Shown here piece by piece: positions 1-64,000 of a DNA stretch of 64,000 nt. The stretch comes from Solirubrobacterales bacterium (lineage in GTDB: Bacteria > Actinomycetota > Thermoleophilia > Solirubrobacterales > 70-9): positions 1 to 64,000 of the forward strand of contig JAMLGI010000007.1 in assembly GCA_023958085.1 (NCBI GenBank), in the 5' to 3' direction. The notes beneath the pieces were generated by a model. That model was not told where the DNA came from and did no database searches. It saw only the letters and a program-made list of their open reading frames with translations. Made by a program: the position numbers and the translations under genes. Numbering within the stretch: position 1 is the stretch's first letter; every line of letters begins with the position of its first letter.

Positions 1-492
1 GTAGTCCCCGATCCCGAGGCTGGTGGTGGGGCGGGGTCCGTGGCGACCCCCGACGGCCGGCCTGATGAGGAGGCCTCCGCGGTGAGCTCTGGTGGGCAGG
101 ATTCCGGCTCTGCCACAGGGTCTGTATCGGAGCGGACGGTTGCAGCGAGTCTCGGTGGTGGACCCGACGAGCTTGCCGAGGAGGGGGTACCACCGAGGAT
201 CGCACACGAAACCGTTGATCCCTCGACGGCGGGCGCCCCCACAACGGCCGTGATCGACGGGCAGGTTCTTCCTGTGGTTCCGTCCTGCGTTCACCTGTAT
301 CCGACCGCCGAGTTCCAGGAACGGGAAGTGTTCGACTTCTTCGGGATCTTCTTCGACGGGCATCCCGACATGCGCCGGATCCTGATGCCGGAGGACTACG
401 TCGGCTGGCCCCAGCGCCGGGACTTCCCGGTCGGCGGCGAGCCGGTGATCTTCACCCGGGATGAAGTCGAGAATCCGGGCTGGTGGAAGTGA
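1..492 (+). CDS. nuoC: NADH-quinone oxidoreductase subunit C (3' part)
   Basis: Partial: the reading frame is open from base 1 and the true start lies upstream. The C-terminal half carries the NuoC/30-kDa signature, with YPTAEFQEREVFDFFGI followed by GHPDMRRILMPEDY, which in complex I forms part of the peripheral arm docking to NuoD. Between the N-terminal remnant and this signature sits an unusual low-complexity Gly/Ser/Ala-rich stretch (about codons 10-85) encoded by palindromic repeat DNA that also occurs in nuoG. NuoC homologues usually lack this insert (family knowledge). The TGA stop overlaps the nuoD ATG, so translation is probably coupled. Confidence 0.95.
   Translation, partial: VVPDPEAGGGAGSVATPDGRPDEEASAVSSGGQDSGSATGSVSERTVAASLGGGPDELAEEGVPPRIAHETVDPSTAGAPTTAVIDGQVLPVVPSCVHLYPTAEFQEREVFDFFGIFFDGHPDMRRILMPEDYVGWPQRRDFPVGGEPVIFTRDEVENPGWWK
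104..208 (+). repeat. Palindromic repeat element inside nuoC
   Basis: About 105 bp nearly identical to 6124-6230 inside nuoG. It contains an inverted repeat with CTCGGTGGT at 151-159 and ACCACCGAG at 189-197, extended outward by further pairing (GCGA/TCGC). It is read in frame and encodes the same peptide as the nuoG copy, including TVAASLGGGPDELAEEG. A second shared block, encoding GSVATPDGR, lies upstream at about 37-63. Confidence 0.85.
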
Positions 493-1766
493 TGGCGCAC
501 CTGGCCGAAGACGCGCTCCGCGACGACGAGGTGACGGTCGGCGGGATGATCAGCGACCTGCAGGAAAAGCTCCCGGGTGCCACGGTCGAGCTGGAACCGG
601 AGCAGGAGATGCTGACCGTGAACATGGGTCCGCATCACCCGGCGACCCACGGTGTGCTGCGGCTGGTGGTCGACCTCGAGGGCGAGGTGGTCAGGGACCT
701 GAAGCCGGTGATCGGTTACGTCCACACCGGGATCGAGAAGTCCTGCGAGACGATGCAGTACTGGAAGGTCATCCCGTTCGTGGAACGGATGGACTACCTG
801 GCCTACTTCTTCAACATGCAGGCCTACTGCGGCGCGGTCGAGAAGCTGATCGGGTTGGGTCTGCCCCGGCGTGCCCAGTACCTGAGGGTGCTTCACCTCG
901 AGCTCAACCGGCTTCACTCCCATCTGGTCTGGCTCGGCACCACCGCGCTCGATCTCGGGGCGATGGGCGTCTACTTCTACTGCTTCCGTGACCGTGACCG
1001 GGTGCTGGACCTGTTCGAGATGTCTACCGGCCAGCGGATGCACACCCGGTACTTCCAGATCGGCGGCGTCGCCGAGGACATCCCGCGGGGCTTCGAGCAG
1101 AAGGTGCGGGAACTGATCGAGATCCTCGGACGCGGTATCGATCAGTACGAGGCGCTGCTCGACCGGAACGAGATCTTCCTGCACCGGACCAAGAACCTCG
1201 GCGCGGTCCCGCGCGAGCGGCTGGTCGAGCTCGGCGTCACCGGACCGCTGCTTCGGGCTGCCGGTGACCCCTGGGATCTGCGCAAGGAGGAGAGCTACCT
1301 GGCCTATCCGGAGCTCGAGTTCGATGTGCCGGTGGGCACGGTCGGCGACGGCTACGACCGTTACCGGGTTCGCCTGACCGAAATGCGCGAATCGATGAAG
1401 ATCATCGAGCAGTGCCTCGACGGTCTGCCCGAGGGTCCCTGGATCGCCGACGATCGCAAGTACGTGCTGCCGCCGAGGGCCGAGCTCTCCACCTCCATGG
1501 AGTCGCTGATCCACCACTTCAAACTGGTCACCGAGGGTTTCCGGGTCGAGCCGGGCGAGGTCTACAACCCGATCGAGTCGCCCCGTGGCGAGCTCGGCTG
1601 TTACGTGCTCGCGGACGGCTCCTCGAAGCCGGCCCGGGTCCACTTCCGGGAGCCGTCCTTCGTCAATCTGCAGGCTCTGCGCGACATGACCCACGGCGAG
1701 TACGTGGCTGACCTGATCCAGACCCTGGCGATGCTCGACCCGATCCTCGGAGGTATCGACCGATGA
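492..1766 (+). CDS. nuoD: NADH-quinone oxidoreductase subunit D
   Basis: The 49-kDa subunit of complex I, which forms the quinone-binding pocket with NuoB. The protein (424 aa) shows the family landmarks: GPHHPATHGVLR near the N-terminus, the EKSCETM helix, ELNRLHSHLVWLG, and the C-terminal ESPRGELGCYVLADG and DPILGGIDR end. I chose ATG at 492 because it overlaps the nuoC stop (TGATG); a GTG at 483 is possible. It overlaps nuoE by four bases. Nothing unusual was seen in the quinone-site region. Confidence 0.97.
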   Translation: MAHLAEDALRDDEVTVGGMISDLQEKLPGATVELEPEQEMLTVNMGPHHPATHGVLRLVVDLEGEVVRDLKPVIGYVHTGIEKSCETMQYWKVIPFVERMDYLAYFFNMQAYCGAVEKLIGLGLPRRAQYLRVLHLELNRLHSHLVWLGTTALDLGAMGVYFYCFRDRDRVLDLFEMSTGQRMHTRYFQIGGVAEDIPRGFEQKVRELIEILGRGIDQYEALLDRNEIFLHRTKNLGAVPRERLVELGVTGPLLRAAGDPWDLRKEESYLAYPELEFDVPVGTVGDGYDRYRVRLTEMRESMKIIEQCLDGLPEGPWIADDRKYVLPPRAELSTSMESLIHHFKLVTEGFRVEPGEVYNPIESPRGELGCYVLADGSSKPARVHFREPSFVNLQALRDMTHGEYVADLIQTLAMLDPILGGIDR

Positions 1767-2536
1767 CCACGATCCCGCCGGAAGACTTCACCCAGGGAAC
1801 TCCCGCCGCGGCGGAGAACCGCAAACCCGAGGGGTTCGAGTCGCCCGGCCTGCCGGTCGACCGGTCCAACACCACCGGCCGGGACCCGCTGGGCGATCCC
1901 GAACTGGTGCCGGATCCGAGCGAGGTCGAGGTGCCGGACGAGCTGCGGCAGCTGATCGAGACCCTGGTCGCCAAGTACCCCGACCGCGACAACGTCGGCA
2001 TGCCCAAGTCGGCCGCGATCCCGGCCCTCTGGGCGATCCAGCGGCGCTACGGCTGGTGCACCCCGGAGGGGATCCGTGAGGCGGCCGCCGTGATCCGGGT
2101 CACCCCGGCCTACCTGCAGTCGGTCGCCACCTTCTACGACCTGTTCCGGACCGAGCCCTCGGGCAAACACCAGGTCCTGGTCTGCACCAACATCTCCTGC
2201 TGGATGCGCGGCGGCGACGAGCTGCTCGACGCCTTCTGCGAGGCGACCGGCGCCGACCGGGAGGAGGCCGCCCACGGCGGTGCGGTATCGGCCGACGGCG
2301 AGATCCTGGTCACCGGGTTCGAGTGCCTCGGGGCCTGTGATCTCGCCCCGATGGTTTCGGTCAACGAGCGCTACTACGGCCCGCTGGAACCGGCCGACGC
2401 CGAGCAGATCGTGGCCCAGCTTCACGGCGGGCAGGATGTGATCCCGGAAAAGGCGCTGGAGGCGCGTGGACTCGCCGGCGGGGACGACGTCGAGGAAGAC
2501 CCCCGGGTCAAGGCCGGGAAGGGACCGAACCGGTGA
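1763..2536 (+). CDS. nuoE: NADH-quinone oxidoreductase subunit E (2Fe-2S)
   Basis: The thioredoxin-like 2Fe-2S subunit (24 kDa type) that pairs with NuoF. At 257 aa it is longer than typical NuoE (about 160-220 aa) because of an acidic, proline-rich N-terminal extension of about 60 residues and a charged tail. Four cluster ligands are visible as CTNISC (CxxxxC) and ECLGAC (CxxxC). The central helix has the usual AIPALWAIQRRYGW stretch. ATGA overlap with nuoD and a four-base overlap with nuoF place it in the operon. Confidence 0.96.
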   Translation: MTTIPPEDFTQGTPAAAENRKPEGFESPGLPVDRSNTTGRDPLGDPELVPDPSEVEVPDELRQLIETLVAKYPDRDNVGMPKSAAIPALWAIQRRYGWCTPEGIREAAAVIRVTPAYLQSVATFYDLFRTEPSGKHQVLVCTNISCWMRGGDELLDAFCEATGADREEAAHGGAVSADGEILVTGFECLGACDLAPMVSVNERYYGPLEPADAEQIVAQLHGGQDVIPEKALEARGLAGGDDVEEDPRVKAGKGPNR

Positions 2537-3891
2537 GTGCGGCAGAAGTGACAGAAAAGCGTGGCAGCGGCGAAGTCCGGATGCTGCTCCGGCACGCCGA
2601 GGACCCGAAGCTGGCGACGATCGACGGTTACCGCTCCTACGGCGGCTACGAGGTGCTCGAGCGGGTGCTGCGCGAGGTCGACGAGGACTGGATCGTCAAC
2701 GAACTCGAGGAGTCCGGCCTGCGGGGACGCGGCGGGGCCGGCTTCCCGATGGGCAAAAAGGTCTCCTTCCTGCCGCACACCGATCAGGCCAAGTACCTCT
2801 GCTGCAACGCCGACGAGTCCGAGCCGGGCACCTTCAAGGACCGGGAGCTGATGGAGCGCAACCCGCATCAGCTGATCGAGGGGATGGTGATCTCCTGCTT
2901 CGCGGCCGGGGTCACTCACGCCTTCATCTTCATCCGCGGGGAGTACGACCATCAGGCCGACGTGCTCGACCGGGCGGTCGCCGAGGCCTACGAGGCGGGC
3001 TATCTCGGAGCGAACATCAAGGGTTCCGGCTACGGCCTCGAGATGATCGTCCACCGCGGCGCCGGCGCCTACATCTGCGGCGAGGAAACCGCCCTGCTCG
3101 ACTCGCTCGAAGGCAAGCGTGGCAACCCGCGCCTGAAGCCGCCGTTTCCGGCGGTCCAGGGCCTCTACGGCGGCCCGACCCTGATCAACAACGTCGAGAC
3201 CCTCTGCAACGTGCCGCACATCGTCGCCAATGGGGCCGAGTGGTTCCGGTCCTTCGGCACCGAGCAGTCGCCCGGGACCAAGGTGATCTCGATCTCCGGC
3301 CTGGTCCGACGCCCCGGCAACTACGAGATCGAGCTCGGCACCCCGCTGCGCGACCTGATCTTCGGGCTGGCCGGCGGGCCGCTTGAGGGTCGCGAGATCA
3401 AGGCCTTCTACCCCGGGGGCTCCTCCTCACCGGTCCTGACCCCGGCCGAACTCGACCTCCCCTACAGCTTTGAGGGGATGCAGGGGGCGGGCTCGATGCT
3501 CGGCTCCGGCTCGATCATCGTCGCCGACAACACCGTCTCGATTCCCGAGATGTGTCAGCGGACCTCGAAGTTCTACCGGCATGAGTCCTGCGGCAAGTGC
3601 ACTCCCTGCCGCGAGGGCACCAGCTGGACCGACAAGATGCTCACCCGGGTAAACGGCGGTGACGCGACCCCGATGGACCTCGACATCATCGCCTCGGTCC
3701 AGGACAACATCCTCGGCAACTGCCTCTGCCCGCTTGGCGACGCGATGGCGATGCCGGTCGCCTCGATGGTGAAGAAGTTCCGGCCCGAGTTTGAACAGTC
3801 GATCAAGAACGGCTTCGAGGACGGGGTTCCGCCAACCCGGCTGGCCGGTCGGGCGATCCCGATCTTCAGCGAGGAGCCCAGCCGTGGCTAG
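2533..3891 (+). CDS. nuoF: NADH-quinone oxidoreductase subunit F (FMN, 4Fe-4S)
   Basis: The 51-kDa NADH-binding flavoprotein of complex I. Visible motifs are the FMN/NADH glycine-rich GLRGRGGAGFPMGKK, GAGAYICGEETALLDSLEG, and the 4Fe-4S ligands in SCGKCTPCREG plus NCLCPLGDA. The length of 452 aa fits the family. The GTG start at 2533 overlaps the nuoE stop (GTGA type). It accepts hydride from NADH and passes electrons to NuoE and NuoG. Confidence 0.97.
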   Translation: MSAAEVTEKRGSGEVRMLLRHAEDPKLATIDGYRSYGGYEVLERVLREVDEDWIVNELEESGLRGRGGAGFPMGKKVSFLPHTDQAKYLCCNADESEPGTFKDRELMERNPHQLIEGMVISCFAAGVTHAFIFIRGEYDHQADVLDRAVAEAYEAGYLGANIKGSGYGLEMIVHRGAGAYICGEETALLDSLEGKRGNPRLKPPFPAVQGLYGGPTLINNVETLCNVPHIVANGAEWFRSFGTEQSPGTKVISISGLVRRPGNYEIELGTPLRDLIFGLAGGPLEGREIKAFYPGGSSSPVLTPAELDLPYSFEGMQGAGSMLGSGSIIVADNTVSIPEMCQRTSKFYRHESCGKCTPCREGTSWTDKMLTRVNGGDATPMDLDIIASVQDNILGNCLCPLGDAMAMPVASMVKKFRPEFEQSIKNGFEDGVPPTRLAGRAIPIFSEEPSRG

Positions 3892-6610
3892 GCCGGCCGA
3901 AACCCCGATCACGATCACGATCGACGGTCGCGAGATCGAGGCGATCGAGGGCACGATGCTGGTCGATGCGGCCAAGCATGGCGACGTCGAGATCCCGGTC
4001 TTCTGTTACGACGCCAAGCTCGGCGCCCCGGTCGGGGCCTGCCGTATGTGCCTGGTCGAGATCGAGGGGATCCCGAAGCTCCAGACCGCCTGTTCGACCC
4101 CGGTCCGGGACGGCATGGTCGTCCACACCCGCACCGAGCAGGTAAAGGTCGCCCAGAACGCGGTGGTCGAGTTCCTGCTGGTCAACCATCCGCTCGACTG
4201 TCCGGTCTGTGACAAGGGCGGCGAATGTCCGCTCCAGGACATCTCGATGGGCTGGGGCAAGGACCGCAGCCGGGTGGTCGAGCCGAAGCGGCATTTCGAG
4301 AAGCCGGTGCCGCTTTCGCCGCTGATCGCGATCGACCGTGAGCGCTGCATCATGTGTTACCGCTGCGCCCGCTTCAGCCAGGAGGTCCCGGAGGACAGCC
4401 AGGTGCAGGTGATCGACCGGGGTTCCAACTCCTACATCGGCACCTTCGAGGACAAGCCGTACATCGCTCCCTTCTCCGGCAACATCACCGAGCTCTGCCC
4501 GGTCGGTGCGCTGACCTCGTACACCTACCGTTTCCAGGCCCGTCCCTGGGACATCGAGCAGGGTGGCTCGGTCTGCACCCTCTGCCCGTCCCAGTGCAAC
4601 GTCTCCTTCACGATCCGGGACGAGGAGGTGAAACGGGTGATCGCCCGCGACAACGAGGCGATCGACGACGGCTGGCTCTGCGACCGGGGCCGCTACGGCT
4701 TCCAGGCGATGTATTCGCAGGATCGGGTGATCAATCCCCTGCGCTACGAGGACGGCCATCCGGTGCCGGCGACCTGGGCCGATGCCCTCGACCGGGCCGC
4801 CAAGCTGCTGACCGCCGCCGGAAACCGCACCGCCGCGCTGGTCGGCGACGCCTCCAACGAGGAGGGCTTCATCCTCCAGGAACTGATGCGCCGGGGGCTC
4901 GGCTCGAACGACATCGACTCCCGCCGTGCCGGCACGGTCGGCCGCGACGCACGGACCGCGGTGAACAACCCGGATCTGCAGGCGCTGGTGGCGGACATTG
5001 ATCACGCCGACGCGGTGCTGGTGCTCGGTACCGATCCGCTTCACACCGCCCCCGCCTTCGATCTCCGGGTCCGCAAGGCGGTCCGCCGCAACGGTACCCG
5101 GCTCGCGGTGGCGACCGAACGGCCCAGCGCCCTTGACGGCGGGGCGACCGAGGTCGAGCGGATTCCGGTCGGCGGTTCCGCCGCCTGGCTGGCCGATCTC
5201 GCCGCAGCGGTGAAGGCCGGCAGCGAGGAAGGCATCGCCGGGCTGCTCCGGGGAGCGGAGGACGTGGTGATCCTCTGGGGCGAGCGGATCCTGTGGGGCG
5301 CCGCCGGCGAACAGGCTGCCGCCACCCTGGTCGAGCTTGCCGGGAGCCTCGGTCTCGGTTCGAAGGCCGAGTCCGGCCTGATCGAACTGCCCGAGGTCGC
5401 CAACGCCCGCGGGCTGGCCGAGGTCGGCTGCCTGCCGGACTCCGGACCCGGTCTTTCCGCGGCCACCCCGGGCCGGGATGTCGAGGCGATCCGGGCCGGA
5501 CTCGAGTCCGGCGAGATCGAGGCGGTCATCCTCTACGGGGTCGACCCGCTGCGGGACTTCCCCGACACCGAAGGCTGGCGCCGCGCCCTCAGGACGGCGA
5601 ACTTCGTGATCTCCTTCACCATGGCCTCGACCGAGACCACCGATCTCTCCGACGTGGTTTTCCCACTCGAGTCTCACGCCGAAAAGGACGGCACGGTCAC
5701 CCACACCGAGGGCCGGATCCAGCGGGTCCGCCCGTCGGCCAAACGTCCCGGTGAGATCCAGGCCGGCTGGCATGTCCTGGCCGAACTCTCCGCCGCGATC
5801 GGCCACGAAACCGGAATCCACTCCACGGTCGAGGCCCTGAAGGCGATCGTCGAAGCGGTCCCCTTCTACGCCGGAATCACCCACACCGAAATCGGCGGCC
5901 AGGGAGTCCGCTGGCAGGACCGTGAACAGGCTGGTGGTTGGGAGGGGTCTGTGGCGACCCCTGACGGCCGGCTATCGACTGCTGCGGCTGACGCCGCTGC
6001 AGTCTCACCGGGAGTTCCGTCAGGGGCCACCACAGACCCCTCCTCAGGGCAGCAAGGTGATGGTCCTGCCACACCCTCCCTTCAGGGAGAAGGAACGGAC
6101 CACCTTGCTACCGGGTCGACGGGCTCCGGCTCTGCCACGGGGTCTGTATCGGGGGAAACGGTTGCAGCGAGTCTCGGTGGTGGACCCGACGAGCTTGCCG
6201 AGGAGGGGGTACCACCGAGGATCGCACACGCGGAGCCTCCGCCGGACGGCGCCCTGACCTTGGGCACCTACCGGGACATCTGGGCGAACGAGACCACCGA
6301 TCTCAGCCCGGCACTCAACTTCCTGATCCCGGCCCAGCGGCTCGAGGTGTCGGTTGCCGACGCCGAACGGCTCGGGCTTCAGCGGGGAGACGAGGTCAGC
6401 GTGAAGTCGGGGGAGGACGAGGTCCACGCTTTCGTCTCGATCCGGGCAACCCTGCCGGAGGGAACCTGCTTCCTGATCGAGGGGACCCGCGAGGGCAACG
6501 CCAACCTGTTCGTGGGCGACCAGCCGGCCCTGGTCGAGATCGGCAAGGCGACCCCGCAGCTTGATGTGATCGCGGCCGGCAACGGCCAGAGCGAAGGCGG
6601 GGAAAGCTAA
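3884..6610 (+). CDS. nuoG: NADH-quinone oxidoreductase subunit G
   Basis: The 75-kDa iron-sulfur subunit with a C-terminal molybdopterin-oxidoreductase-like domain (908 aa). The N-terminus has the 2Fe-2S ferredoxin ligands (FCYDAKLG, GACRMCLVE), then HPLDCPVCDKGGECPLQD, a CIMCYRCARF cluster and a CTLCPSQCNVSF cluster. The GTG at 3884 overlaps the nuoF stop; a longer upstream frame is only an extension into nuoF. Residues about 686-783 are an insertion of low-complexity Ser/Gly/Pro sequence made entirely of palindromic repeat DNA, after which the family-like C-terminal domain resumes (RLEVSVADAERLGLQRGDEV). Confidence 0.96.
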   Translation: MARPAETPITITIDGREIEAIEGTMLVDAAKHGDVEIPVFCYDAKLGAPVGACRMCLVEIEGIPKLQTACSTPVRDGMVVHTRTEQVKVAQNAVVEFLLVNHPLDCPVCDKGGECPLQDISMGWGKDRSRVVEPKRHFEKPVPLSPLIAIDRERCIMCYRCARFSQEVPEDSQVQVIDRGSNSYIGTFEDKPYIAPFSGNITELCPVGALTSYTYRFQARPWDIEQGGSVCTLCPSQCNVSFTIRDEEVKRVIARDNEAIDDGWLCDRGRYGFQAMYSQDRVINPLRYEDGHPVPATWADALDRAAKLLTAAGNRTAALVGDASNEEGFILQELMRRGLGSNDIDSRRAGTVGRDARTAVNNPDLQALVADIDHADAVLVLGTDPLHTAPAFDLRVRKAVRRNGTRLAVATERPSALDGGATEVERIPVGGSAAWLADLAAAVKAGSEEGIAGLLRGAEDVVILWGERILWGAAGEQAAATLVELAGSLGLGSKAESGLIELPEVANARGLAEVGCLPDSGPGLSAATPGRDVEAIRAGLESGEIEAVILYGVDPLRDFPDTEGWRRALRTANFVISFTMASTETTDLSDVVFPLESHAEKDGTVTHTEGRIQRVRPSAKRPGEIQAGWHVLAELSAAIGHETGIHSTVEALKAIVEAVPFYAGITHTEIGGQGVRWQDREQAGGWEGSVATPDGRLSTAAADAAAVSPGVPSGATTDPSSGQQGDGPATPSLQGEGTDHLATGSTGSGSATGSVSGETVAASLGGGPDELAEEGVPPRIAHAEPPPDGALTLGTYRDIWANETTDLSPALNFLIPAQRLEVSVADAERLGLQRGDEVSVKSGEDEVHAFVSIRATLPEGTCFLIEGTREGNANLFVGDQPALVEIGKATPQLDVIAAGNGQSEGGES
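5941..6230 (+). repeat. Array of three palindromic elements inside nuoG
   Basis: Three adjacent inverted repeats are read in frame as protein. Element a (5941-6043) has 27-base arms matching at 25 of 27 positions (5941-5967 against 6017-6043) and a nested hairpin GACTGCTGCGGC/GCCGCTGCAGTC. Element b (6051-6109) has imperfect arms starting AGCAAGGTG and ending CACCTTGCT with an inner CTCCC/GGGAG stem. Element c (about 6160-6230) is the copy shared with nuoC, arms CTCGGTGGT and ACCACCGAG. No stop codon interrupts the frame. Confidence 0.9.
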
Positions 6611-7615
6611 GTGCCGGCCCTGCCTCTGGGGGACACCAGTTTCGTCGATGCGACCTGGATCCTGGTCGTCAAGTCGATCATCATCTTTCTGGTGATCCTG
6701 CAGATCGTGCCGATCGTGCTGCTGGTCGAACGCAAGCTGCTCGGCCGAATGCAGCAGCGCTACGGCCCCAACCGGGTTGGCCCGAAGGGCGTCCTTCAGC
6801 CCCTGGCGGACGTCGGCAAGCTGCTCTCCAAGCAGAACTTCCGGCCCGAGGGCGCGGTTCCGTTCCTCTACGAAGCCGCCCCGGCGATCACCATCTTTTC
6901 GGCGGTGATCACGCTGGCGATCCTGCCGTTCGGGGACGTCAAGAACGGGGTCGGGTTCTACGGGATCGACGTGCCGATCGGGATCTTCTACTTTTTCGCC
7001 TTCAGCTCGATCGCCTTCTACGGCCTGCTGCTCGGCGGCTGGTCCTCCGGTTCGAAGTACTCATTCCTCGGAGCTATGCGTTCCGCCGCCCAGCTGATCT
7101 CCTACGAGATCGCGATGGGTCTCGCCCTGCTCGGCGTGGTCCTGATGTCCGGCTCGCTTTCGCTGGTGGACATCGTCAAGTCCCAGGGCGAGATCTGGTT
7201 CATCGTGCCCCAGTTCGTCGGGTTTCTGATCTTCCTGGTCGCCGGATTCGCCGAGACCAACCGGGTTCCGTTCGACCTGCCTGAGGCGGACGCGGAGCTG
7301 GTTGCCGGTTACGGGACCGAGTACGGCGGGATGCGCTTCGGCTCCTTCATGTTTGCCGAGTACATGGAGATCCTGTTGATCTCCGGCATCGCTTCGACCA
7401 TGTTCCTTGGTGGCTGGATGGGCCCCGGCCCGGGCTGGCTCGATCCGATCTGGATGCTGGTCAAGATGTCGGTCTTCACTTTCCTGTTCATCTGGATCCG
7501 GGCCACCCTGCCCCGGTTCCGCTACGACCAGCTGATGACCTTCGGCTGGAAGATCCTCCTGCCGCTGGCGACACTGAACGTGCTCGTCACGGCCGTCCTG
7601 GTGGTGGTCACATGA
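6611..7615 (+). CDS. nuoH: NADH-quinone oxidoreductase subunit H
   Basis: The membrane subunit at the junction of the peripheral and membrane arms, forming part of the quinone channel. The 334-aa protein has about eight hydrophobic helices and the conserved loops [20 protein letters not shown] and [21 protein letters not shown], with the acidic residues typical of the E-channel. The GTG start directly follows the nuoG TAA, with no spacer. It overlaps nuoI by four bases. Confidence 0.97.
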
Positions 7616-8142
7616 GCGTTCGTCCGGAAGAGATCAAGGTGGTCCCGCGGGGCCCGGAACCGGGCGGACCGGGTGCGGTTTACCGCGCCTTCGGCGAGAC
7701 CCTGCGCGGGATGCGGACCACCCTGGCCCGGGTCTTCGACAAGCCGGTCACGATCGAGTACCCGGAGGAGAAGACCCCGGTCTACCCACGGTTCCGGGGC
7801 CGCCACAAGCTGCACCGGTTCGAGGACAGCGGCCTCGAGAAATGCGTCGGCTGCTCACTCTGCGCCGCCGCCTGTCCGGCCGAATGCATCCGGGTGGTCG
7901 CGGCCGAGAACGACCCGGACGACCGGGTCTCGGCCGGCGAGCGTTTCGCCGCGGTCTACGAGATCAACCTGTCCCGATGCATCTTCTGTGGCTACTGCGA
8001 GCTGGCCTGTCCGTTCGATGCGATCACCATGGGTCACGACTTCGAGATGGCCGACTACAACCGCTCCGACCTGATCTTCACCAAGGAGATGCTGCTGGCC
8101 GAGCCGATCGCCCGCACCCCGCTCCGGGGAGAGGACGAGTAA
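7612..8142 (+). CDS. nuoI: NADH-quinone oxidoreductase subunit I (2x 4Fe-4S)
   Basis: The ferredoxin-like subunit that carries clusters N6a and N6b and relays electrons towards NuoB. Two complete 4Fe-4S motifs are visible: [15 protein letters not shown] and [16 protein letters not shown]. The length of 176 aa fits. The N-terminal region contains the amphipathic stretch before RGRHKLHRF that is usual for the family. It is coupled to nuoH (ATGA) and to nuoJ (TAATG). Confidence 0.97.
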
Positions 8143-8669
8143 TGGAAGCGGTCGCCTTCTTCCTCGGTGCGATCGGCGCGCTCGGCGGGGCGGTTGCCGT
8201 GGTCACCCTGCGCAACCCGTTCTACGCGGTGCTGGCGCTGGTTGTCCACCTCGTCTTTCTGGCCGGGATCTTCCTGCTGCTCCGGGCCCAGTTCCTGGCG
8301 GCAGCCCAGATCATCGTGTACGCCGGGGCGGTGATGGTGATCTACGTCTTCGTCGCCGCCTACGTCGGCGGGGTCGAGGAACCGAGCTGGGATGCGAGCC
8401 CCGAGCTGAAGGTGATCGGACCGCTGATGGCCGGGGCGCTGTTCGTGGCGATCTCGATCGCGGTGATCGGTTCCTCCCTGACCGCGCTCGGGACCGGCGG
8501 TCCGGAGAAGCTCGCGGACGACTTCGGCACTCCGGCCGGGGTTGGCATGGCGATGCTGGAGGACTTCCTCCTGCCCTTCGAGGCGGCCTCGCTGCTCCTG
8601 ATGCTGGCCGCGGTGGCGGCCGTCATCCTGGCCGGCAGGAAGCGCCGCGGGAAGGAGGACCCGGCATGA
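8142..8669 (+). CDS. nuoJ: NADH-quinone oxidoreductase subunit J
   Basis: Small membrane subunit of the proton-pumping arm, 175 aa with about five hydrophobic helices. The conserved TM3-like segment AAQIIVYAGAVMVIYVFV is present. ATG at 8142 overlaps the nuoI TAA; a longer upstream frame only overlaps nuoI. The C-terminus ends in a short basic tail and overlaps nuoK by four bases. Confidence 0.95.
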   Translation: MEAVAFFLGAIGALGGAVAVVTLRNPFYAVLALVVHLVFLAGIFLLLRAQFLAAAQIIVYAGAVMVIYVFVAAYVGGVEEPSWDASPELKVIGPLMAGALFVAISIAVIGSSLTALGTGGPEKLADDFGTPAGVGMAMLEDFLLPFEAASLLLMLAAVAAVILAGRKRRGKEDPA

Positions 8670-8965
8670 ATCTCGAGTGGTACCTGGTTCTCTCGGCCCT
8701 GCTTTTCGCGATCGGGATCATCGGCGTGATGGTCCGTCGCAACCCGGTGGTGATCCTGCTCTGCCTCGAACTGATGCTGAGCGCCGGGGCGCTGGCCCTG
8801 CTGACCTTCAGCCGCATGCTCGGCAACCAGGACGGACAGGTCTTCGTGCTGATCGTGCTGGTGGTCGCTGCGGCCGAGGTCGTGGTCGGTCTCGGCCTGG
8901 TGGTCGCCATGTTCCGTCGCCGCCTGCCGCTCGACGTCGACGAGATGAAGGAGCTGAAGGGATGA
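8666..8965 (+). CDS. nuoK: NADH-quinone oxidoreductase subunit K
   Basis: 99-aa membrane subunit homologous to MrpC, with three predicted helices. The glutamates expected in TM2 and TM3 are visible in LLCLELMLSA and VVAAAEVVVGLGLVV. Length and position between nuoJ and nuoL fit. ATGA overlaps at both ends. Confidence 0.96.
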   Translation: MNLEWYLVLSALLFAIGIIGVMVRRNPVVILLCLELMLSAGALALLTFSRMLGNQDGQVFVLIVLVVAAAEVVVGLGLVVAMFRRRLPLDVDEMKELKG

Positions 8966-10971
8966 CCCTCGCAACCTGGGGCTGGCTCGTCCTGCTTTTT
9001 CCGCTGGTCGGCTCGATCCTGATCGGCCTGCTCTTCCGGGTGCTCGCGCCACGGGCGGCCGGGGCGGTCGGAACGGTCGCGATCCTCGCGTCCTTCATCT
9101 GCGGGATCGGCGCCCTGTTTGCACTCCAGGCCGAACCGGAGGGATCGCGTCACGTCGCCTCCTCGCTCTGGACCTACGCCTCGGGTGGCGACTTCAGGAT
9201 CGATCTCGGGATCTACCTCGATCCGCTTTCGGTCTTCATGGTGCTGGTCGTGACCGGGGTTTCCTCCCTGATCCACATCTACTCGTTCAGTTACATGCAG
9301 TCGGACGAGGGGTACCGGCGCTTCTTCAGTTACCTCAACTTCTTCGTCTTCTCGATGCTGGTCCTGGTGCTGGCCGGGAACTTTGTGATGCTGATCCTCG
9401 GCTGGGCTCTGGTCGGCTTCTCCTCCTACGCCCTGATCAGCTACTGGTACCGCCGCGGGACCGCGACGGCGGCCGGCATGAAGGCCTTCGTGATCAACGT
9501 GCTCGGCGACGTCGGGCTGTACATCGCGGCGATCCTGATCTTCGCCCAGGTCGGGGCGATCGACTACGGCACCGTGTTCGCCCAGGCCCCCGACACCTTC
9601 GCCAACAACAGCTGGGCGATCAACGCGATCTGCCTCTGCCTGCTGGTCGGTGCTTTCGCCAAGTCGGCCCAGATGCCGTTCCACACCTGGCTGGCCGACG
9701 CGATGGAGGGTCCGACCCCGGTCTCCTCCCTGATCCACGCCGCGACCATGGTCACCGCCGGGGTCTACCTGATCGCCCGCTGCCATCCGCTGTTCGAGCT
9801 GGCCCCGACCTCGGCCGACGTCGCCGCCTTCGTCGGGCTGGCGACCCTGCTGATCTCCGGCACGATCGCGCTCGCGGTCACCGACCTGAAGCGGATCATC
9901 GCCTACTCGACCATGAGTCAGATCGGCTACATGTTCGTCGGGGTCTCGATCGGGGCCTACTCGGCCGGGCTCTTCCACCTGATGACCCACGCCTTCTTCA
10001 AGGCCCTGCTCTTCATGGCGGCCGGTTCGGTGATCGCCGCGATGGGCAACATCCAGAACATCGACCGGATGCGCGGTTTCCGCAAGGCCCTGCCGTTCAC
10101 CGCGGCCGTCCTGGTGATCGGCTCACTGGCGCTGGCCGGCTTCCCCGGAACCTCCGGCTGGTTCTCGAAGGACGAAATCATCGACTTTGCCCACTTCCGC
10201 GGTGGTATGTACGACGTGATGTGGATCGGGATGCTGGTCGGAGCCTTCATCACCGGCGTCTACTCCTTCCGGATCGTGTTCCGGATCCTGCCCGGCCGGG
10301 CCTGCGATGAAGCGAAGCATCTGATCGAGACCGGCCACGTGGTTCACGGCGATCCGGTCAACCCGCTCACCGGGGAGCAGGAGGACAGCGAGGTCGGTTA
10401 TCCCGGTCCGGAGCACCACGTCGCCGAGCAGGCCCCGGGGATGAAGATCGCGATGGGTGTCCTCGCCCTGCTTGCCCTGATCGGTGGACTGGTGCAGATC
10501 CCCGGGGTGACCGAGGTGATCTCGAACTTTCTCGCCCCGACCTTCGCCGACTCGCACTTCGCCCATCTCCACCCGAGCACCGGCGAGGCCTGGACCGGCC
10601 TGGTGATCGGCGGGGTGATCTCGATCGCCGGGATTCTCACCGCCTGGCTGCTCTACGTCAGGAGCCCCGAGGTTCCGGCCCGCCTGATTCAGCGCTTCAC
10701 CCCGCTCTACACCCTGTTCGTCAACAAGTGGTACGGGGACGAGCTGGTTGACTGGCTGGTGGTCAAGCCGGCCCAGGGGATCGGCCGGTTCTTCAACAAC
10801 GTGTTCGAACGCTTCGTGATCAACGGGGCGACCGCCGGCGTGTCCGGACTCACCCGGAGCGCCGGAGCGGCGGTCCGGGAACTCCAGTCCGGAATGATCC
10901 GCGGTTACGCGGTGGTGATGCTGTTCGGCATCGTCGGAATCGTCATCTACTTCCTGATCCGGAGCATCTGA
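8962..10971 (+). CDS. nuoL: NADH-quinone oxidoreductase subunit L (antiporter-like)
   Basis: The distal antiporter-like proton channel with its C-terminal lateral helix, 669 aa. Recognisable core segments are GWALVGFSSYALISYW, KSAQMPFHTWLADAMEGPTPVSSLIHAATMV and TDLKRIIAYSTMSQIGYM. The catalytic glutamate and lysines of the family are in place in these segments. I chose ATG at 8962 because it overlaps the nuoK stop and opens a hydrophobic first helix; the frame upstream is nuoK in another phase. Confidence 0.96.
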   Translation: MTLATWGWLVLLFPLVGSILIGLLFRVLAPRAAGAVGTVAILASFICGIGALFALQAEPEGSRHVASSLWTYASGGDFRIDLGIYLDPLSVFMVLVVTGVSSLIHIYSFSYMQSDEGYRRFFSYLNFFVFSMLVLVLAGNFVMLILGWALVGFSSYALISYWYRRGTATAAGMKAFVINVLGDVGLYIAAILIFAQVGAIDYGTVFAQAPDTFANNSWAINAICLCLLVGAFAKSAQMPFHTWLADAMEGPTPVSSLIHAATMVTAGVYLIARCHPLFELAPTSADVAAFVGLATLLISGTIALAVTDLKRIIAYSTMSQIGYMFVGVSIGAYSAGLFHLMTHAFFKALLFMAAGSVIAAMGNIQNIDRMRGFRKALPFTAAVLVIGSLALAGFPGTSGWFSKDEIIDFAHFRGGMYDVMWIGMLVGAFITGVYSFRIVFRILPGRACDEAKHLIETGHVVHGDPVNPLTGEQEDSEVGYPGPEHHVAEQAPGMKIAMGVLALLALIGGLVQIPGVTEVISNFLAPTFADSHFAHLHPSTGEAWTGLVIGGVISIAGILTAWLLYVRSPEVPARLIQRFTPLYTLFVNKWYGDELVDWLVVKPAQGIGRFFNNVFERFVINGATAGVSGLTRSAGAAVRELQSGMIRGYAVVMLFGIVGIVIYFLIRSI

Positions 10972-12482
10972 TGCTGAACTCGGTGATCTGGACTCCGCTC
11001 CTCGTCGGACTGATCGGGCTCGTCGTTCCCCGGCGGATGGCCGCCCCGGTGGCGATCCTCGGCACCCTGGTAACCCTCGGGCTCACGATCGCGGTGCTGG
11101 TCGGGTTCGACTCTGCCGCCGGCATGCAGTACGTCACCGACGTGAGCTGGATCCCCGGCCTCGGGATCGACTACTCGCTCGGGGTGGACGGGATCTCGAT
11201 CTTCCTGATCCTGCTCGCCGCCGCGGCCTGGGTTCCGGCGGTGATCTTCTCCGGCGGGCGGAAGGTCGATCAGAGTCCCGGCCTCTACTACCTGATGCTG
11301 CTGATCGGCCAGACCGCCACCCTCGGCGCCTTTCTCGCCCAGGACCTGATCCTGTTCGTGCTTTTCTTCGACCTGATGATCGTCCCGTTCTACTTCCTGT
11401 TCGGGGTGTGGGGCCAGGATCGGGAGAAGATCACCGCCTCCGGCGCGGTGATGAAGATGATCGTGTTCACCCTGATCGGCTCGCTCCTGATGCTGGTCGG
11501 TGCGATCGCGGCCGGGGTGATCGCGGCCGACGGCGGAAGGGTCTCCTTCTCGATCGCCGAGATCACCGCACGCGGCCTGCCGGAAGGTTCGCAGAACTGG
11601 ATCTTCTGGTTCTTCGCCGCGGCCTTCCTGGTCAAGATGCCTTCCTTCCCGCTCCACGGCTGGATGCCGGATGCCTACCGGGCCGCGCCACTCCCCGCTC
11701 TGGCGGTGTTCTCCGCGGTGCTCTCCAAGGTCGGCGCCTACGGTTTCCTCCGGATCGTCCTGCCGATGCTGCCGAACGCCACTGAGCTGTTCCAGACCAC
11801 CCTGATCGTCCTTGCGGTCGCGGCGATCATCTACGGCTCGGCGATGGCCTTCACCACGCTCGATCTGCGGCTGATCCTCGGCTTCTCCTCGGTCGCCCAG
11901 CTCGGGTTCATCACCGCCGGGATCTTTGCCCTGAACGAGTCCGGTTCCCAGGGCGCGGTGCTGCAGATGGTCAACCACGGGCTGGTCGTGGTCCCGGCCT
12001 TCCTGATCGTAGCCCTGATCGCTGAACGGACCGGAACCGAGAATCTCGGGCCGATGGGTGGTCTGGCCAAGCGGGCTCCGGTGTTCGCCGCGATCTTCCT
12101 GATCGTGACCATGGCGACCCTTGCGCTTCCGGCCTCCTCCAACTTCATCGGCGAGTTCTACATTCTGAACGGCATCTACGGGGTCAGTTCGGCCCTGGCG
12201 GTGATCGCTTCTTCGGGGGTGGTGCTGGCCGCCTTTTACGCCCTTCGGATGTATCAGCGAACCATGCACAATCCGCTGCCGGACGGGGCCGACTCACGGG
12301 AGATCTCGTTTCGTGATGCGGTCGCGATCGTGCCCCTGGTGATCTGCGTGATCGTGCTCTCCTTCGCCCCGCAGATGATCATGTCCGGCACCGGGGATGC
12401 GGTCAAGACAAACATCGCCAAAGTGAAACTCGACGCCGACCGGTCCGAAGTCGAGGCGATCGCCAGCGAGGAGGGCCCGTGA
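10971..12482 (+). CDS. nuoM: NADH-quinone oxidoreductase subunit M (antiporter-like)
   Basis: Antiporter-like membrane subunit of complex I, 503 aa. The segments LGVDGISIFLILLAAAAW, FFDLMIVPFYFLFG (family glutamate site region), KMPSFPLHGWMPDAYRAAP and LRLILGFSSVAQLGF are diagnostic for NuoM/ND4. One-base TGATG junction with nuoL; four-base overlap with nuoN. Confidence 0.96.
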   Translation: MLNSVIWTPLLVGLIGLVVPRRMAAPVAILGTLVTLGLTIAVLVGFDSAAGMQYVTDVSWIPGLGIDYSLGVDGISIFLILLAAAAWVPAVIFSGGRKVDQSPGLYYLMLLIGQTATLGAFLAQDLILFVLFFDLMIVPFYFLFGVWGQDREKITASGAVMKMIVFTLIGSLLMLVGAIAAGVIAADGGRVSFSIAEITARGLPEGSQNWIFWFFAAAFLVKMPSFPLHGWMPDAYRAAPLPALAVFSAVLSKVGAYGFLRIVLPMLPNATELFQTTLIVLAVAAIIYGSAMAFTTLDLRLILGFSSVAQLGFITAGIFALNESGSQGAVLQMVNHGLVVVPAFLIVALIAERTGTENLGPMGGLAKRAPVFAAIFLIVTMATLALPASSNFIGEFYILNGIYGVSSALAVIASSGVVLAAFYALRMYQRTMHNPLPDGADSREISFRDAVAIVPLVICVIVLSFAPQMIMSGTGDAVKTNIAKVKLDADRSEVEAIASEEGP

Positions 12483-14050
12483 TCTTCCACGCACCCGAGA
12501 TCGATTACGCGGCGCTCTCGCCGATAATCGCCCTGACCGCCGGGCTGGTCCTGGTGACCATGGCGGCCGTGTTCGACCCGGTCAAGCGGTTCGGCGGACT
12601 GCTGGCCCTGCTCACCCTTGCGGTCACCGCAGGACTCCTGATCTGGCAGTGGGACACCACCGCCGAGCTGATCTCGGGCCAGCTCCGGATGGATGGCCTG
12701 ACCGTCACTCTCTCGCTGCTCGTGGTGCTCACCGCGGCGGTCGCCCTGCTGCTCTCAATTGGCGACCCGTCCGAAGGGCAGGCCGGACGCTCCGATCATG
12801 CCGCGCTGCTGCTCGGCTCGGTGCTCGGGATGGTGATCCTCGCCGCCTCGACCAGTCTGCTCACATTCTTCATCGGGCTGGAGCTGCTCTCGATCCCCCT
12901 GTACGCGCTCTGCGGCACCGACCTGCGGCGCCGCGAGTCGCTCGAATCCGGTTTCAAGTACCTGGTGATCGGATCGGTCGGCTCGGCCACCCTGCTTTAC
13001 GGGATGGCGATGATCTACGGCGCCTCCGGGGCGACCGGGTTCGACGCGATCGCCGAGGGTCTGGCCGGAAGCGCCGGGGTGCTGTCCGACCCGATCACCC
13101 TGGTCGGGGTCGGACTGATCACCGTCGGCCTCGCCTTCAAGGTTTCGATCGCTCCCTTCCACCAGTGGACCCCGGACGTCTACCAGGGCGCCCCGACCCC
13201 GATCACCGCGTTCATGGCGGTGGCGACCAAACTGGCAGCGTTTGCGATCTTCATCCGGTTCTTCCTGGTCGCCCTCGGCCCCCTGGCCGACCAGTGGGAT
13301 GTCCTGCTCGCCGCCCTCGCCGCCCTCTCGATCGTGATCGGCAATGTCGGCGCCCTCACCCAGAACTCGCTGAAGCGGATGCTCGGCTACTCCGGGATCG
13401 CCCAAGGCGGCTACATGCTGACCGGGATCGTGGTCGCGACCGAGGCCGGCACCAACGCGATCATCTTCTACCTCGGGGCCTACCTGGCGATGAACCTGGC
13501 CGCTTTCGCCGCCCTGGTCGCCCACGAGCGTCGCTCCGGATTCTCGGACGACATCCGCTCGATGCGTGGCCTGGCCCGGCGTTCACCCGCGATCGCCTGG
13601 CCGATCACGATCGCGATGCTGGCCCTTGCCGGCCTGCCACCGACCGCCGGTTTCATCGGCAAGATCTACCTGATGCAGGCCCTGGTCGAATCCGACTGGA
13701 CCTGGCTCGCTGTGTTCATCGCGGTCGGCTCGATGATCTCGCTGGCCTACTACCTGCGGGTTGTCGCCGCGATCTGGATGAGCCCCGAAGAGGAAGCCGG
13801 GCCGGCCCGGGCGGCCGCGACCGGAACCGGAATGCCGCCGGTGATCGCCGGGGCATCACCGGACGCCCCGGCCGAGGTCAAGCCCGACGGTGCCGGCAGC
13901 CCCGATCCCTACGCCGATCCGGACTCTGCCCGCCGCTGGTACCTGACCGTGCCCGCGATCCTGGCCGCCGCCGCGACCATCTTCTTCGGGATCATCCCGC
14001 AGCCCCTGGTTGAGTTTGCGCAACACGCCGGTCGGGCGCTCGGCCTCTAG
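12479..14050 (+). CDS. nuoN: NADH-quinone oxidoreductase subunit N (antiporter-like)
   Basis: Third antiporter-like subunit (523 aa), last gene of the operon. Diagnostic segments are FIGLELLSIPLYALCG, KVSIAPFHQWTPDVYQGAPTP and NSLKRMLGYSGIAQGGYM. GTG start at 12479 overlaps nuoM (GTGA type). Between the last helices lies a hydrophilic Ala/Pro-rich loop of about 50 residues (around GAGSPDPYADPDSARRWY), longer than usual. Two hairpin repeats follow the stop. Confidence 0.95.
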   Translation: MIFHAPEIDYAALSPIIALTAGLVLVTMAAVFDPVKRFGGLLALLTLAVTAGLLIWQWDTTAELISGQLRMDGLTVTLSLLVVLTAAVALLLSIGDPSEGQAGRSDHAALLLGSVLGMVILAASTSLLTFFIGLELLSIPLYALCGTDLRRRESLESGFKYLVIGSVGSATLLYGMAMIYGASGATGFDAIAEGLAGSAGVLSDPITLVGVGLITVGLAFKVSIAPFHQWTPDVYQGAPTPITAFMAVATKLAAFAIFIRFFLVALGPLADQWDVLLAALAALSIVIGNVGALTQNSLKRMLGYSGIAQGGYMLTGIVVATEAGTNAIIFYLGAYLAMNLAAFAALVAHERRSGFSDDIRSMRGLARRSPAIAWPITIAMLALAGLPPTAGFIGKIYLMQALVESDWTWLAVFIAVGSMISLAYYLRVVAAIWMSPEEEAGPARAAATGTGMPPVIAGASPDAPAEVKPDGAGSPDPYADPDSARRWYLTVPAILAAAATIFFGIIPQPLVEFAQHAGRALGL

Positions 14051-14163
14051 ACGGGCGCCGCTCCGGGGCGACCAAAGCGGCGTCTGCGGCCTCGTCAACC
14101 TCGCGCGGTTGCTCACGTGCGGATGTCGTTCGCTGCCCACCCCCAGCCGATTCTTCGCACCCC

Positions 14164-14214
14164 CGTTCTGGAGCCGATAGTGGACGCTATATCGCCTAAA
14201 CCGGCTCCAGAACG
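14164..14214. repeat. Family A palindrome, copy 1
   Basis: Inverted repeat with arms CGTTCTGGAGCCG and CGGCTCCAGAACG around a short AT-richer loop. It is the first of a tandem pair after nuoN. It could act as the operon terminator, but there is no T-run and the same palindrome lies next to unrelated genes, so I treat it as a REP-like element. Confidence 0.85.
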
Positions 14215-14232
14215 AGGAGGGCCGGATCTCCC

Positions 14233-14287
14233 CCCGTTCTGGAGCCGATAGTGGACGCTATATGGCCACAACCGGCTCCAGAACGGG
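14233..14287. repeat. Family A palindrome, copy 2
   Basis: Second of the tandem pair after nuoN, with arms CCCGTTCTGGAGCCG and CGGCTCCAGAACGGG. The stem extends inward through GTGG/CCAC. The interior is GGACGCTATAT, the same as in copy 1. The copies are 18 bp apart. Confidence 0.85.
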
Positions 14288-14309
14288 TTGAGGGGCGGGG
14301 TCTGGCGGG

Positions 14310-14999
14310 TCAGGCCCGGGCGGGGGCCGGTTCCGGACCGGGGAGTTCCGGGAGATGTCCGTCCGCCTGCGGATCCGGCTGGTCCGGTGCCGGTTCGGCT
14401 ACGGGTGCCTTGGCAGCGTGAGCCTGGCCCGGAGGCGTGGAAAGGAACCGGTCGATGAAGGCGAGTGCCACCGCGGAAACCACGAAGGTCAGGTGAATCA
14501 GGGTCTGCCAGAGCACCTCGGTCGTGCCGATCGCCGACTTCGGGTCGCCGAACTCGATGAAGGTCTTGAGCAGATGGATCGAGGAGATCCCGACGATCGC
14601 CATCGCCAGCTTCACCTTGAGCACGTTGGCGTTCACGTGGGACAGCCACTCAGGCTGGTCGGGATGATCCGAAACCTGTCTGATCCGGGAGACGAAGGTT
14701 TCGTAGCCGCCGATGATCACCATGATCAACAGGTTGGCGATCATCACCACGTCAACCAGACCGAGCACGGCCAGCATGATCTCGTTCTCGCTCAGGTGTG
14801 GGAAGTCGACCACCATTTCGGACAGCTTCTTCCAGAACTTGACGACGTAAACGACCTGGGCAACGATCAGCCCGACGTAAAGCGGGGCCTGGAGCCAGCG
14901 GCTGGCGAAGATCGACCAGCCGATCAGGCCGGCCGGAGAGCGGAGCGCATTCGACCGCCGGTCGGGGTGCGGATCGGGGGATGTGGGGACCTCGGACAT
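14310..14999 (-). CDS. UPF0114/YqhA-family membrane protein
   Basis: 229-aa membrane protein of the YqhA/TIGR00645 family, whose function is not established. Landmarks are LIGWSIFASRWLQAPLYVGL, VDVVMIANLLIMVIIGGYETFVS and KVKLAMAIVGISSIHLLKTF, covering about four hydrophobic helices. The C-terminal 40 residues are a Pro/Ala-rich hydrophilic tail that looks variable. It is convergent with nuoN. The ATG at 14999 precedes a hydrophilic N-terminal stretch of about 20 residues. Confidence 0.85.
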   Translation of the reverse strand: MSEVPTSPDPHPDRRSNALRSPAGLIGWSIFASRWLQAPLYVGLIVAQVVYVVKFWKKLSEMVVDFPHLSENEIMLAVLGLVDVVMIANLLIMVIIGGYETFVSRIRQVSDHPDQPEWLSHVNANVLKVKLAMAIVGISSIHLLKTFIEFGDPKSAIGTTEVLWQTLIHLTFVVSAVALAFIDRFLSTPPGQAHAAKAPVAEPAPDQPDPQADGHLPELPGPEPAPARA

Positions 15000-15154
15000 G
15001 GCGCGAAATAATTGCAGATGAGGCCGTGAGCGGTCGTCCCGTCCCCCGGGTCCCGCAGCATTCGCCGTGGTGGCCCGAGTGAGTGGCCGGATGGCCCCCG
15101 GCGAGTCGAGCGGTGCGCTGGCAGGCTCTGTCTGCCGGGACAGGTTCCAGCCTC

Positions 15155-15226
15155 AACCCACCGATCTCGGCGGCGCCGGAACGCCCACGGCACGGCGCCA
15201 CACGAAGATCGGTGCTTGCGAGGGTT
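15155..15226. repeat. Nested palindrome in intergenic region
   Basis: Nested complementary blocks in order: AACCC, ACCGATCT, GGCGCCG, then CGGCGCC, AGATCGGT, GGGTT. Together they could fold as one interrupted stem of about 20 pairs. It lies in the gap 15000-15313 between the divergent YqhA and AEC genes, in which I see no gene. It may be another palindrome family or a structured RNA; I cannot tell which. Confidence 0.5.
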
Positions 15227-15313
15227 CACCCCGAGCAGCACACTGATGTCCGTCTGGCTTGGCCGTGAACGCCCCGGCAACCACGGATTCCGGTGGATCG
15301 AGGCTAAGGTCTG

Positions 15314-16237
15314 GTGGTGCTCTGGATCATCCTGATCATCGCCGCCGGAATCCTGGCCGGGATCGGGGCCGAACGCCGGTGGCCGGAGCGGGCCGGCCAT
15401 GCCTCACGCCAGTCGCTTCTGGTGATTCTCTACGTGGTCCTCCCCCCGATCGTCTTCGTCAACATGACCCACGCCGAGTTCGGGGCCGGCATGGGGATCG
15501 GCCTCGGGGTCGGCCTGCTCTCGGTGGTCCTGCTCGGGACGATCGGATGGGTGATCGCGGTTCCGTTGCTGAAGCTGCCCCGCCCGGTGGCCGGCGCGGT
15601 GATCACGTGTGGAATCGCCTCCAACACCGGATATCTCGGCTACCCGATGGTGCTCACCCTTATGGGTGGCCGCGACCTGACCCAGGGCGTGGTGTACGAC
15701 GTGGTCGTCAGCGGAATCACCTTGATGGTCTTCGCTTTCGCGGTCGGAGCCGCGTTCGGCACCAAGGCGGGTGAGGGAGTGGGCGACCGGGTCCGGGCCT
15801 TCTTCGTCAAGAACCCGATTCTTTACGCCGGGATCCTCGGGGTGTTCGCCCCGGAGGCACTGGCCCCGAAGCTCGCCGTGGACATCTCCTGGATCCTGGT
15901 CATGGCGATCCTGCCGGTCGGCTTCTTCGCGGTCGGAGCGGTCCTGGCCGAGGAGGAGCGAGTCGGAGCGATCCGGCTGCCGCCAAGGGTCCACCGCCCG
16001 GTCGGTGCAGTGATCTTCATGCGGCTGGTGCTCTCGCCGGCGTTTCTGATTCTCCTGACGCTCCCCTTCAGCGGCATTCCGCGCTCCTTCTACCTGATGG
16101 CGGTGATGCCGACCGGTCTCAACTCGATGATCGTCGGGCACGCCTACGGACTCGACCTGCGGACGATCGCCGAGTCTCTGATCTACACCACCTTGATCGT
16201 GGTCGTCGGGGCCGGGATCTGGTCGTTGATCGCCTGA
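15314..16237 (+). CDS. AEC family transporter
   Basis: Auxin-efflux-carrier (AEC) family permease, 307 aa with about ten hydrophobic segments in two inverted halves. The family pattern is visible in NTGYLGYPMVLTLMG of the first half and VMPTGLNSMIVGHAYGL near the C-terminus, both with the helix-breaking motifs typical of the group. Substrate cannot be inferred; characterised members move malate, malonate or auxin. The GTG at 15314 is the only start before the first helix. It has no operon partner. Confidence 0.8.
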   Translation: MVLWIILIIAAGILAGIGAERRWPERAGHASRQSLLVILYVVLPPIVFVNMTHAEFGAGMGIGLGVGLLSVVLLGTIGWVIAVPLLKLPRPVAGAVITCGIASNTGYLGYPMVLTLMGGRDLTQGVVYDVVVSGITLMVFAFAVGAAFGTKAGEGVGDRVRAFFVKNPILYAGILGVFAPEALAPKLAVDISWILVMAILPVGFFAVGAVLAEEERVGAIRLPPRVHRPVGAVIFMRLVLSPAFLILLTLPFSGIPRSFYLMAVMPTGLNSMIVGHAYGLDLRTIAESLIYTTLIVVVGAGIWSLIA

Positions 16238-16284
16238 ACTCCGGTCCCGTGACGGCCCGGCCAGGCTGAATGCCGAGCCCGGGG

Positions 16285-17037
16285 TCAGCTGATGGCGGCG
16301 GCGAGCCGGCGCCGGTGCGAGGCGGCCAGCTCGGAATCCGGGCCGAGCTCGGTGAAGTACCCGACCATCAGCCGGCGCAAGAGATCGCGCCGCTCGGGGT
16401 CGGCGATCTCGACCTCCTTCAGCAGGAGGTCAAGGGCGAACTCGTGATCCTCCGAGTCCCAGGCCCGGAATGCATCGGTTGGCGGGCGTTCTCCGAGCGC
16501 CAGCTCGGCCCGCGCCGCCAGCCCGGTCAGCACGAAGTCGGCCGGACCGGACTCAGCCAGGGACCGCGCCTCCTCGTTCTCCCCGCGGGAGAGCAGAATG
16601 CGGGCCAGCGCGGCGACGAACTCGGGATTGGAAGGATCTGCGGAGATCGCCTCCCGGAGGGTGGCTTCATCCCCGGACTCGATCGCGGCGCGGCCGGCGA
16701 GCTCGGCTTCCGACGGCACGATCCGGTCGAGAAAAGCCTCGATCCGGGCGGGTGGCAGTGCCCCGGTGAACTCGTCAATCACCTCCCCGCCCCGGAAGGC
16801 CTTCACCGCGGGAATTCCCTGCACCCGGAAGGCGGCGGCCAGCTGCTGGTTCGAGTCGACGTCCACCTTGGCCAGTTCAACCTTGCCGGACCGGGAGTTC
16901 ACGGCCTGCTCGATCGCCGGACCGAGCTGGCGGCAGGGGCCGCACCACTCAGCCCAGAAATCGACCACCACCGGTACCTCCCTTGACCGTTCGATCACCT
17001 GCTGCTGAAAGTCGGCTTCCGTCACATCCTTGACCAT
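16285..17037 (-). CDS. YbbN-like thioredoxin/TPR co-chaperone
   Basis: 250-aa protein with an N-terminal thioredoxin fold (residues about 1-110) followed by a helical TPR-like domain, the organisation of YbbN/CnoX. The active site WAEWCGPC keeps both cysteines, so redox activity is plausible. The cis-proline motif is in VQGIPAVKAF. I start at ATG 17037, directly before VKDVTEADF; the frame is open further upstream but that part has no thioredoxin similarity and reaches the neighbouring promoter. It is divergent from the PLP enzyme at 17128. Confidence 0.8.
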   Translation of the reverse strand: MVKDVTEADFQQQVIERSREVPVVVDFWAEWCGPCRQLGPAIEQAVNSRSGKVELAKVDVDSNQQLAAAFRVQGIPAVKAFRGGEVIDEFTGALPPARIEAFLDRIVPSEAELAGRAAIESGDEATLREAISADPSNPEFVAALARILLSRGENEEARSLAESGPADFVLTGLAARAELALGERPPTDAFRAWDSEDHEFALDLLLKEVEIADPERRDLLRRLMVGYFTELGPDSELAASHRRRLAAAIS

Positions 17038-17127
17038 GACCCGAGCATAGAGATCCGGACCGCCCGGCAGGTCGATCCGGCGGAGAGGAGGTTGTCCGGA
17101 CGCCGGTCCGGACGGTAGAACAGTCGG

Positions 17128-18213
17128 GTGACCTACCTTCACGATCGAGAGCCGGAGCTCGCCCGGAACCTGCCGAGGCTACAGCTCGGGACAACCCCGA
17201 CCCCGGTCCGGAGGTTGACCCGGATCTCGGATGGACCGGCCGAGGTCTGGGTCAAGGACGAGGGAGCCTTCGGCGACGGTGCCTGGGGCGGCAACAAGGT
17301 GAGGAAACTCGAGTGGATCCTGCCCGAGGTGGCCCGTCGGCGACGTCGCAGCATCATCACCTTCGGTGGGCTCGGCACGAACTGGGGTCTCGCCACCGCG
17401 CTGTACGGTCGTGACCAGGGAGTCCGGGTGGTCCTGATGCTGGTCGATCAACCCCGCAGCGAGCATGTCGAACGGCAGCTTGACCGCCTGCGGGCATCCG
17501 GGGCTGAACTCCACTTCACCCACACCCGTGCCCGGACCCTGGCCGCCCTTCCCGGCCTGATTGTTCGCCACTCACACCGCGTCCGGCCACCGCTGATCCT
17601 GCCTCCCGGCGGCTCCTCCCCGATCGGTCTGATCGCCTACGTCGAGGTTGCGCTCGAGATCGCGGCGCAGGTGGAGGCGGGGGAGATGCCCGAGCCGTCG
17701 ATGATCGTGGTGCCGCTCGGCAGCGGGGGCACCGCAGCCGGACTGCTGCTCGGACTCGGCTTGACTGACCTGAAGACCGGTGTCCTCGGGGTGGTGGTCA
17801 GCGACCAGCCCCGACTTGACCCTTCCGGGCTCGCCCGACGGGCCCGGGCGGCGGCCCGGCTGCTCCGGAAGCGGGGCTTCCCGGGTCCGGCGCCGGACCT
17901 CGATCCGGGCCGGGTCACCGTGCTCGGTGAGTGGCTCGGTGCCGGCTACGGGCATCCGGTCCCGGACGCCGACCGTGCGGTGGTCGAGGCGTCGGAAAGC
18001 GAGGGCCTCGTTCTCGACCCGGTCTACACCGGCAAGGCGATGGCCGCCCTCCGCACTATCAACGCGGAGGGTGGGCTCGGGTCCGAACCGGTGCTTTTTC
18101 TCGACACCAACGGACCTCGCCTGGCTGGATCAGTCCAGGGCGGGCCTGACCGTGGGATCCGGGGCTCCGGGCCGGTCGGGGCGGATCCTCAGTTGCCGGG
18201 CCAGCAGACCTGA
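17128..18213 (+). CDS. D-cysteine desulfhydrase / ACC deaminase family PLP enzyme
   Basis: Fold-type II PLP enzyme (361 aa). The lysine of GGNKVRKLEW is the expected Schiff-base residue, and VPLGSGGTAAGLLLGLGL is the phosphate-binding glycine loop. The N-terminus reads LGTTPTPVRRL, as in D-cysteine desulfhydrases and 1-aminocyclopropane-1-carboxylate deaminases. The choice between these activities cannot be made by eye. The last residues are Gly/Pro-rich and overlap the convergent lipoprotein gene by 25 bp. Confidence 0.8.
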   Translation: MTYLHDREPELARNLPRLQLGTTPTPVRRLTRISDGPAEVWVKDEGAFGDGAWGGNKVRKLEWILPEVARRRRRSIITFGGLGTNWGLATALYGRDQGVRVVLMLVDQPRSEHVERQLDRLRASGAELHFTHTRARTLAALPGLIVRHSHRVRPPLILPPGGSSPIGLIAYVEVALEIAAQVEAGEMPEPSMIVVPLGSGGTAAGLLLGLGLTDLKTGVLGVVVSDQPRLDPSGLARRARAAARLLRKRGFPGPAPDLDPGRVTVLGEWLGAGYGHPVPDADRAVVEASESEGLVLDPVYTGKAMAALRTINAEGGLGSEPVLFLDTNGPRLAGSVQGGPDRGIRGSGPVGADPQLPGQQT

Positions 18214-18659
18214 AGGCCGAACTCCCTGGCTGCCTTTGACCCGGCGTCCAGGGGTGTCCCCTGCCGCTTGACGACGCTTTCCGGATCGGCTTCCAGCTCG
18301 GAGATCGCCCGTTCCATCTTCGCGGTCAGTTCGTCCCACTCTCTGCCGGTGTCGCCGTTTCCCTTCAACAACTTGAGTTTCGCCAGCTCGTCCCGGTAGG
18401 TGGGGATCACCTTCTTCTCGACGAACCCCGGCAGATCTTCGGCTTTCGGGTTCGTCCGGAAGAAGGCGGTCGCATCCTTCTGGCGTCGCTGATCGATCTG
18501 TCGGCAGATCTGGTCGGCCTTGGCGATCAGCTCGTCCCGGTCGAGTCCGGAGCTTCCGCCACAGGCGGCCAACCCCAGGGCCAGGAGGGGTACTGCCGCC
18601 AGGGCGGCAGTCTTGCCGGCCATGCCTGCCATCCTGGATTTCCACGGAGAGGAGCTCAC
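18189..18659 (-). CDS. Putative lipoprotein, paralogue of the upstream gene
   Basis: 156-aa predicted lipoprotein with signal segment ending LALGLAAC (lipobox) and then CGGSSGLDRDELIAKADQIC. It aligns over its length with the product of 18656-19090, sharing the SGLDxDELIAxxDxIC start and the DFGxxVC-like end. The GTG at 18659 overlaps the upstream stop (GTGA), which supports this start; an internal ATG nine codons in is an alternative. Function unknown. Confidence 0.7.
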   Translation of the reverse strand: MSSSPWKSRMAGMAGKTAALAAVPLLALGLAACGGSSGLDRDELIAKADQICRQIDQRRQKDATAFFRTNPKAEDLPGFVEKKVIPTYRDELAKLKLLKGNGDTGREWDELTAKMERAISELEADPESVVKRQGTPLDAGSKAAREFGLQVCWPGN

Positions 18660-19090
18660 TCTCCCGACCCGCAGACCTTCATCCCGAAGTCCAGGGCCGC
18701 CCGGTTGGCCTCCTCCAGCGGTGAGGTTCCACCCTTGATCACGGCGGCCGGGTCGGCTGCAAACTCGTTCACGCCCTTCTCCAGCTTGGCGATCATGTCG
18801 TTCCAGGCCTGTTCAGAGTCGCCGTCGGGTTCCAGGGCCTTCAGGTCCCTGATCTCGTTCCTGTAGAGCGGCACCAGTTCGTCTTTGATGAAGGCCGTCA
18901 GTTCGGCGGTGGACGGATCCCCTTCGAAGGCCGTGGCAGCCTTCTGCTGGAGGTCCTGCTTGCCGGTCTCGCAGATCTTGTCGCCCTGGGCGATCAACTC
19001 GTCCTTGTCGAGGCCGGAGTCGCCCCCACAAGCGGTGAAGGAGATCGATACTGCGAGCAGGGCCGCGAACGCGGCGACGTTTCTCTTCAT
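18656..19090 (-). CDS. Putative lipoprotein (tandem pair, first gene)
   Basis: 144-aa predicted lipoprotein: basic start MKRN, hydrophobic segment, lipobox SFTAC, and then GLDKDELIAQGDKIC. The mature part is helical and acidic, with one Cys near each end (KIC and MKVC) that could form a disulfide. It is paralogous to the next gene and translationally coupled to it. No enzyme motif was seen. The pair looks like a local duplication. Confidence 0.7.
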   Translation of the reverse strand: MKRNVAAFAALLAVSISFTACGGDSGLDKDELIAQGDKICETGKQDLQQKAATAFEGDPSTAELTAFIKDELVPLYRNEIRDLKALEPDGDSEQAWNDMIAKLEKGVNEFAADPAAVIKGGTSPLEEANRAALDFGMKVCGSGE

Positions 19091-19193
19091 GGATTCCTTT
19101 CGGGGCGCGGGCCGGGCCGGGAAGCGGGAATCTACCGGTCCAGCGGGATCGCCCCCGCCCGATCGGTTTACCGTCGTCTGAGACCATGGTCCG

Positions 19194-19550
19194 ATGCTTC
19201 ATCACGTGGCGATCGAAGTGCATCCCGCGGACGCCGAATCCGATGGCCGGTTCTGGGCTGCGGTCGGCTTCACCGTGGTCACACCACCGGCGGCGCTCGG
19301 CCCCGGGTTCGACTGGTTCGAGCGGGCCGGCACCCAGATTCACCTGATCCACCGGGAGAATCCGGTGGTTCCGGAGCAGGGTCACCCGGCGGTGGTCACG
19401 GACGATTTCGATTCGGCGATCGAACGGGTCCGGGCACTAGGAATCGAGGTCGAGGAGGGGCGGCAGCTCTGGGGTGAGCGGCGGGCCAAGGCCGCCCTCC
19501 CGAGCGGGCACACGGTTGAGCTGATGGCCGCGCCACCGGATCAGCCCTGA
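19194..19550 (+). CDS. VOC-superfamily (glyoxalase/bleomycin-resistance fold) protein
   Basis: 118-aa single VOC domain. The N-terminal MLHHVAIEVHP places the first metal-ligand-type histidines and the beta-alpha-beta-beta-beta pattern can be followed: DGRFWAAVGFTVV, QIHLIHRENPV, HPAVVTDDFDSAIERVRALG, and the final SGHTVELMAAPP. Substrate unknown. It is followed by the ThyX gene after a short gap. Confidence 0.7.
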   Translation: MLHHVAIEVHPADAESDGRFWAAVGFTVVTPPAALGPGFDWFERAGTQIHLIHRENPVVPEQGHPAVVTDDFDSAIERVRALGIEVEEGRQLWGERRAKAALPSGHTVELMAAPPDQP

Positions 19551-19613
19551 GCGCCGGGCCGGTCGCGGCCGGCGATCCTCCTCGTGACCGGTCCTGTCGG
19601 TAGGTTCGGGGGC

Positions 19614-21245
19614 GTGCGTTACCCGACCGAGAACTTCACCCCGGCCGAGCGTGAACTGCTCGCTCCCTACTTCACCAACCTGGACCGTCCGGTCTTCGCT
19701 CTGACCAACCTGCCGGAGACCGTGAAGGGGGCGCTCTTCGCCCGCTACTCAAGGTACGGAGGCACCCTGCGGAGGCTCTTTCTGGATGAGTTCTCGGGCG
19801 ACATCCCTTCCGGCGGAAGGCCCTTCGACGGGGCCGAAGGTGAACGGGCGGCACGGCTCTACGAGAGTGTCTTCGTCGGCTTCGGTGACGACTCGATCGC
19901 CCAGCTCGGTGGCGCCCATGTCGCCTGCGAGTGGGTTTCGAACATCCTCACCAAGCAGCTTCAGCGCGGCCGGCTGGCGGCCTATCTGGAACAGTCCACC
20001 CGCTACATCCCGTACGACGCGGAGATGCCCGGCGGGGGCTACCGGTACTACCGCGATGATGGGTTCGGCCCGGAGTTCCGGACGGCGATGGACGAGATCT
20101 TTTCGATCTACTCCGAGGCCCTGGCCAGGGTCGAGGCCTGGGCTGCCGACCGCTGGCCCCGCCAGGAGGGCGAACCCGAAGGTCCCTGGTCCCGCTCGAT
20201 CCGGGCGAAGGCCCTCGACCTGTTGCGCGGTCTCCTGCCGGCGGCGACTCTGAGCCACGTCGGGATCTTCGCTTCCGGTCAGGCCTGGGAGCAGCTTCTG
20301 TTCAGGCTGATGGCCTCGCCGCTTCCCGAGGCCCGCCAGTTCGGTGGCATGATTCTGGATCAGCTCGGCCAGGTGATCCCCAGCTTCGTCTCCCGTGTGG
20401 AACGCCCCGATCGCGGCGGCGAGTGGATCTCTCACCTCGAGCGCCGACGCGAGCAGACCGAAAGCTGGATTGAGCGGCTCGGACTGGATCACCGGGCGGT
20501 AGTGGACCGTGATCCCGGGCCCTCGGTTGAACTGGTTCGGGTCCGCGGGTCCGAGGATGACCTGCTTGCGGCCGGCCTCTTCGAGGAAGCCGCGGTTCCC
20601 GAGTCCGAGATCGCCGCCCGGATCGCCCGAATCGGCGGCCCGGAGCGGGCCGAACTGATGGCGGCTCTCGTCGGCGAGCGCCGGAACCGCCGCCACCGGC
20701 CCGGTCGTGGCTTCGAGTCGGTCAGCTACCGATTCGAGATCGTCTCCGACTACGGGGCCTTCCGCGACCTTCAGCGCCATCGCATGCTGACCTGCCAGTG
20801 GCAGACGCTGACCCCGGATCTCGGTGCGGGTGCTCCGGCAGAGGTCGTCGAGGCAGGGGTAGGGGACCAGTACCAGCGGGCACTCGAGATCTCCCGGAAC
20901 GAGTATGAGCGTCTTGTCACCTCGGGGATGCCGGAGCTCGCTCCGTACGCGCTCTGCCTCGGCTACCGGATCAGGTACGTGCTGGACCTCAACGCCCGCG
21001 AGGCGATGCAGCTGATCGAGCTCCGCTCCGGACGCGAGGGACACCCGACCTACCGGGCGGTCGCCCAGACGATGCATGAAGAGATCGCCACCGTGCATCC
21101 CTCGGTGGCGGCGGCGATGACCCATCTCGACAGTTCATCCGAACCGCGGCTGGAACGGATGCTTTCCGAGATCCGGACCCACCGCAAGCTGCTCGCCGCC
21201 GGCGAGACATCGAAGGCACCGCCCGGGTTCTCCGAACTCGGCTGA
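19614..21245 (+). CDS. Double-domain FAD-dependent thymidylate synthase (ThyX-like)
   Basis: 543-aa protein made of two ThyX-like domains. ThyX normally makes dTMP with FAD and methylene-tetrahydrofolate and is a homotetramer of about 220-300 aa with signature RHRxxSxxxxSxR. Here the N-terminal domain reads RGRLAAYLEQSTRY (19967-20006), keeping the EQSxRY half but not RHR. The C-terminal domain reads RHRMLTCQWQTL (around 20773-20815), keeping RHR but not the serine half. The remaining C-terminal helix LDLNAREAMQLIELRSG is typical ThyX. GTG 19614 is preferred; GTG 19584 is possible. Confidence 0.8.
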   Translation: MRYPTENFTPAERELLAPYFTNLDRPVFALTNLPETVKGALFARYSRYGGTLRRLFLDEFSGDIPSGGRPFDGAEGERAARLYESVFVGFGDDSIAQLGGAHVACEWVSNILTKQLQRGRLAAYLEQSTRYIPYDAEMPGGGYRYYRDDGFGPEFRTAMDEIFSIYSEALARVEAWAADRWPRQEGEPEGPWSRSIRAKALDLLRGLLPAATLSHVGIFASGQAWEQLLFRLMASPLPEARQFGGMILDQLGQVIPSFVSRVERPDRGGEWISHLERRREQTESWIERLGLDHRAVVDRDPGPSVELVRVRGSEDDLLAAGLFEEAAVPESEIAARIARIGGPERAELMAALVGERRNRRHRPGRGFESVSYRFEIVSDYGAFRDLQRHRMLTCQWQTLTPDLGAGAPAEVVEAGVGDQYQRALEISRNEYERLVTSGMPELAPYALCLGYRIRYVLDLNAREAMQLIELRSGREGHPTYRAVAQTMHEEIATVHPSVAAAMTHLDSSSEPRLERMLSEIRTHRKLLAAGETSKAPPGFSELG

Positions 21246-21267
21246 GTCGGGCCGGTACCCTTTCCCG

Positions 21268-22095
21268 ATGTTTCCCAGCCGAACTCTCCGGGCCTGGCCC
21301 TGCGCTCTCTGCCTTCTGCTGTTCGCCTCGATGGTCGTTCTCGCGGCCTGCTCCTCCAACCCGGAGGACTCCGCCGCCCGGTCGGCCCATTGGCAGCCCC
21401 GTCCGACCACCGCTTCCTGGCAGTTCCAGCTTCAGGGAAAGATCGATACCTCGATTCCCGCCCCGGTCTACGAGGTCGACGGTTTCGACGTTCCGGCCAA
21501 GACGGTCCGCAAGCTCCAGCGGATGGGCCGCAAGGTGATCTGTTACATCGACGTCGGCAGCTGGGAGACCTACCGTCCCGACGCCAAGCGGTTCCCGAAA
21601 TCGGTGATCGGCAAGAAGTACGAGGGTTTTCCCGACGAGCGCTGGCTCGACATCCGTCGTTTTCGCAAGTTCGCGAAGCCGCTCAAGAGCCGGATCGCGA
21701 TGTGTGCCCGCAAGGGTTTCGACGCCCTCGAGCCGGACAACATCAACGGCTGGGAGAACCCGACCGGCTTCCCGATCACCCGCAGGCATCAGCTCCGGTT
21801 CAATCGCTGGATCGCCAAACAGGCCCACCGCAACGGGCTCGCGGTCGGTCTGAAGAACGACGGCCCCCAGGCCCGCCAGCTGGTCAACCAGTTTGATTTC
21901 GCGGTGGTCGAACAGTGCTTCCAGTACAACGAGTGCGACCAGTACCTGCCGTTCATCCGCAAGGGCAAGGCGGTCTTCGAGGTCGAGTACGAGCTCCCGC
22001 CGAGCAAGTTCTGCGCCAGGGCGAAGAAGATCAGGTTCAGCGCGATCCGCAAGGAGTACGACCTCTTCGCGAGACCCTGGAGACCCTGCCGCTAG
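21268..22095 (+). CDS. GH114-like (endo-alpha-1,4-polygalactosaminidase family) lipoprotein
   Basis: 275-aa secreted lipoprotein: signal segment ending VVLAAC, then a TIM-barrel domain of the GH114/TM1410 type. Diagnostic segments are WQFQLQGKID, KVICYIDVGSWE, the acidic GFDALEPDNING, and LAVGLKNDGPQA. The aspartate/glutamate residues in YIDVG and ALEPDN are the likely catalytic positions. Characterised GH114 enzymes cut galactosaminogalactan-type polymers; the bacterial substrate is unclear. Confidence 0.8.
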   Translation: MFPSRTLRAWPCALCLLLFASMVVLAACSSNPEDSAARSAHWQPRPTTASWQFQLQGKIDTSIPAPVYEVDGFDVPAKTVRKLQRMGRKVICYIDVGSWETYRPDAKRFPKSVIGKKYEGFPDERWLDIRRFRKFAKPLKSRIAMCARKGFDALEPDNINGWENPTGFPITRRHQLRFNRWIAKQAHRNGLAVGLKNDGPQARQLVNQFDFAVVEQCFQYNECDQYLPFIRKGKAVFEVEYELPPSKFCARAKKIRFSAIRKEYDLFARPWRPCR

Positions 22096-22116
22096 GCGGG
22101 CGGCCCGCAGGAACCA

Positions 22117-22219
22117 CCAGCCGTCCGCTGGCTTCGTCGACGGCCGGAAATCACAGCTCACCTACCCACGTAGTATCGCGGTGATTTCCGGCCTTTACTC
22201 CTCGCCAGCGCACGGCTGG
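22117..22219. repeat. Family B palindrome, copy 1
   Basis: About 103 bp inverted repeat with three nested arm blocks: CCAGCCGT/ACGGCTGG, CGCTGGC/GCCAGCG and GCCGGAAATCAC/GTGATTTCCGGC. The same layout occurs at 26015-26136. It begins 21 bp after the GH114 stop. The rest of the 22096-22472 gap holds a family A copy and a partial second family B tail, with no gene. Confidence 0.8.
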
Positions 22220-22258
22220 AGGCCCCTGCGAACCACCCGCGAGTCCCCCGTGAACCCC

Positions 22259-22307
22259 GTTCTGGAGCCGGTTTGGGCGGTATGGCCGCCACAATCGGCT
22301 CCAGAAC
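22259..22307. repeat. Family A palindrome, copy 3
   Basis: Single copy with arms GTTCTGGAGCCG and CGGCTCCAGAAC. It is flanked by a direct repeat GGCCCCTGCGAACCACCCGC at about 22221 and 22332, the tail of family B. This suggests it sits inside or between two family B copies. Confidence 0.8.
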
Positions 22308-22472
22308 CGTTCTGGGGGTGTGACGAGCGAGCGGCCCCTGCGAACCACCCGCGGGTCTTCGCGCCCCTCGATGGCTGGGCGAGCTTTCGGCGGGGGTTCT
22401 TCGCACCATTGGCGTACAAACCTCCCCTCGGCGGCTGTGGGTCGCGCGGCGTGGTGGCGGCCCCGGGTGTTC

Positions 22473-23288
22473 TCAGGCGAGCAGGTCGGTCAGGGCGTTG
22501 ATCCGGTGATCCGGCCGGATGGTCCCGCTGTCCGGCCCGCCGGAGGACTCGTTGCCGGCGACCAGGATGCCGTCGATTCCGGCCCGCTGGGCCCCGCCGA
22601 CATCGGTGTCGAGCCGGTCGCCGACCATCGCCACCGAAGCCCCCGTCGGTAGGTCGAGTACATCGAGCCCGGCCTCGAATATCGGGGCTTCCGGCTTGCC
22701 TGCGATCCGGGCGCTGCGGCCCGAGGCGGTCTCGACCGCGGCCAGGATCGATCCGGTTCCGGGCCAGAGGCCATCTGGCATCGGCATGGTCGGGTCCCGG
22801 GCGGTGGCGGCGAGGAACGCTCCGGAACGGGCCGCCATCGCGGTAGCTCGCAGCTCGGCGTAATCAAATCCGTCGTGGGCCGTGACCAGCACCGCCTCGG
22901 CCTGCTTCCACCGGTCCAGGGCGGTTGGCGCCAGCCCGGACTCCGCCACCTGTTCGAGGAAGGAGCGGGTGCCGGTCGCCAGCACCGGGGCACCTTCACC
23001 GACCTCCCGCCGGGTCAGGTCGAGCAGGACCCGGCCTGCCGTGATCATCCGTGACTCCTCGACCTCGACCCCGTGGTTTCCAAGCTGCTCGGACCGTTCG
23101 GACGGACTGAGCCGGGGGCTGTTGGTGACGAAGGCGACCGGTTTGCCGGCCCGGGCAAGTTCCCGAATCGTCTCGGCGGCACCCGGGATCATCTCGCCGC
23201 CCAGCCAGACCACCCCGTCGAGATCGATCAGAAACCCGTCGTAGTGATCGGCGACCGCCATTGCCGAAGGGTAGATCAAGGCCGACAT
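22473..23288 (-). CDS. HAD-IIA phosphatase (NagD/phosphoglycolate phosphatase-like)
   Basis: 271-aa HAD-superfamily subfamily IIA hydrolase. Motif I is FLIDLDGVVWLGG with the nucleophile Asp; motif II is VAFVTNSPR; the lysine motif is in IAGKPEAPIF; motif IV is MVGDRLDTDVGGAQRAGI. These phosphatases act on small phosphorylated metabolites. The start may be ATG 23288 or the second ATG at 23261. It is divergent from the asparaginase gene. A very long antisense frame through the asparaginase locus continues upstream but is a shadow. Confidence 0.85.
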   Translation of the reverse strand: MSALIYPSAMAVADHYDGFLIDLDGVVWLGGEMIPGAAETIRELARAGKPVAFVTNSPRLSPSERSEQLGNHGVEVEESRMITAGRVLLDLTRREVGEGAPVLATGTRSFLEQVAESGLAPTALDRWKQAEAVLVTAHDGFDYAELRATAMAARSGAFLAATARDPTMPMPDGLWPGTGSILAAVETASGRSARIAGKPEAPIFEAGLDVLDLPTGASVAMVGDRLDTDVGGAQRAGIDGILVAGNESSGGPDSGTIRPDHRINALTDLLA

Positions 23289-23357
23289 CCCGGAACAGAC
23301 CGATGGTCTTCGGTGGCCGGAGGACCGGCCGAAGGGAACGTTCGGAACCCACGCTTT

Positions 23358-24404
23358 ATGGTGAACTCCATGTCTTCCGGCCCGAGACCCGCCGCTTCCG
23401 CCCCGGACGCATTTCGGGATGTCCTGCTGCTGTCCACGGGCGGGACGATCGCGATGGCAACCCCGGGGACTGCCGGGGGACTGCCGGGGGACGGGGCAGC
23501 ATTGAAACTGGGAGCCGGGGATCTGCTCGGTTCGGTGCCGGTCGAGTCCTTTCCGTTCGAGGTGACGGCCGAGGCGGTGATCACCAAGCCGAGTGCCCAC
23601 CACACGGCTGCCGATCAACTCGAGATCGCCCGACGGGCGCGGGATGCAGCCCGGGACGGCCTCGGTGTCGTGGTCACCCACGGCACCGACACCCTGGAGG
23701 AGATCACGATGCTGGCCGACCTGATGCACGACGCGGAGGCACCGATCATTTTCACCGGTGCGATCCGGCCCGCCTCGCTGCCGGGTGCCGACGGTCCGGC
23801 GAACGTGACCGACGCGGTCACCGTCGCCGCCTGGTCCGGGGCGGCCGATCAGGGCGCGATGGTCTGCTTCGGCGGCGAGATTCATTTCGCCCGCGAGGTC
23901 CGCAAGACCGACACCACCTCGCCCACGGCGTTCTCCTCCCCGCAGACCGGCCCGGCCGGCCAGATCCGGGAAGGGCGCCCCGAACTCTGGCGCCGGGCGG
24001 AGCGAGCCTTCGCCCTGAACCCGACCCGGCTCGACTTCCACGTTCCGGTGGTCCCCGCTTTTTCCGGTGATGACGGACGGCTGGCCCGCAGCGTCCTGGC
24101 GGCCGAACCGGACGGGGTGGTGGTCGAGACCCTCGGGGCCGGCCACCTCTCGCCGGCCGCGTTCGAGATCTGGGCCGAGGCGGCTGACCGGATCCCGATC
24201 CTCGCCACCTCGCGGCCCGAACGCGGGACGATCCTGCGCTCGACCTACACCTACGAGGCCTCCGAAATAGCGCTTCGACGATCCGGGATCATCCCGGCCG
24301 GCTACCTCTCGCCACAGGCCGCCCGGATCAAGCTGCTCGCCTGTCTCGGCACCGGTCTCGACCGCGAAGCGACTGTCGCCGCCTTCTCGGTTGACGATCG
24401 CTGA
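23358..24404 (+). CDS. L-asparaginase family protein
   Basis: 348-aa asparaginase of the bacterial type I/II fold. Both threonine motifs are present: STGGTIAM near the N-terminus and VVTHGTDTLEE in the second block, followed by FTGAIRPASLPGADGP. These form the catalytic triads that hydrolyse asparagine to aspartate and ammonia. No signal peptide is seen, so it is cytoplasmic. Start codon ATG 23358 or 23370. Confidence 0.85.
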   Translation: MVNSMSSGPRPAASAPDAFRDVLLLSTGGTIAMATPGTAGGLPGDGAALKLGAGDLLGSVPVESFPFEVTAEAVITKPSAHHTAADQLEIARRARDAARDGLGVVVTHGTDTLEEITMLADLMHDAEAPIIFTGAIRPASLPGADGPANVTDAVTVAAWSGAADQGAMVCFGGEIHFAREVRKTDTTSPTAFSSPQTGPAGQIREGRPELWRRAERAFALNPTRLDFHVPVVPAFSGDDGRLARSVLAAEPDGVVVETLGAGHLSPAAFEIWAEAADRIPILATSRPERGTILRSTYTYEASEIALRRSGIIPAGYLSPQAARIKLLACLGTGLDREATVAAFSVDDR

Positions 24405-24428
24405 TCGGCCTGGCAGTAGTCTCCGCCC

Positions 24429-24755
24429 ATGGAGGAACTCGACCAAGGCGAAGCAGGGCTGCGGGATCCGCACGAAGGCCACGGCTACAGCGCCGACAAG
24501 GAACCACTACTGAAGCGACTCCGCCGGATCGAGGGCCAGGTGCGGGGGATCGAGTCAATGGTCGAGGAGAACCGCTACTGCATCGATGTGGTCACCCAGA
24601 TCACGGCCGTGCAGGCAGCTCTCGACAAGGTCGCCCTCGGACTGCTCGAGGATCACGCCTCGCACTGCGTGGTCGGGGCCGCAGATCCGGAGGTCCGGGA
24701 CGAGCGGACCGAGGAGCTGATGAGCGTGGTCCGGCGGATGCTCCGCCACGGCTGA
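24429..24755 (+). CDS. CsoR/FrmR-family metal- or formaldehyde-responsive repressor
   Basis: 108-aa all-helical DUF156 regulator. The C-H-C ligand pattern of copper-sensing CsoR is visible as RYCIDVV on helix 2 and HASHCVV, and the DNA-facing RLRRIEGQVRGIESMV helix is typical. An N-terminal extension of about 20 residues includes HEGHGYS, with extra histidines. No copper transporter or chaperone gene is adjacent, which is unusual for csoR. Confidence 0.8.
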   Translation: MEELDQGEAGLRDPHEGHGYSADKEPLLKRLRRIEGQVRGIESMVEENRYCIDVVTQITAVQAALDKVALGLLEDHASHCVVGAADPEVRDERTEELMSVVRRMLRHG

Positions 24756-24813
24756 ACCGGCAGGGCCTCACCCAAGTCCGGATCGAAGTTCACTCTTTGC
24801 CGGCAGGGGCCGT

Positions 24814-25173
24814 TCAACCCGCGGCGCGGATCGCGGCCAGCAGTTCCTGCTTGGTCATCTTCGACCGGCCTTCGATCTCCAGGTCCCGGGCGATCTCGTA
24901 AAGCTCTGACTTGGTCGCATCGGCGGGAGGTTGGGGAACGGGGGCCACACCATCCGGCGTGGCGGCTGCGGTCTCATCGGCCGCTGCTGCCGCCGGTTTC
25001 CCGTCGTCCAGCGGGGGAATACGGTCAATTCCGGATCCTCCGGCTGTCGGGGTTGACCCGGCCGGTCCGGTGGCGGAATCCACGGCAATCTCGTTCTCGG
25101 CCCGGACCCGGCGCCAGGATGCGACCAGCGCGGCGGCTCCTGCGGCGATCGATATGGCGATGATCTTCTTCAT
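24814..25173 (-). CDS. Membrane-anchored protein with Rho N-terminal-like (SAP) domain
   Basis: 119 aa: an N-terminal hydrophobic anchor (KKIIAISIAAGAAALVAS), a Pro/Ala/Thr-rich linker of about 60 residues, and a C-terminal helix-extended-helix domain, TKSELYEIARDLEIEGRSKM then TKQELLAAIRAAG. The last part matches the Rho_N/SAP-like fold found in many short actinobacterial proteins; it may bind nucleic acid. Function unknown. Confidence 0.65.
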   Translation of the reverse strand: MKKIIAISIAAGAAALVASWRRVRAENEIAVDSATGPAGSTPTAGGSGIDRIPPLDDGKPAAAAADETAAATPDGVAPVPQPPADATKSELYEIARDLEIEGRSKMTKQELLAAIRAAG

Positions 25174-25286
25174 TTCGGGATCCGGCCGGTGGTTCCGACT
25201 CGACCTTGCCGGAACTGGTCCGGTCTGTTCGGCGGACTCTACCGGTGTCGTGGCGATCCGGCATCCGATCCGACTACGCTCGAGGA

Positions 25287-26012
25287 GTGAACTCGGGACA
25301 GCCAGAGCGATCCCGCCGGTTCCGGGGCCCCGGAACCGGGGCGGTTCTGCTCGTGGCGCTGGCCTTGGCCGGATTTTCCGGCTCCGTTCCGGTCGGAGCC
25401 GATCCCCCGGCCACCGTCGAGCGGGCCGGAATGCCGTTTCGGGGAGCGGTGCTGCCGATTGACGGCGGCCTGCGGCGTTGGATCAAGGGTCGTTCCTGGC
25501 ATCGTGGCTGTCCGGTGCCGTTGAAGCATCTGAGGCTGGTCACCTTCCGCCACCACGGCTTCGACCGGCGCATACATTCGGGCAGGCTAGTTGTGAATGC
25601 TCGCTACGCCCGCGGGATTCTCAGAGTGATGAAGGTTCTCTACCGGCGACACTTTCCGATCCGACGGGCCCGCCTGGTGGATGCCTACGGGGCTGACGAC
25701 CATCGCTCGATGAACGCCGACAACACTTCGGCTTTCAACTGCCGCGAGATTGCGGGCCGGCCGGGTGTCTGGTCCGAGCATGCCCACGGCCGGGCGATCG
25801 ACCTCAACCCGGTCGAGAATCCGTGGGTGGAAAGCTCGGGCCGGGTGTCACCCCCGGCCGGCCGCCCCTTCGCCCGACGGTCCAGGCATCGACCGGGCAT
25901 GGTCCACCGGCGGGACTTCGTGGTCCGCGCCTTCGCCAGAGCCGGCTGGAAGTGGGGAGGCAACTGGCCCTGGCCCAGGGACTACCAGCATTTCTCCACC
26001 ACCGGCCACTGA
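25287..26012 (+). CDS. M15-family D-Ala-D-Ala carboxypeptidase-like, secreted
   Basis: 241-aa exported peptidase with an N-terminal membrane segment (VALALAGFSGSVPVGA). The zinc-peptidase core shows SMNADNTSAFNCREI, then WSEHAHGRAIDLNPVENP, with the His-x6-Asp ligand pair, and the third histidine in DYQHFS. This is the VanY/M15 layout acting on peptidoglycan stem peptides or similar. GTG at 25287 is chosen because GAGGA lies just upstream; the open frame further 5' overlaps the divergent promoter. Confidence 0.8.
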   Translation: MNSGQPERSRRFRGPGTGAVLLVALALAGFSGSVPVGADPPATVERAGMPFRGAVLPIDGGLRRWIKGRSWHRGCPVPLKHLRLVTFRHHGFDRRIHSGRLVVNARYARGILRVMKVLYRRHFPIRRARLVDAYGADDHRSMNADNTSAFNCREIAGRPGVWSEHAHGRAIDLNPVENPWVESSGRVSPPAGRPFARRSRHRPGMVHRRDFVVRAFARAGWKWGGNWPWPRDYQHFSTTGH

Positions 26013-26014
26013 CC

Positions 26015-26136
26015 CTGGGCCACCAGCCGCCCGCTCGCTTCGTCAGCAGCCGAAAATGAGGAGCTCACGTACCGGCTCCGTACTATCGCCCCTCATTTGC
26101 GGCTGAATCCTCGCGAGCGAACGGCTGGAGGCCCAG
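26015..26136. repeat. Family B palindrome, copy 2
   Basis: About 122 bp inverted repeat starting CTGGGCCACCAGCCG and ending CGGCTGGAGGCCCAG, with inner arms GCCGAAAATGAGG/CCTCATTTGCGGC. The outer arms match copy 1 at 22117; the inner arms have co-varied (AAATGAGG in place of AAATCAC), keeping complementarity. It starts three bases after the M15 stop. Confidence 0.85.
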
Positions 26137-26144
26137 GGGAACCA

Positions 26145-26190
26145 GCCACCAGCCGCCCGCTCGCTTCATCAGCAAGCAATTCCACGACCT
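26145..26190. repeat. Family B palindrome, half copy
   Basis: Left half only: ACCAGCCACCAGCCGCCCGC then TCGCTTCATCAGCA, matching the left arm of 26015-26136. The right arm is missing and a family C element follows directly. Confidence 0.65.
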
Positions 26191-26301
26191 GAGGTTCTGT
26201 AGCCGAGCCAGGTGCCGTCTGGACCGGAGGGACAGTACGAGGGACGTACGGCCCGCAGGTCCCGGCAGTGCATGGCGCCGCGCCACAGGATCAGAGATCA
26301 G
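26189..26301. repeat. Family C long palindrome, copy 1
   Basis: About 113 bp closely matching 26489-26601. Central conserved blocks are GGACCGGAGGGACAGTAC and ACGTACGGCCCGCAGGTCCC; the right end is GCCACAGGATCAGAGATC. The outer left arm has diverged (GAGGTTCTGTAGC), so pairing is weaker than in copy 3. Confidence 0.8.
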
Positions 26302-26327
26302 GTACTGAGGTGCTGAGCGCCCGGCCG

Positions 26328-26384
26328 GCGGTGTCCTGTGACTGATCGACAGTGCTACGCACGGCGAATGGTCACAGGTGCCGC
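26328..26384. repeat. Hairpin between family C copies
   Basis: Imperfect inverted repeat GCGGTGTCCTGTGAC against GTCACAGGTGCCGC with a 28-base loop. It lies between copies 1 and 2 of family C and is not clearly related to them. Confidence 0.5.
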
Positions 26385-26398
26385 TGGGTTTGAGGACG

Positions 26399-26468
26399 GA
26401 TCTGAGGTTCTGTAGCCGAGCCAGGTGCCGTCTGGACCGGAGGGACAGTACTCAAGAGGTACGCCTCA
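26399..26468. repeat. Family C palindrome, truncated copy 2
   Basis: Left half and centre only: GATCTGAGGTTCTGTAGCC to GGACAGTACTCAAGAGGTAC. The left part is almost identical to copy 1. The right arm is replaced by unrelated sequence. Confidence 0.75.
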
Positions 26469-26488
26469 GGGCAATCGGTTGAAGTGTG

Positions 26489-26601
26489 GATCTCTGGTTC
26501 TGTGGCCAAGCCAGGTGCTGCCGGGACCGGAGGGACAGTACTAAGACGTACGGCCCGTAGGTCCCGGCAGTGCATGGCGCCGCGCCACAGGATCAGAGAT
26601 C
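26489..26601. repeat. Family C long palindrome, copy 3 at nrdJ end
   Basis: Best-preserved copy. Outer arms GATCTCTGGTTCTGTGGC and GCCACAGGATCAGAGATC pair, as do inner arms TGCTGCCGGGACC and GGTCCCGGCAGTGCA. It touches the nrdJ stop codon, so it is the first structure in the nrdJ 3' untranslated region and may end or protect that transcript. Confidence 0.85.
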
Positions 26602-29600
26602 AGCCGCAGCCGGTGTTGTTTCCGCAGGACGAGCAGGTGTAGCAGGACCCGGTCCGCTGCATCATGCCTCCGCACTGGTCGCAGGCCGGTCCGAGCTCGG
26701 CGGCGCCGCTGCTCACGTTCAGCCTCGCCGGCACCACCGGGACGTCTTCGGTCAGGGCCGAGCCGGCCGGCACGGCGGTTCCGCCGGTGTCGGCGACCGG
26801 TTCCTGGCTGTCCCCGTTCCCGTTCCCGGAACCGTTGGCCAGGTTGATCCCGGTGTCCCCGGCCTCCTTGCGGCTTCTCACTTCCGCGGTCAGGATTCCC
26901 TGTTCCTCGAGGAAGTCGGCATCCTCGATGAACTGGGAGGCCAGCCAGCGCATGATGTAGTCCGGCATCGACTTGGCGAACGGGATCTCCGGGTTGCCGG
27001 TCATCCCCTCTGGGTCGAAACGCATGTAGCTGAACTTGTTGACGAAGACCTCGAGCGGCACTCCGTACTGGAGTCCGAGCGAGATCGCGGTGGCGAAGGC
27101 GTTCATCATGCCGCGCATGGTTGAGCCTTCCTTGCCGATGTCGGTCAGGAAGATCTCCCCGACCGAGCCGTCCCGGTACTTGCCGGCGGTGATGTATCCC
27201 TCGTGACCTCCGACCGAGAACTTGTGGGTGACCGAGTCGCGGGTTTTCGGCATCCGGTGGCGCTTCGGGCCTTCCTCCACCGGCGCCTCGGCCGCCTCCT
27301 CCTTGTCCTTCTTGTCCTGGGCGTCGGTGCGGAGCGCCTGGGCGGTCTTCGAGCCGTCCCGGTAGATCGCGAGGGCCTTGAGGCCACCTTCCCAGCCGCG
27401 GGTGTAGGCGTCGGCGATGTCCTCGATCGTGGCGTCGTTCGGCATGTTGACCGTCTTCGAGATCGCCCCGGAAAGGAACGGCTGGGTGGCCGCCATCATG
27501 TCGATGTGGCCGGTGTGCGAGATCGCCCGTTCACCGACCGCCACATCGAACACCGCCAGATGCTCCTCCTTGAGGCCGGGCGCCCCGACGATCGTGTTGT
27601 TTTCGTTGATCCAGGCTTCGATCTGGTCGATCTCCGCGTCCGAGTAGCCGAGCGTCCTCAGGGCCAGAGGCACCGACCGGTTGACGATCGTCATGCTGCC
27701 GCCGCCCACCAGCTCCTTGAACTTGACCAGCGAGAAGTCCGGCTCGATCCCGGTGGTGTCGCAGTCCATCAGGAAGCTGATCGTTCCGGTCGGGGCCAGC
27801 ACCGTTGCCTGGGCGTTGCGGTAGCCGTGCTCCTCGCCGGTGGCGACCGCGACATCCCACTCCTCGCGGGCGGCGGTGAGCAGCTCCTCGTAGACCCCGT
27901 TGCCGTCGATCTCGTAGGCGGCATCCCGGTGCATCCGCATCACCCGGTTGTGCGGTTCGCGGTTCAGTTCGTAGGCGTCGTACGGACCCATCGCGGCGGC
28001 GACCTCGGCCGAGCGCCGGTAGGCGCGGCCGGTCATCAGCGAGGTGATCGCAGCGGCCACGTTGCGGCCCTCGTCCGAGTCGTACGGCATCCCGTCCGAC
28101 ATCAGGAGTGCGCCGAGGTTGGCGTAGCCGAGGCCGAGCTGACGGAACGCCCGGGCGTTCTTCCCGATCTCCTCAGTCGGGTAGCTGGACGGGCTGACCA
28201 CTATCTCCTGGGCGAGAAACACGGTGTCGACCACAGCCGAGAAGCCGGCGGCATCGAAGCTGCCGTCCTCCCGACGGAACTTCATCAGGTTGATCGAAGC
28301 CAGGTTGCAGGCCGAGTCGTCCACATGCATGTACTCGGAGCAGTTCGCCACCACGAACCCGTCCACGATGTAGGAGTGGTGGAGCGGCTCGGTCAGGTTG
28401 TAGACCATCTCCTGACCGTCCTCCTCCCGAGTGAGCAGCGTGGTGTGTTGCTTGGTCCGGTAGCGACCGGTTTCACCGATCAGCGCGGTGAGCGCGGCGT
28501 TCTTGCGGGGGGTGGAGAAGCCGATCTCCTGAGCGAAGCGGACCATGTCGGTGCCGGTGACCCGGAGGTCGTAGCCGGTCCGCGACTGGTACTCGACCGT
28601 GGTGCCGTCCTTGCGGGTGTAGGTGAAAGAGGGCTTCTCGCTCTCGGACACCTTGTAGATCCGCCCCCGCACCCCGAACGAACTGAGCATTTTCTGGACA
28701 TCCTTGAGCATCGCCTCGCTGCGACTGCCGAGTCCGACGTACCGGTTGGCCTTGCCACCCGCCTCGACCCTCGAGACGCAGCCATCGGCGCCGTAGAGTC
28801 CGGCCAGGAAGGTGGCCTGAATCTCTGCCGGTGCGCTGAAGATCGACTCCGGAACCCTTTTCCCGTGAGACCGGGCGGAGCTCACACCGAGCTCCTTGAA
28901 CAGATTCCTGACCGCTTCACTGCCCACCCGCAGTTGTTCGGTCCCGTTCTCCATCTCCTGTCGCGAGACGCCGCCGAACAGATCGGTCAGCACCTGCTCA
29001 TGCCGGTCGGCCATGCCGTCGGCGAGATCGTCGCCACCGTAGGTCCAGTTGGTCTGCGCTTCGGTCAGCGAGCCGTCACCGATCAGGTGGCCGGTCAGCT
29101 CCGCGAGGTCGGGACTCCAGTGAGTGGGGAGGGCATGATCCACCACCGATCCACCGCGGCTGAAGGACTTGACCCTGGCTTCGGTCTTCGCCGGCAGCTC
29201 GAGCTTCGCCTCGGTGGCCGCGGTCGCACTGTCGTTGAGCATGACCCGGTCGCTGTCGGTCAGTTCGCCGGCCGCAACGTAGCCCCGGTTCAGGGTCCAG
29301 AGCCGGTGGTTTTCGGTGCAGCGGAGGGTGGCCCCGTTGGTGAAGGTGAGGTTGAGGATCGGCTTGATCCCGTTCTTCATCACGGCCAGCGGGGTGGTTG
29401 CGACCACACCCTGACCCTTGGGCCGCGGATCCGAACCGTTCTCGCCCGCGGTCTGGCGATGGGTGTACACATCGACCTTTTCGCCGGATGCGGACCGCTG
29501 GTAAAGGTCGGCGATCGGCATCAGCCCCTTGGTCGTGTGGACCCGGGTATCGCCGGGAAAGCACGGATTGGAGGCGTTGATCCGGCCCGACTCGGGGCAG

Positions 29601-30634
29601 GTGTGCCAGCGGTTGATGATCGTGTCGTACTGGACTCCGGGATCGGCGCACTGCCAGGCGGCATCGGCGATCTGGTTCATCAGGTCGCGGGCCGGAATCG
29701 ACTTGACCGGTTTTCCGGAGGTCCGGGCGATCAACTCCCACTCCTCGTCGGCGGCCACGGCCTCCATGAACTCATCCGAGATCCGCACCGAGTTGTTCGC
29801 GTTCTGGTACTGGATCGAGGTGAAGCCGTCCCCGTCGATCGACATGTCGAAGCCGGCGTCCCGCAGTGCCGCTGCCTTCTTCTCCTCGTCCGCCTTGCAC
29901 CAGATGAAGTGCTCGATGTCCGGATGGTCGACGTCCAGCACCACCATCTTCGCCGCCCGGCGGGTCTTGCCGCCGGACTTGATCGTGCCGGCCCAGGAGT
30001 CCGCACCGCGCATGAAGCTGACCGGACCGGAGGCGGTGCCGCCCTTGGCCAGGTGCTCCATCGAGCCACGGATGTTGGAGAGGTTGATCCCGGAGCCGGA
30101 TCCGCCGCGGAAGATCTTGCCCTCCTTGGTGTTCCAGTCGAGGATCGACTCCATCGTGTCCTCGACCGAGAGGATGAAGCAGGCCGAGCACTGGGGCTGC
30201 TCCTCGAAACCGACGTTGAACCAGACCGGCGAGTTGAAGGCCGCCTCCTGGTGGAGCAGGATCGCGGTCAGCTCGGCTTCGAAGGCGTCGGCGTCGGCAT
30301 CGGAAGCGAAGTAACCACCTTCACGGCCCCACCTGGCGATCGTTCCGGCGACCCGGCCGATCATCTGTTTGACCGAGTTCTCCCGCTGCTCCGAACCGAG
30401 CTGGCCACGAAAGTACTTCTGGGCGACGATGTTGGTCGCGTTCTGGGACCAGCTCTTCGGGAACTCGACCCCGCGCTGCTCGAAGGCGGGGTTCTCCGGG
30501 TCGCCGATCACCGCATCGCGGATCTCCCACTCGACCTCGTCGAACGGATGTACACCTTCGTGGGTCAGCCGCCGCTCGACGACAACGCCGGCGCCGGCTG
30601 CACGGGGGGATGATGCGATTCGGGACTGGGACAT
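26600..30634 (-). CDS. nrdJ: Adenosylcobalamin-dependent ribonucleotide reductase with intein
   Basis: Class II RNR that reduces ribonucleoside di/triphosphates using a B12-generated thiyl radical. The precursor is 1344 aa; removing a 407-aa intein (residues 358-764) leaves 937 aa. Extein landmarks: redox cysteine in ECSACFILSVED-type segment (QCSACFILSVED, residues about 149-160) and NP|CSEYMHVDDSAC, where | marks the intein site and the two cysteines are the thiyl and second redox cysteine. The C-terminus has a Cys-rich CDQCGG...CYTCSSCG zinc-ribbon-like tail used for re-reduction. AAGGAG lies upstream of ATG 30634. nrdR is directly upstream. Confidence 0.95.
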   Translation of the reverse strand: MSQSRIASSPRAAGAGVVVERRLTHEGVHPFDEVEWEIRDAVIGDPENPAFEQRGVEFPKSWSQNATNIVAQKYFRGQLGSEQRENSVKQMIGRVAGTIARWGREGGYFASDADADAFEAELTAILLHQEAAFNSPVWFNVGFEEQPQCSACFILSVEDTMESILDWNTKEGKIFRGGSGSGINLSNIRGSMEHLAKGGTASGPVSFMRGADSWAGTIKSGGKTRRAAKMVVLDVDHPDIEHFIWCKADEEKKAAALRDAGFDMSIDGDGFTSIQYQNANNSVRISDEFMEAVAADEEWELIARTSGKPVKSIPARDLMNQIADAAWQCADPGVQYDTIINRWHTCPESGRINASNPCFPGDTRVHTTKGLMPIADLYQRSASGEKVDVYTHRQTAGENGSDPRPKGQGVVATTPLAVMKNGIKPILNLTFTNGATLRCTENHRLWTLNRGYVAAGELTDSDRVMLNDSATAATEAKLELPAKTEARVKSFSRGGSVVDHALPTHWSPDLAELTGHLIGDGSLTEAQTNWTYGGDDLADGMADRHEQVLTDLFGGVSRQEMENGTEQLRVGSEAVRNLFKELGVSSARSHGKRVPESIFSAPAEIQATFLAGLYGADGCVSRVEAGGKANRYVGLGSRSEAMLKDVQKMLSSFGVRGRIYKVSESEKPSFTYTRKDGTTVEYQSRTGYDLRVTGTDMVRFAQEIGFSTPRKNAALTALIGETGRYRTKQHTTLLTREEDGQEMVYNLTEPLHHSYIVDGFVVANCSEYMHVDDSACNLASINLMKFRREDGSFDAAGFSAVVDTVFLAQEIVVSPSSYPTEEIGKNARAFRQLGLGYANLGALLMSDGMPYDSDEGRNVAAAITSLMTGRAYRRSAEVAAAMGPYDAYELNREPHNRVMRMHRDAAYEIDGNGVYEELLTAAREEWDVAVATGEEHGYRNAQATVLAPTGTISFLMDCDTTGIEPDFSLVKFKELVGGGSMTIVNRSVPLALRTLGYSDAEIDQIEAWINENNTIVGAPGLKEEHLAVFDVAVGERAISHTGHIDMMAATQPFLSGAISKTVNMPNDATIEDIADAYTRGWEGGLKALAIYRDGSKTAQALRTDAQDKKDKEEAAEAPVEEGPKRHRMPKTRDSVTHKFSVGGHEGYITAGKYRDGSVGEIFLTDIGKEGSTMRGMMNAFATAISLGLQYGVPLEVFVNKFSYMRFDPEGMTGNPEIPFAKSMPDYIMRWLASQFIEDADFLEEQGILTAEVRSRKEAGDTGINLANGSGNGNGDSQEPVADTGGTAVPAGSALTEDVPVVPARLNVSSGAAELGPACDQCGGMMQRTGSCYTCSSCGNNTGCG
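28343..29563 (-). mobile_element. Intein with LAGLIDADG homing endonuclease in NrdJ
   Basis: 407 residues. It begins CFPGDTRVHTTKGLMPI (block A), has TENHRLWT (block B, TxxH), two dodecapeptide motifs LTGHLIGDGSL and LAGLYGADGCV (LAGLIDADG endonuclease), and ends VYNLTEP, HHSYIVDGFVVAN (blocks F and G). The terminal Asn is preceded by Ala, not the usual His. The +1 residue is the RNR cysteine of NPCSEY. Joining the exteins restores an uninterrupted RNR sequence. Confidence 0.93.
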
Positions 30635-30734
30635 ACTCTGGCTCTCTCTCCTTGCTTGAAGCCGACTCGGCTCCGACTACTTGCTTGCTGGTGCTTCCGG
30701 GTGCTGCTCGGTCTTGCTGAAACTCGGTGATTCC

Positions 30735-31202
30735 TCAACTTCCGGCCGGTTCGGGGGTGAGGCGGTCCAGTTCAGCCTGGACGTCCTCGACCCCGAGTTG
30801 CCGGTAAACCGCGGCGAACTGGAGGTACGCGACCTGGTCGATCTCCTTGAGCCCGGCCAGGCAGAGGTCGCCGACCCGGGCCGCGGTGATCTCGCCTCCG
30901 GAGCGGACTGCCTCGGCCTCGATCCGGCCAACCAGGTCGTCGATTGCTTCCGGTTCGACCGGCCGTTTGTGCGAAGCCCGGGCCAGACCCCCTCGCAACT
31001 TGTCGTGATCGAAGGGCTGCAGCCGTCCGTCACGCTTGCGCACGAAAAGCGCCCGGACCTCATGCCGCTCGTAGGTGGTGAAGCGGTTCCCGCAGCCCGC
31101 GCACTGCCGACGGCGGCGCACCGCGGCGCCTTCCTCGGAGCTGCGACTCTCGAGAACTCGGCTTGATTCGTGTCCGCAGCGGGGGCACAGCACATGGACC
31201 AT
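30735..31202 (-). CDS. nrdR: Transcriptional repressor NrdR
   Basis: 155-aa nucleotide-sensing repressor of ribonucleotide reductase genes. The zinc ribbon is visible as CPRCGHESSRVLESR and CAGCGNRFTTYER, followed by an ATP-cone domain (VRKRDGRLQPFDHDKLRGGL). It precedes nrdJ by 100 bp on the same strand, so the repressor and its target probably form one unit. A box resembling the NrdR site lies upstream. Confidence 0.93.
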   Translation of the reverse strand: MVHVLCPRCGHESSRVLESRSSEEGAAVRRRRQCAGCGNRFTTYERHEVRALFVRKRDGRLQPFDHDKLRGGLARASHKRPVEPEAIDDLVGRIEAEAVRSGGEITAARVGDLCLAGLKEIDQVAYLQFAAVYRQLGVEDVQAELDRLTPEPAGS

Positions 31203-31235
31203 GATACTAGAAATGGCGTCGGACGAAACCGGCTA

Positions 31236-31251
31236 ACGCTACATATGGTGT
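31236..31251 (-). promoter_or_regulatory. Candidate NrdR box
   Basis: On the minus strand the sequence is ACACCATATGTAGCGT, close to the NrdR consensus acaCwATATaTwGtgt and 34 bp upstream of nrdR. NrdR normally binds a pair of boxes about three helical turns apart; a weak second match (TTTCTAGTATC) sits near 31203-31215. Suggests autoregulation of nrdR-nrdJ. Confidence 0.45.
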
Positions 31252-31354
31252 ATCCACTCAGTTTCGATCCCGCAACAAGCGGGAACTTTCCTGCCGATCG
31301 CGGGATCGGGCACTACCTGTGGTGTCGCCTGCTCCGGCTCTGTAGGATGGGCCC

Positions 31355-32191
31355 GTGACTCGACGGGTCAGAAAGCAGATGGCCGCCCGGGCCCGGTTCG
31401 TCCGGGAGCGGGCCAGGCAGCGGGCCGGTGATGCCCGCGACGCCGCGGTGGAGCGGGCCGACATCGCCCGCACGGCAACCGTTGAACGGGCCGGTCATGT
31501 CCGTGAGGTGGCGGCCGTCCGGGCCACCGCGATCCGCGAGTCTGCCACCGAGACGATCCGGGCGGTCAAACCACGCTTCCGCGGGGTCTCCCACGAGTGG
31601 GCCTTCTTTCTCTCGATCGGCCTCGGGATCGCCCTGCTGACGATCGCCGACACCACCCTGAAGCTGGTCGCGGTGGCGATCTACTCGGCATCCCTTTGCG
31701 GGCTGTTCGGGACCAGCGCCCTCTACCACCGGATCGACTGGCAAAACTCGAAGGCCCGGATGCTGATGCGGCGGCTCGATCACTCGATGATCTTCCTGTT
31801 GATTGCCGGAACGGTCACCCCGTTCGCCCTCTTGACCATGAGCGGCACCTGGTCGACCGCGATCCTGGTCGCGGTCTGGACGGCGGCGGTACTGGGAATC
31901 ACGATCGAACTGGTCTGGACCTCGTCCCCCAAGTGGGTGAGTGCCCTGATCTACGTCGCGGTCGGATGGATCGGTGCGGTCGCCTTCCCTCACATCATCG
32001 GCACCGCCGGGCTCTGGGCCGGGGCGTTGATCGCCGCCGGCGGTCTGCTCTACACGGCCGGGGCCGTGATCTACGCGACCGGACGGCCAGACCCGAACCC
32101 GACCCTGTTCGGGTATCACGAGATCTTTCACCTGTTCGTGATCGGGGCGGCCGGGCTCCATTTCGCGGCGATCGCCTTCTTCGCTCTCTGA
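31355..32191 (+). CDS. TrhA/hemolysin III family membrane protein
   Basis: 278 aa: about 70 N-terminal residues form an Arg/Ala-rich amphipathic helix (repeats such as RERARQRAGDARDAAVERAD), followed by the seven-helix Hly-III/PAQR domain. Family residues are seen in GTSALYHRIDW, RRLDHSMIFLLIAGT and FGYHEIFHLFVIGA (His ligands of the membrane zinc site). TrhA proteins affect membrane energetics and lipid homeostasis. The long charged N-terminus is not usual. Confidence 0.85.
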   Translation: MTRRVRKQMAARARFVRERARQRAGDARDAAVERADIARTATVERAGHVREVAAVRATAIRESATETIRAVKPRFRGVSHEWAFFLSIGLGIALLTIADTTLKLVAVAIYSASLCGLFGTSALYHRIDWQNSKARMLMRRLDHSMIFLLIAGTVTPFALLTMSGTWSTAILVAVWTAAVLGITIELVWTSSPKWVSALIYVAVGWIGAVAFPHIIGTAGLWAGALIAAGGLLYTAGAVIYATGRPDPNPTLFGYHEIFHLFVIGAAGLHFAAIAFFAL

Positions 32192-32196
32192 CCCTG

Positions 32197-33063
32197 ATGC
32201 AGACCGGCAACCCACTCAGCCCGGGATCCGCTTCCCCCGAGTGGTCGCAGCTCACTGTGGGGGACCACATGGTCCGGACGCTGTCCGCCGGTCCCGGGCA
32301 GGCCAGCGAGGCGGTGGTCTTCGTGCACGGCAACCCCGGTTCGGCCGCCGACTTCAGCGGGCTGGTGGAACTGGTGAGCGGACATCACCGCGCGGTGGCG
32401 ATCGAGCTGCCGGATTTCGGCCAGTCGGTGGCGGCCCCCGGTTTCGATCACACCGTGGCCGGCTACTCCGACTTTCTCGGGGCGGCGATCGACACGCTCG
32501 GCATCGATCGGGTGATCATCGCGCTCCACGACCTCGGCGGGCCGATCGGACTCCGCTGGATCGCCGGAAATCTCGACCGGGTTGCCGCGGTCTGCCTGAT
32601 CAACACCGGGATCCTGCCCGGCTACCGCTGGCACCGGGCGGCCCGGATCTGGCAGACGCCCGTCCTCGGGGAGCTCGCCCAGGCGGCCACGATCGGACCG
32701 GTTTTCCGTCGCTCGATCATGTCGGCGGAGCCGCGCAGCCTGCCCCGCGAGTTCGTCGACGAGATGTACTCCAACTTCGACCGCCGAACCCGGGCGGCGG
32801 TGCTCGACATCTACCGCGATCTCAAGTCGGTGGGTGATCAGGCGGAAGGGGCGGCCCGCACTCTCGCCGCCGCCGATCTGCCCGGCCTGGTGATCTGGGG
32901 CGCCGGTGACCCGTATCTGCCGGTCACTTTCGCCGAGAAGCAGAAGCTGATCCTGCCCTCGGCCGAGATCGAGATCCTGCCCGACTCAGGCCACTGGCCC
33001 TTCATCGACGATCCGGCAGCAACCGGCTCCCTGCTCACAGATTTTCTGGCGGAACTCGGCTAG
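32197..33063 (+). CDS. Alpha/beta hydrolase (epoxide hydrolase/dehalogenase-like)
   Basis: 288-aa alpha/beta hydrolase. The oxyanion loop is VVFVHGNPGSAADF; the nucleophile elbow reads ALHDLGGPIGLRW, with Asp in the nucleophile position as in epoxide hydrolases and haloalkane dehalogenases rather than Ser; the acid is in WGAGDPYLP and the histidine in DSGHWPFID. ATG 32197 follows the TrhA stop by five bases, so the two genes are likely cotranscribed. Substrate unknown. Confidence 0.8.
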   Translation: MQTGNPLSPGSASPEWSQLTVGDHMVRTLSAGPGQASEAVVFVHGNPGSAADFSGLVELVSGHHRAVAIELPDFGQSVAAPGFDHTVAGYSDFLGAAIDTLGIDRVIIALHDLGGPIGLRWIAGNLDRVAAVCLINTGILPGYRWHRAARIWQTPVLGELAQAATIGPVFRRSIMSAEPRSLPREFVDEMYSNFDRRTRAAVLDIYRDLKSVGDQAEGAARTLAAADLPGLVIWGAGDPYLPVTFAEKQKLILPSAEIEILPDSGHWPFIDDPAATGSLLTDFLAELG

Positions 33064-33097
33064 TTGCGAAAGACGGGCGTCGCCTGAAGGCCCCTGA

Positions 33098-33856
33098 TCA
33101 ACAGTCAACCCGTTGACGGGGGATACTCACCTTTCGCTTCAGTCCCTTGGGAATGCGTTTGGTGAAGGTGGCACTCAGTCTTGTGTATACGTTGACTTGG
33201 CCGCAACGCCGGATACGGCTGAGGGTGATCCGGGCGGGGAAGCGCTTGTGACCGGTCATGTCCGGCTTCGTCCACCAGTAGATCGCCCTGGCCCGGGCCT
33301 TGGGATAGCCCCAGACGGTCCACCTCCGGATCACAAATGTATCCAACCCGCTGATCGATCCGGGGCGGACGTTGCGGCGCCCCAGCAGGACCTGCGGCCG
33401 CTGGTCAAAGAAGGTCCCGTAACCCTGCTCCCAGACACCGACGAAGACGGAACGCTGGCGAGTCGATGCTGCATAGGTGACCCTCACCGACCATCCTATT
33501 TCCGCCCACCGTCCCCGGCGAGCCTGGCAGTAGCCGCTGCCAGGGCCCTCCTTGCACAACCATTTGCCACGAATGAGTTCTCCACGGGATGTCCCGCTCC
33601 AACCGGCGCCACCGGAGCGGATGCTGCGGGCGATCCGCATGGCGGTACGACAGTTGACCCGGCCCCGTCTTCGGACCTTTATCCGGTAATCCTTGCTGAT
33701 GAACGAGCCACAGCGGATGAACCTGCTGCTCTTCGTGACCGAGAGCTCGGCTGAGTTTGGCATCAATTCCAATTCCGATTGGCCCGATGAGGCAACAGCG
33801 GGAAACGCAAGGATTCCGAGGGCGGCACCGAGCACTAGTAGTTTCTTCCTTGACAC
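33098..33856 (-). CDS. Secreted protein of unknown function
   Basis: 252 aa with a clear signal peptide (KKLLVLGAALGILAFPAVASS). The mature part is basic and rich in Trp, Arg and Tyr with six or so cysteines (for example RFIRCGSF, GRVNCRTAM, KWLCKEG, SGYCQARRG, RRCGQVNVY and the final VDC), suggesting a disulfide-bonded extracellular domain. I do not recognise the family. It is divergent from the vapBC module. Confidence 0.6.
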   Translation of the reverse strand: MSRKKLLVLGAALGILAFPAVASSGQSELELMPNSAELSVTKSSRFIRCGSFISKDYRIKVRRRGRVNCRTAMRIARSIRSGGAGWSGTSRGELIRGKWLCKEGPGSGYCQARRGRWAEIGWSVRVTYAASTRQRSVFVGVWEQGYGTFFDQRPQVLLGRRNVRPGSISGLDTFVIRRWTVWGYPKARARAIYWWTKPDMTGHKRFPARITLSRIRRCGQVNVYTRLSATFTKRIPKGLKRKVSIPRQRVDC

Positions 33857-33991
33857 TTTGCTCCGATCAGTTATTCGCGCAGAGAGCGCGGCCGGAGCAG
33901 TCTAATTCAGAACCCGGTCAGCCGGAGGCGAATGGACGAGGTCCGGCCAGGCCCGACGGGTTCAGTCGCTTCGCCGCATCCTGGCGGGATT

Positions 33992-34027
33992 CAACAATGG
34001 TAGAACGATGTCAACCAATGGTAGAAT
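33992..34027 (+). promoter_or_regulatory. Direct repeat/operator and -10 of vapB1
   Basis: CAACAATGGTAGAAC and CAACCAATGGTAGAATC repeat with about 20-bp spacing. TAGAAT at 34022-34027 could be the -10 hexamer, which would put the mRNA start at or next to the GTG at 34035 (leaderless). Direct repeats at antitoxin promoters are often operators. Confidence 0.4.
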
Positions 34028-34034
34028 CGGTTTC

Positions 34035-34328
34035 GTGACCGACCTGAACATCAAGATTCCGGAGGCTCACGAGCTGGCCAGGGAACTCTCCGAGATGACC
34101 GGGGAGAGCATGGCCCGCGCCACCACCGAGGCCATTCGCGAACGGCGGGATAGGCTTGCCAGAAGGAAGGCGGGAACTACCGAGCGGCTGATGGCGATCG
34201 CCCGGAATATCCGTGAGGAACTGCCGGAGGAAATGCTTTCCGGTGATCCCACCGACGAGCTGTACGACGAATGGGGGCTGCCGGTTGGTAATCGATACCT
34301 CAGCGATAGTGGCGATTCTCCAGAGTGA
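34035..34328 (+). CDS. VapB-type antitoxin (Rv0623-like)
   Basis: 97 aa. It opens TDLNIKIPEAHELARELSEMTGES, an N-terminal DNA-binding ribbon-helix-helix-like segment, continues MARATTEAIRERRDRLAR, and ends with the toxin-wrapping DPTDELYDEWGLPV, typical of PF07704 antitoxins. GTG 34035 is preferred because the family starts with this strand; ATG 34008 lies inside the operator repeat. It overlaps vapC by 44 bases. Confidence 0.8.
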   Translation: MTDLNIKIPEAHELARELSEMTGESMARATTEAIRERRDRLARRKAGTTERLMAIARNIREELPEEMLSGDPTDELYDEWGLPVGNRYLSDSGDSPE

Positions 34329-34686
34329 GGCCGATGCCGAAAGGCTCTTGGGTCTCATAGTTGCGAGCAGCGGCTGTCGGATGTCGGTGGCGAGCTACGT
34401 CGAGCTTGGAGTGGTGGCTGACCGCGCCGGTAGCCCCCGCGTGGCACGCTCGATGGACCTCCTGATTGAGACCGCCGAGATTTCGCTCGAACCCGTGGCC
34501 GTTTCCCAGGCACGCCTCGCTCGCAGAGCCCATGCTCGGTTCGGTCGTGCCAGCGGTAGCCCGGCAAGACTCAACTTCGGGGGCTGCTTCGCCTACGCCC
34601 TCGCCAGGGACCTTGGTGAGCCCCTCCTATTCAAGGGAGAGGACTTCACCCATACGGACGTCGAGCCGGTTCGGACGGAGCCATGA
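34285..34686 (+). CDS. VapC-type PIN ribonuclease toxin
   Basis: 133-aa PIN domain. The first acidic residue is in VIDTSAIVAIL, the second in SVASYVELGVV, and the later acidic residues in GEDFTHTDVE; LNFGGCFAYALARDLGEPLL is the usual third block, with Gly-Cys where many PIN domains have an Asp (LNFGDCFAYALA). The loss of that Asp could weaken activity. TTG at 34285 is the likely start, inside the antitoxin 3' end. Confidence 0.8.
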   Translation: MVIDTSAIVAILQSEADAERLLGLIVASSGCRMSVASYVELGVVADRAGSPRVARSMDLLIETAEISLEPVAVSQARLARRAHARFGRASGSPARLNFGGCFAYALARDLGEPLLFKGEDFTHTDVEPVRTEP

Positions 34687-35139
34687 ATGGCTGACTGGCC
34701 GGGGATCAGGCGTTACCTCACCTCTGAATACAGGGTCGAGACGGAAACCGGGGAGTACGTCAGTTTCCGGCGGCCGGCCGGGGATGGCCGGACCGTGAGC
34801 GTCGTGGTGGTGGATCACGGCGAGCATTACGGCCGCTCCTGGGTGGGGATCGGCTCGCCGGTGGGTCGGCGCAATCAGGCGCCGGGCGGTCCGACCGGAA
34901 TCGAGCTGCTGAAGATCAACGCGGACCTGCCCTGCGGCGGCCTCGCCCTGACCGAGGACGGGACGATCATGCTGGAGTACGCGGTCCGGATCAACGACAT
35001 GGACCCGGAGGGACTGGAGGACCGGATCGCTTTCCTGGCCGAGATCGGTGCCGAACTCGGTGAGTGGTTCAACCGCACGGGCCGGGACCCGCTGAACCAC
35101 CCAGGTCATGGAGGAGCTGACGATGGCAACCTGGGCTGA
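34687..35139 (+). CDS. YbjN/type III chaperone-like fold protein, copy 1
   Basis: 150 aa acidic protein. The pattern of an N-terminal helix (WPGIRRYLTSEY), a beta meander and the C-terminal LTEDGTIMLEYAVRINDMD plus helix resembles YbjN/CesT-like chaperone folds (inference from pattern only). Its ATG abuts the vapC stop, so it is probably in the same transcript. The next gene is a diverged paralogue overlapping it by 17 bases. Confidence 0.6.
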   Translation: MADWPGIRRYLTSEYRVETETGEYVSFRRPAGDGRTVSVVVVDHGEHYGRSWVGIGSPVGRRNQAPGGPTGIELLKINADLPCGGLALTEDGTIMLEYAVRINDMDPEGLEDRIAFLAEIGAELGEWFNRTGRDPLNHPGHGGADDGNLG

Positions 35140-35515
35140 CCTCTGCGATCACATCAGGGCAGGCTGGCCGATCCTCGAAGAGGAAGACACCCACCTCGCG
35201 ATCGAGTTCGGCTTCGATACCGGTCGCACCCAGCGGGTGATGGTCTGGGATGACGGTCTCACCGATCACGGGCACTGGGTGGCGATCAAGACCCCGATCG
35301 CCGAGGTTTCCGAGATCGACCCAACCACCCTGCTACAGCGAAACGACCGGCTGCTCGCCGGCAGTATCGGCATCTACGAGAACGGGCTGGTGATGTTCCA
35401 CTACCAGATCCGGATTGATGATCTCGACGAAACCGAGCTCGAAGTCGCCCTCGAAATGGTGGCCGTGGTCGGCGACGGCCTGGAGCTCGAGTACACCGGC
35501 AAGGACCGGTTCTGA
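35123..35515 (+). CDS. YbjN/type III chaperone-like fold protein, copy 2
   Basis: 130 aa. It shares with the previous product the order WADLCDHIRAGWPILEEED, RVMVWDDGLTDHGHWVAIKTP, and IYENGLVMFHYQIRIDDLDE. ATG 35123 is chosen because GGAGG sits a few bases upstream; ATG-like starts at 35108 would place the Shine-Dalgarno inside the gene. Function unknown; the pair may be a chaperone-like heterodimer. Confidence 0.6.
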   Translation: MATWADLCDHIRAGWPILEEEDTHLAIEFGFDTGRTQRVMVWDDGLTDHGHWVAIKTPIAEVSEIDPTTLLQRNDRLLAGSIGIYENGLVMFHYQIRIDDLDETELEVALEMVAVVGDGLELEYTGKDRF

Positions 35516-35574
35516 AAGACCATCCCGACGTTCCGCGCGCTCGGCCTTTCAGGCCGGTGTGGATCCCGTGAACG

Positions 35575-36528
35575 TCAGCGGGCTGAGAGTTCGCCGGCCT
35601 CGATCGCGGCGGTGACCGCGCAGCCCGGTTCCGTTTCGTGGGCGCAGTTGCGGAAGCGGCAGTAGGCGGCGAGGCGTTCGATCTCGATTGCCCGTTCGTC
35701 GTCCAGTTCGGACTCGGTGGCGCCGGGGATCAGATCGTCCGCGTCGAGAGAGCCGGGGGCCCGGAGGCCGGGGGTGTCAATCAGGAGGGCCCCGCCGGGC
35801 AGGGGGAAGAGTTCCCGGCTGGTGGTGGCGTGTCGGCCGCGGTCGTCGGTCTCCCGGATCTCGGCGGTCTTCTGGCGTTCCCAGCCGAGCAGGGTGTTGG
35901 CCAGGGTGGACTTGCCGACCCCGGAGCGGCCCAGCATCACAACCGTCTCACCGGAGGCCAGCGACCCCTCCAGGGCATCGACCCCTTCGCCGCTGCGGGA
36001 ACTGAGTACGAACACTTCGATCCCGGGAAAGGCCTGCTCGACCCGGCGCCCCAACTCGGTCGAACCCTCGCTCAGGTCCGACTTGGAGAGCGCGATCACC
36101 GGGGTTGCCCCGGAGGCCTCGGCCAGCCTCACCATCCGTTCCAGCCGCACCGGATCGTGCTCACGGTTCAGTGAGCTGATCACGATCGCCTTGTCGATGT
36201 TGGTGGCCAGCACCTGGATCCGGTCGCGGTCGGCCGCCGAGCGGCGGGCCAGCACGGTGCGGCGCGGCAGGATCTCCTGGATCGTCCCGTCCGGCAGGGC
36301 CGCCACCCAGTCACCGACCGCAGGCATCGCGGTTGCCTGGGAGCGATCCTGAAGCATCCGTCCCGCCGGCCTGCCGAGTAGCTCGCCGTCCACGGTCAAC
36401 AGATCGACGATGTGGTTGCGGTGAAGCCCGGATACCCGGGCGGGAACCATCCCGTCCCGTTCACCGGACTCCCATGCTGCCCGGTCGGCCTCCTGCCAGC
36501 CGATCGCGGCCAGAGCAGGATCGATCAT
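35575..36528 (-). CDS. rsgA: Ribosome small-subunit-dependent GTPase A
   Basis: 317 aa circularly permuted GTPase that assists late 30S assembly. Motifs come in the order G4 (ALSKSDLSEG), G5-like SSRSGEGVD, G1 (MLGRSGVGKSTLAN), G2 region (TTSRELFPL) and G3 (LIDTPGLR), which is the permutation unique to RsgA. An OB-fold precedes it and the C-terminal zinc ligands are in YCRFRNCAHETEPGC. Length is normal. Confidence 0.93.
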   Translation of the reverse strand: MIDPALAAIGWQEADRAAWESGERDGMVPARVSGLHRNHIVDLLTVDGELLGRPAGRMLQDRSQATAMPAVGDWVAALPDGTIQEILPRRTVLARRSAADRDRIQVLATNIDKAIVISSLNREHDPVRLERMVRLAEASGATPVIALSKSDLSEGSTELGRRVEQAFPGIEVFVLSSRSGEGVDALEGSLASGETVVMLGRSGVGKSTLANTLLGWERQKTAEIRETDDRGRHATTSRELFPLPGGALLIDTPGLRAPGSLDADDLIPGATESELDDERAIEIERLAAYCRFRNCAHETEPGCAVTAAIEAGELSAR

Positions 36529-36602
36529 GCGGGGGGCAGGGGGCGAAAATCCATCTCCCGGAAGCTTAGAACGTCATGCCTTCTCACCCGCCTTCGATCA
36601 CC

Positions 36603-36614
36603 ACCACCGGTGGT
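36603..36614. promoter_or_regulatory. Palindrome upstream of vapB2
   Basis: Perfect 12-bp palindrome ACCACCGGTGGT, 12 bp before the vapB2 ATG. Autoregulatory antitoxins bind such sites, so it is a candidate operator. Confidence 0.4.
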
Positions 36615-36626
36615 ACCATGTATGGC

Positions 36627-36842
36627 ATGAACAAGACCACGCTCTATCTACCCGATGATCTGCGGACGGCGGTCAAGATTGCAGCCGCCCGGGACGGAGT
36701 GTCGGAGGCCGAGGTGATCAGGCGCGCAATCCGCACCGAGGTCGGCAGCGGTCGACCCCGGCCGAAGGGTGGGCTCTTCGCCGGAGGCAGGCCGATCGCC
36801 CGGGAAGTCGAGCAGTACTTGCCGGGTTTCGGGGAGCGATAA
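36627..36842 (+). CDS. Ribbon-helix-helix antitoxin (VapB-like)
   Basis: 71 aa: MNKTTLYLPDDLRTAVKIAA then GVSEAEVIRRAIRTEV is a classic ribbon-helix-helix DNA-binding domain; the tail FAGGRPIAREVEQYLPGFGER would wrap the toxin. An upstream ATG at 36618 (MYG) is also possible. Directly followed by a PIN toxin gene. Confidence 0.82.
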   Translation: MNKTTLYLPDDLRTAVKIAAARDGVSEAEVIRRAIRTEVGSGRPRPKGGLFAGGRPIAREVEQYLPGFGER

Positions 36843-37271
36843 TTGGCGGGTCTGATCGTCGATACCAGCGCTCTCCTGGCGTTCTTCGACTCTTCCGAAC
36901 CGGACCACGATGCCGTAACCAGGTTTCTCGAAACCGAACCCGGTCCGTTCATCGTCTCGCCGTTCGTAATCGCCGAGCTCGACTACCTGGTTGCAACCAG
37001 GTACGGCGTTCAGGTCGAGCTGGACGTCCTCGATGCGCTCGCCTCCGGTGCCTGGGAGCTTCCGGCCGTCGACGCAAAAGAGCTCTCCCGGATCCACGAC
37101 CTGATCGGCAGCTACCGGGACCAGAACGTCGGTGTCGCCGAAGCCTCAAACGTGCTGCTCGCCGACCGCTACGGCACTCGCGACATCCTGACCCTCGACC
37201 GAGGCCACTTCGAGAAGCTCCGTCCCCTCGGTAGCGGCCACTTCACGGTCCATCCTCGGGATCCGGCGTAG
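36843..37271 (+). CDS. VapC-type PIN ribonuclease toxin, second module
   Basis: 142-aa PIN domain with all expected acidic positions: GLIVDTSALLAFFD, FVIAELDYLV, VGVAEASNVLLADRYG and ILTLDRGHFEKL. The TTG start directly follows the antitoxin TAA. It belongs to a different PIN subfamily from the protein at 34285, so the two modules are not a recent duplication. Confidence 0.85.
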   Translation: MAGLIVDTSALLAFFDSSEPDHDAVTRFLETEPGPFIVSPFVIAELDYLVATRYGVQVELDVLDALASGAWELPAVDAKELSRIHDLIGSYRDQNVGVAEASNVLLADRYGTRDILTLDRGHFEKLRPLGSGHFTVHPRDPA

Positions 37272-37303
37272 TCACAACCTCGGCCGCCGTAGGCTGTGTG
37301 GCA

Positions 37304-38440
37304 ATGAGCCTTTCGCCCTCAGACGCCCACGGCGCCCCCCTGGGGGAAGACCGACGTCAGCTGATGCTTGACCTGCTCGACGGCAGGCCGGTCGATCGGG
37401 TGCCCGTCGGGTTCTGGTGGCATTACTACTCGGTCCCCGCTGCGATCCGGCTGGTCCAGAACCGGATCAAGGGTCCGTCCAGGGTCCCGCCGGAGGTCAT
37501 CTGGAGGGTCATGCCGAACAACCCGTTCCGGGCCTACCTGAACGACGGTCTGCTCAAGGACAGCCTGGCTGGGCACAGGCGCGACTACCTGGCGCTTCGT
37601 CCGGATTTCGTCAAAATCATGTCGGACGGTTTCTTCAGCCACCCGTCGATTCTGGAGAACAGGGTCTCGACGGCGGCGGGGATGCGTCTGGTCACGCCGA
37701 TCGGTCCCGACCACCCCTGGATCCGGCGCCAGGTCCAGTCTGTGAAAGAACTGGTCGACTTCTACGACGGTGAAGTGATGGTTTTCTACAGCGTCTTTGC
37801 GCCGATCCAGCAGTTCCGGCTCTTTGCCGAGTATGTGATCCGGGATGTCGAGGGCTTCCAGGACATGCTCCTCGAAGGCAGGGAGGACGTCGCGCGGGCC
37901 GCCGAGGTTGTCGCGGACGACACGATCCTGCTGCTGGATGCGCTCCGGGCCGAGACCGGGATCGACGGGGTGTTCTACTCGGTCCAGTCCGCGCAACGAC
38001 CGGAATGCGACCGTGAGCATCACGACCAGTACATCAAGCCGACCGACCTGCGGGTGCTCGATCGGATCAACCAGCTCTGGGAACACAACATCCTGCACAT
38101 CTGTGGCTACGAGCACTACCGGAACGATCTCGGTTACTACGCGCAGTATCCGGCCAGCGTCTACAACTGGGCGGTGCACACCGAGGGGGTTTCGATGGCC
38201 CAGGGCAAGGAGCTCTTCGACGGGGTCGTGCTCGGGGGCTTCGACAACAACGCCGGGTCGCTGATCGACGTCGGAACCCCCGCCGAGGTGGTTGACTTCA
38301 CCCGCCAACTGGTCGAGGAAGCCGGGATCGACCGGCTGATCCTAGGTGCCGACTGCACGATCCCTCCGGACGCAGACCTGGACCGACTGGCCCTGATCCG
38401 TTACGCCGCAGCGGAAGCTTCACGCCATCCCGGGAGCTGA
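37304..38440 (+). CDS. URO-D-superfamily protein
   Basis: 378-aa protein of the uroporphyrinogen-decarboxylase/methyltransferase barrel family, with DLLDGRPVDRVPVGFWWHYY, RPDFVKIMSDGFF, ILHICGYEHYRNDL (His/Cys region where methyltransferases bind zinc) and RLILGADCTIPPDADL. The HICGYEH and GADC segments suggest a corrinoid-linked methyltransferase-type member rather than HemE. A GTG at 37298 is an alternative start. No corrinoid protein is adjacent. Confidence 0.65.
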   Translation: MSLSPSDAHGAPLGEDRRQLMLDLLDGRPVDRVPVGFWWHYYSVPAAIRLVQNRIKGPSRVPPEVIWRVMPNNPFRAYLNDGLLKDSLAGHRRDYLALRPDFVKIMSDGFFSHPSILENRVSTAAGMRLVTPIGPDHPWIRRQVQSVKELVDFYDGEVMVFYSVFAPIQQFRLFAEYVIRDVEGFQDMLLEGREDVARAAEVVADDTILLLDALRAETGIDGVFYSVQSAQRPECDREHHDQYIKPTDLRVLDRINQLWEHNILHICGYEHYRNDLGYYAQYPASVYNWAVHTEGVSMAQGKELFDGVVLGGFDNNAGSLIDVGTPAEVVDFTRQLVEEAGIDRLILGADCTIPPDADLDRLALIRYAAAEASRHPGS

Positions 38441-38487
38441 TTGAGGAAGATCACCGCGGCCAGCGAGCCAACCCAAGGTTCAGGTGT

Positions 38488-38725
38488 GAAAGCCGCTGAC
38501 CGGAATCGAACCGGCGACCCCTTCATCATGAGTGAGCCCAGGCCCGGCGGTCGATGACTTCGTCTGATCTAGGGTGAAAGTAAATCCCCTGCAAATACCA
38601 TGCTTTCAGACGATGCGGGAGAAGCATCTCAGATCAACCAAGATCGCCCGATCTGGATGCAATGTTTCCGGAGAGTTCCCGGTGCGGCGTGGCGGTGTCC
38701 ATCGGAGTCGCTCCCTCTGTCGAGG
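38488..38725 (-). repeat. tRNA-half-containing repeat, copy 1
   Basis: About 238 bp that aligns end to end (roughly three quarters identical by eye, few gaps) with 42981-43218, same orientation. Its end at 38488-38532, read on the minus strand, is a tRNA 3' half: anticodon loop CTCATGA, then GGGGTCGCCGGTTCGATTCC (variable region and T arm) and acceptor strand. The matching 5' half is absent, so it is not a functional tRNA. Confidence 0.75.
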
Positions 38726-38777
38726 AAGCAGTTGCCCTGATCCTCCGGGGACCAGGCTCGGTGTAGCTTCGGGCGTG

Positions 38778-38945
38778 ATTTCTTCCCCTGAGTTCGGGGT
38801 TGACGATGTACAGGCCGAGGAAGGCGACCTCCGTGGGCACGCGCGCAACCGGGAGTGCCGCCAAAGTGCGGTTTCCTTCGACCGAACGGAAGAAGCCCAC
38901 AGGGTCGGCGAGCATGGAAAGGGGTCGCCACATCAAGCCCGCTGG
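38778..38945 (-). pseudogene. Possible GNAT acetyltransferase remnant
   Basis: The translated stretch DPVGFFRSVEGN...AFLGLYIVNPELRG resembles the core beta strands and A motif of GNAT acetyltransferases (FLGLYIVxPExRG). After RGR the usual acetyl-CoA loop Q/RxGxG/A is lost and the frame runs into the tRNA-half repeat. The remaining parts of 38441-39220 show no convincing gene. Confidence 0.35.
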
Positions 38946-39229
38946 GAGCCTTCGCGCTAACCGTCCCAGCCCATTCCCGAGTAGGCCCGCGTATCCGGCT
39001 TCGATCCCGGCCGGCAGCCCGCAAGCCAAGAGTCGCCGCGTGTAAAGACACAGCGATATTGGCTTGGACGAGGGAGACTTCGATCTCGCTCGGGGCACAG
39101 GAGCCCAGACGTGACGCCGAACATAGAGGGTGGGATTGGTAGGAGGTCCCCGCACTTTCCCATTTTCAGCGACTGGAGAGGAAAAGAGTAGGGTCATGCC
39201 CTACCAAGGACGAAATTAAGGTGTCGCCC

Positions 39230-39661
39230 ATGAATTTCACCAAACGCCTCTCGGCAGTCACCGTCCTTGCCTGTGTCGCCGCTTTGACGGTCAGCGCTGT
39301 CGCCTCCGCCAAGATCATCACCAAGCCACTTGCCTTGCCGGGCAGTTCGATCACCGTCAACATCACTGGCAAGAAAGGGCAGCAGAAGATCTCTCTGCTG
39401 GACCTGAAGTACATCTGCCCGACCGGGTTCGGTCAGATCAACTCGCCGCGGATCGCGGGCATCGGCAGGGCCAAGATCAGCAAGAAGGGGAAGTTCGTCC
39501 TGAAGAAATCCGGTGTGAAGATCATCAACCCCGATACGAACAAGGCTTGGGGCAAAGGCGGCTTCGCCGTGAAGGGCAAGCTGGTCCGCGGCAGGCTGAC
39601 CGGCAAGGTGACGGTCAAGCATGCTGAGTGCGGGCTGATCGGCGGCAAGATCGCCCAGTAG
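39230..39661 (+). CDS. Small secreted protein of unknown function
   Basis: 143 aa with signal peptide (TKRLSAVTVLACVAALTVSAVASA). The mature part is Lys/Gly-rich and beta-strand-like (ITVNITGKKGQQKISLL, GKAKISKKGKF-type repeats) with two cysteines (YICPTGF and HAECGL). I do not recognise the family. Start at ATG 39230; GTG 39221 is an alternative. Confidence 0.6.
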   Translation: MNFTKRLSAVTVLACVAALTVSAVASAKIITKPLALPGSSITVNITGKKGQQKISLLDLKYICPTGFGQINSPRIAGIGRAKISKKGKFVLKKSGVKIINPDTNKAWGKGGFAVKGKLVRGRLTGKVTVKHAECGLIGGKIAQ

Positions 39662-39688
39662 TCGGGAACTCTGAATCGGGCTGCTCAG

Positions 39689-42508
39689 TTATCCGGTCCG
39701 CTGGCCGTCGCTCAAGGCGGCAGCCAGTTCCCGGCGGGACGGGATGCGAAGCTTGGAGTAGGTATTGGCCAGGTGCTTTTCAACGGTCTTGACCGATACG
39801 AAAAGCTCTTGGCCAATCTCTCGGTTGGTCATCCCTGCGGCGGCCCGCTTCGCCACTCGTTCCTCCGACGCGGTGAGTGCTGCGACGCCGGTCCTTCGGA
39901 TCCGGCGTGGGCGCCGGCCCAACAATCCGAGTTCCGCTCGGGTCCGGGACTCGAGCCGCACCGAACCGCATTCCGCGCCGATCCCGAGGGCTTCGAACTG
40001 GGCCTCCTCCGCATCTGCAGTACGCCCGGTCTCGCGCAGCAAGACCCCGTGGGCGTTCAAGGCGTAGCCGAGACCGAGCAGAACCTCAGTATCGCGCAGA
40101 GTCGCGACCGCCTCCTCCGTATGACCGAGCCCGGTTTCGCCGCGAACGGTCAGCCCGAGGTCCCGCAGGGTCGAGCCGATCAGGCGTGGGGCACCCCAAG
40201 GGAGTACCAGGTCCAGTTGCTCGAATAGAAGCTCCTGCGCCGCGGCATCTCGTCCCTTCATCCTTTCGAGGGTGGCGGCGGTTGAATTGACATCACTCAG
40301 CGCGAAGGGGCTGCGATGGCCTCCGGCCTCCGACTGGATCTTCTCGAGCAGCCGTCCGGCGCTGAGGATGTCCCCAGCCTCCAAGGCCAGATCGCAATGC
40401 GCCAGGTCCCAGGTCATGGACATCAGGGTGTCGAGGGACTGGCTCTCACCGGCGATGAGACTCAGGGTTTGCCCGGCAAGGTCGGCCTGCCCCAACTCAA
40501 TCCGGCAGCGGGCGGCGACCACCAGGCTCAGGGGGTAGAAAATCTCCCATCCGTCTTCATGGGTGGCGACTGCGGCCTCGGCGTCGGCCAGCGACGCCTT
40601 GATTGCCCCGCGAAACAGACGTGGACAGGCGCGGCAGTAGCTGGCGCTGGCGAAGGTATGTGAAGAGCTGGCAAGGCGAGCTACGCCAAGCACCCGGGAG
40701 AGCAGTTCCTCGCCTTCCTTGTAGCAGTCGGCGGCCGCCAGGGCGCCCGTCGCGTATGACCAGGCGATACCACCCGGGCCTTCGTCTTCGAGCAGCTTGC
40801 CACCAGACCAAGCTCGTCGGGCAGTGTCGGCGGCATCCTCGGCGCTTCCCTCCACATCCATCATCAACTGGGCTGCACGGGCGGCTAGCATCGCCCGTTC
40901 CCCTGGAGTGTCACCGGGATACGGTTCAGCCAGCCCATGTTCCTTCAACGCAGTCCGGTCGGTGGCCGGCACGAACAGCAGAATTCCGACCAGGTTCGAA
41001 GACGCGACCAGGCTGAGTTCGGGGTCGATCTCTGCCATCTCGAGGATGCAACTCTGCAGCAGGTCGATCGCCTCGTTCCAGGCACCGGCGCTGTAGAAAA
41101 CCCGGGCAGCCTCCAGTTTCAGGCTGAACGACAGCTTGGAATCCTCGATGGCTTCGGCCTCGGCCAGCAGTAGGCCAGCGGCTTCACCGTTGTTCGCGCG
41201 AGCATGTGCTCGGGCCCGGGCGAGCCGGAGGTCCTGATCGGTCTGGTCACCTGCGATCTCGACCGCCCGGTCAAGCAGTTCACTCGCCGTGGTGGGAGCG
41301 CCGCGCCCGTTGGCGGCGGCGGCCGCCGCGACCAGGATCCCGACTCCCGAGTCCCGGTCGTCTGGATGGGCTATCAGCAGATGAGGGGCTACCTTCTCGG
41401 AAGGATCGCCGGCCGCCACGCGGATCCTGATCGCCTCCCGGTGCTTCACGACCCTGCGGGTCGGGCCGATCTCCTGGCGTACGGCTTCCCGGACCATCGA
41501 GTGGGAGAAACGGGGCCGAGACCCGGCTTCGATCAGGTCCAGCCGATCAAGCCGATCGAGCAGACTCGCTCCCTCCGCTGGGCCGACCCCAGCCAGCTCG
41601 AAGAGTTGCGCCACCGGAGTCTCGTCACCTAGGATTTCAAGGGCCTCTACCAAGGCCATCGCGTGGGGTCCTTCACGATTGATCCTTCGGATCAGCCGCC
41701 GACTCAAGGTGGCCGGCGAGTAGGCGGCGATCTCCTCAACGTCGGCATCGGCGGGTCGAACTCCGGAGCTCTCCAGCGCGGTGGAGAGCTGGGTGACGAG
41801 GAAGGCGTTGCCTCCGGTCGCATCACGACACTCTTTCGCGAAGCTCTCCGGGATCTCGAGGTTGAGATGGCTGGCCATCACCAGCTGCACGGCCTCGGCG
41901 CTCAAGGGCTCCGGCGTCAGATTCGTTCTAGCGAGATCGAGGGTGGAGGAAAGCGGATTCTGGTCGAGCTCGGGTTCGCCGGTTCGCGCCGCCACGATCA
42001 GGGCGACGGGCAGGTCTCCGACCCGGGCGGAAAGGTGGGCGAGCCAGCGGGCGGATTGTTCGTCCGCCCACTGGATGTCATCGACGAAAAGGGCGAACGT
42101 CCTCTCTTCGGACAGGTTGGAGATCAGCCAGTAGAGCCCGTGGATTTCACCGTCCAGGCTGGTGTTCTCGACCGGGTCTGAATCGAATACCGGTCGAGAC
42201 AGGGAGGCCATTCCCTCGAATACGGCTGAATCACGAACTACGCCCGATCCCTCCAGCAGCGGACCGAACAATTCTCGGACCAGGCCGAACGGCAGATCCC
42301 GGTCGATCTCACGGGCGGTGGCGAAGCTGGTGGCGATCTCACCTCCCACAAGGTGATCCCGTGCCTCTTCGAGCAGGCGGGTCTTGCCGAATCCGGCCCC
42401 GGCCTTGACCACCACGAGGCTCCCCTGACCCTGAGTGGCCAGTTCGACAGCGGCTCCGATTGCGGCAATCTCCCGGTCGCGTTCAAAGACCGGAACATTC
42501 GTAGTCAT
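39689..42508 (-). CDS. LAL-type LuxR transcriptional regulator
   Basis: 939 aa. N-terminal AAA/STAND ATPase with Walker A KAGAGFGKTRLLEEA (residues about 36-50) and Walker B FALFVDDIQWAD, a long TPR-like helical middle, and a C-terminal LuxR helix-turn-helix: LTASEERVAKRAAAGMTNRE then SVKTVEKHLANTYSKL. This large ATP-dependent regulator family often controls a neighbouring catabolic or secondary-metabolite locus, but no such locus is evident here. Start ATG 42508. Confidence 0.88.
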   Translation of the reverse strand: MTTNVPVFERDREIAAIGAAVELATQGQGSLVVVKAGAGFGKTRLLEEARDHLVGGEIATSFATAREIDRDLPFGLVRELFGPLLEGSGVVRDSAVFEGMASLSRPVFDSDPVENTSLDGEIHGLYWLISNLSEERTFALFVDDIQWADEQSARWLAHLSARVGDLPVALIVAARTGEPELDQNPLSSTLDLARTNLTPEPLSAEAVQLVMASHLNLEIPESFAKECRDATGGNAFLVTQLSTALESSGVRPADADVEEIAAYSPATLSRRLIRRINREGPHAMALVEALEILGDETPVAQLFELAGVGPAEGASLLDRLDRLDLIEAGSRPRFSHSMVREAVRQEIGPTRRVVKHREAIRIRVAAGDPSEKVAPHLLIAHPDDRDSGVGILVAAAAAANGRGAPTTASELLDRAVEIAGDQTDQDLRLARARAHARANNGEAAGLLLAEAEAIEDSKLSFSLKLEAARVFYSAGAWNEAIDLLQSCILEMAEIDPELSLVASSNLVGILLFVPATDRTALKEHGLAEPYPGDTPGERAMLAARAAQLMMDVEGSAEDAADTARRAWSGGKLLEDEGPGGIAWSYATGALAAADCYKEGEELLSRVLGVARLASSSHTFASASYCRACPRLFRGAIKASLADAEAAVATHEDGWEIFYPLSLVVAARCRIELGQADLAGQTLSLIAGESQSLDTLMSMTWDLAHCDLALEAGDILSAGRLLEKIQSEAGGHRSPFALSDVNSTAATLERMKGRDAAAQELLFEQLDLVLPWGAPRLIGSTLRDLGLTVRGETGLGHTEEAVATLRDTEVLLGLGYALNAHGVLLRETGRTADAEEAQFEALGIGAECGSVRLESRTRAELGLLGRRPRRIRRTGVAALTASEERVAKRAAAGMTNREIGQELFVSVKTVEKHLANTYSKLRIPSRRELAAALSDGQRTG

Positions 42509-42674
42509 CGAGATGATTTTCGCAGCAATGCGCAAGACTCCGGTCTACGTGAGTGTCTTCGGTCGGTCAGATGACTTTCGCGGCAAAGCAGCAGGCTTTG
42601 GGCCCATCACCTCACTGTGCGTGCTGCCCGGTCTCGTCGTCGGCCCCGGTTCGGGCGGGGAGGACGGCGGCACG

Positions 42675-42959
42675 ATGACCAAGGCTCAGTCCGCACGGGA
42701 GAAGGCCAAGTGCGAGATCTATTTCGTTGAGGAAAAGGTCTGTGACTCGATCGCGGATTGGATCAGAGGCGGCGCCGGAGACTTCGGCGTTTCGCTGCTG
42801 GTAGTCGAAGGCTTCCCGGCGAAGCTGCGCCAGAAGCTGGTCCAGGCCCAAGAGAGCCGGAACAAGAAGACAGGCAAGAAGCAGGCCCTGGAGGATCGCC
42901 TCCGCAAGGAAATACGCAACGAAATCGAGATCCAATACCGCCTCTCCCGAGAAGCCTGA
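42675..42959 (+). CDS. Small hypothetical protein
   Basis: 94 aa, charged: KAQSAREKAKCEIYFVEEKV then SIADWIRGGAGDFGV and a lysine/arginine-rich C-terminal helix. The N-terminal codons before ATG 42675 lie antisense to the regulator promoter and look non-coding. Not recognised. It ends 22 bp before repeat copy 2. Confidence 0.4.
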   Translation: MTKAQSAREKAKCEIYFVEEKVCDSIADWIRGGAGDFGVSLLVVEGFPAKLRQKLVQAQESRNKKTGKKQALEDRLRKEIRNEIEIQYRLSREA

Positions 42960-42980
42960 TCCGCGGGCAGGCCAGCACCT

Positions 42981-43218
42981 GAAGCCGACGACCGGAATCG
43001 AACCGGTGACCCCTTCATTACGAGTCAGTCCAGGCCCAGGAACTGATGATCCCGTTTGGTTTCGGGTGAACTCAAAGGCCCTGCAAACCAGGAGTTTTCG
43101 ACCGATGTGTGAGGGGCATCTCAGGCCAAGCGGAATCGCCTGATCTGGATGCAATGTTCCCTGAGAGTTCCCGGCCCGGTGTGGAGGGATCCACCGGAGT
43201 CCCGTTCCTCGGGCGAGG
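42981..43218 (-). repeat. tRNA-half-containing repeat, copy 2
   Basis: Counterpart of 38488-38725. On the minus strand the tRNA part reads CTCGTAATGAAGGGGTCACC, GGTTCGATTCCGGTC, GTCGGCTTC: a 3' half with anticodon CGT, tRNA-Thr-like. No 5' half is present. The adjacent ~190 bp is conserved between the copies and includes ATCTGGATGCAATGTT. Such tRNA 3' fragments are typical attachment-site scars. Confidence 0.75.
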
Positions 43219-43385
43219 GTATGGAACTCACTGCTCGTGGGTCCCTCACGGACGACGGCAGGGCCGGGTGAGGGTAGTGGCCGGAGTCGATCCACGCATC
43301 GTTCGCAGCCGCTACCGAGGTAATCCGCCGAAGGTGTCGCTGTAATAGGATCGAACTAGGTTTAAGCGTTCGACCCACTTCGGCC

Positions 43386-44216
43386 ATGATTTCGAGCGAT
43401 TCCTCACCCAAGTTCCAGAAGCCTCCTGTCACCGAGGTCATCGTTGGTGCCCAATTCACGGACGAAATCGTAGATTTGGACGTACTCGCCACTTTCTCCG
43501 TTTCGGTGCGAGACACCCATCGCCAGCGGCAGCAGCACCCACCCCTTCCGAGGCAGGCACTTGCGCCCTCAGGTCCACAGCCGCCAATCTCGTTTGAGTT
43601 TGAGCCTCAGTTTCCGTTCCCTCGAACATGGTTTCTGAATGACGATGGGAGCGAGTTGATCCAGGTGCAGGGAGACAGGCTCGTGTTGAATTGGCGTCGC
43701 TTGAATGTGGAAAGCGCCCCGTATCCAAGCTTTGAAGTCATCAGCAAAAGGTTCACCGAGCACTTTTCGGTCTTGTCCGCTGCTGCGAATGAGGCAGGCC
43801 GGGGAACACCGGTGGTCGATTTCTGTGAGGTGACTTACGTCAACCAGATTCCTTCCGATTTTGAGTCGCTTCGGCTCGGGAACGTCCTCGAAACCGTGTT
43901 GGAGCCGGACTTCGAGTTTCTGCCGCAAGGGCGAGATTCTCAGTTCTCGACCAGGTTTCAGATCGATCCGAACGAGAATGGAGGCGTAATAGGGTCGCTC
44001 ACTTGCTCTTGCGCTCCTGGCATCGTTCCAGACGGGTCGTCAGCTTTTCTTCTTACGATGAGTGGGCAGGTGCAACCTGCGTCTACGGATGACGCAGGGA
44101 TGTGGAAAGCCTTTGAAGTAGGTCACCATTGGGTGGTCAATGGATTCCGCGACATTACGACTTCCGAAATGCATGAGGTTTGGCAATACGAAGGGAGCGA
44201 TGTGACTCATGGATAA
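43386..44216 (+). CDS. TIGR04255-family protein
   Basis: 276 aa; the N-terminal KFQKPPVTEVIVGAQF, FLNDDGSELIQVQGDRLVLNWR and PYPSFEVISKRF match the pattern of the sporadically distributed TIGR04255 family (function unknown). Codon use is visibly less GC-rich than in surrounding genes, which suggests transfer. It overlaps the next gene by eight bases, so the two are a unit. Confidence 0.7.
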   Translation: MISSDSSPKFQKPPVTEVIVGAQFTDEIVDLDVLATFSVSVRDTHRQRQQHPPLPRQALAPSGPQPPISFEFEPQFPFPRTWFLNDDGSELIQVQGDRLVLNWRRLNVESAPYPSFEVISKRFTEHFSVLSAAANEAGRGTPVVDFCEVTYVNQIPSDFESLRLGNVLETVLEPDFEFLPQGRDSQFSTRFQIDPNENGGVIGSLTCSCAPGIVPDGSSAFLLTMSGQVQPASTDDAGMWKAFEVGHHWVVNGFRDITTSEMHEVWQYEGSDVTHG

Positions 44217-44544
44217 CAAAGCATTGGCAGCTACCTCCGCTGCTCTGGTAGGGATCGTTCCCACCGTGCCTGCTCTTCAACCTCAAGACTTTGGGAGTTC
44301 GATCTACGAGTCTCAGAGCCATTCCAGGATTCTTGTTCGTGCTCACGAAACAACGGAGCCAAACCCGGCTCTAACGTGGCTGCCAGATGCCCAGGAAAGC
44401 CTCTCGAAGCTAGCGTCGCTAAAGGAAAACTGGGATTCATACGGTGCCAAACCAATCGAACCGTGGGCAGCGGCGACAGGCGTGGATCGAGTCCGCCAGT
44501 TCATCGAAATCCGAAATCGGCGGCCCATCGCTCATCACCCCTAG
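44209..44544 (+). CDS. Partner of the TIGR04255 protein, probably truncated
   Basis: 111 aa. A hydrophobic N-terminal segment (AATSAALVGIVPTVPAL) precedes a domain with LPDAQESLSKLASLKENWDS YGAKPI-type motif (LKENWDSYGAKPI), a motif I associate with small proteins found beside TIGR04255 genes. Relatives continue for about 50 residues with a beta-rich end; here it stops at RPIAHHP, so a 3' truncation is possible. Low GC like its partner. Confidence 0.55.
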   Translation: MDNKALAATSAALVGIVPTVPALQPQDFGSSIYESQSHSRILVRAHETTEPNPALTWLPDAQESLSKLASLKENWDSYGAKPIEPWAAATGVDRVRQFIEIRNRRPIAHHP

Positions 44545-44620
44545 ACTAGAGATCAGGTGTTTCGAGGAAAGGACACAGTCGTGGGCAGTTCAAGTGCACC
44601 CGGAAGTCAGGTGAGGCGTA

Positions 44621-44833
44621 GTGCCTAGCATCGGGGTACCCGAGCTTCTGATCGTGCTGGTGGTCGCCGTCCTGATCCTCGGGCCGAAACGGATTCCGGC
44701 AGCCGCCCGCTCGGTCGGTGAGGGGATCCGCGGCTTTCGTGGCTCGCTCAAGGGCGGGAGCAGCGGCAAGGATGACCCGGACGAGTCTTCTGAGGCCGCC
44801 CGGATCAAGGAGAAGTCGAACCCCGGGGCATGA
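44621..44833 (+). CDS. tatA: Sec-independent translocase TatA/TatE
   Basis: 70 aa: one N-terminal helix (GVPELLIVLVVAVLILGP), the hinge GPKRIP, and the amphipathic helix AARSVGEGIRGFRGSLK, followed by an acidic tail. This is the standard TatA layout, forming the twin-arginine pore. GTG start with AGG seven bases upstream. No tatB or tatC in the window. Confidence 0.85.
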   Translation: MPSIGVPELLIVLVVAVLILGPKRIPAAARSVGEGIRGFRGSLKGGSSGKDDPDESSEAARIKEKSNPGA

Positions 44834-44861
44834 GCTTCGGGTGCCGCGGATCTGAGTCGGT

Positions 44862-45467
44862 TTGGTTCCGCTGAATCTCCCCAACTTTCTGACTCTGCTC
44901 CGCATCGTCGCGGTGCCGGTGGTCGTGGTCGCCCTGCTCGACGAGACCCCGAACGGGGACATGCTGGCCGCGATCGTGTTCGCGCTCGCCGCCCTGACCG
45001 ACGGACTGGACGGTTACATCGCCCGCTCGCGGGACGCGGTCACCACCTTCGGCAAGCTGATGGACCCGCTGGCCGACAAGCTGCTGATCACCGCCGCCCT
45101 GATCTCCCTGGTTTCGCTGGGGCGGCTACCGGCCTGGGTGGCGATGGTGATCATCGCCCGGGAGTTCCTGATCACCGGGATCCGCTCGATCGCGGCCGAA
45201 CGGGGGGTGGTGATCGCGGCCAGCTGGATGGGCAAGGTGAAGACCGTGCTCCAGATCGCCGCGGTGTTCGCGCTGATCATCGTGCATCCGGCACCGCTCT
45301 GGGTCGATCTCCTGGTCTACGCGGCGGTGATCGCGACCGTGGTCAGCGGCGCCGACTATGTGTTCGGGCTGCGACGCCGGCTGGCCGAACAGGCGGAACT
45401 GATCGAGGATCGAAAACGGCAGGGCCGCGGCGAACGCAAGCGGCTCCGTGATCACGACCCGGCCTGA
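44862..45467 (+). CDS. pgsA: CDP-diacylglycerol-glycerol-3-phosphate phosphatidyltransferase
   Basis: 201-aa integral membrane CDP-alcohol phosphatidyltransferase. The family motif DGxxAR..G...D...D is seen as DGLDGYIARSRDAVTTFGKL then MDPLADKL; the N-terminal NLPNFLTLLRIVAVPVVV is typical of PgsA. It makes phosphatidylglycerophosphate. TTG start 44862. A basic C-terminal tail of about 30 residues. Confidence 0.85.
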   Translation: MVPLNLPNFLTLLRIVAVPVVVVALLDETPNGDMLAAIVFALAALTDGLDGYIARSRDAVTTFGKLMDPLADKLLITAALISLVSLGRLPAWVAMVIIAREFLITGIRSIAAERGVVIAASWMGKVKTVLQIAAVFALIIVHPAPLWVDLLVYAAVIATVVSGADYVFGLRRRLAEQAELIEDRKRQGRGERKRLRDHDPA

Positions 45468-45515
45468 GCGGCGGCCGGGGCCGGATCGCGCCCCGGCGTC
45501 GGCCGCTCCCCGGGA

Positions 45516-46504
45516 TCAGGCCGCTTCCAGCTCCAGCCACTCCCGCATCGTGACGTGGCGGAGGATGTGGTTGCCGTCCTCGATCTCGCTGCGCAGGTTG
45601 CCGACCAGCCCGTAACGTTCGGCGACCACGTTGTGCTGGTGAATCGTTTCCAGGTTCTCCTGGCGGGCCATCACGAAGGCGTCATCCGGAAGGGCGCCGT
45701 ACCCGGAGATCACCTGACGGATCATCTCCCGCACACAGTCCTCGACAAACCGCGGGTTCTCGTGGGCGGCGACCACCACCGAGAGCTCATCCGGGCGTTT
45801 CATCAACTCGTAGATCTCGGAGCTCATCGAGCTCTCGACCAGCCGGAGCAGGTCACGGGCGTCGATTCCGTCGGCCGCCCCGTTCGCTCCACCGATCCAG
45901 AGGGTCCCGATCCCCGCTGGTTGTGGGTGGCGATCGGCACCAGCTCGACGATCTCCCGGATCTGTTCGGCCGAGTAGCCGCGTTCGGCCAGCCGTTCCCG
46001 GGCGAGGTCGCGCACCATCTCCTGGGCGCAGGGGCAGGCGGTCATCCCCTGGGCCTCGACCCCGGTCACCGTCCTGGTCCGGCTCTCCGAGGCAACCGCG
46101 GTTCCCAGCAGGGTGTAGATCTCCTGGTTTTCGATCCCGGATGCCGGGGCCGGCCGGTCCTCGGCGAAGCGGGCCTTGATCGAGACCTCGGCCCGGATCC
46201 CGTGCTGCTTCTCCCGCACCAGTTCGGCGATCCGGGCGGCCAGCAGCTCGGCCCGCATCGCGCCGGTCGAGATCACATCCTCGATCGCCTCGGAAACGTT
46301 CTCCTCGAAGCGGGACATGTGGACCCCGGCCTGATCGGGGGCGAGATCGACGAAGCACTCCAGGTCGGCGTGGTAGTGGCCGCTGCCGATCGAGATCACC
46401 TTCTGGACCCCGGTCACCCCGACCCGCGAAAGGCTGACCCGGGTTGCCGGCACGGTTGATTGAACGTCGATTGCGGACGGAGAAAGTGTGATCTCGGAAT
46501 TCAT
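45516..46504 (-). pseudogene. folE2: GTP cyclohydrolase FolE2/MptA family, frameshifted
   Basis: Two overlapping frames together encode a full-length FolE2 (329 codons after repair). The first frame covers MNSEITLSPSAIDVQ to VPIATHNQRG and holds the catalytic CPC of TACPCAQEMV and the His of ATHNQRG. The second frame continues IGTLWIGG to REWLELEAA. The switch falls at a run of four C (45912-45915 on +); one extra C restores the frame. The span of 989 bp is one short of a multiple of three. It may be a real knockout or a sequencing error. Confidence 0.8.
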
Positions 46505-46596
46505 CCGACCAAGCGTAGCCTGCCGAGGCTGCGGTCGTGTCATTATTCAACCCCACAGGTAGGGCCTGACGCCCACAACCGAAGGCAGGGGTAGAG

Positions 46597-47559
46597 GTGG
46601 AGTTCGAAAGCGAAGAGGTTGCGGCGCTGGTGGCGTCGGGCAAGGAGAAGAAGGCCGGTCCGCGACCGGTCGCCGCGGACGGTCCGGCCGTCGGCAGCGG
46701 GGTTACGGCCCCGGCCGGTGATGTCGAGGGCGATGTCGGCCTCGACTCGCTTCGTCTCTACCTGAGGTCGATCGGGCAGGTTGACCTGCTCAACGCAGCC
46801 GAGGAAGTCGAGCTCGCCAAGCGGATCGAGCGGGGCGACATGGAGGCCAAGCGCCGCATGGTTGAAGCCAACCTGCGGCTTGTGGTTTCGATCGCCAAGG
46901 GCTATCTCGGACGTGGGCTCAGCCTGCTCGACCTGATCCAGGAGGGTTCGCTCGGCCTGATCCGGGCGGTCGAGAAGTTCGATTACCGCCGTGGGTACAA
47001 GTTTTCGACCTATGCGACCTGGTGGATCCGCCAGGCGGTCACCCGGGCGGTGGCGGACAAGTCCCGGTCGATCCGGATTCCGGTCCACATGGTCGAGAAG
47101 CTGAACCGGGTCCACTTCGTGGAGCGTCAACTGGTCCAGGAGCTGGGGCGGGAACCGGAGCCGGTCGAGATCGCCGGCGAGCTCGGCTGGACCGTTCAGG
47201 ATGTACGGGATGTGTGGCGTTACTCCCAGACCCCGGTTTCCCTGGAGAAGCCGGTGGGCGAGGGCGAGGAAACCGAACTGGTCGACCTGGTCCGGGACGA
47301 GAGCTCGATGGAGCCGTTCGACGAGGCGTCGCTCAACCTTCGTTCGGAGGGGGTGCGTCGGGTGCTGGCCGGACTGCCGAAGCGGGAGCGTGACGTGCTG
47401 GTCATGCGGTACGGCCTCGGCGGGCTCACCCCGCGAACCCTCGAGGAGTGCGGTGAGGCTTTCGGTGTGACCAGGGAACGGGTCCGCCAGATCGAGACCT
47501 CGACCCTGCGCAAGATCAAGTCCCTGCCCGAGGCCCAGGGCCTTCGCGGCACCGCCTGA
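46597..47559 (+). CDS. RpoD-family (sigma-70 group 1/2) sigma factor
   Basis: 320 aa. Region 1.2 [15 protein letters not shown], region 2 with [37 protein letters not shown] and [16 protein letters not shown], region 3, and region 4.2 [19 protein letters not shown] are all present. The short N-terminus lacks the acidic region 1.1 of primary sigma factors, so a group 2 alternative sigma (HrdB/SigB-like) is more likely. It is divergent from folE2. Confidence 0.85.
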
Positions 47560-47661
47560 CCGGAACCACCAGATCGGCGCCAATTCACCACCGCCTCCTC
47601 CAGCCTCCGGCCACCGCTACCGCCACCGCGCGGCCACCACACCACCCCACCGCCGCAAACC

Positions 47662-47710
47662 GTTCTGGAGCCGATAGTGGCGAAATAGGCTCCACAACTG
47701 GCTCCAGAAC
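47662..47710. repeat. Family A palindrome, copy 4
   Basis: Arms GTTCTGGAGCC and GGCTCCAGAAC; the interior AGTGGCGAAATAGGCTCCAC provides a second pairing block GTGG/CCAC. First of a tandem pair between the sigma factor and threonine aldolase genes; the rest of 47560-47864 holds nothing else. Confidence 0.85.
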
Positions 47711-47731
47711 ACCACGCCACGGCTCTCTCCC

Positions 47732-47782
47732 CGTTCTGGAGCCGATTGTGGCGAAATAGGCTCCACAATCGGCTCCAGAACG
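47732..47782. repeat. Family A palindrome, copy 5
   Basis: Arms CGTTCTGGAGCCG and CGGCTCCAGAACG with the interior ATTGTGGCGAAATAGGCTCC, nearly identical to copy 4. The interval between copies 4 and 5 is 21 bp. Confidence 0.85.
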
Positions 47783-47864
47783 TTTCCGGGGGGCGAGCTG
47801 TTGGAGAGGTTCTGGGTGCTGCGGGATCGGCGTTTCGGGCTGGCCGAACCGTCGGGTGGGCCGT

Positions 47865-48920
47865 TCAGGGTGCGAGTGCGCGGGTGAGTTTGTGTACGAA
47901 CAGGTCGACGTCCTCGGTCCGGCTGTCCCAGGAGGCAACCAGTCGGATCACCGCTGCCTCACCCGCTTCGAAGAGCAGCGGTCGGTGCGGGGCGAGCGAC
48001 TCCACAAGGCGGCGGCCCGCCTCAAGCGGCAGGCTGAGAAACACGATGTTCGCCTCGACCTTCTGGGCAACCTCGACTCCGTCGGTCCAGCTGACCGCAT
48101 CGCCGAGAGTTCGGGCGATCGCGTTTGAGTGGCCGGCGATCTCGCGCCAGAGCTCGCCTTCAAGCTGGGCGTTCAACTGAGCGGAGACGAACCGCATCTT
48201 CGAGGCGAGCTGAAGCGAGCCTTTCCGCAGTACCTCGAAGCCGACGGCCAGTTCCGGGCCTGCGAAGATCACAGCTTCCCCGAACGCGGCGCCGTTCTTG
48301 TTGGCACCGAGAGTCAGCACGTCTGCCCCCGCTCCGAGGCTCAGGCTGGACAGGCTCACCTGCTGGTGGGCGGCGGCGTTGGCCAGCCGTGCACCGTCCA
48401 CATGGAGCAGCATTCCGTGCTCGTGGGCGAACTCGGCCAGGGCGGTCACTTCGTCTGCGCTGTAGGCAGTACCGACCTCGGTCGCCTGGGTGATCGAGAC
48501 CACCGCAGGCCAGGCGGCGTGTGGCAGGTCAGCCGGATCCGCCAGGCGAGTTGCGGCGAGCTCGGGGGTGAGCTTGCCGTCCGGGGTGTCGACGTCCAGC
48601 AGTTTCACCCCGGCGATCGCTTCCGGGGCGGCGGTTTCGTCGACCGTCATGTGAGCGGTTGCGGCGCAGATCACCGCCTGATGTGGCCTGGATATCGCCC
48701 GCAAGGCGGCCACATTCGCCCCCGTGCCGTTCAGCATCGGGCAACCGACCGCGTTCTCCCCGAACTCGGCCCGAACCAGCTCTCCGAACCGGACGGTCTC
48801 AGAGTCCCTCCCGTAGGGGGCGCAGTGTCCATGGTTCACGCGGGCGAGCGCATCCAGCATCGCCGGATGGGCACCGGAGCAGTTGTCGGAGGCGAATCCG
48901 CGAGACGGCTGATCATCCAT
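47865..48920 (-). CDS. Low-specificity threonine aldolase family PLP enzyme
   Basis: 351-aa fold-type I PLP enzyme of the beta-eliminating lyase/threonine aldolase family. The start FASDNCSGAHPAMLDAL and GRDSETVRF match, the cofactor aspartate is in LHVDGARLANAAA, and the Schiff-base lysine in LTLGANKNGAAFGEAV. It would split threonine to glycine and acetaldehyde. Convergent with the sigma gene. ATG 48920. Confidence 0.85.
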   Translation of the reverse strand: MDDQPSRGFASDNCSGAHPAMLDALARVNHGHCAPYGRDSETVRFGELVRAEFGENAVGCPMLNGTGANVAALRAISRPHQAVICAATAHMTVDETAAPEAIAGVKLLDVDTPDGKLTPELAATRLADPADLPHAAWPAVVSITQATEVGTAYSADEVTALAEFAHEHGMLLHVDGARLANAAAHQQVSLSSLSLGAGADVLTLGANKNGAAFGEAVIFAGPELAVGFEVLRKGSLQLASKMRFVSAQLNAQLEGELWREIAGHSNAIARTLGDAVSWTDGVEVAQKVEANIVFLSLPLEAGRRLVESLAPHRPLLFEAGEAAVIRLVASWDSRTEDVDLFVHKLTRALAP

Positions 48921-49019
48921 GCGGGTGAGTATCCCTCCTGCCGCTACAGGGCGGTCGGGGAGGCTGCCGGGGCCAGCCAGCTCAGGCGGGCCGAGGTGAA
49001 TAAACTGGAAAGTCCAGCC

Positions 49020-49101
49020 GGGGGAGTGCCCGAGTGGTTAAAGGGGACTGGCTGTAAACCAGTTGGCTCTGCCTACACAGGTTCGAATCCTGTCTCCCCC
49101 A
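49020..49101 (+). tRNA. tRNA-Tyr (GTA)
   Basis: 82-nt class II tRNA. Acceptor GGGGGAG pairs CTCCCCC, the anticodon loop CTGTAAA has GTA, there is an extended variable arm, and the T arm is ACAGG TTCGAAT CCTGT. No CCA is encoded. The antisense gene at 49073 ends within it. Confidence 0.95.
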
Positions 49102-50038
49102 TACCGGCGTCCGGCCCATGTCCCTGGCCCAACTCGCTCTGGATCCGCGCCCGCACCCTCTTCAGCAGGTCAGCCGTCTCGGCGGGCCGGTCCTCCATCG
49201 CTCGCGAGGTGACGCGCACCGTGCGGTAACCGCGGGCCGTGTTGATCGCGTCCCGCCGTCGGTCCCGCTCAAACGCTTCGCGGCTTCGATGCCAGGTCCA
49301 GCTGTCCACCTCGACGATCAGTCTCAGTCCCTCCCAGACACAGTCGATCCGGAACTCGCCGATCGGGACGTTGACTCTCGCTTCGTTCAGGTTGATGTCA
49401 TGGTTGCGACAGAACTGCCGGAAGCGGAGTTCCAGCTCCGATTCAGTGAGCGCATCGTCAAGGTCAGGGGCAAGGGCCACAGCCCGGTACTTCCTCAACC
49501 CCTTCCAGCCCCGCCCCCGTGCACCGGTTCGCTCGGTTTCGTCCGATCGCCAGACGCGCTCCCGCTCACCGGCTGCAACCATGGACTGAAGCCGGGGCAA
49601 GGACTCCCTGGCCGCGAGGTCGAGAAGAGTCCTGGAGGGAGTGGTCGTCCGGATCTGGTTGACCGTTGTGATTTCGTGCTCCGGGAGGTCTCGACTCCGG
49701 TGAACGACCAGCGTCCAGCCCGAGGAGGGTCCCGCCGGTCGTCGGTCCTCCAGGGCCGGGTGTGCCCGACCGGCCGGATCACCTCGATCACGGATGGTGG
49801 AGGAACCAGCCCATGGAGTGCCGCCGCACTGCGGTGAGAGGACCGAACCCTCCGGACCGGTGAGCGTTGCCGCCATGCACAGGCCAAGAAAGTGGAGCAC
49901 CCCGATTCCGGTTGCATAGGTCCCGGCAAAGACCCCGACGAGAATGCCGGACGAAAGCCAGCCAGAGATGGTTCTGGGAGGGATCCCGGCCGCAAGTAGT
50001 TGATCCCGGCTGACGGTGCCGTGCTGACCACGGGCCAT
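49073..50038 (-). pseudogene. AbiEi N-domain/DUF559 protein with compensated frameshifts
   Basis: The N-terminus (HGTVSRDQLLAAGIPPRTI) resembles the winged-helix AbiEi-type antitoxin domain; the C-terminus (EFRIDCVWEGLRLIVEVDSW then REAFERDRRRDAINTARGYR) is a DUF559 Vsr-like nuclease fold. In the middle (about 49740-49845) the expected SHRSAAALHG lies in another frame, so two shifts have occurred that cancel. The end, GETGFEPV, is only the antisense of the tRNA-Tyr 3' end. ATG 50038 chosen. May still be translated. Confidence 0.65.
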
Positions 50039-50241
50039 AGACAGGTGCCGCGTGCCTGACGGACCGGTCTCGTTGGTTGTTCCCGGGGTGACGGCCATGG
50101 CCACCACGCTGCCAAAGGTCCGCTCACAGATGGGTCAAACGAGTGACTTTTCCCCGGCGACTTCCATGTGTTTCACGAAATTCTCGGCCGGGAGGCCGGC
50201 CTTCAGAGCAACCGGCCACCTTGCCCCGATCCCACACACCC

Positions 50242-50290
50242 CGTTCTGGAGCCGGTTGTGGAGTCCATGAGGCCACAATCGGCTCCAGTA
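50242..50290. repeat. Family A palindrome, copy 6
   Basis: Left arm CGTTCTGGAGCCG, right arm CGGCTCCAG followed by TACA in place of AACG, so the outer pairing is lost. First of a tandem pair after the response-regulator gene; the remainder of 50108-50418 is otherwise featureless. Confidence 0.8.
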
Positions 50291-50311
50291 CACCGAGGCG
50301 CCTGGTGGGAT

Positions 50312-50364
50312 CCGTTCTGGAGCCGATAGTGGAGGCTATTTCGCCACATTCGGCTCCAGAACGG
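50312..50364. repeat. Family A palindrome, copy 7
   Basis: Arms CCGTTCTGGAGCCG and CGGCTCCAGAACGG with interior ATAGTGGAGGCTATTTCGCC. It follows copy 6 by 21 bp, the same spacing as between copies 4 and 5. Confidence 0.85.
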
Positions 50365-50418
50365 GGGTGGGGCTGGTTGTTGTCTGGAGCTTGGGGTGGG
50401 GTCAGGCTTGGGGTGGGG

Positions 50419-51108
50419 TCAGTCGATCAGGTTTCTTTCGGTTGCCCAGCGGGCCAGTTCGTGCCGGGTCGAAAGCTGGAGCTTGCGGAGCACCGAACTG
50501 GCGTGGGCCTCGACCGTCTTGATCGAGATCCCGAGCCGACGGGCGATCTCCTTGTACATGTAGCCGCGGGCGATCAGGCGGAGCACCTCCTGCTCGCGGG
50601 GGGTGAGCAGATCGAGTTCGTCCGCCTCGGAGCCGGCGGAAGCCCCGGCGAAGGCGTCCAGTACGAACCCGGCCAGCTGGGGTGAGAACACCGCGTCGCC
50701 CCCGTGAACCCGGACGATCGCGTCGACCAGGTCCGGCCCGGAAATCGTCTTGGTCACGTAGCCGCGGGCCCCGGCCCGGATCACGCTGACCACATCCTCC
50801 GGATCGTCGCTCACCGACAGCGCCAGGAAGCGGGGCGGATCGCCGGTCTCGGCAGCCCGCCGGATCACCTCGATGCCACCGCCATCGGGCATGTGGACGT
50901 CGAGCAGAACCACGTCGGGCCGGGTCCGGTCGATCAGGAGCAGGGCGTCACCGACCCCGTCGGCCTCACCGACCACCTCGACCGGCCCGACCAGTTCGGC
51001 CCGGACCCCGGCCCGGAAGATCGTGTGGTCGTCGACGATCGCCACCCGCACCGCCTGGCCGGGGTCGCGGGTCCCGCCACCATGCCGTTTTTCATCCGGA
51101 CCGCTCAT
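50419..51108 (-). CDS. LuxR/NarL-type response regulator
   Basis: 229 aa: receiver domain (VRVAIVDDHTIFRAGV, phosphoacceptor Asp in DVVLLDVHMPDGGG, Lys in GYVTKTISG) and LuxR helix-turn-helix (LTPREQEVLRLIARGYMYKE, ISIKTVEAHASSVLRKLQL). ATG 51108 overlaps the kinase stop; the frame further upstream is antisense-like extension inside the kinase. It should be phosphorylated by the adjacent PspC kinase. Confidence 0.9.
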   Translation of the reverse strand: MSGPDEKRHGGGTRDPGQAVRVAIVDDHTIFRAGVRAELVGPVEVVGEADGVGDALLLIDRTRPDVVLLDVHMPDGGGIEVIRRAAETGDPPRFLALSVSDDPEDVVSVIRAGARGYVTKTISGPDLVDAIVRVHGGDAVFSPQLAGFVLDAFAGASAGSEADELDLLTPREQEVLRLIARGYMYKEIARRLGISIKTVEAHASSVLRKLQLSTRHELARWATERNLID

Positions 51109-52352
51109 TTCGCCTCCAGCACCAGTTCTACCTCGGTTCCCTCCCCGGGGGCCGACCGGATCACGGCCGAACCGCCGTGGGCCTCCATCCGGCCGATGAT
51201 CGAGTCCCGCAGGCCCCGCCGGTCGGATGGCACGCTTTCGGGATCGAACCCCGGTCCCCGGTCGTGGATGAAAACCTGGGCCCGCTCCCGGTCGATCTCG
51301 ACGTAGAGCCGGACCGTTCCCGCGTCTCCGGCGTGGCGGACCGCGTTCAGCATCGCCTCCCGGCTCGCGGCAACCAGCGCCAGTGTGTCCTGGTTCAGCG
51401 GCCGGTCCCCGACCGTGACCACGTCGATCGGCACCTGATGCCGTTCCTCCACCTCGCCGGCCACGGATCGCAGCGCCTCGGCCAGCGAGTCGGCCCGTTC
51501 GTCCGCCGTCCGGCCGGAAAGCCACTCCCGCAGCTCCCGTTCCTGGGAGCGGGCCAGGGTGGAGATCCGGCGGCTGTCCTCCGGGTTCTTGCGGATCAGG
51601 GCCAGGGTCTGGAGCACCGAGTCGTGCAGGTGGGCGGCCACCTCGGTCCGTTCCTGGGAGCGGATCCGTTCGGCTCGTTCGGCACTCAACTCCCGGGCGG
51701 AACGGATCCAGAGCGGTCCGGCCAGCAGCCCGATCACGACCGCCGCGGTCAGTCCGGCCAGTGCGACCTCCCCGCCCGCCCGGAGGGCACCGTTGATGTA
51801 GAGGAAGAGCAGGGCGCCGCCGAGTAGCAGGGCGACCCCGAACCCTCCCCGGAACGGCCCCGAGTTCAGCCGGGTCCGCAGGCGGCCGCGTCCGGGGTCC
51901 CGGTCACGCGGGTCGGAAGGACGGGCGAACTGCCGCCAGATCAGGGCGGCACCGGCCGAAGTGATCACCAGCGGCCAGACCAGGGAGTCGGACCACCAAA
52001 CCCCGGTCTCACGGAAGACGAAGAGCAGACCCAGAGTGATGAATCCGGCCCCGGCACCGACCGCCCAGGAGCCCCCGAACCCGCGTCCGCGACGGCTCCC
52101 CGAGCCGTCCCGCCGGCTGCCCCGCCGAGGTTTCCACCGGTCGGCGAACCCCTCTCCGGCGACCGGCATCGCCGCCCAGAGCAGCCCGTATCCGACTGCC
52201 GCGACCCCGCCGGTGATCACGGTGAGGACCACCGTGATCACCCGGACGAGACCGGGGTCGATCCCCAGCCGGTCCGCGATCCCGGAACAGACCCCGGCGA
52301 CGATCGCGCCGTCGCGGTCCCGCTCCAGCCGCTTCTGGGGGAGTTTGCTCAG
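51105..52352 (-). CDS. PspC-domain sensor histidine kinase
   Basis: 415 aa. The N-terminus is a PspC domain (RDGAIVAGVCSGIADRLGID then LVRVITVVLTVITGGVAAVG), followed by more membrane helices, a HisKA_3 dimerisation helix with phospho-His (EVAAHLHDSVLQTLALI) and an HATPase with the N box ASREAMLNAVRHA and G box DRGPGFDP. The whole PspC domain lies upstream of the first GTG (52241) and no ATG, GTG or TTG is in frame; a CTG at 52352 overlaps the upstream stop as CTGA with GGAG nearby, so I call CTG. Pairs with the regulator. Confidence 0.8.
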   Translation of the reverse strand: MSKLPQKRLERDRDGAIVAGVCSGIADRLGIDPGLVRVITVVLTVITGGVAAVGYGLLWAAMPVAGEGFADRWKPRRGSRRDGSGSRRGRGFGGSWAVGAGAGFITLGLLFVFRETGVWWSDSLVWPLVITSAGAALIWRQFARPSDPRDRDPGRGRLRTRLNSGPFRGGFGVALLLGGALLFLYINGALRAGGEVALAGLTAAVVIGLLAGPLWIRSARELSAERAERIRSQERTEVAAHLHDSVLQTLALIRKNPEDSRRISTLARSQERELREWLSGRTADERADSLAEALRSVAGEVEERHQVPIDVVTVGDRPLNQDTLALVAASREAMLNAVRHAGDAGTVRLYVEIDRERAQVFIHDRGPGFDPESVPSDRRGLRDSIIGRMEAHGGSAVIRSAPGEGTEVELVLEAK

Positions 52353-53746
52353 GAGCTCCGCTTCCCCTTCGCCCCGGTTGCGGGGACAGGCCGGGAGAAG
52401 CAGGCCCGGTCGGCCCGTCGGCCGGCGGACCGGATCTCGCGCTCGCTGAGTTCATCGAAGCTCTCGCCACGTCCAGCCTGAAGCCAGGTGGTCCGGTCGA
52501 CCACCTCGAAGGCACCGAGCCGGAAAGCCCCGTCGAGGTTGATTCTCGGCGCCGCCGGGATTCGGTCGGGAATCAGCCAGGTCCGCGCCGGGAATGACCG
52601 GGAGATCTCGAGACCGTTGGCCCGTTGACCACGAAAGTTCACGATTCCGGCCTTGCCGTCGACCCGGCCGACGATGCAGACGCGATCCGGAACGATGATC
52701 GAGGTCAGTCCCATGCCGCTGTTCACCGGAAGAGTCACGTTCCGCTCCCGGCCGAACTCGAACTGCCGCAGGTCGATGGTCATGTTCCCGGCAGCCATCC
52801 GGTAGCCGTCGACCGGGATGTCGGCTGCACTCAAAGGGGCCTCCTTGATGTCGCCGTAGTTGCCCTCGATCCTCAGGTCCGCGATCGAGACCACGGCCAT
52901 CGGCAGGGTCACGCCGATCGCCGCCACCGCCAGCCAGAGGGCGGTCTGACGCCTGCCGCGCATGCCGGCGAAGACCATGCCGGCGCCGAGCAGAATCACG
53001 ACCACCGCCATCGGCAGTCCGCCGAACAGGACCGTGATGCCGCCCGAGATCACGAACAGAATCGAGAACACGATCAGGGCGGTGAACCCGATCGCGATCC
53101 AGACCATGATGCCGCCGATCGTCGAAGGGCCGTCATCCCGGACCGGCTTCGATCCCGGGCCGGGAACCGGACCGGTGTCCAGCTTCCGGATCTTCATTTC
53201 CGCGGTGGCCTCGAGCTCGGCGGGGGTGATCTGGGTGGGAGCCTCGGCGTAGGTGACCACCTCCGTGGAGCCACTCCCGCCCGCCGGTTCAGCCGGATCC
53301 GCCGATGATTTCGCAACCGGTTCGTCACCCTGTCGGGACTCAACCGATCCCAGCAACCAGGCGACCGCGACAACCGCGGCCACCCAGATCAGGATGCCGA
53401 AGACAGTCCCCGGCCAGAAGCCGAAAACCCAGGCGGCGAAGTCACCGGAGGCGGCGATCACGATGGCGATCACGCCAACCGTCACCGCGAGGCCGATCAT
53501 CAGGTTCCGTCGGCCCGGATCGATCGGCGGCAACGGCTCCGAGCGCTCGCCCTCGATCGGCACGAAAACGAGCAGCAGGACGTAGACCAGCAGCCCGATC
53601 CCGCCGAAGGCGAGGCTCGCCAGAAACCCGATCCGGACGAACAGGGGGTCCACGTCGAGACGGGTGGCGATCCCGGCCGCGACGCCACCGATGAAACGGT
53701 CGGTCCTCGACCTGGTGAGCTTTCGGGAATGCGTTTGTTCGTTCAT
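52349..53746 (-). CDS. PspC-domain membrane protein with cell-wall-stress-like C-terminal domain
   Basis: 465 aa. N-terminal PspC domain (RFIGGVAAGIATRLDVDPLF, VRIGFLASLAFGGIGLLVYV), two further membrane clusters, and a C-terminal beta-rich domain (GNMTIDLRQFEF, LPVNSGMGLTSIIVP) like the DUF2154/LiaF-type region. LiaF proteins repress a LiaRS two-component system, which fits the kinase and regulator downstream. Start ATG 53746; the open frame upstream overlaps the divergent promoter. Confidence 0.8.
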   Translation of the reverse strand: MNEQTHSRKLTRSRTDRFIGGVAAGIATRLDVDPLFVRIGFLASLAFGGIGLLVYVLLLVFVPIEGERSEPLPPIDPGRRNLMIGLAVTVGVIAIVIAASGDFAAWVFGFWPGTVFGILIWVAAVVAVAWLLGSVESRQGDEPVAKSSADPAEPAGGSGSTEVVTYAEAPTQITPAELEATAEMKIRKLDTGPVPGPGSKPVRDDGPSTIGGIMVWIAIGFTALIVFSILFVISGGITVLFGGLPMAVVVILLGAGMVFAGMRGRRQTALWLAVAAIGVTLPMAVVSIADLRIEGNYGDIKEAPLSAADIPVDGYRMAAGNMTIDLRQFEFGRERNVTLPVNSGMGLTSIIVPDRVCIVGRVDGKAGIVNFRGQRANGLEISRSFPARTWLIPDRIPAAPRINLDGAFRLGAFEVVDRTTWLQAGRGESFDELSEREIRSAGRRADRACFSRPVPATGAKGKRSS

Positions 53747-53856
53747 GTCGGCCAGAGTGACGGTCCGGGTCGGATCTGTCGATTCGGGATGTCCCTCAGA
53801 CGGGATCAGGGTCGTCCCTCGGTGCGAACCGACGTTTCCGCCTACGATCTTCTCAG

Positions 53857-54675
53857 GTGAAGTCGGGAAACGGGACAGCATCGGCCGGAAGCGGCGGCAG
53901 CGGGACTCAGCCCGGAATCACGATCGGGGAGCTGGCCAGGCGCTCCGGGGTGACGGTGCGGAACATCCGGGCGCATCAGTCCCGCGGGCTGCTCCACCCG
54001 CCCCGGGTGGTGGGCCGGACCGGGTACTACGACGAGGAGCATGTCGGCCGGCTGAAACTGATCCTCGAGCTTCAGTCCGAGGGTTTCAACCTGGAGGCGA
54101 TCCGGAGAATCATCGATTCGGCCGGGGAGGCTCCGGGTGAGCTGCTCGGTTTCACCCGTGAGGTGCGGGCGCCGTACGAGACCGAACAGCCGCAGGTCCT
54201 GACCGAGGCCGAGGTCGCCGGACCCTGGGGTGAACGGCGGCTCGGACCGGAGGTGTTCCAGCGGGTGCAGGAGCTGGGGATCATGCGCCCGCTCGGCGAC
54301 GGCCGGCTCGAGGTGCTCAGCCCGAAACTGTTCCGGACCGGGGTGGAGATGGCCGAACTCGGGATTCCGGTCGAGGTGGCGCTCGACGCGTTGGAGGCGC
54401 TGAAGGAACGCTCGACCGCGGTGGCGGAGGTCTTCATCGAGGTGTTCAACCGGGAGATCTGGGAGCCGTTCGACCGGGCCGGGCGGCCGCGGGAGGAGTG
54501 GCCCCGGGTGCGGGGAGCGCTTCAGAGCATGCGCCCACTCGCCTCGGACGCCTTCATCGCCTCGTTCCAGTTCGCGATGGAGGAGGTCTCGGAACGGGCG
54601 ATATCGAAGGCGATCCGCCGCGAGCTGGCGGCCGAGAGCCTGGCCGCCCGCCCGGATCCGGAAACCCCCCGATAG
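53857..54675 (+). CDS. MerR-family transcriptional regulator
   Basis: 272 aa. After a Gly/Ser-rich N-terminal 18 residues comes a MerR winged helix (ITIGELARRSGVTVRNIRAH, GYYDEEHVGRLKLILELQSEGF) and a coiled helix. The long C-terminal domain (about 170 residues) is helical and of a type seen in large actinobacterial MerR proteins; effector unknown. GTG start. Divergent from the PspC operon, so it might act on it. 54676-54954 downstream holds no gene; it is the upstream region of the next one. Confidence 0.8.
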   Translation: MKSGNGTASAGSGGSGTQPGITIGELARRSGVTVRNIRAHQSRGLLHPPRVVGRTGYYDEEHVGRLKLILELQSEGFNLEAIRRIIDSAGEAPGELLGFTREVRAPYETEQPQVLTEAEVAGPWGERRLGPEVFQRVQELGIMRPLGDGRLEVLSPKLFRTGVEMAELGIPVEVALDALEALKERSTAVAEVFIEVFNREIWEPFDRAGRPREEWPRVRGALQSMRPLASDAFIASFQFAMEEVSERAISKAIRRELAAESLAARPDPETPR

Positions 54676-54954
54676 CCGCCGATCCGAGGGCCTTTCGGTC
54701 GGCGGCCTCCCGCCGTCCGGAGCGGTCCGCCGGATTCCGGAAACGGCCGGTAACGCAAACGCGAATATCTCCGGTACATCAAATACCGAAACATCCGTGT
54801 ACTCTGTTGGTTGTAACCAGGGACAGGAGCCACGGACGGAACGCAGGGGGACCCCCCGGGCGTCCCGCGAAAGTGGCTCGCCAGTTGAAATTGCCACGGC
54901 GATCACCGGACGGAGATCGCCCGGGGTACGGGCCGTTCGACGGGACGTCCCGAA

Positions 54955-57900
54955 ATGAGACCAGTCGGGAGACAGAGGGTGATCACAGCCACCGAGCGGG
55001 ACGTAACTGAGCGGACATCGGACCGGGAGATCGTGCGAAAGGCCGTGCTGCTCGCCGTGTTGGTGCTGTCCGCGGTGGCCTTCCTTGCCACCAGTGGTGC
55101 AGGTCGCGCCGAGGCTGCCGCCCCGGTGATCATGAACACCGCCAACGCCCCCGGCCCTTCCGGGATGTCCTTCGGCAAGAACTGGCTGGAGAACTGGACC
55201 CCATCCGACGGTTTCCGCCAGGTTCGCGTGACCCTGACCGTCAAGCATGATCCCGGCCGCCGGGTCACCGGGCTGCGGATCGACGACGACTACAACGGCA
55301 ACGACGACACCGGCTCGGCCACCCTGCGGGCGGTCACCCCGCAGCAGCCGACGGTCGCCGGTGGCTTCGACTACAGCCGGGTCACCCTCACCTTTGACGT
55401 GTCGAACAGCAACACCGGCCTGACCTGCCCCGGGCTCTTCGGCGGCGACGGTGTCAGGTCGAGAACCCTCACCCTCCGGATCCGGGCCCAGCTTGACGAC
55501 GGCACCCAGACCGCGACCAGCAACTCGGACATGCGCCTGATCCGCGCCGACTGCAGCGGCAAGGACGACCTCCCGCGGATCACCGCCCGTTCGCAGGATC
55601 AGACCTCGATCAACGTCGGCCAGAGCGTCAACTTCACCTTCACCGCCGACGACTCCGATGCGGCCCTGACCACCTGGCAGGAGTTCGGCGGCGTGATCAA
55701 CTGGCGGATGCGACGGCTCAGTGACAACACGGTCACCGCGGAACAGAGCTGGGGAACCTGCCAGAACTCGGACAACGCCTCGAAAACCATGCCGGTCACC
55801 TTCAACCGGCGGGGCACCTGGGTGGTCGAAGCCAAGCTGCGAAACGTCAACAACAGCTGTGGCGACCCCGCCCCGGGGGACGCCGGCTACTACATGCTCG
55901 GCACGGTCGACGTCAACTCGCCCGCATCCGCCGGCCCGAACGTGACCCTAAACGCGACCCGCCCGCAGCTGAACGGCAACACGACGCTTTCCGCGACCTT
56001 CAGTGACGCCACCGCCGACCAGGGCGAAGGCGGCCGGGGACAGTTCCTCGAGTGGGACCTCGACGAGAACGCCGGTAACGGGGTGGGTGGTTTCGAGGCC
56101 ACCAACCTCGGTGACTGGCTGACCGGGCTCACCTCGCCGTTCAACCGCAACCTGAACACGACCGGTTTCTCCCCCGGGCTCCACTCCGTCCGGGTCCGGG
56201 TCACCGACAACGGGGCGATGAGCGCGGCCGACAACATCCGGCGGCAGAAGATCGCCACCACCCAGTTCCTGGTCGACACCCCGCCGGTGGCACTGCCGGA
56301 CAGCAAACAGACGGAGACCGGAAGCCCGGTGAGCATGGCCCTGGCCGGCACCGACGTCGACGGCGATTCGCTCACCTACTCGATCTCGACCCCGCCCGCC
56401 CACGGTTCGATCAGCGGCAGCGGCGCCAGCCGCACCTACACCCCCGACCCGGGCTACGCCGGACTGGACTCGTTCGTGTTCGAGGCGAACGACGGCTATG
56501 GCGGCACCGGGACCGCAACCGTCAACCTGCGGGTCGACCCGGATCTCGATCCCTTCACCGGTCCGAGCGGCACCGTCGACTCCCGTGGCGGCCAGATCGA
56601 GTTCGGGTCTCACGCCACCGATCCGGTCGGCGCCACCTTCGAGTGCCAGCTCGACAGCGGCAGCTGGGATCCCTGCACGTCGCCCTTCAGCGTCACCGAC
56701 CTGCCGGACGGCAGCCACACCCTGCGGACCCGGGTGACCGCCAACGGCCTGACCAACCCGGCCGTGGGAGAAGCATCCTGGACCGTGGACGCGTTCCCCA
56801 AGGTCACGATCGACGACCAGCCGGATGCGCTCACCGACCAGACCAGCGCCGCGGTGGACTTCACCCTGAGCGAGGATGGTGCCACCCCCACACCGACCTC
56901 GGAGTGCCGGATCGACAGTCTCGACTGGGTGCCTTGCGGAAGCGGAGAGAGCTGGGAAGACCTCGACGACGGTGTTCACACGATCGAGATCCGCGCGACC
57001 GACGCCTTCGGCAAGCAGTTCGTCCGGTCGGTCAGCTGGACCGTCCTCACCGATGGCGGCAGCACCACGATCGACACGCCGTACCCGGCCTCGTTCACCC
57101 GTGACACCACGGCCGAGGTCAGCTTCTCCGGCAGCGCCAACACTGATCACACCGAGTGCTCGCTGGATGGCGGCCCCTGGCAGGCGTGCGCCAGCCCGAC
57201 CACGGTGAACGGCCTGACCGAAGGCGAGCACACCCTCAGGGTTCGTTCGGTCAACGCGCTCGGCAAGGCGAGCGACCAGCCCGCGAGCATCACCTGGACG
57301 GTGGACCGCACCCCGGCAGTGGTCGAGATCACCGCCGGACCGTCGGGTCCGACCCCGAACGCTCCGGCCGCGTTCAGTTTCGAGTCGAGCGAGAGCTTCT
57401 CGACCTTCGAGTGCAAGCTCGACGGTGGCGACTACGCCCCGTGCAGCTCCCCGTTCGATCTGCCGAACGGCCTGGCGGACGGCTACCACAGCTTCCGGGT
57501 TGCGGCGATCGACCGGGCCGGCAACCGTTCCCTCGCTCCGCAGCGGGACTTCAAGCTGATGTCGTCCGCTGCGGCGGCCGAGATCACCTCCGGTCCGGCC
57601 GAGGGCTCGACCACCAAGGCCACCGCCGCCAGCTTCGGGATCTCGGCCGCGGCCCCGGTCCCCGGTTTCGAGTGCAAGCTCGACGGCGGTGATTACGGCC
57701 CCTGCTCCGACCCGGCCGCGGTAACCGGCCTGACCGACGGCAGCCACACCTTCTCGGTGCGGGCGATCGACGAGGTCGGCAACCGGGGTGCCGCCGCGAT
57801 CCGCAACTGGACGGTCGACACCACCGCCCCGAGCACGGAGATCACGGCCGGACCCTCCGGCATCAGCGGATCGGCCGGCGCCGAGTTCCGTTTCGCGAGC

Positions 57901-58644
57901 TCCGAAGCCGGAAGCAGCTTCGAGTGCTCGCTGGACGATGCCGCCTGGCAGGCCTGCAACTCGCCGCTGAACCTGACCGGCCTGACCGAAGGCCCGCACG
58001 GTTTCCGGGTTCGGGCGACCGATCAGGCGGGCAACACGGACAGCTCCCCGGACAGCCGTGCCTGGACCGTGGACAGCACCGCGGCGGTACCCGATCCGCC
58101 GCTGCCGGACCCCGAGACCCAGCCCTGCGACTTCCGGACGCCGCGGGAACGCTGCGGCGATCCCTATCTGGTCGGGTCGGCCCGATCCTCCTTCCGCAAG
58201 AAGCGCGGCAAGGGTTCGATCAGGGTCGACATCGACTCCGGGGCGGTCGCCCTCAAGAGGGTGGTGGCCCGGATGCCTTCCGGACTTGAAACCAGGACCT
58301 TCTCCGGTGCAGCCGGGCGCAAGGTCGGCACCGTCACCCTGACCGGATCGAGCCGGAGCAGGGTGACCCTGAAGCTGCCTCGCCGGGTGAAGAAGGGCAA
58401 CCTGGTCGCCGGCAGTAAGGGCGGAGCGAAGATCACCCTGAATCAGCGTTCGCTGGTTCTGACCAACCTGCCACCGGGCACAACCGGGGTGAAGATCAGA
58501 CTCAAATCGAGTCGCGGACTGGGCATCTCCGCCTCGGTCTGCGGCACCAAGACCTGGCGGGCGGTCCTGACCGACACCGGTTCGGTGACCAGACTGGTCA
58601 GCGCCCAGGGCGACAACAACTGCGTCCGGAAGGGGACCCGATGA
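54955..58644 (+). CDS. Large secreted multi-domain protein with six CxLDGG repeats
   Basis: 1229 aa. An N-terminal membrane segment (AVLLAVLVLSAVAFLA) acts as signal. A beta-rich N-terminal part with PKD-like blocks is followed by a cadherin-like Ig domain (ADVDGDSLTYSIS-type, GSISGSGASRTYTPDPGYAG) and six repeats each carrying two cysteines, such as FECKLDGGDYAPC with GLxDGxHxFRVRAxDxAGN. A basic C-terminal beta domain ends the protein. Likely surface-associated. ATGA overlap with the next gene. Confidence 0.75.
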   Translation: MRPVGRQRVITATERDVTERTSDREIVRKAVLLAVLVLSAVAFLATSGAGRAEAAAPVIMNTANAPGPSGMSFGKNWLENWTPSDGFRQVRVTLTVKHDPGRRVTGLRIDDDYNGNDDTGSATLRAVTPQQPTVAGGFDYSRVTLTFDVSNSNTGLTCPGLFGGDGVRSRTLTLRIRAQLDDGTQTATSNSDMRLIRADCSGKDDLPRITARSQDQTSINVGQSVNFTFTADDSDAALTTWQEFGGVINWRMRRLSDNTVTAEQSWGTCQNSDNASKTMPVTFNRRGTWVVEAKLRNVNNSCGDPAPGDAGYYMLGTVDVNSPASAGPNVTLNATRPQLNGNTTLSATFSDATADQGEGGRGQFLEWDLDENAGNGVGGFEATNLGDWLTGLTSPFNRNLNTTGFSPGLHSVRVRVTDNGAMSAADNIRRQKIATTQFLVDTPPVALPDSKQTETGSPVSMALAGTDVDGDSLTYSISTPPAHGSISGSGASRTYTPDPGYAGLDSFVFEANDGYGGTGTATVNLRVDPDLDPFTGPSGTVDSRGGQIEFGSHATDPVGATFECQLDSGSWDPCTSPFSVTDLPDGSHTLRTRVTANGLTNPAVGEASWTVDAFPKVTIDDQPDALTDQTSAAVDFTLSEDGATPTPTSECRIDSLDWVPCGSGESWEDLDDGVHTIEIRATDAFGKQFVRSVSWTVLTDGGSTTIDTPYPASFTRDTTAEVSFSGSANTDHTECSLDGGPWQACASPTTVNGLTEGEHTLRVRSVNALGKASDQPASITWTVDRTPAVVEITAGPSGPTPNAPAAFSFESSESFSTFECKLDGGDYAPCSSPFDLPNGLADGYHSFRVAAIDRAGNRSLAPQRDFKLMSSAAAAEITSGPAEGSTTKATAASFGISAAAPVPGFECKLDGGDYGPCSDPAAVTGLTDGSHTFSVRAIDEVGNRGAAAIRNWTVDTTAPSTEITAGPSGISGSAGAEFRFASSEAGSSFECSLDDAAWQACNSPLNLTGLTEGPHGFRVRATDQAGNTDSSPDSRAWTVDSTAAVPDPPLPDPETQPCDFRTPRERCGDPYLVGSARSSFRKKRGKGSIRVDIDSGAVALKRVVARMPSGLETRTFSGAAGRKVGTVTLTGSSRSRVTLKLPRRVKKGNLVAGSKGGAKITLNQRSLVLTNLPPGTTGVKIRLKSSRGLGISASVCGTKTWRAVLTDTGSVTRLVSAQGDNNCVRKGTR

Positions 58645-61600
58645 ACCGCGCACTTCGCTGGCTGGCCCCGCTCGGGCTGGCGTTCCTCCTGGCGTTTGGT
58701 CTGGCCGGATCGGCCGCCGCGCAGAAGGTCGGCAACCCCGGGACCTTCAACTTCAAGGTCGATTCCGGCCTGATGAAGGTGAAGACCCAGGAGTTCCCTT
58801 TCGACGACGCCCAGAACATCAACTTCAACGGGACCGTGGACCAGAACGGGAACATCAACATCCCGACCATGACCTTCCCGACCTTCCCGATCAGTGCCTC
58901 GGGCTTCAACCTGACCGTGTACATCAACGTGGTCGGTCCGACCACCGGCACGATCAACCCGATGACCGGTGCCGCCTCGCTCCGGCTGAAGGTCTGGATC
59001 AAGATCGACGGGGTGCCGCTCGGCGGCGGCTGCCGGATCGCCTCGGCAGGCAGTCCGGTTGACGTGAACGCGCTGATCACCGGCACCTCCGCCTTCGGCC
59101 AGAACACCCGCACCGGCGTGCCGTACAACCTCTCGACCGGCAAGGTCACACTGGTCAACGCCACCTTCGGGGTGCCGGCCTCCAGCGACTGCGGTCCTGC
59201 CGGAGGGACGGTTGACAGCACGGTCGGGCTGCCTTCACCGGCCGGCAACAACCAGGCCGAGTTCAACATCACCACCACGCCGAAGCTGACCCGCGGGATC
59301 AACCCGGCCCTGAGCGCCACCCCGGCGACCGGGACCGCGCCGTTCAGCACCACCCTGAACGCCTCGGCCTCCACCGTTGCCGCCGGTCCGGCCACCTACA
59401 GGTGGGATTTCACCAACGACGGCACGATCGACCAGACCACGTCCACCCCGACCGCAAATCACACCTACACGGTCGGGGGTACCCCGACCGCCCGGGTGGT
59501 GGTCGTGGACAGTGACGGCGACTCGGCCGAAACCACCACCCAGCTCACCGTGAACGCCTACCCGGACCTCGGGATTTCAGCGGCCCACAACGGCAGTTTC
59601 CGGGTCGGCAACACCGAGACCTACCGGATCAACCTCCAGAACGCCGGTTACGCCGCCACCTCCGGTCCGGTCAACGTCACCTCGACCCTTCCGGCCGGAC
59701 TGACCTACGACTCGGTCACCGGTGCCGGCTGGGGCTGCTCCGCTTCCGGCCAGGATCTCACCTGCAGCCGTTCCGCCTCGATCCCGGTCGGCGGCAACGC
59801 GTCCGAACTCGGGGTGAACGTGGACGTCGGTGCCGCGGCCCGTCCCTCGGTGACCCCGACCTTCACGGTCCAGGCCGCCGGAGACAACGGTCCCGGCAAC
59901 AACTCGGCCGCCGACCCGACCCAGGTCACCGCAACCGACCTCAGGCTCAACCTGTCTCACTCGGTTCACGCGATCAAGGTCGGGGCCGATCCGGCCAACC
60001 TGATCGAACTCTCGGCCGAGAACGTCGGCGATGCGGCGACCGTCGGCCCGACCGTGATCGAGGATGTCCTGCCGGCCGGTCTCACCCCGGACAGCGCCAG
60101 CGGCAACGGCTGGAGCTGCGTGATCAACGGGCAGACGGTCACCTGCACCCGGTCGGCCGCGATCGCTCCCGGCGAAACAACCGATCCGATCACCCTCGCC
60201 GTCTCCGGGGTGCTCGACCCCGGGGTGCTCGGTGTGACCGTGAACAACCAGGCCACGGTGACCGCCGCCGATGACGTCGATTCCGCCAACGACACCGCCA
60301 CCGATCCGACCCTGATCCTCGACGGTCAGGATGTCGGCATCACCAAGTCCCACCTCGGCGAGTTCACCGCCGGTCAGCAGGAGCATTACTCGATCTCGGT
60401 CGAGAACTACGGGACCGATCCGACCACCGGGACGACCACGGTCACCGACGTGCTGCCCAACGGCCTGACCTTCGTCGCCGCCGATGGTGGCCCGGACTGG
60501 AGCTGCTCCGAGAGTCTCGGTACCGTCACCTGTGATCACAGCGCCCCGCTCGGCGCCGGGGACACCGCCCCGCCGATCGACCTGACCGTCGCGGTCGGGG
60601 TGGCGGCGATCCCGGCGGTGACCAACACCGCCACGGTCGCAACCCCGGACGATCCCAACCCGGCCAACGACAGTTCTTCCGACGTGACGGTCGTCAAGGC
60701 GATCGATCTCGAGGTCGTCAAGACCCACGCCGGGGTGATCCGGGTGGGGAAGGAAACGACCTACACCCTGGCGGTGAGAAACGCCGGTGACTCCCCGACC
60801 AACGGGGTTTCAACCGTGACCGACGTGCTGCCCGCCGGCCTGACCTTCGTCTCGGCCGATGGCGGCCCCGACTGGAGCTGCTCCGAAAACCTCGGGACGG
60901 TGACCTGCGACCACGCCGGCGTCCTGGCTCCCGGCCAGAGTGCCACCGGGATCGAACTCAAGGTGGCGGTCGGTCCGGCTGCCGCCCCGGCGGTCACCAA
61001 CACCGCCACGGTGGCCACCGACGATGATTTCAATCCGGCCAATGACTCGACCTCGGATACCGCCGACGCGATCGACGCCGACACCGCGGTCTCGATCGGC
61101 CGCACCGGAACCTTCCGGCCCGGCCAGACCGGCACCTACCAGGTGACGGTCAGAAACGAAGGCTCGGTTCCCACCGCCAACCAGACCGGGGTCGAGGTTT
61201 CACTCGGGAACGGCCTCACCTTCGACTCGGTGACCGGCAGCGGCTGGAACTGCACCGAGTCGGGTGGCATCGTGAACTGTGACCGGCCGGCACCGCTGGC
61301 GGGCGACACCACCGCCCCGGCGATCAGGATCAAGGTCGCGGTCGGCGCGGGCGCCGTCCCGACGACCACCACCACGGTCAACGCCACCACCGTCGGTGAC
61401 CGGTACACCCCCAACGACGTGGCCTCCGACACCGCCACGGTGACCGCACCGGACCTGGTGATCACCACGGCACACGAAATGCCCCCCTACCGGGACGGCG
61501 ACTCCGGCAACGTCACGCACCGGGTGGAGAACGGCGGAACCGGGGCGACCACCGGTCCGATCACCGTGACCGACACGTTGCCGAACGGGATCGATCCGAT

Positions 61601-63335
61601 CGCCGCCACCGGTGTCGGCTGGAGCTGCACGATCAACGGCCAGACTGTGACCTGCGAACGTGACCAGGCCCTGGCGGCCGGTGCGAGCGCCGGCCAGATC
61701 TCGATCGAGGTCCGGCCGACCGCCGCCGCGTTCGCCCCCGGTGAGACGACGGCGACGGTGAGCAACAGCGCCACGGTTGCCACCGAGTACGACTCGAACC
61801 CGGCCAACGACCAGGTCAGCGACCAAATCGATCTGGTCGCGGTCGATGCCCTGATCGGGATTGACGGACCGGACCAGGTGACGGTCGGCGAGAACATGGA
61901 ATGGCATCTGATCGTCCAGAACCAGGGGTCCGCTGCGACCCGCGGGACGATCCGGGTCACCGACGTCCTGCCGGACGGTTTCAGCCCCCGCAACTCGGAT
62001 GGCGACGGCTGGGTCTGCAGCACGGCTGGATCGGTGGTGACCTGTGACACCAACGCCGAGATCGCGCCGGGCGGGGTGCTTCCCCGCCTGACGGTTCGGG
62101 CCCGGGTCGGTGCCGACGCGGCCGCCCAGGTGAGCAACCAGGCCGGCGTGAGCGCGGCCGGCGACGTGATCGCCGGCAACAACGAGGTCTCCTTCGACAC
62201 GGATGTGACCGCCGCGCCCGATCTCGCGGTCGAGCTCGAGTCCCGTGCCCCGGCCTTCCGGGTCGGCAGAACCGGCGGCTACGAGCTGCGGGTGAAGAAC
62301 GTCGGCAGCAGTCCGGCCGGGGGACCGGTCGAGCTGACGATCGACCTGCCGGCCGGGGCGAGCTTCGCCGGACTCGACCACGGCCAGGGCTGGACCTGCG
62401 ACGACAGCGTTGCCGGCGAGGTCACCTGCCGGCGCAACTCCCCGATCGAGCCCGACCAGATCTCCGCGCTCGGCTTCCGGCTCGCGTTCGGCAAGTCGGT
62501 TGCGGACACGATCACGGTCACCGCATCACTGACCGCTCCGACTGACGGCAATGCCGCCAACGACGAGGCGTCGGCCACCGACCCGGTGAACCGGATCGAC
62601 CTCGCCCTGACCAGGGTCGCCCAGGGCGCCTGGACCAAGGCCGGAACCGGCCGCTACACGCTCGACGTGAAGAACGCGGGGACTGCCGCCACCGACGGAC
62701 CGGTGACGATCACCGAAACCCTGCCCTACGGCGCCACCCTGAAATCGGCATCCGGCAGCGGCTGGAGCTGCCAGGTGGACAGGCGCCTGCTGGAATGCGT
62801 CAACCCGGGGCCGATCGCCCCGGGCGCCACCTCCCGGCTCGAGATCGAGCTCGACCTCGCCCGTCAGGCGACCTCCCCGGTTGCCGCGACCTCCGCGGTG
62901 GCCACCGACGGGGACGTCAACCCGGCCAACGACACCGCCACCGAACGGATCGAGCTGGCCGGGGCGAACCCGGCAGCGCCGGGCCGCGCCACCTTCAGGT
63001 CCGGCAAGGCCCCGATCACCTCGAGCGGCGTGATCACGGTCTGGATGAGTTGCCCGGCCGGGGCGGCCGGGAAGTGCCGCGGCATCCTTTCACTGAAAAC
63101 CGCCGGCAAGATCAGAATCCGGAAGGTCGGCCGCAAGTACCGCAAGGGAAAGATCAGCCTGGGCAAGGGTCCGTACGTGATCGCCCCGGGCCGGAGTGTT
63201 CCGGTCCAGGTTCCGATCAGCAGGAAGGCACTCAAGGCGATGAAGCTGAACCGCACGGTCAAGGTGATTGCCACGGCGACCGGTGAGGGCGTGAGCAAGA
63301 GCCTTGCCCGGATCACGATCAGGAGAACCCGATGA
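58641..63335 (+). CDS. Giant secreted protein with PKD and nine DUF11 repeats
   Basis: 1564 aa. Signal peptide (RWLAPLGLAFLLAFGLAGSAAAQ), an N-terminal beta domain, one PKD domain (ATYRWDFTNDGTID), then nine DUF11-type repeats, each with a VTDVLPxGLxF-like strand, a Cys pair (WSC..TCD) and NPANDxxxD ends. A basic C-terminal domain (KYRKGKISLGKGP) closes it. Comparable proteins form surface fibres or adhesins. Coupled to genes on both sides. Confidence 0.75.
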   Translation: MNRALRWLAPLGLAFLLAFGLAGSAAAQKVGNPGTFNFKVDSGLMKVKTQEFPFDDAQNINFNGTVDQNGNINIPTMTFPTFPISASGFNLTVYINVVGPTTGTINPMTGAASLRLKVWIKIDGVPLGGGCRIASAGSPVDVNALITGTSAFGQNTRTGVPYNLSTGKVTLVNATFGVPASSDCGPAGGTVDSTVGLPSPAGNNQAEFNITTTPKLTRGINPALSATPATGTAPFSTTLNASASTVAAGPATYRWDFTNDGTIDQTTSTPTANHTYTVGGTPTARVVVVDSDGDSAETTTQLTVNAYPDLGISAAHNGSFRVGNTETYRINLQNAGYAATSGPVNVTSTLPAGLTYDSVTGAGWGCSASGQDLTCSRSASIPVGGNASELGVNVDVGAAARPSVTPTFTVQAAGDNGPGNNSAADPTQVTATDLRLNLSHSVHAIKVGADPANLIELSAENVGDAATVGPTVIEDVLPAGLTPDSASGNGWSCVINGQTVTCTRSAAIAPGETTDPITLAVSGVLDPGVLGVTVNNQATVTAADDVDSANDTATDPTLILDGQDVGITKSHLGEFTAGQQEHYSISVENYGTDPTTGTTTVTDVLPNGLTFVAADGGPDWSCSESLGTVTCDHSAPLGAGDTAPPIDLTVAVGVAAIPAVTNTATVATPDDPNPANDSSSDVTVVKAIDLEVVKTHAGVIRVGKETTYTLAVRNAGDSPTNGVSTVTDVLPAGLTFVSADGGPDWSCSENLGTVTCDHAGVLAPGQSATGIELKVAVGPAAAPAVTNTATVATDDDFNPANDSTSDTADAIDADTAVSIGRTGTFRPGQTGTYQVTVRNEGSVPTANQTGVEVSLGNGLTFDSVTGSGWNCTESGGIVNCDRPAPLAGDTTAPAIRIKVAVGAGAVPTTTTTVNATTVGDRYTPNDVASDTATVTAPDLVITTAHEMPPYRDGDSGNVTHRVENGGTGATTGPITVTDTLPNGIDPIAATGVGWSCTINGQTVTCERDQALAAGASAGQISIEVRPTAAAFAPGETTATVSNSATVATEYDSNPANDQVSDQIDLVAVDALIGIDGPDQVTVGENMEWHLIVQNQGSAATRGTIRVTDVLPDGFSPRNSDGDGWVCSTAGSVVTCDTNAEIAPGGVLPRLTVRARVGADAAAQVSNQAGVSAAGDVIAGNNEVSFDTDVTAAPDLAVELESRAPAFRVGRTGGYELRVKNVGSSPAGGPVELTIDLPAGASFAGLDHGQGWTCDDSVAGEVTCRRNSPIEPDQISALGFRLAFGKSVADTITVTASLTAPTDGNAANDEASATDPVNRIDLALTRVAQGAWTKAGTGRYTLDVKNAGTAATDGPVTITETLPYGATLKSASGSGWSCQVDRRLLECVNPGPIAPGATSRLEIELDLARQATSPVAATSAVATDGDVNPANDTATERIELAGANPAAPGRATFRSGKAPITSSGVITVWMSCPAGAAGKCRGILSLKTAGKIRIRKVGRKYRKGKISLGKGPYVIAPGRSVPVQVPISRKALKAMKLNRTVKVIATATGEGVSKSLARITIRRTR

Positions 63336-64000
63336 ACCGCACCGAAGACCACCGGAACCGGAAAGTGAAACGGACCTTGACGACGATGAAGGGTGACCGG
63401 GTGATCAGGCGGACAGTTCTGGCCGGGATTACGGCGATCCTGCTCGGGTTCGGGTTCACCGCGCCCGCCCTGGCGACCGTCCCCGGAAACAACGGCCTGA
63501 TCGCCTTCTCCTCGACCCGGGACGGCAACGCCGAGATCTACACGGCAACCCGCACCGGCGTGACCGTTGAGCGGCTGACCAACGACGCTGCCGCCGACAC
63601 CCACCCCGCCTTCTCGCCGAACGGCGCGAAGATCGCCTTCACCAGCGACCGTGACGGCGACCGGGAGATCTACGTGATGGATGCCGACGGGACCAACCCG
63701 ACCCGGATCACCAACAACGTCGGGGATGACATGGATGCCACCTGGTCCCCGGACGGGACCCGGCTGGCGATCCGCCGCGACATCGGCAGCAACAACGAGA
63801 TCTTCCTGGTCGACGCGGCCGACGGCGGCAACCCGGTCAACCTGACCAACGACGCCGCCAGCGATTTCGAACCGGAGTTCTCCCCCGACGGCAGCAGGAT
63901 CGCCTTCCAGCGCTACACCTCCGGCGTCGGCGTCGGCTTCGGCAACGAGGTGATGCTGATGGACGCCGACGGTTCCAACCAGGTCAACCTGACCGGCAAC
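63332..64000 (+). CDS. TolB-like beta-propeller protein (5' part)
   Basis: Partial, 223 codons before the window ends. After a signal segment (RRTVLAGITAILLGFGFTAPALA) come WD40/TolB-like PD40 blades: GLIAFSSTRDGNAEIYT, HPAFSPNGAKIAFTSDRDGD, ATWSPDGTRLAIRRD and EPEFSPDGSRIAFQR. ATG overlaps the previous stop (ATGA), so the three secreted proteins form an operon. Confidence 0.8.
   Translation, partial: MNRTEDHRNRKVKRTLTTMKGDRVIRRTVLAGITAILLGFGFTAPALATVPGNNGLIAFSSTRDGNAEIYTATRTGVTVERLTNDAAADTHPAFSPNGAKIAFTSDRDGDREIYVMDADGTNPTRITNNVGDDMDATWSPDGTRLAIRRDIGSNNEIFLVDAADGGNPVNLTNDAASDFEPEFSPDGSRIAFQRYTSGVGVGFGNEVMLMDADGSNQVNLTGN

What the first reader, a model, noticed from the sequence alone, without database searches (positions are those of the whole stretch)
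19614..21245. Tandem ThyX with complementary half-motifs
The N-terminal domain keeps EQSTRY but has RGR for RHR; the C-terminal domain keeps RHR but has TCQWQTL for the serine half. ThyX sites form between subunits, so one composite site per fused dimer is possible. Alternatively one domain is only structural.
Basis: partly seen in the sequence, partly recalled or inferred. Interest (0 to 1): 0.65.

Follow-up and report, generated by a model that had tools for sequence, protein, structure and literature searches.

The report
Two-domain ThyX with split active site
This bacterium's only recognisable enzyme for making the DNA building block thymidylate is two ThyX copies fused end to end, each keeping only the part of the catalytic site that ordinary ThyX takes from a different subunit, so the two copies most likely build one working site together; the same split recurs in actinobacteria, plasmids and giant-phage-size contigs.

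Summary
Window 19614-21245 (+) encodes a 543-aa protein of two ThyX-fold domains. In 81 of 84 tandem homologues (actinobacteria, plasmids, viral contigs; down to about 23% identity) the C domain holds R-H-R plus the catalytic Arg, and the N domain holds the FAD-contacting Ser, S-x-R-Y and a further Arg. In 0 of 84 is either domain complete alone, and the reverse split never occurs. Crystal structures of ordinary ThyX place these two residue sets in different subunits of one active site. The host has no ThyA, other ThyX, thymidine kinase or DHFR detected. In 296 genomes of its phylum, 87 of 88 tandem carriers have no full ThyA and no single-domain ThyX. Best explanation: a working FAD-dependent thymidylate synthase in which each functional site is built from a C domain and an N domain, so two chains give a pseudo-tetramer with two sites instead of four. 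The geometry was not measured, because no coordinates or multimer prediction were available. The two-domain architecture was noted in 2009 as uncharacterised; I found no description of the split. Biochemistry may already exist for Chlamydia ThyX, which I recall as two-domain but could not check.

The parts
19614..21245 (+). two-domain ThyX (FAD-dependent thymidylate synthase), 543 aa plus stop; start could be the GTG at 19584
   Evidence: AF2 model pLDDT 89.2, pTM 0.87
19614..20483 (+). N-terminal ThyX domain (residues 1-290)
   Evidence: modelled alone pLDDT 88.2; best PDB match M. tuberculosis ThyX 2af6, Z 13.0, 197 residues, 3.4 A
20511..21146 (+). C-terminal ThyX domain (about residues 300-511)
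   Evidence: best PDB matches all ThyX, Z up to 15.6 (3fnn, 196 residues, 3.3 A); T. maritima ThyX Z 15.5, 2.2 A
19893..19895 (+). Ser94, equivalent of M. tuberculosis Ser71 (FAD contact, subunit B role)
   Evidence: 84/84 in N domains, not aligned in any C domain
19965..19973 (+). R118-G-R120: eroded N-domain copy of RHR
   Evidence: WGR 46, RGR 13, RPR 5 of 84; RHR in none
19989..20006 (+). E126-Q-S128-T-R130-Y131: dUMP/lid half-motif
   Evidence: E, S, R 84/84, Y 83/84 in N domains
20226..20228 (+). Arg205, equivalent of M. tuberculosis Arg172 / T. maritima Arg147
   Evidence: 84/84 in N domains; lost in C
20775..20783 (+). R388-H389-R390: FAD/dUMP half-motif (subunit A role)
   Evidence: R and H 84/84, second R 82/84 (insertion in two Paenibacillus plasmid sequences)
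20790..20804 (+). T393-C-Q-W-Q397: eroded C-domain copy of the S-x-R-Y motif
   Evidence: Ser 2/84; never S-x-R-Y
20991..20999 (+). N460-A-R462, equivalents of Asn188/Arg190 (FAD contact)
   Evidence: R in 71/84 C domains; N domain has Q (68) or R (15) here, so its role assignment is unclear
21024..21026 (+). Arg471, equivalent of M. tuberculosis Arg199 / T. maritima Arg174 (dUMP activation)
   Evidence: 84/84 in C domains

Best explanation
A working FAD-dependent thymidylate synthase, made of two fused and specialised ThyX domains. The C domain plays 'subunit A': R388-H389-R390 hold FAD and orient dUMP, and R471 activates dUMP. The N domain plays 'subunit C': S128, R130 and R205 hold dUMP and Y131 forms the lid; it probably also plays 'subunit B', with S94 on the FAD phosphates. 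Two chains would pair into a ThyX-like pseudo-tetramer with two working sites, each between a C domain and an N domain, and two dead ones. FAD carries the methylene from CH2-tetrahydrofolate to dUMP. Shown here: sequence, fold of each domain, residue partition, being the only recognisable thymidylate synthase. Inferred: geometry, stoichiometry, activity, and whether the half-sites meet within one chain or between chains.
For: Both domains match Thy1 and solved ThyX folds. The partition holds in 81/84 homologues, with 0/84 complete in one domain and 0/84 reversed (per residue); it survives in viral-contig members at 23-30% identity. Published structures put the two residue sets in different subunits of one site (PMC6514825; PMC3498832). 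No ThyA, other ThyX, thymidine kinase or DHFR in the 95%-complete genome. 87 of 88 tandem carriers lack a full ThyA and a single-domain ThyX; tandem and single ThyX never co-occur, Fisher p = 9e-26, not corrected for relatedness. In phage Tunturi_5 the tandem gene lies beside dCMP deaminase and near dUTPase, and on a Euzebya plasmid near dCTP deaminase. C. trachomatis ThyX is catalytically active (PMC3498832), which helps only if it is tandem, as I recall but could not check.
Against: No coordinates were available, so the distance between the half-sites was not measured. The Arg190 equivalent does not follow a clean partition (mostly in C; Gln or Arg in N), so the subunit B role is uncertain. 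The Arg87 equivalent is missing from both domains (Asn110 in N; a neighbouring Lys114 is invariant in alignments A2 and A3 and might replace it). NCBI's ThyX equivalog cut-off is not reached (56.9 against 87.9 bits). No assay.
Confidence: 0.86

Rival explanations
1. One domain is catalytic and the other only a scaffold: sites form between two C domains (or two N domains) of different chains, with substituted residues doing the missing jobs.
For: C domains keep some conserved positions of their own around the eroded motif (T393 in 68/84, W396 in 58/84), which could in principle take over.
Against: The N domain keeps S128, R130, R205 and S94 in 84/84 over very large divergence; a scaffold would not need exactly the dUMP-contact set, and the C domain lacks all of it.
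Confidence: 0.05
2. Composite sites work as proposed, and the second, eroded kind of site still binds FAD, folate, NADPH or nucleotide for regulation or reduction.
For: The third position of the N-domain RHR stays Arg in 70/84 and C domains keep N460/R462, more than a dead site needs.
Against: Both halves of that site lack most ligand contacts, and in divergent members the N-domain RHR is gone entirely (DNP, SWP, TVQ).
Confidence: 0.12
3. It is a ThyX relative with another substrate, such as the UMP/dUMP methylase PolB, and thymidylate is made otherwise.
For: PolB is the top Foldseek match of the whole model.
Against: T. maritima ThyX scores the same within error and C. glutamicum ThyX ranks first with VIA-align. 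No other thymidylate synthase or thymidine kinase was found, and 87/88 carriers lack a full ThyA and a single-domain ThyX.
Confidence: 0.03

Closest known systems
Canonical ThyX / flavin-dependent thymidylate synthase (T. maritima TM0449, M. tuberculosis ThyX; Pfam PF02511)
   Same: Fold of each domain, nearly the full set of active-site residues when both domains are added together, genetic role as sole thymidylate synthase.
   Different: Canonical ThyX is a single-domain homotetramer with four identical sites, each chain carrying R-H-R and S-x-R-Y. Here two diverged domains are fused and each holds only one set.
Domain-duplicated ThyX of Chloroflexi (noted in PMC3224940, 2009, as uncharacterised)
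   Same: ThyX with an internal domain duplication, present as the only thymidylate synthase.
   Different: That paper gives no sequence detail; whether the Chloroflexi proteins show the same split was not tested here.
Chlamydia trachomatis ThyX (Griffin 2005; assayed in PMC3498832)
   Same: From memory about 529 aa and therefore probably two-domain; its enzyme activity is published.
   Different: Length and motif layout could not be checked with the tools; if it is of this type, the activity of the architecture is already established.
PolB UMP/dUMP methylase of Streptomyces cacaoi (4p5b)
   Same: ThyX fold, top Foldseek match.
   Different: Single domain, nucleoside-antibiotic pathway (own knowledge).

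Membership tests
Pfam PF02511 Thy1 (ThyX superfamily) | profile match over curated cut-off | tested here: met
   113.1 bits against 24.8, two stretches; 62 and 49.7 bits separately
Pfam PF02511 Thy1 (ThyX superfamily) | ThyX fold in each domain | tested here: met
   C domain Z 15.6, N domain Z 13.0, against unrelated rows at about 4
Canonical single-domain ThyX (NCBIfam TIGR02170 equivalog) | profile score over equivalog cut-off | tested here: not met
   56.9 bits against 87.9
Canonical single-domain ThyX (NCBIfam TIGR02170 equivalog) | R-H-R and S-x-R-Y motif in one and the same domain | tested here: not met
   0 of 84 tandem sequences have a complete set in one domain; 14 of 14 single-domain sequences do
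Canonical single-domain ThyX (NCBIfam TIGR02170 equivalog) | all active-site residues present somewhere in the protein | tested here: met
   R95, H96, R97, R199, S71, S105, R107, Y108 and R172 equivalents present between the two domains in 81/84; exception: Arg87 equivalent is Asn
Canonical single-domain ThyX (NCBIfam TIGR02170 equivalog) | FAD binding, NADPH oxidation, dTMP formation | not testable with these tools
   needs purified protein
Canonical single-domain ThyX (NCBIfam TIGR02170 equivalog) | tetramer with sites between subunits | not testable with these tools
   no multimer prediction and no model coordinates
Domain-duplicated ThyX (PMC3224940) | two ThyX domains in one chain, acting as sole thymidylate synthase | tested here: met
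Domain-duplicated ThyX (PMC3224940) | common ancestry with the Chloroflexi proteins | not tested
   no Chloroflexi sequence was fetched

The most novel reading that the evidence does not exclude
An ancient duplication and fusion turned a four-site homotetrameric ThyX into an obligate two-site pseudo-tetramer by reciprocal loss of half-sites, in a lineage now spread through actinobacteria, plasmids and giant-phage-size contigs. This would be a natural experiment in which every thymidylate is made at hetero-domain interfaces and one mutation per chain can address each half-site separately.
Probability: 0.6. Interest if true: 0.5.

Novelty: new variant of a known kind. Interest (0 to 1): 0.42.

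Why it matters
It shows how a homo-oligomeric enzyme with shared sites can become a fused pair with divided labour, and it was kept in lineages where it is the only recognisable source of thymidylate. For ThyX enzymology it offers half-sites that can be mutated one at a time, a defined FAD count per chain, and a direct test of whether the sites of the tetramer act independently. It also warns annotation and inhibitor work that motif checks on one domain will call these proteins inactive.

Tried and rejected
Griffin 2005 on Chlamydia ThyX is not held, and papers citing it give no length or motif layout, so the Chlamydia comparison stays a recollection. Literature searches for tandem, fused or duplicated ThyX gave only the 2009 remark. 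Model coordinates are not placed in the Python box, so the half-site distance could not be measured; a linked-dimer fold was not attempted because changed sequences are not accepted. No solved structure of a two-domain ThyX turned up: the sequence search found only 258-residue chains, and the fold searches listed only single-domain ThyX chains, which does not exclude one. Considered and rejected: a pseudogene or frameshift artefact (open frame, 73-81% identical intact relatives); two adjacent genes misread as one (single frame, one continuous protein in nearly all relatives). The domain tree gives N, C and single-domain ThyX as three separate groups (support 0.89-0.99): it fits one old split before the spread of the family, but the deep branches are long and I draw nothing finer from it.

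Full report
Observation. Window 19614-21245 (+) is one open frame of 543 codons plus stop (553 if the GTG at 19584 is used). It carries two Pfam Thy1 domains, both above the cut-off.

Fold. An AlphaFold2 model of the whole chain has pLDDT 89.2 and pTM 0.87. Its C domain matches solved ThyX structures at Z up to 15.6. The N domain, modelled alone (pLDDT 88.2), matches M. tuberculosis ThyX at Z 13.0 over 197 residues. Unrelated chains in the same lists score about 4.

Family. Plasmid records of Euzebya, Miltoncostaea, Parabacteroides and Paenibacillus carry it, annotated 'FAD-dependent thymidylate synthase'. It also occurs in viral contigs, many over 100 kb, and in jumbo phage Tunturi_5. Nearest named relatives of the window protein are Solirubrobacterales and unclassified Actinomycetota MAGs.

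Residue partition. I aligned both domains of 84 tandem proteins with 14 single-domain ThyX proteins and a stretch of M. tuberculosis ThyX taken from the PDB search output, so that published numbering applies. C domains keep Arg95 and His96 in 84/84, Arg97 in 82/84 and Arg199 in 84/84. N domains keep Ser71, Ser105, Arg107 and Arg172 in 84/84 and Tyr108 in 83/84. Each domain has lost the other set: N domains read WGR, RGR, RPR, DNP, SWP and so on instead of RHR; C domains have Ser at position 105 in 2/84 and never S-x-R-Y. All listed residues are in the expected domain in 81/84; no domain is complete alone; no reversed case exists. Single-domain ThyX keeps everything in one chain (14/14). Exceptions to tidiness: Arg190 (FAD, subunit B) is mostly kept in C domains but is Gln or Arg in N domains; Arg87 is Asn110 in the N domain, with an invariant Lys114 nearby.

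Why this means a composite site. In M. tuberculosis and H. pylori ThyX, RHR and Arg199 come from subunit A, while Ser105, Arg107, Arg87 and the lid Tyr108 come from subunit C, and Ser71/Arg190 from subunit B (PMC6514825). In PBCV-1 ThyX, Gln75 and Arg182 come from monomer A and Ser88 from monomer B (PMC3498832). The C domain therefore has the subunit-A set and the N domain the subunit-C set, plus the subunit-B serine. By the symmetry of the ThyX tetramer (inference), two fused chains would give two complete sites and two empty ones. Whether the halves meet within one chain or between chains is open.

Function. The genome (95% complete) has no ThyA, no other ThyX, no thymidine kinase and no classical DHFR. 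Lack of DHFR is common in ThyX-dependent bacteria (PMC1971073). Across the 296 genomes, 87 of 88 tandem carriers have neither a full ThyA nor a single-domain ThyX; the exception, G199, has a ThyA in two pieces, and two more (G129, G230) have partial or weak ThyA-like hits. Tandem and single-domain ThyX never co-occur (Fisher p = 9e-26; species are not independent, so the p-value overstates the evidence). Neighbours in phage Tunturi_5 (dCMP deaminase, dUTPase) and on the Euzebya plasmid (dcd) fit dTMP synthesis. In the window itself the neighbours, a glyoxalase-like gene and a GH114 gene, say nothing.

Comparison with the known. It belongs to the ThyX superfamily by profile and fold, fails the equivalog cut-off of canonical ThyX and fails its one-domain motif. 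A 2009 paper remarks that Chloroflexi ThyX has a domain duplication that 'has not been characterized' (PMC3224940). I found no text describing the split of the site, but the library is limited to open-licence papers. From memory, Chlamydia ThyX is about 529 aa and so probably of this type, and its activity is published; if so, activity of the architecture is already known and what remains new is the site-level explanation. Hence 'new variant of a known kind' with moderate interest.

Noticed in passing
genomes G015, G044, G079, G020, G035, G004, G071 and others (families f11, f21, f24, f27): Only a weak ThyA-type match (about 33-44 bits, mostly profile positions 110-230) in ORFs of roughly 190-330 aa. 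Several of these genomes (e.g. G015, G020, G035, G044) also have no ThyX match, so a divergent ThyA may be their thymidylate synthase.
   Followed up: no
genomes G009, G051, G075 (family f16) and G039, G162 (family f31): A single weak Thy1 match (E about 1e-9 to 1e-11) where relatives in the same families have the tandem form; possibly a further diverged or partly lost version.
   Followed up: no
L194 3007-4563 (phage Tunturi_5) and L148-L193 (viral contigs): Jumbo-phage and viral-contig tandem ThyX proteins keep the same half-site split, many at only 23-30% identity; in Tunturi_5 the gene lies next to dCMP deaminase and near dUTPase.
   Followed up: partly
window 18189-19090 (-): Two adjacent, clearly similar small predicted secreted/lipoprotein genes (144 and 156 aa) with no Pfam match; look like a local duplication.
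   Followed up: no
L195 2983-4602 (Parabacteroides distasonis plasmid record NZ_OY725790): Tandem ThyX 40% identical to the actinobacterial one in a Bacteroidota plasmid record; suggests transfer between phyla.
   Followed up: no
genome G040 (C5:3420-5018 and C71:17630-19198): Two full-length tandem ThyX genes in one genome (reported contamination 5%), either paralogues or a mixed assembly.
   Followed up: no
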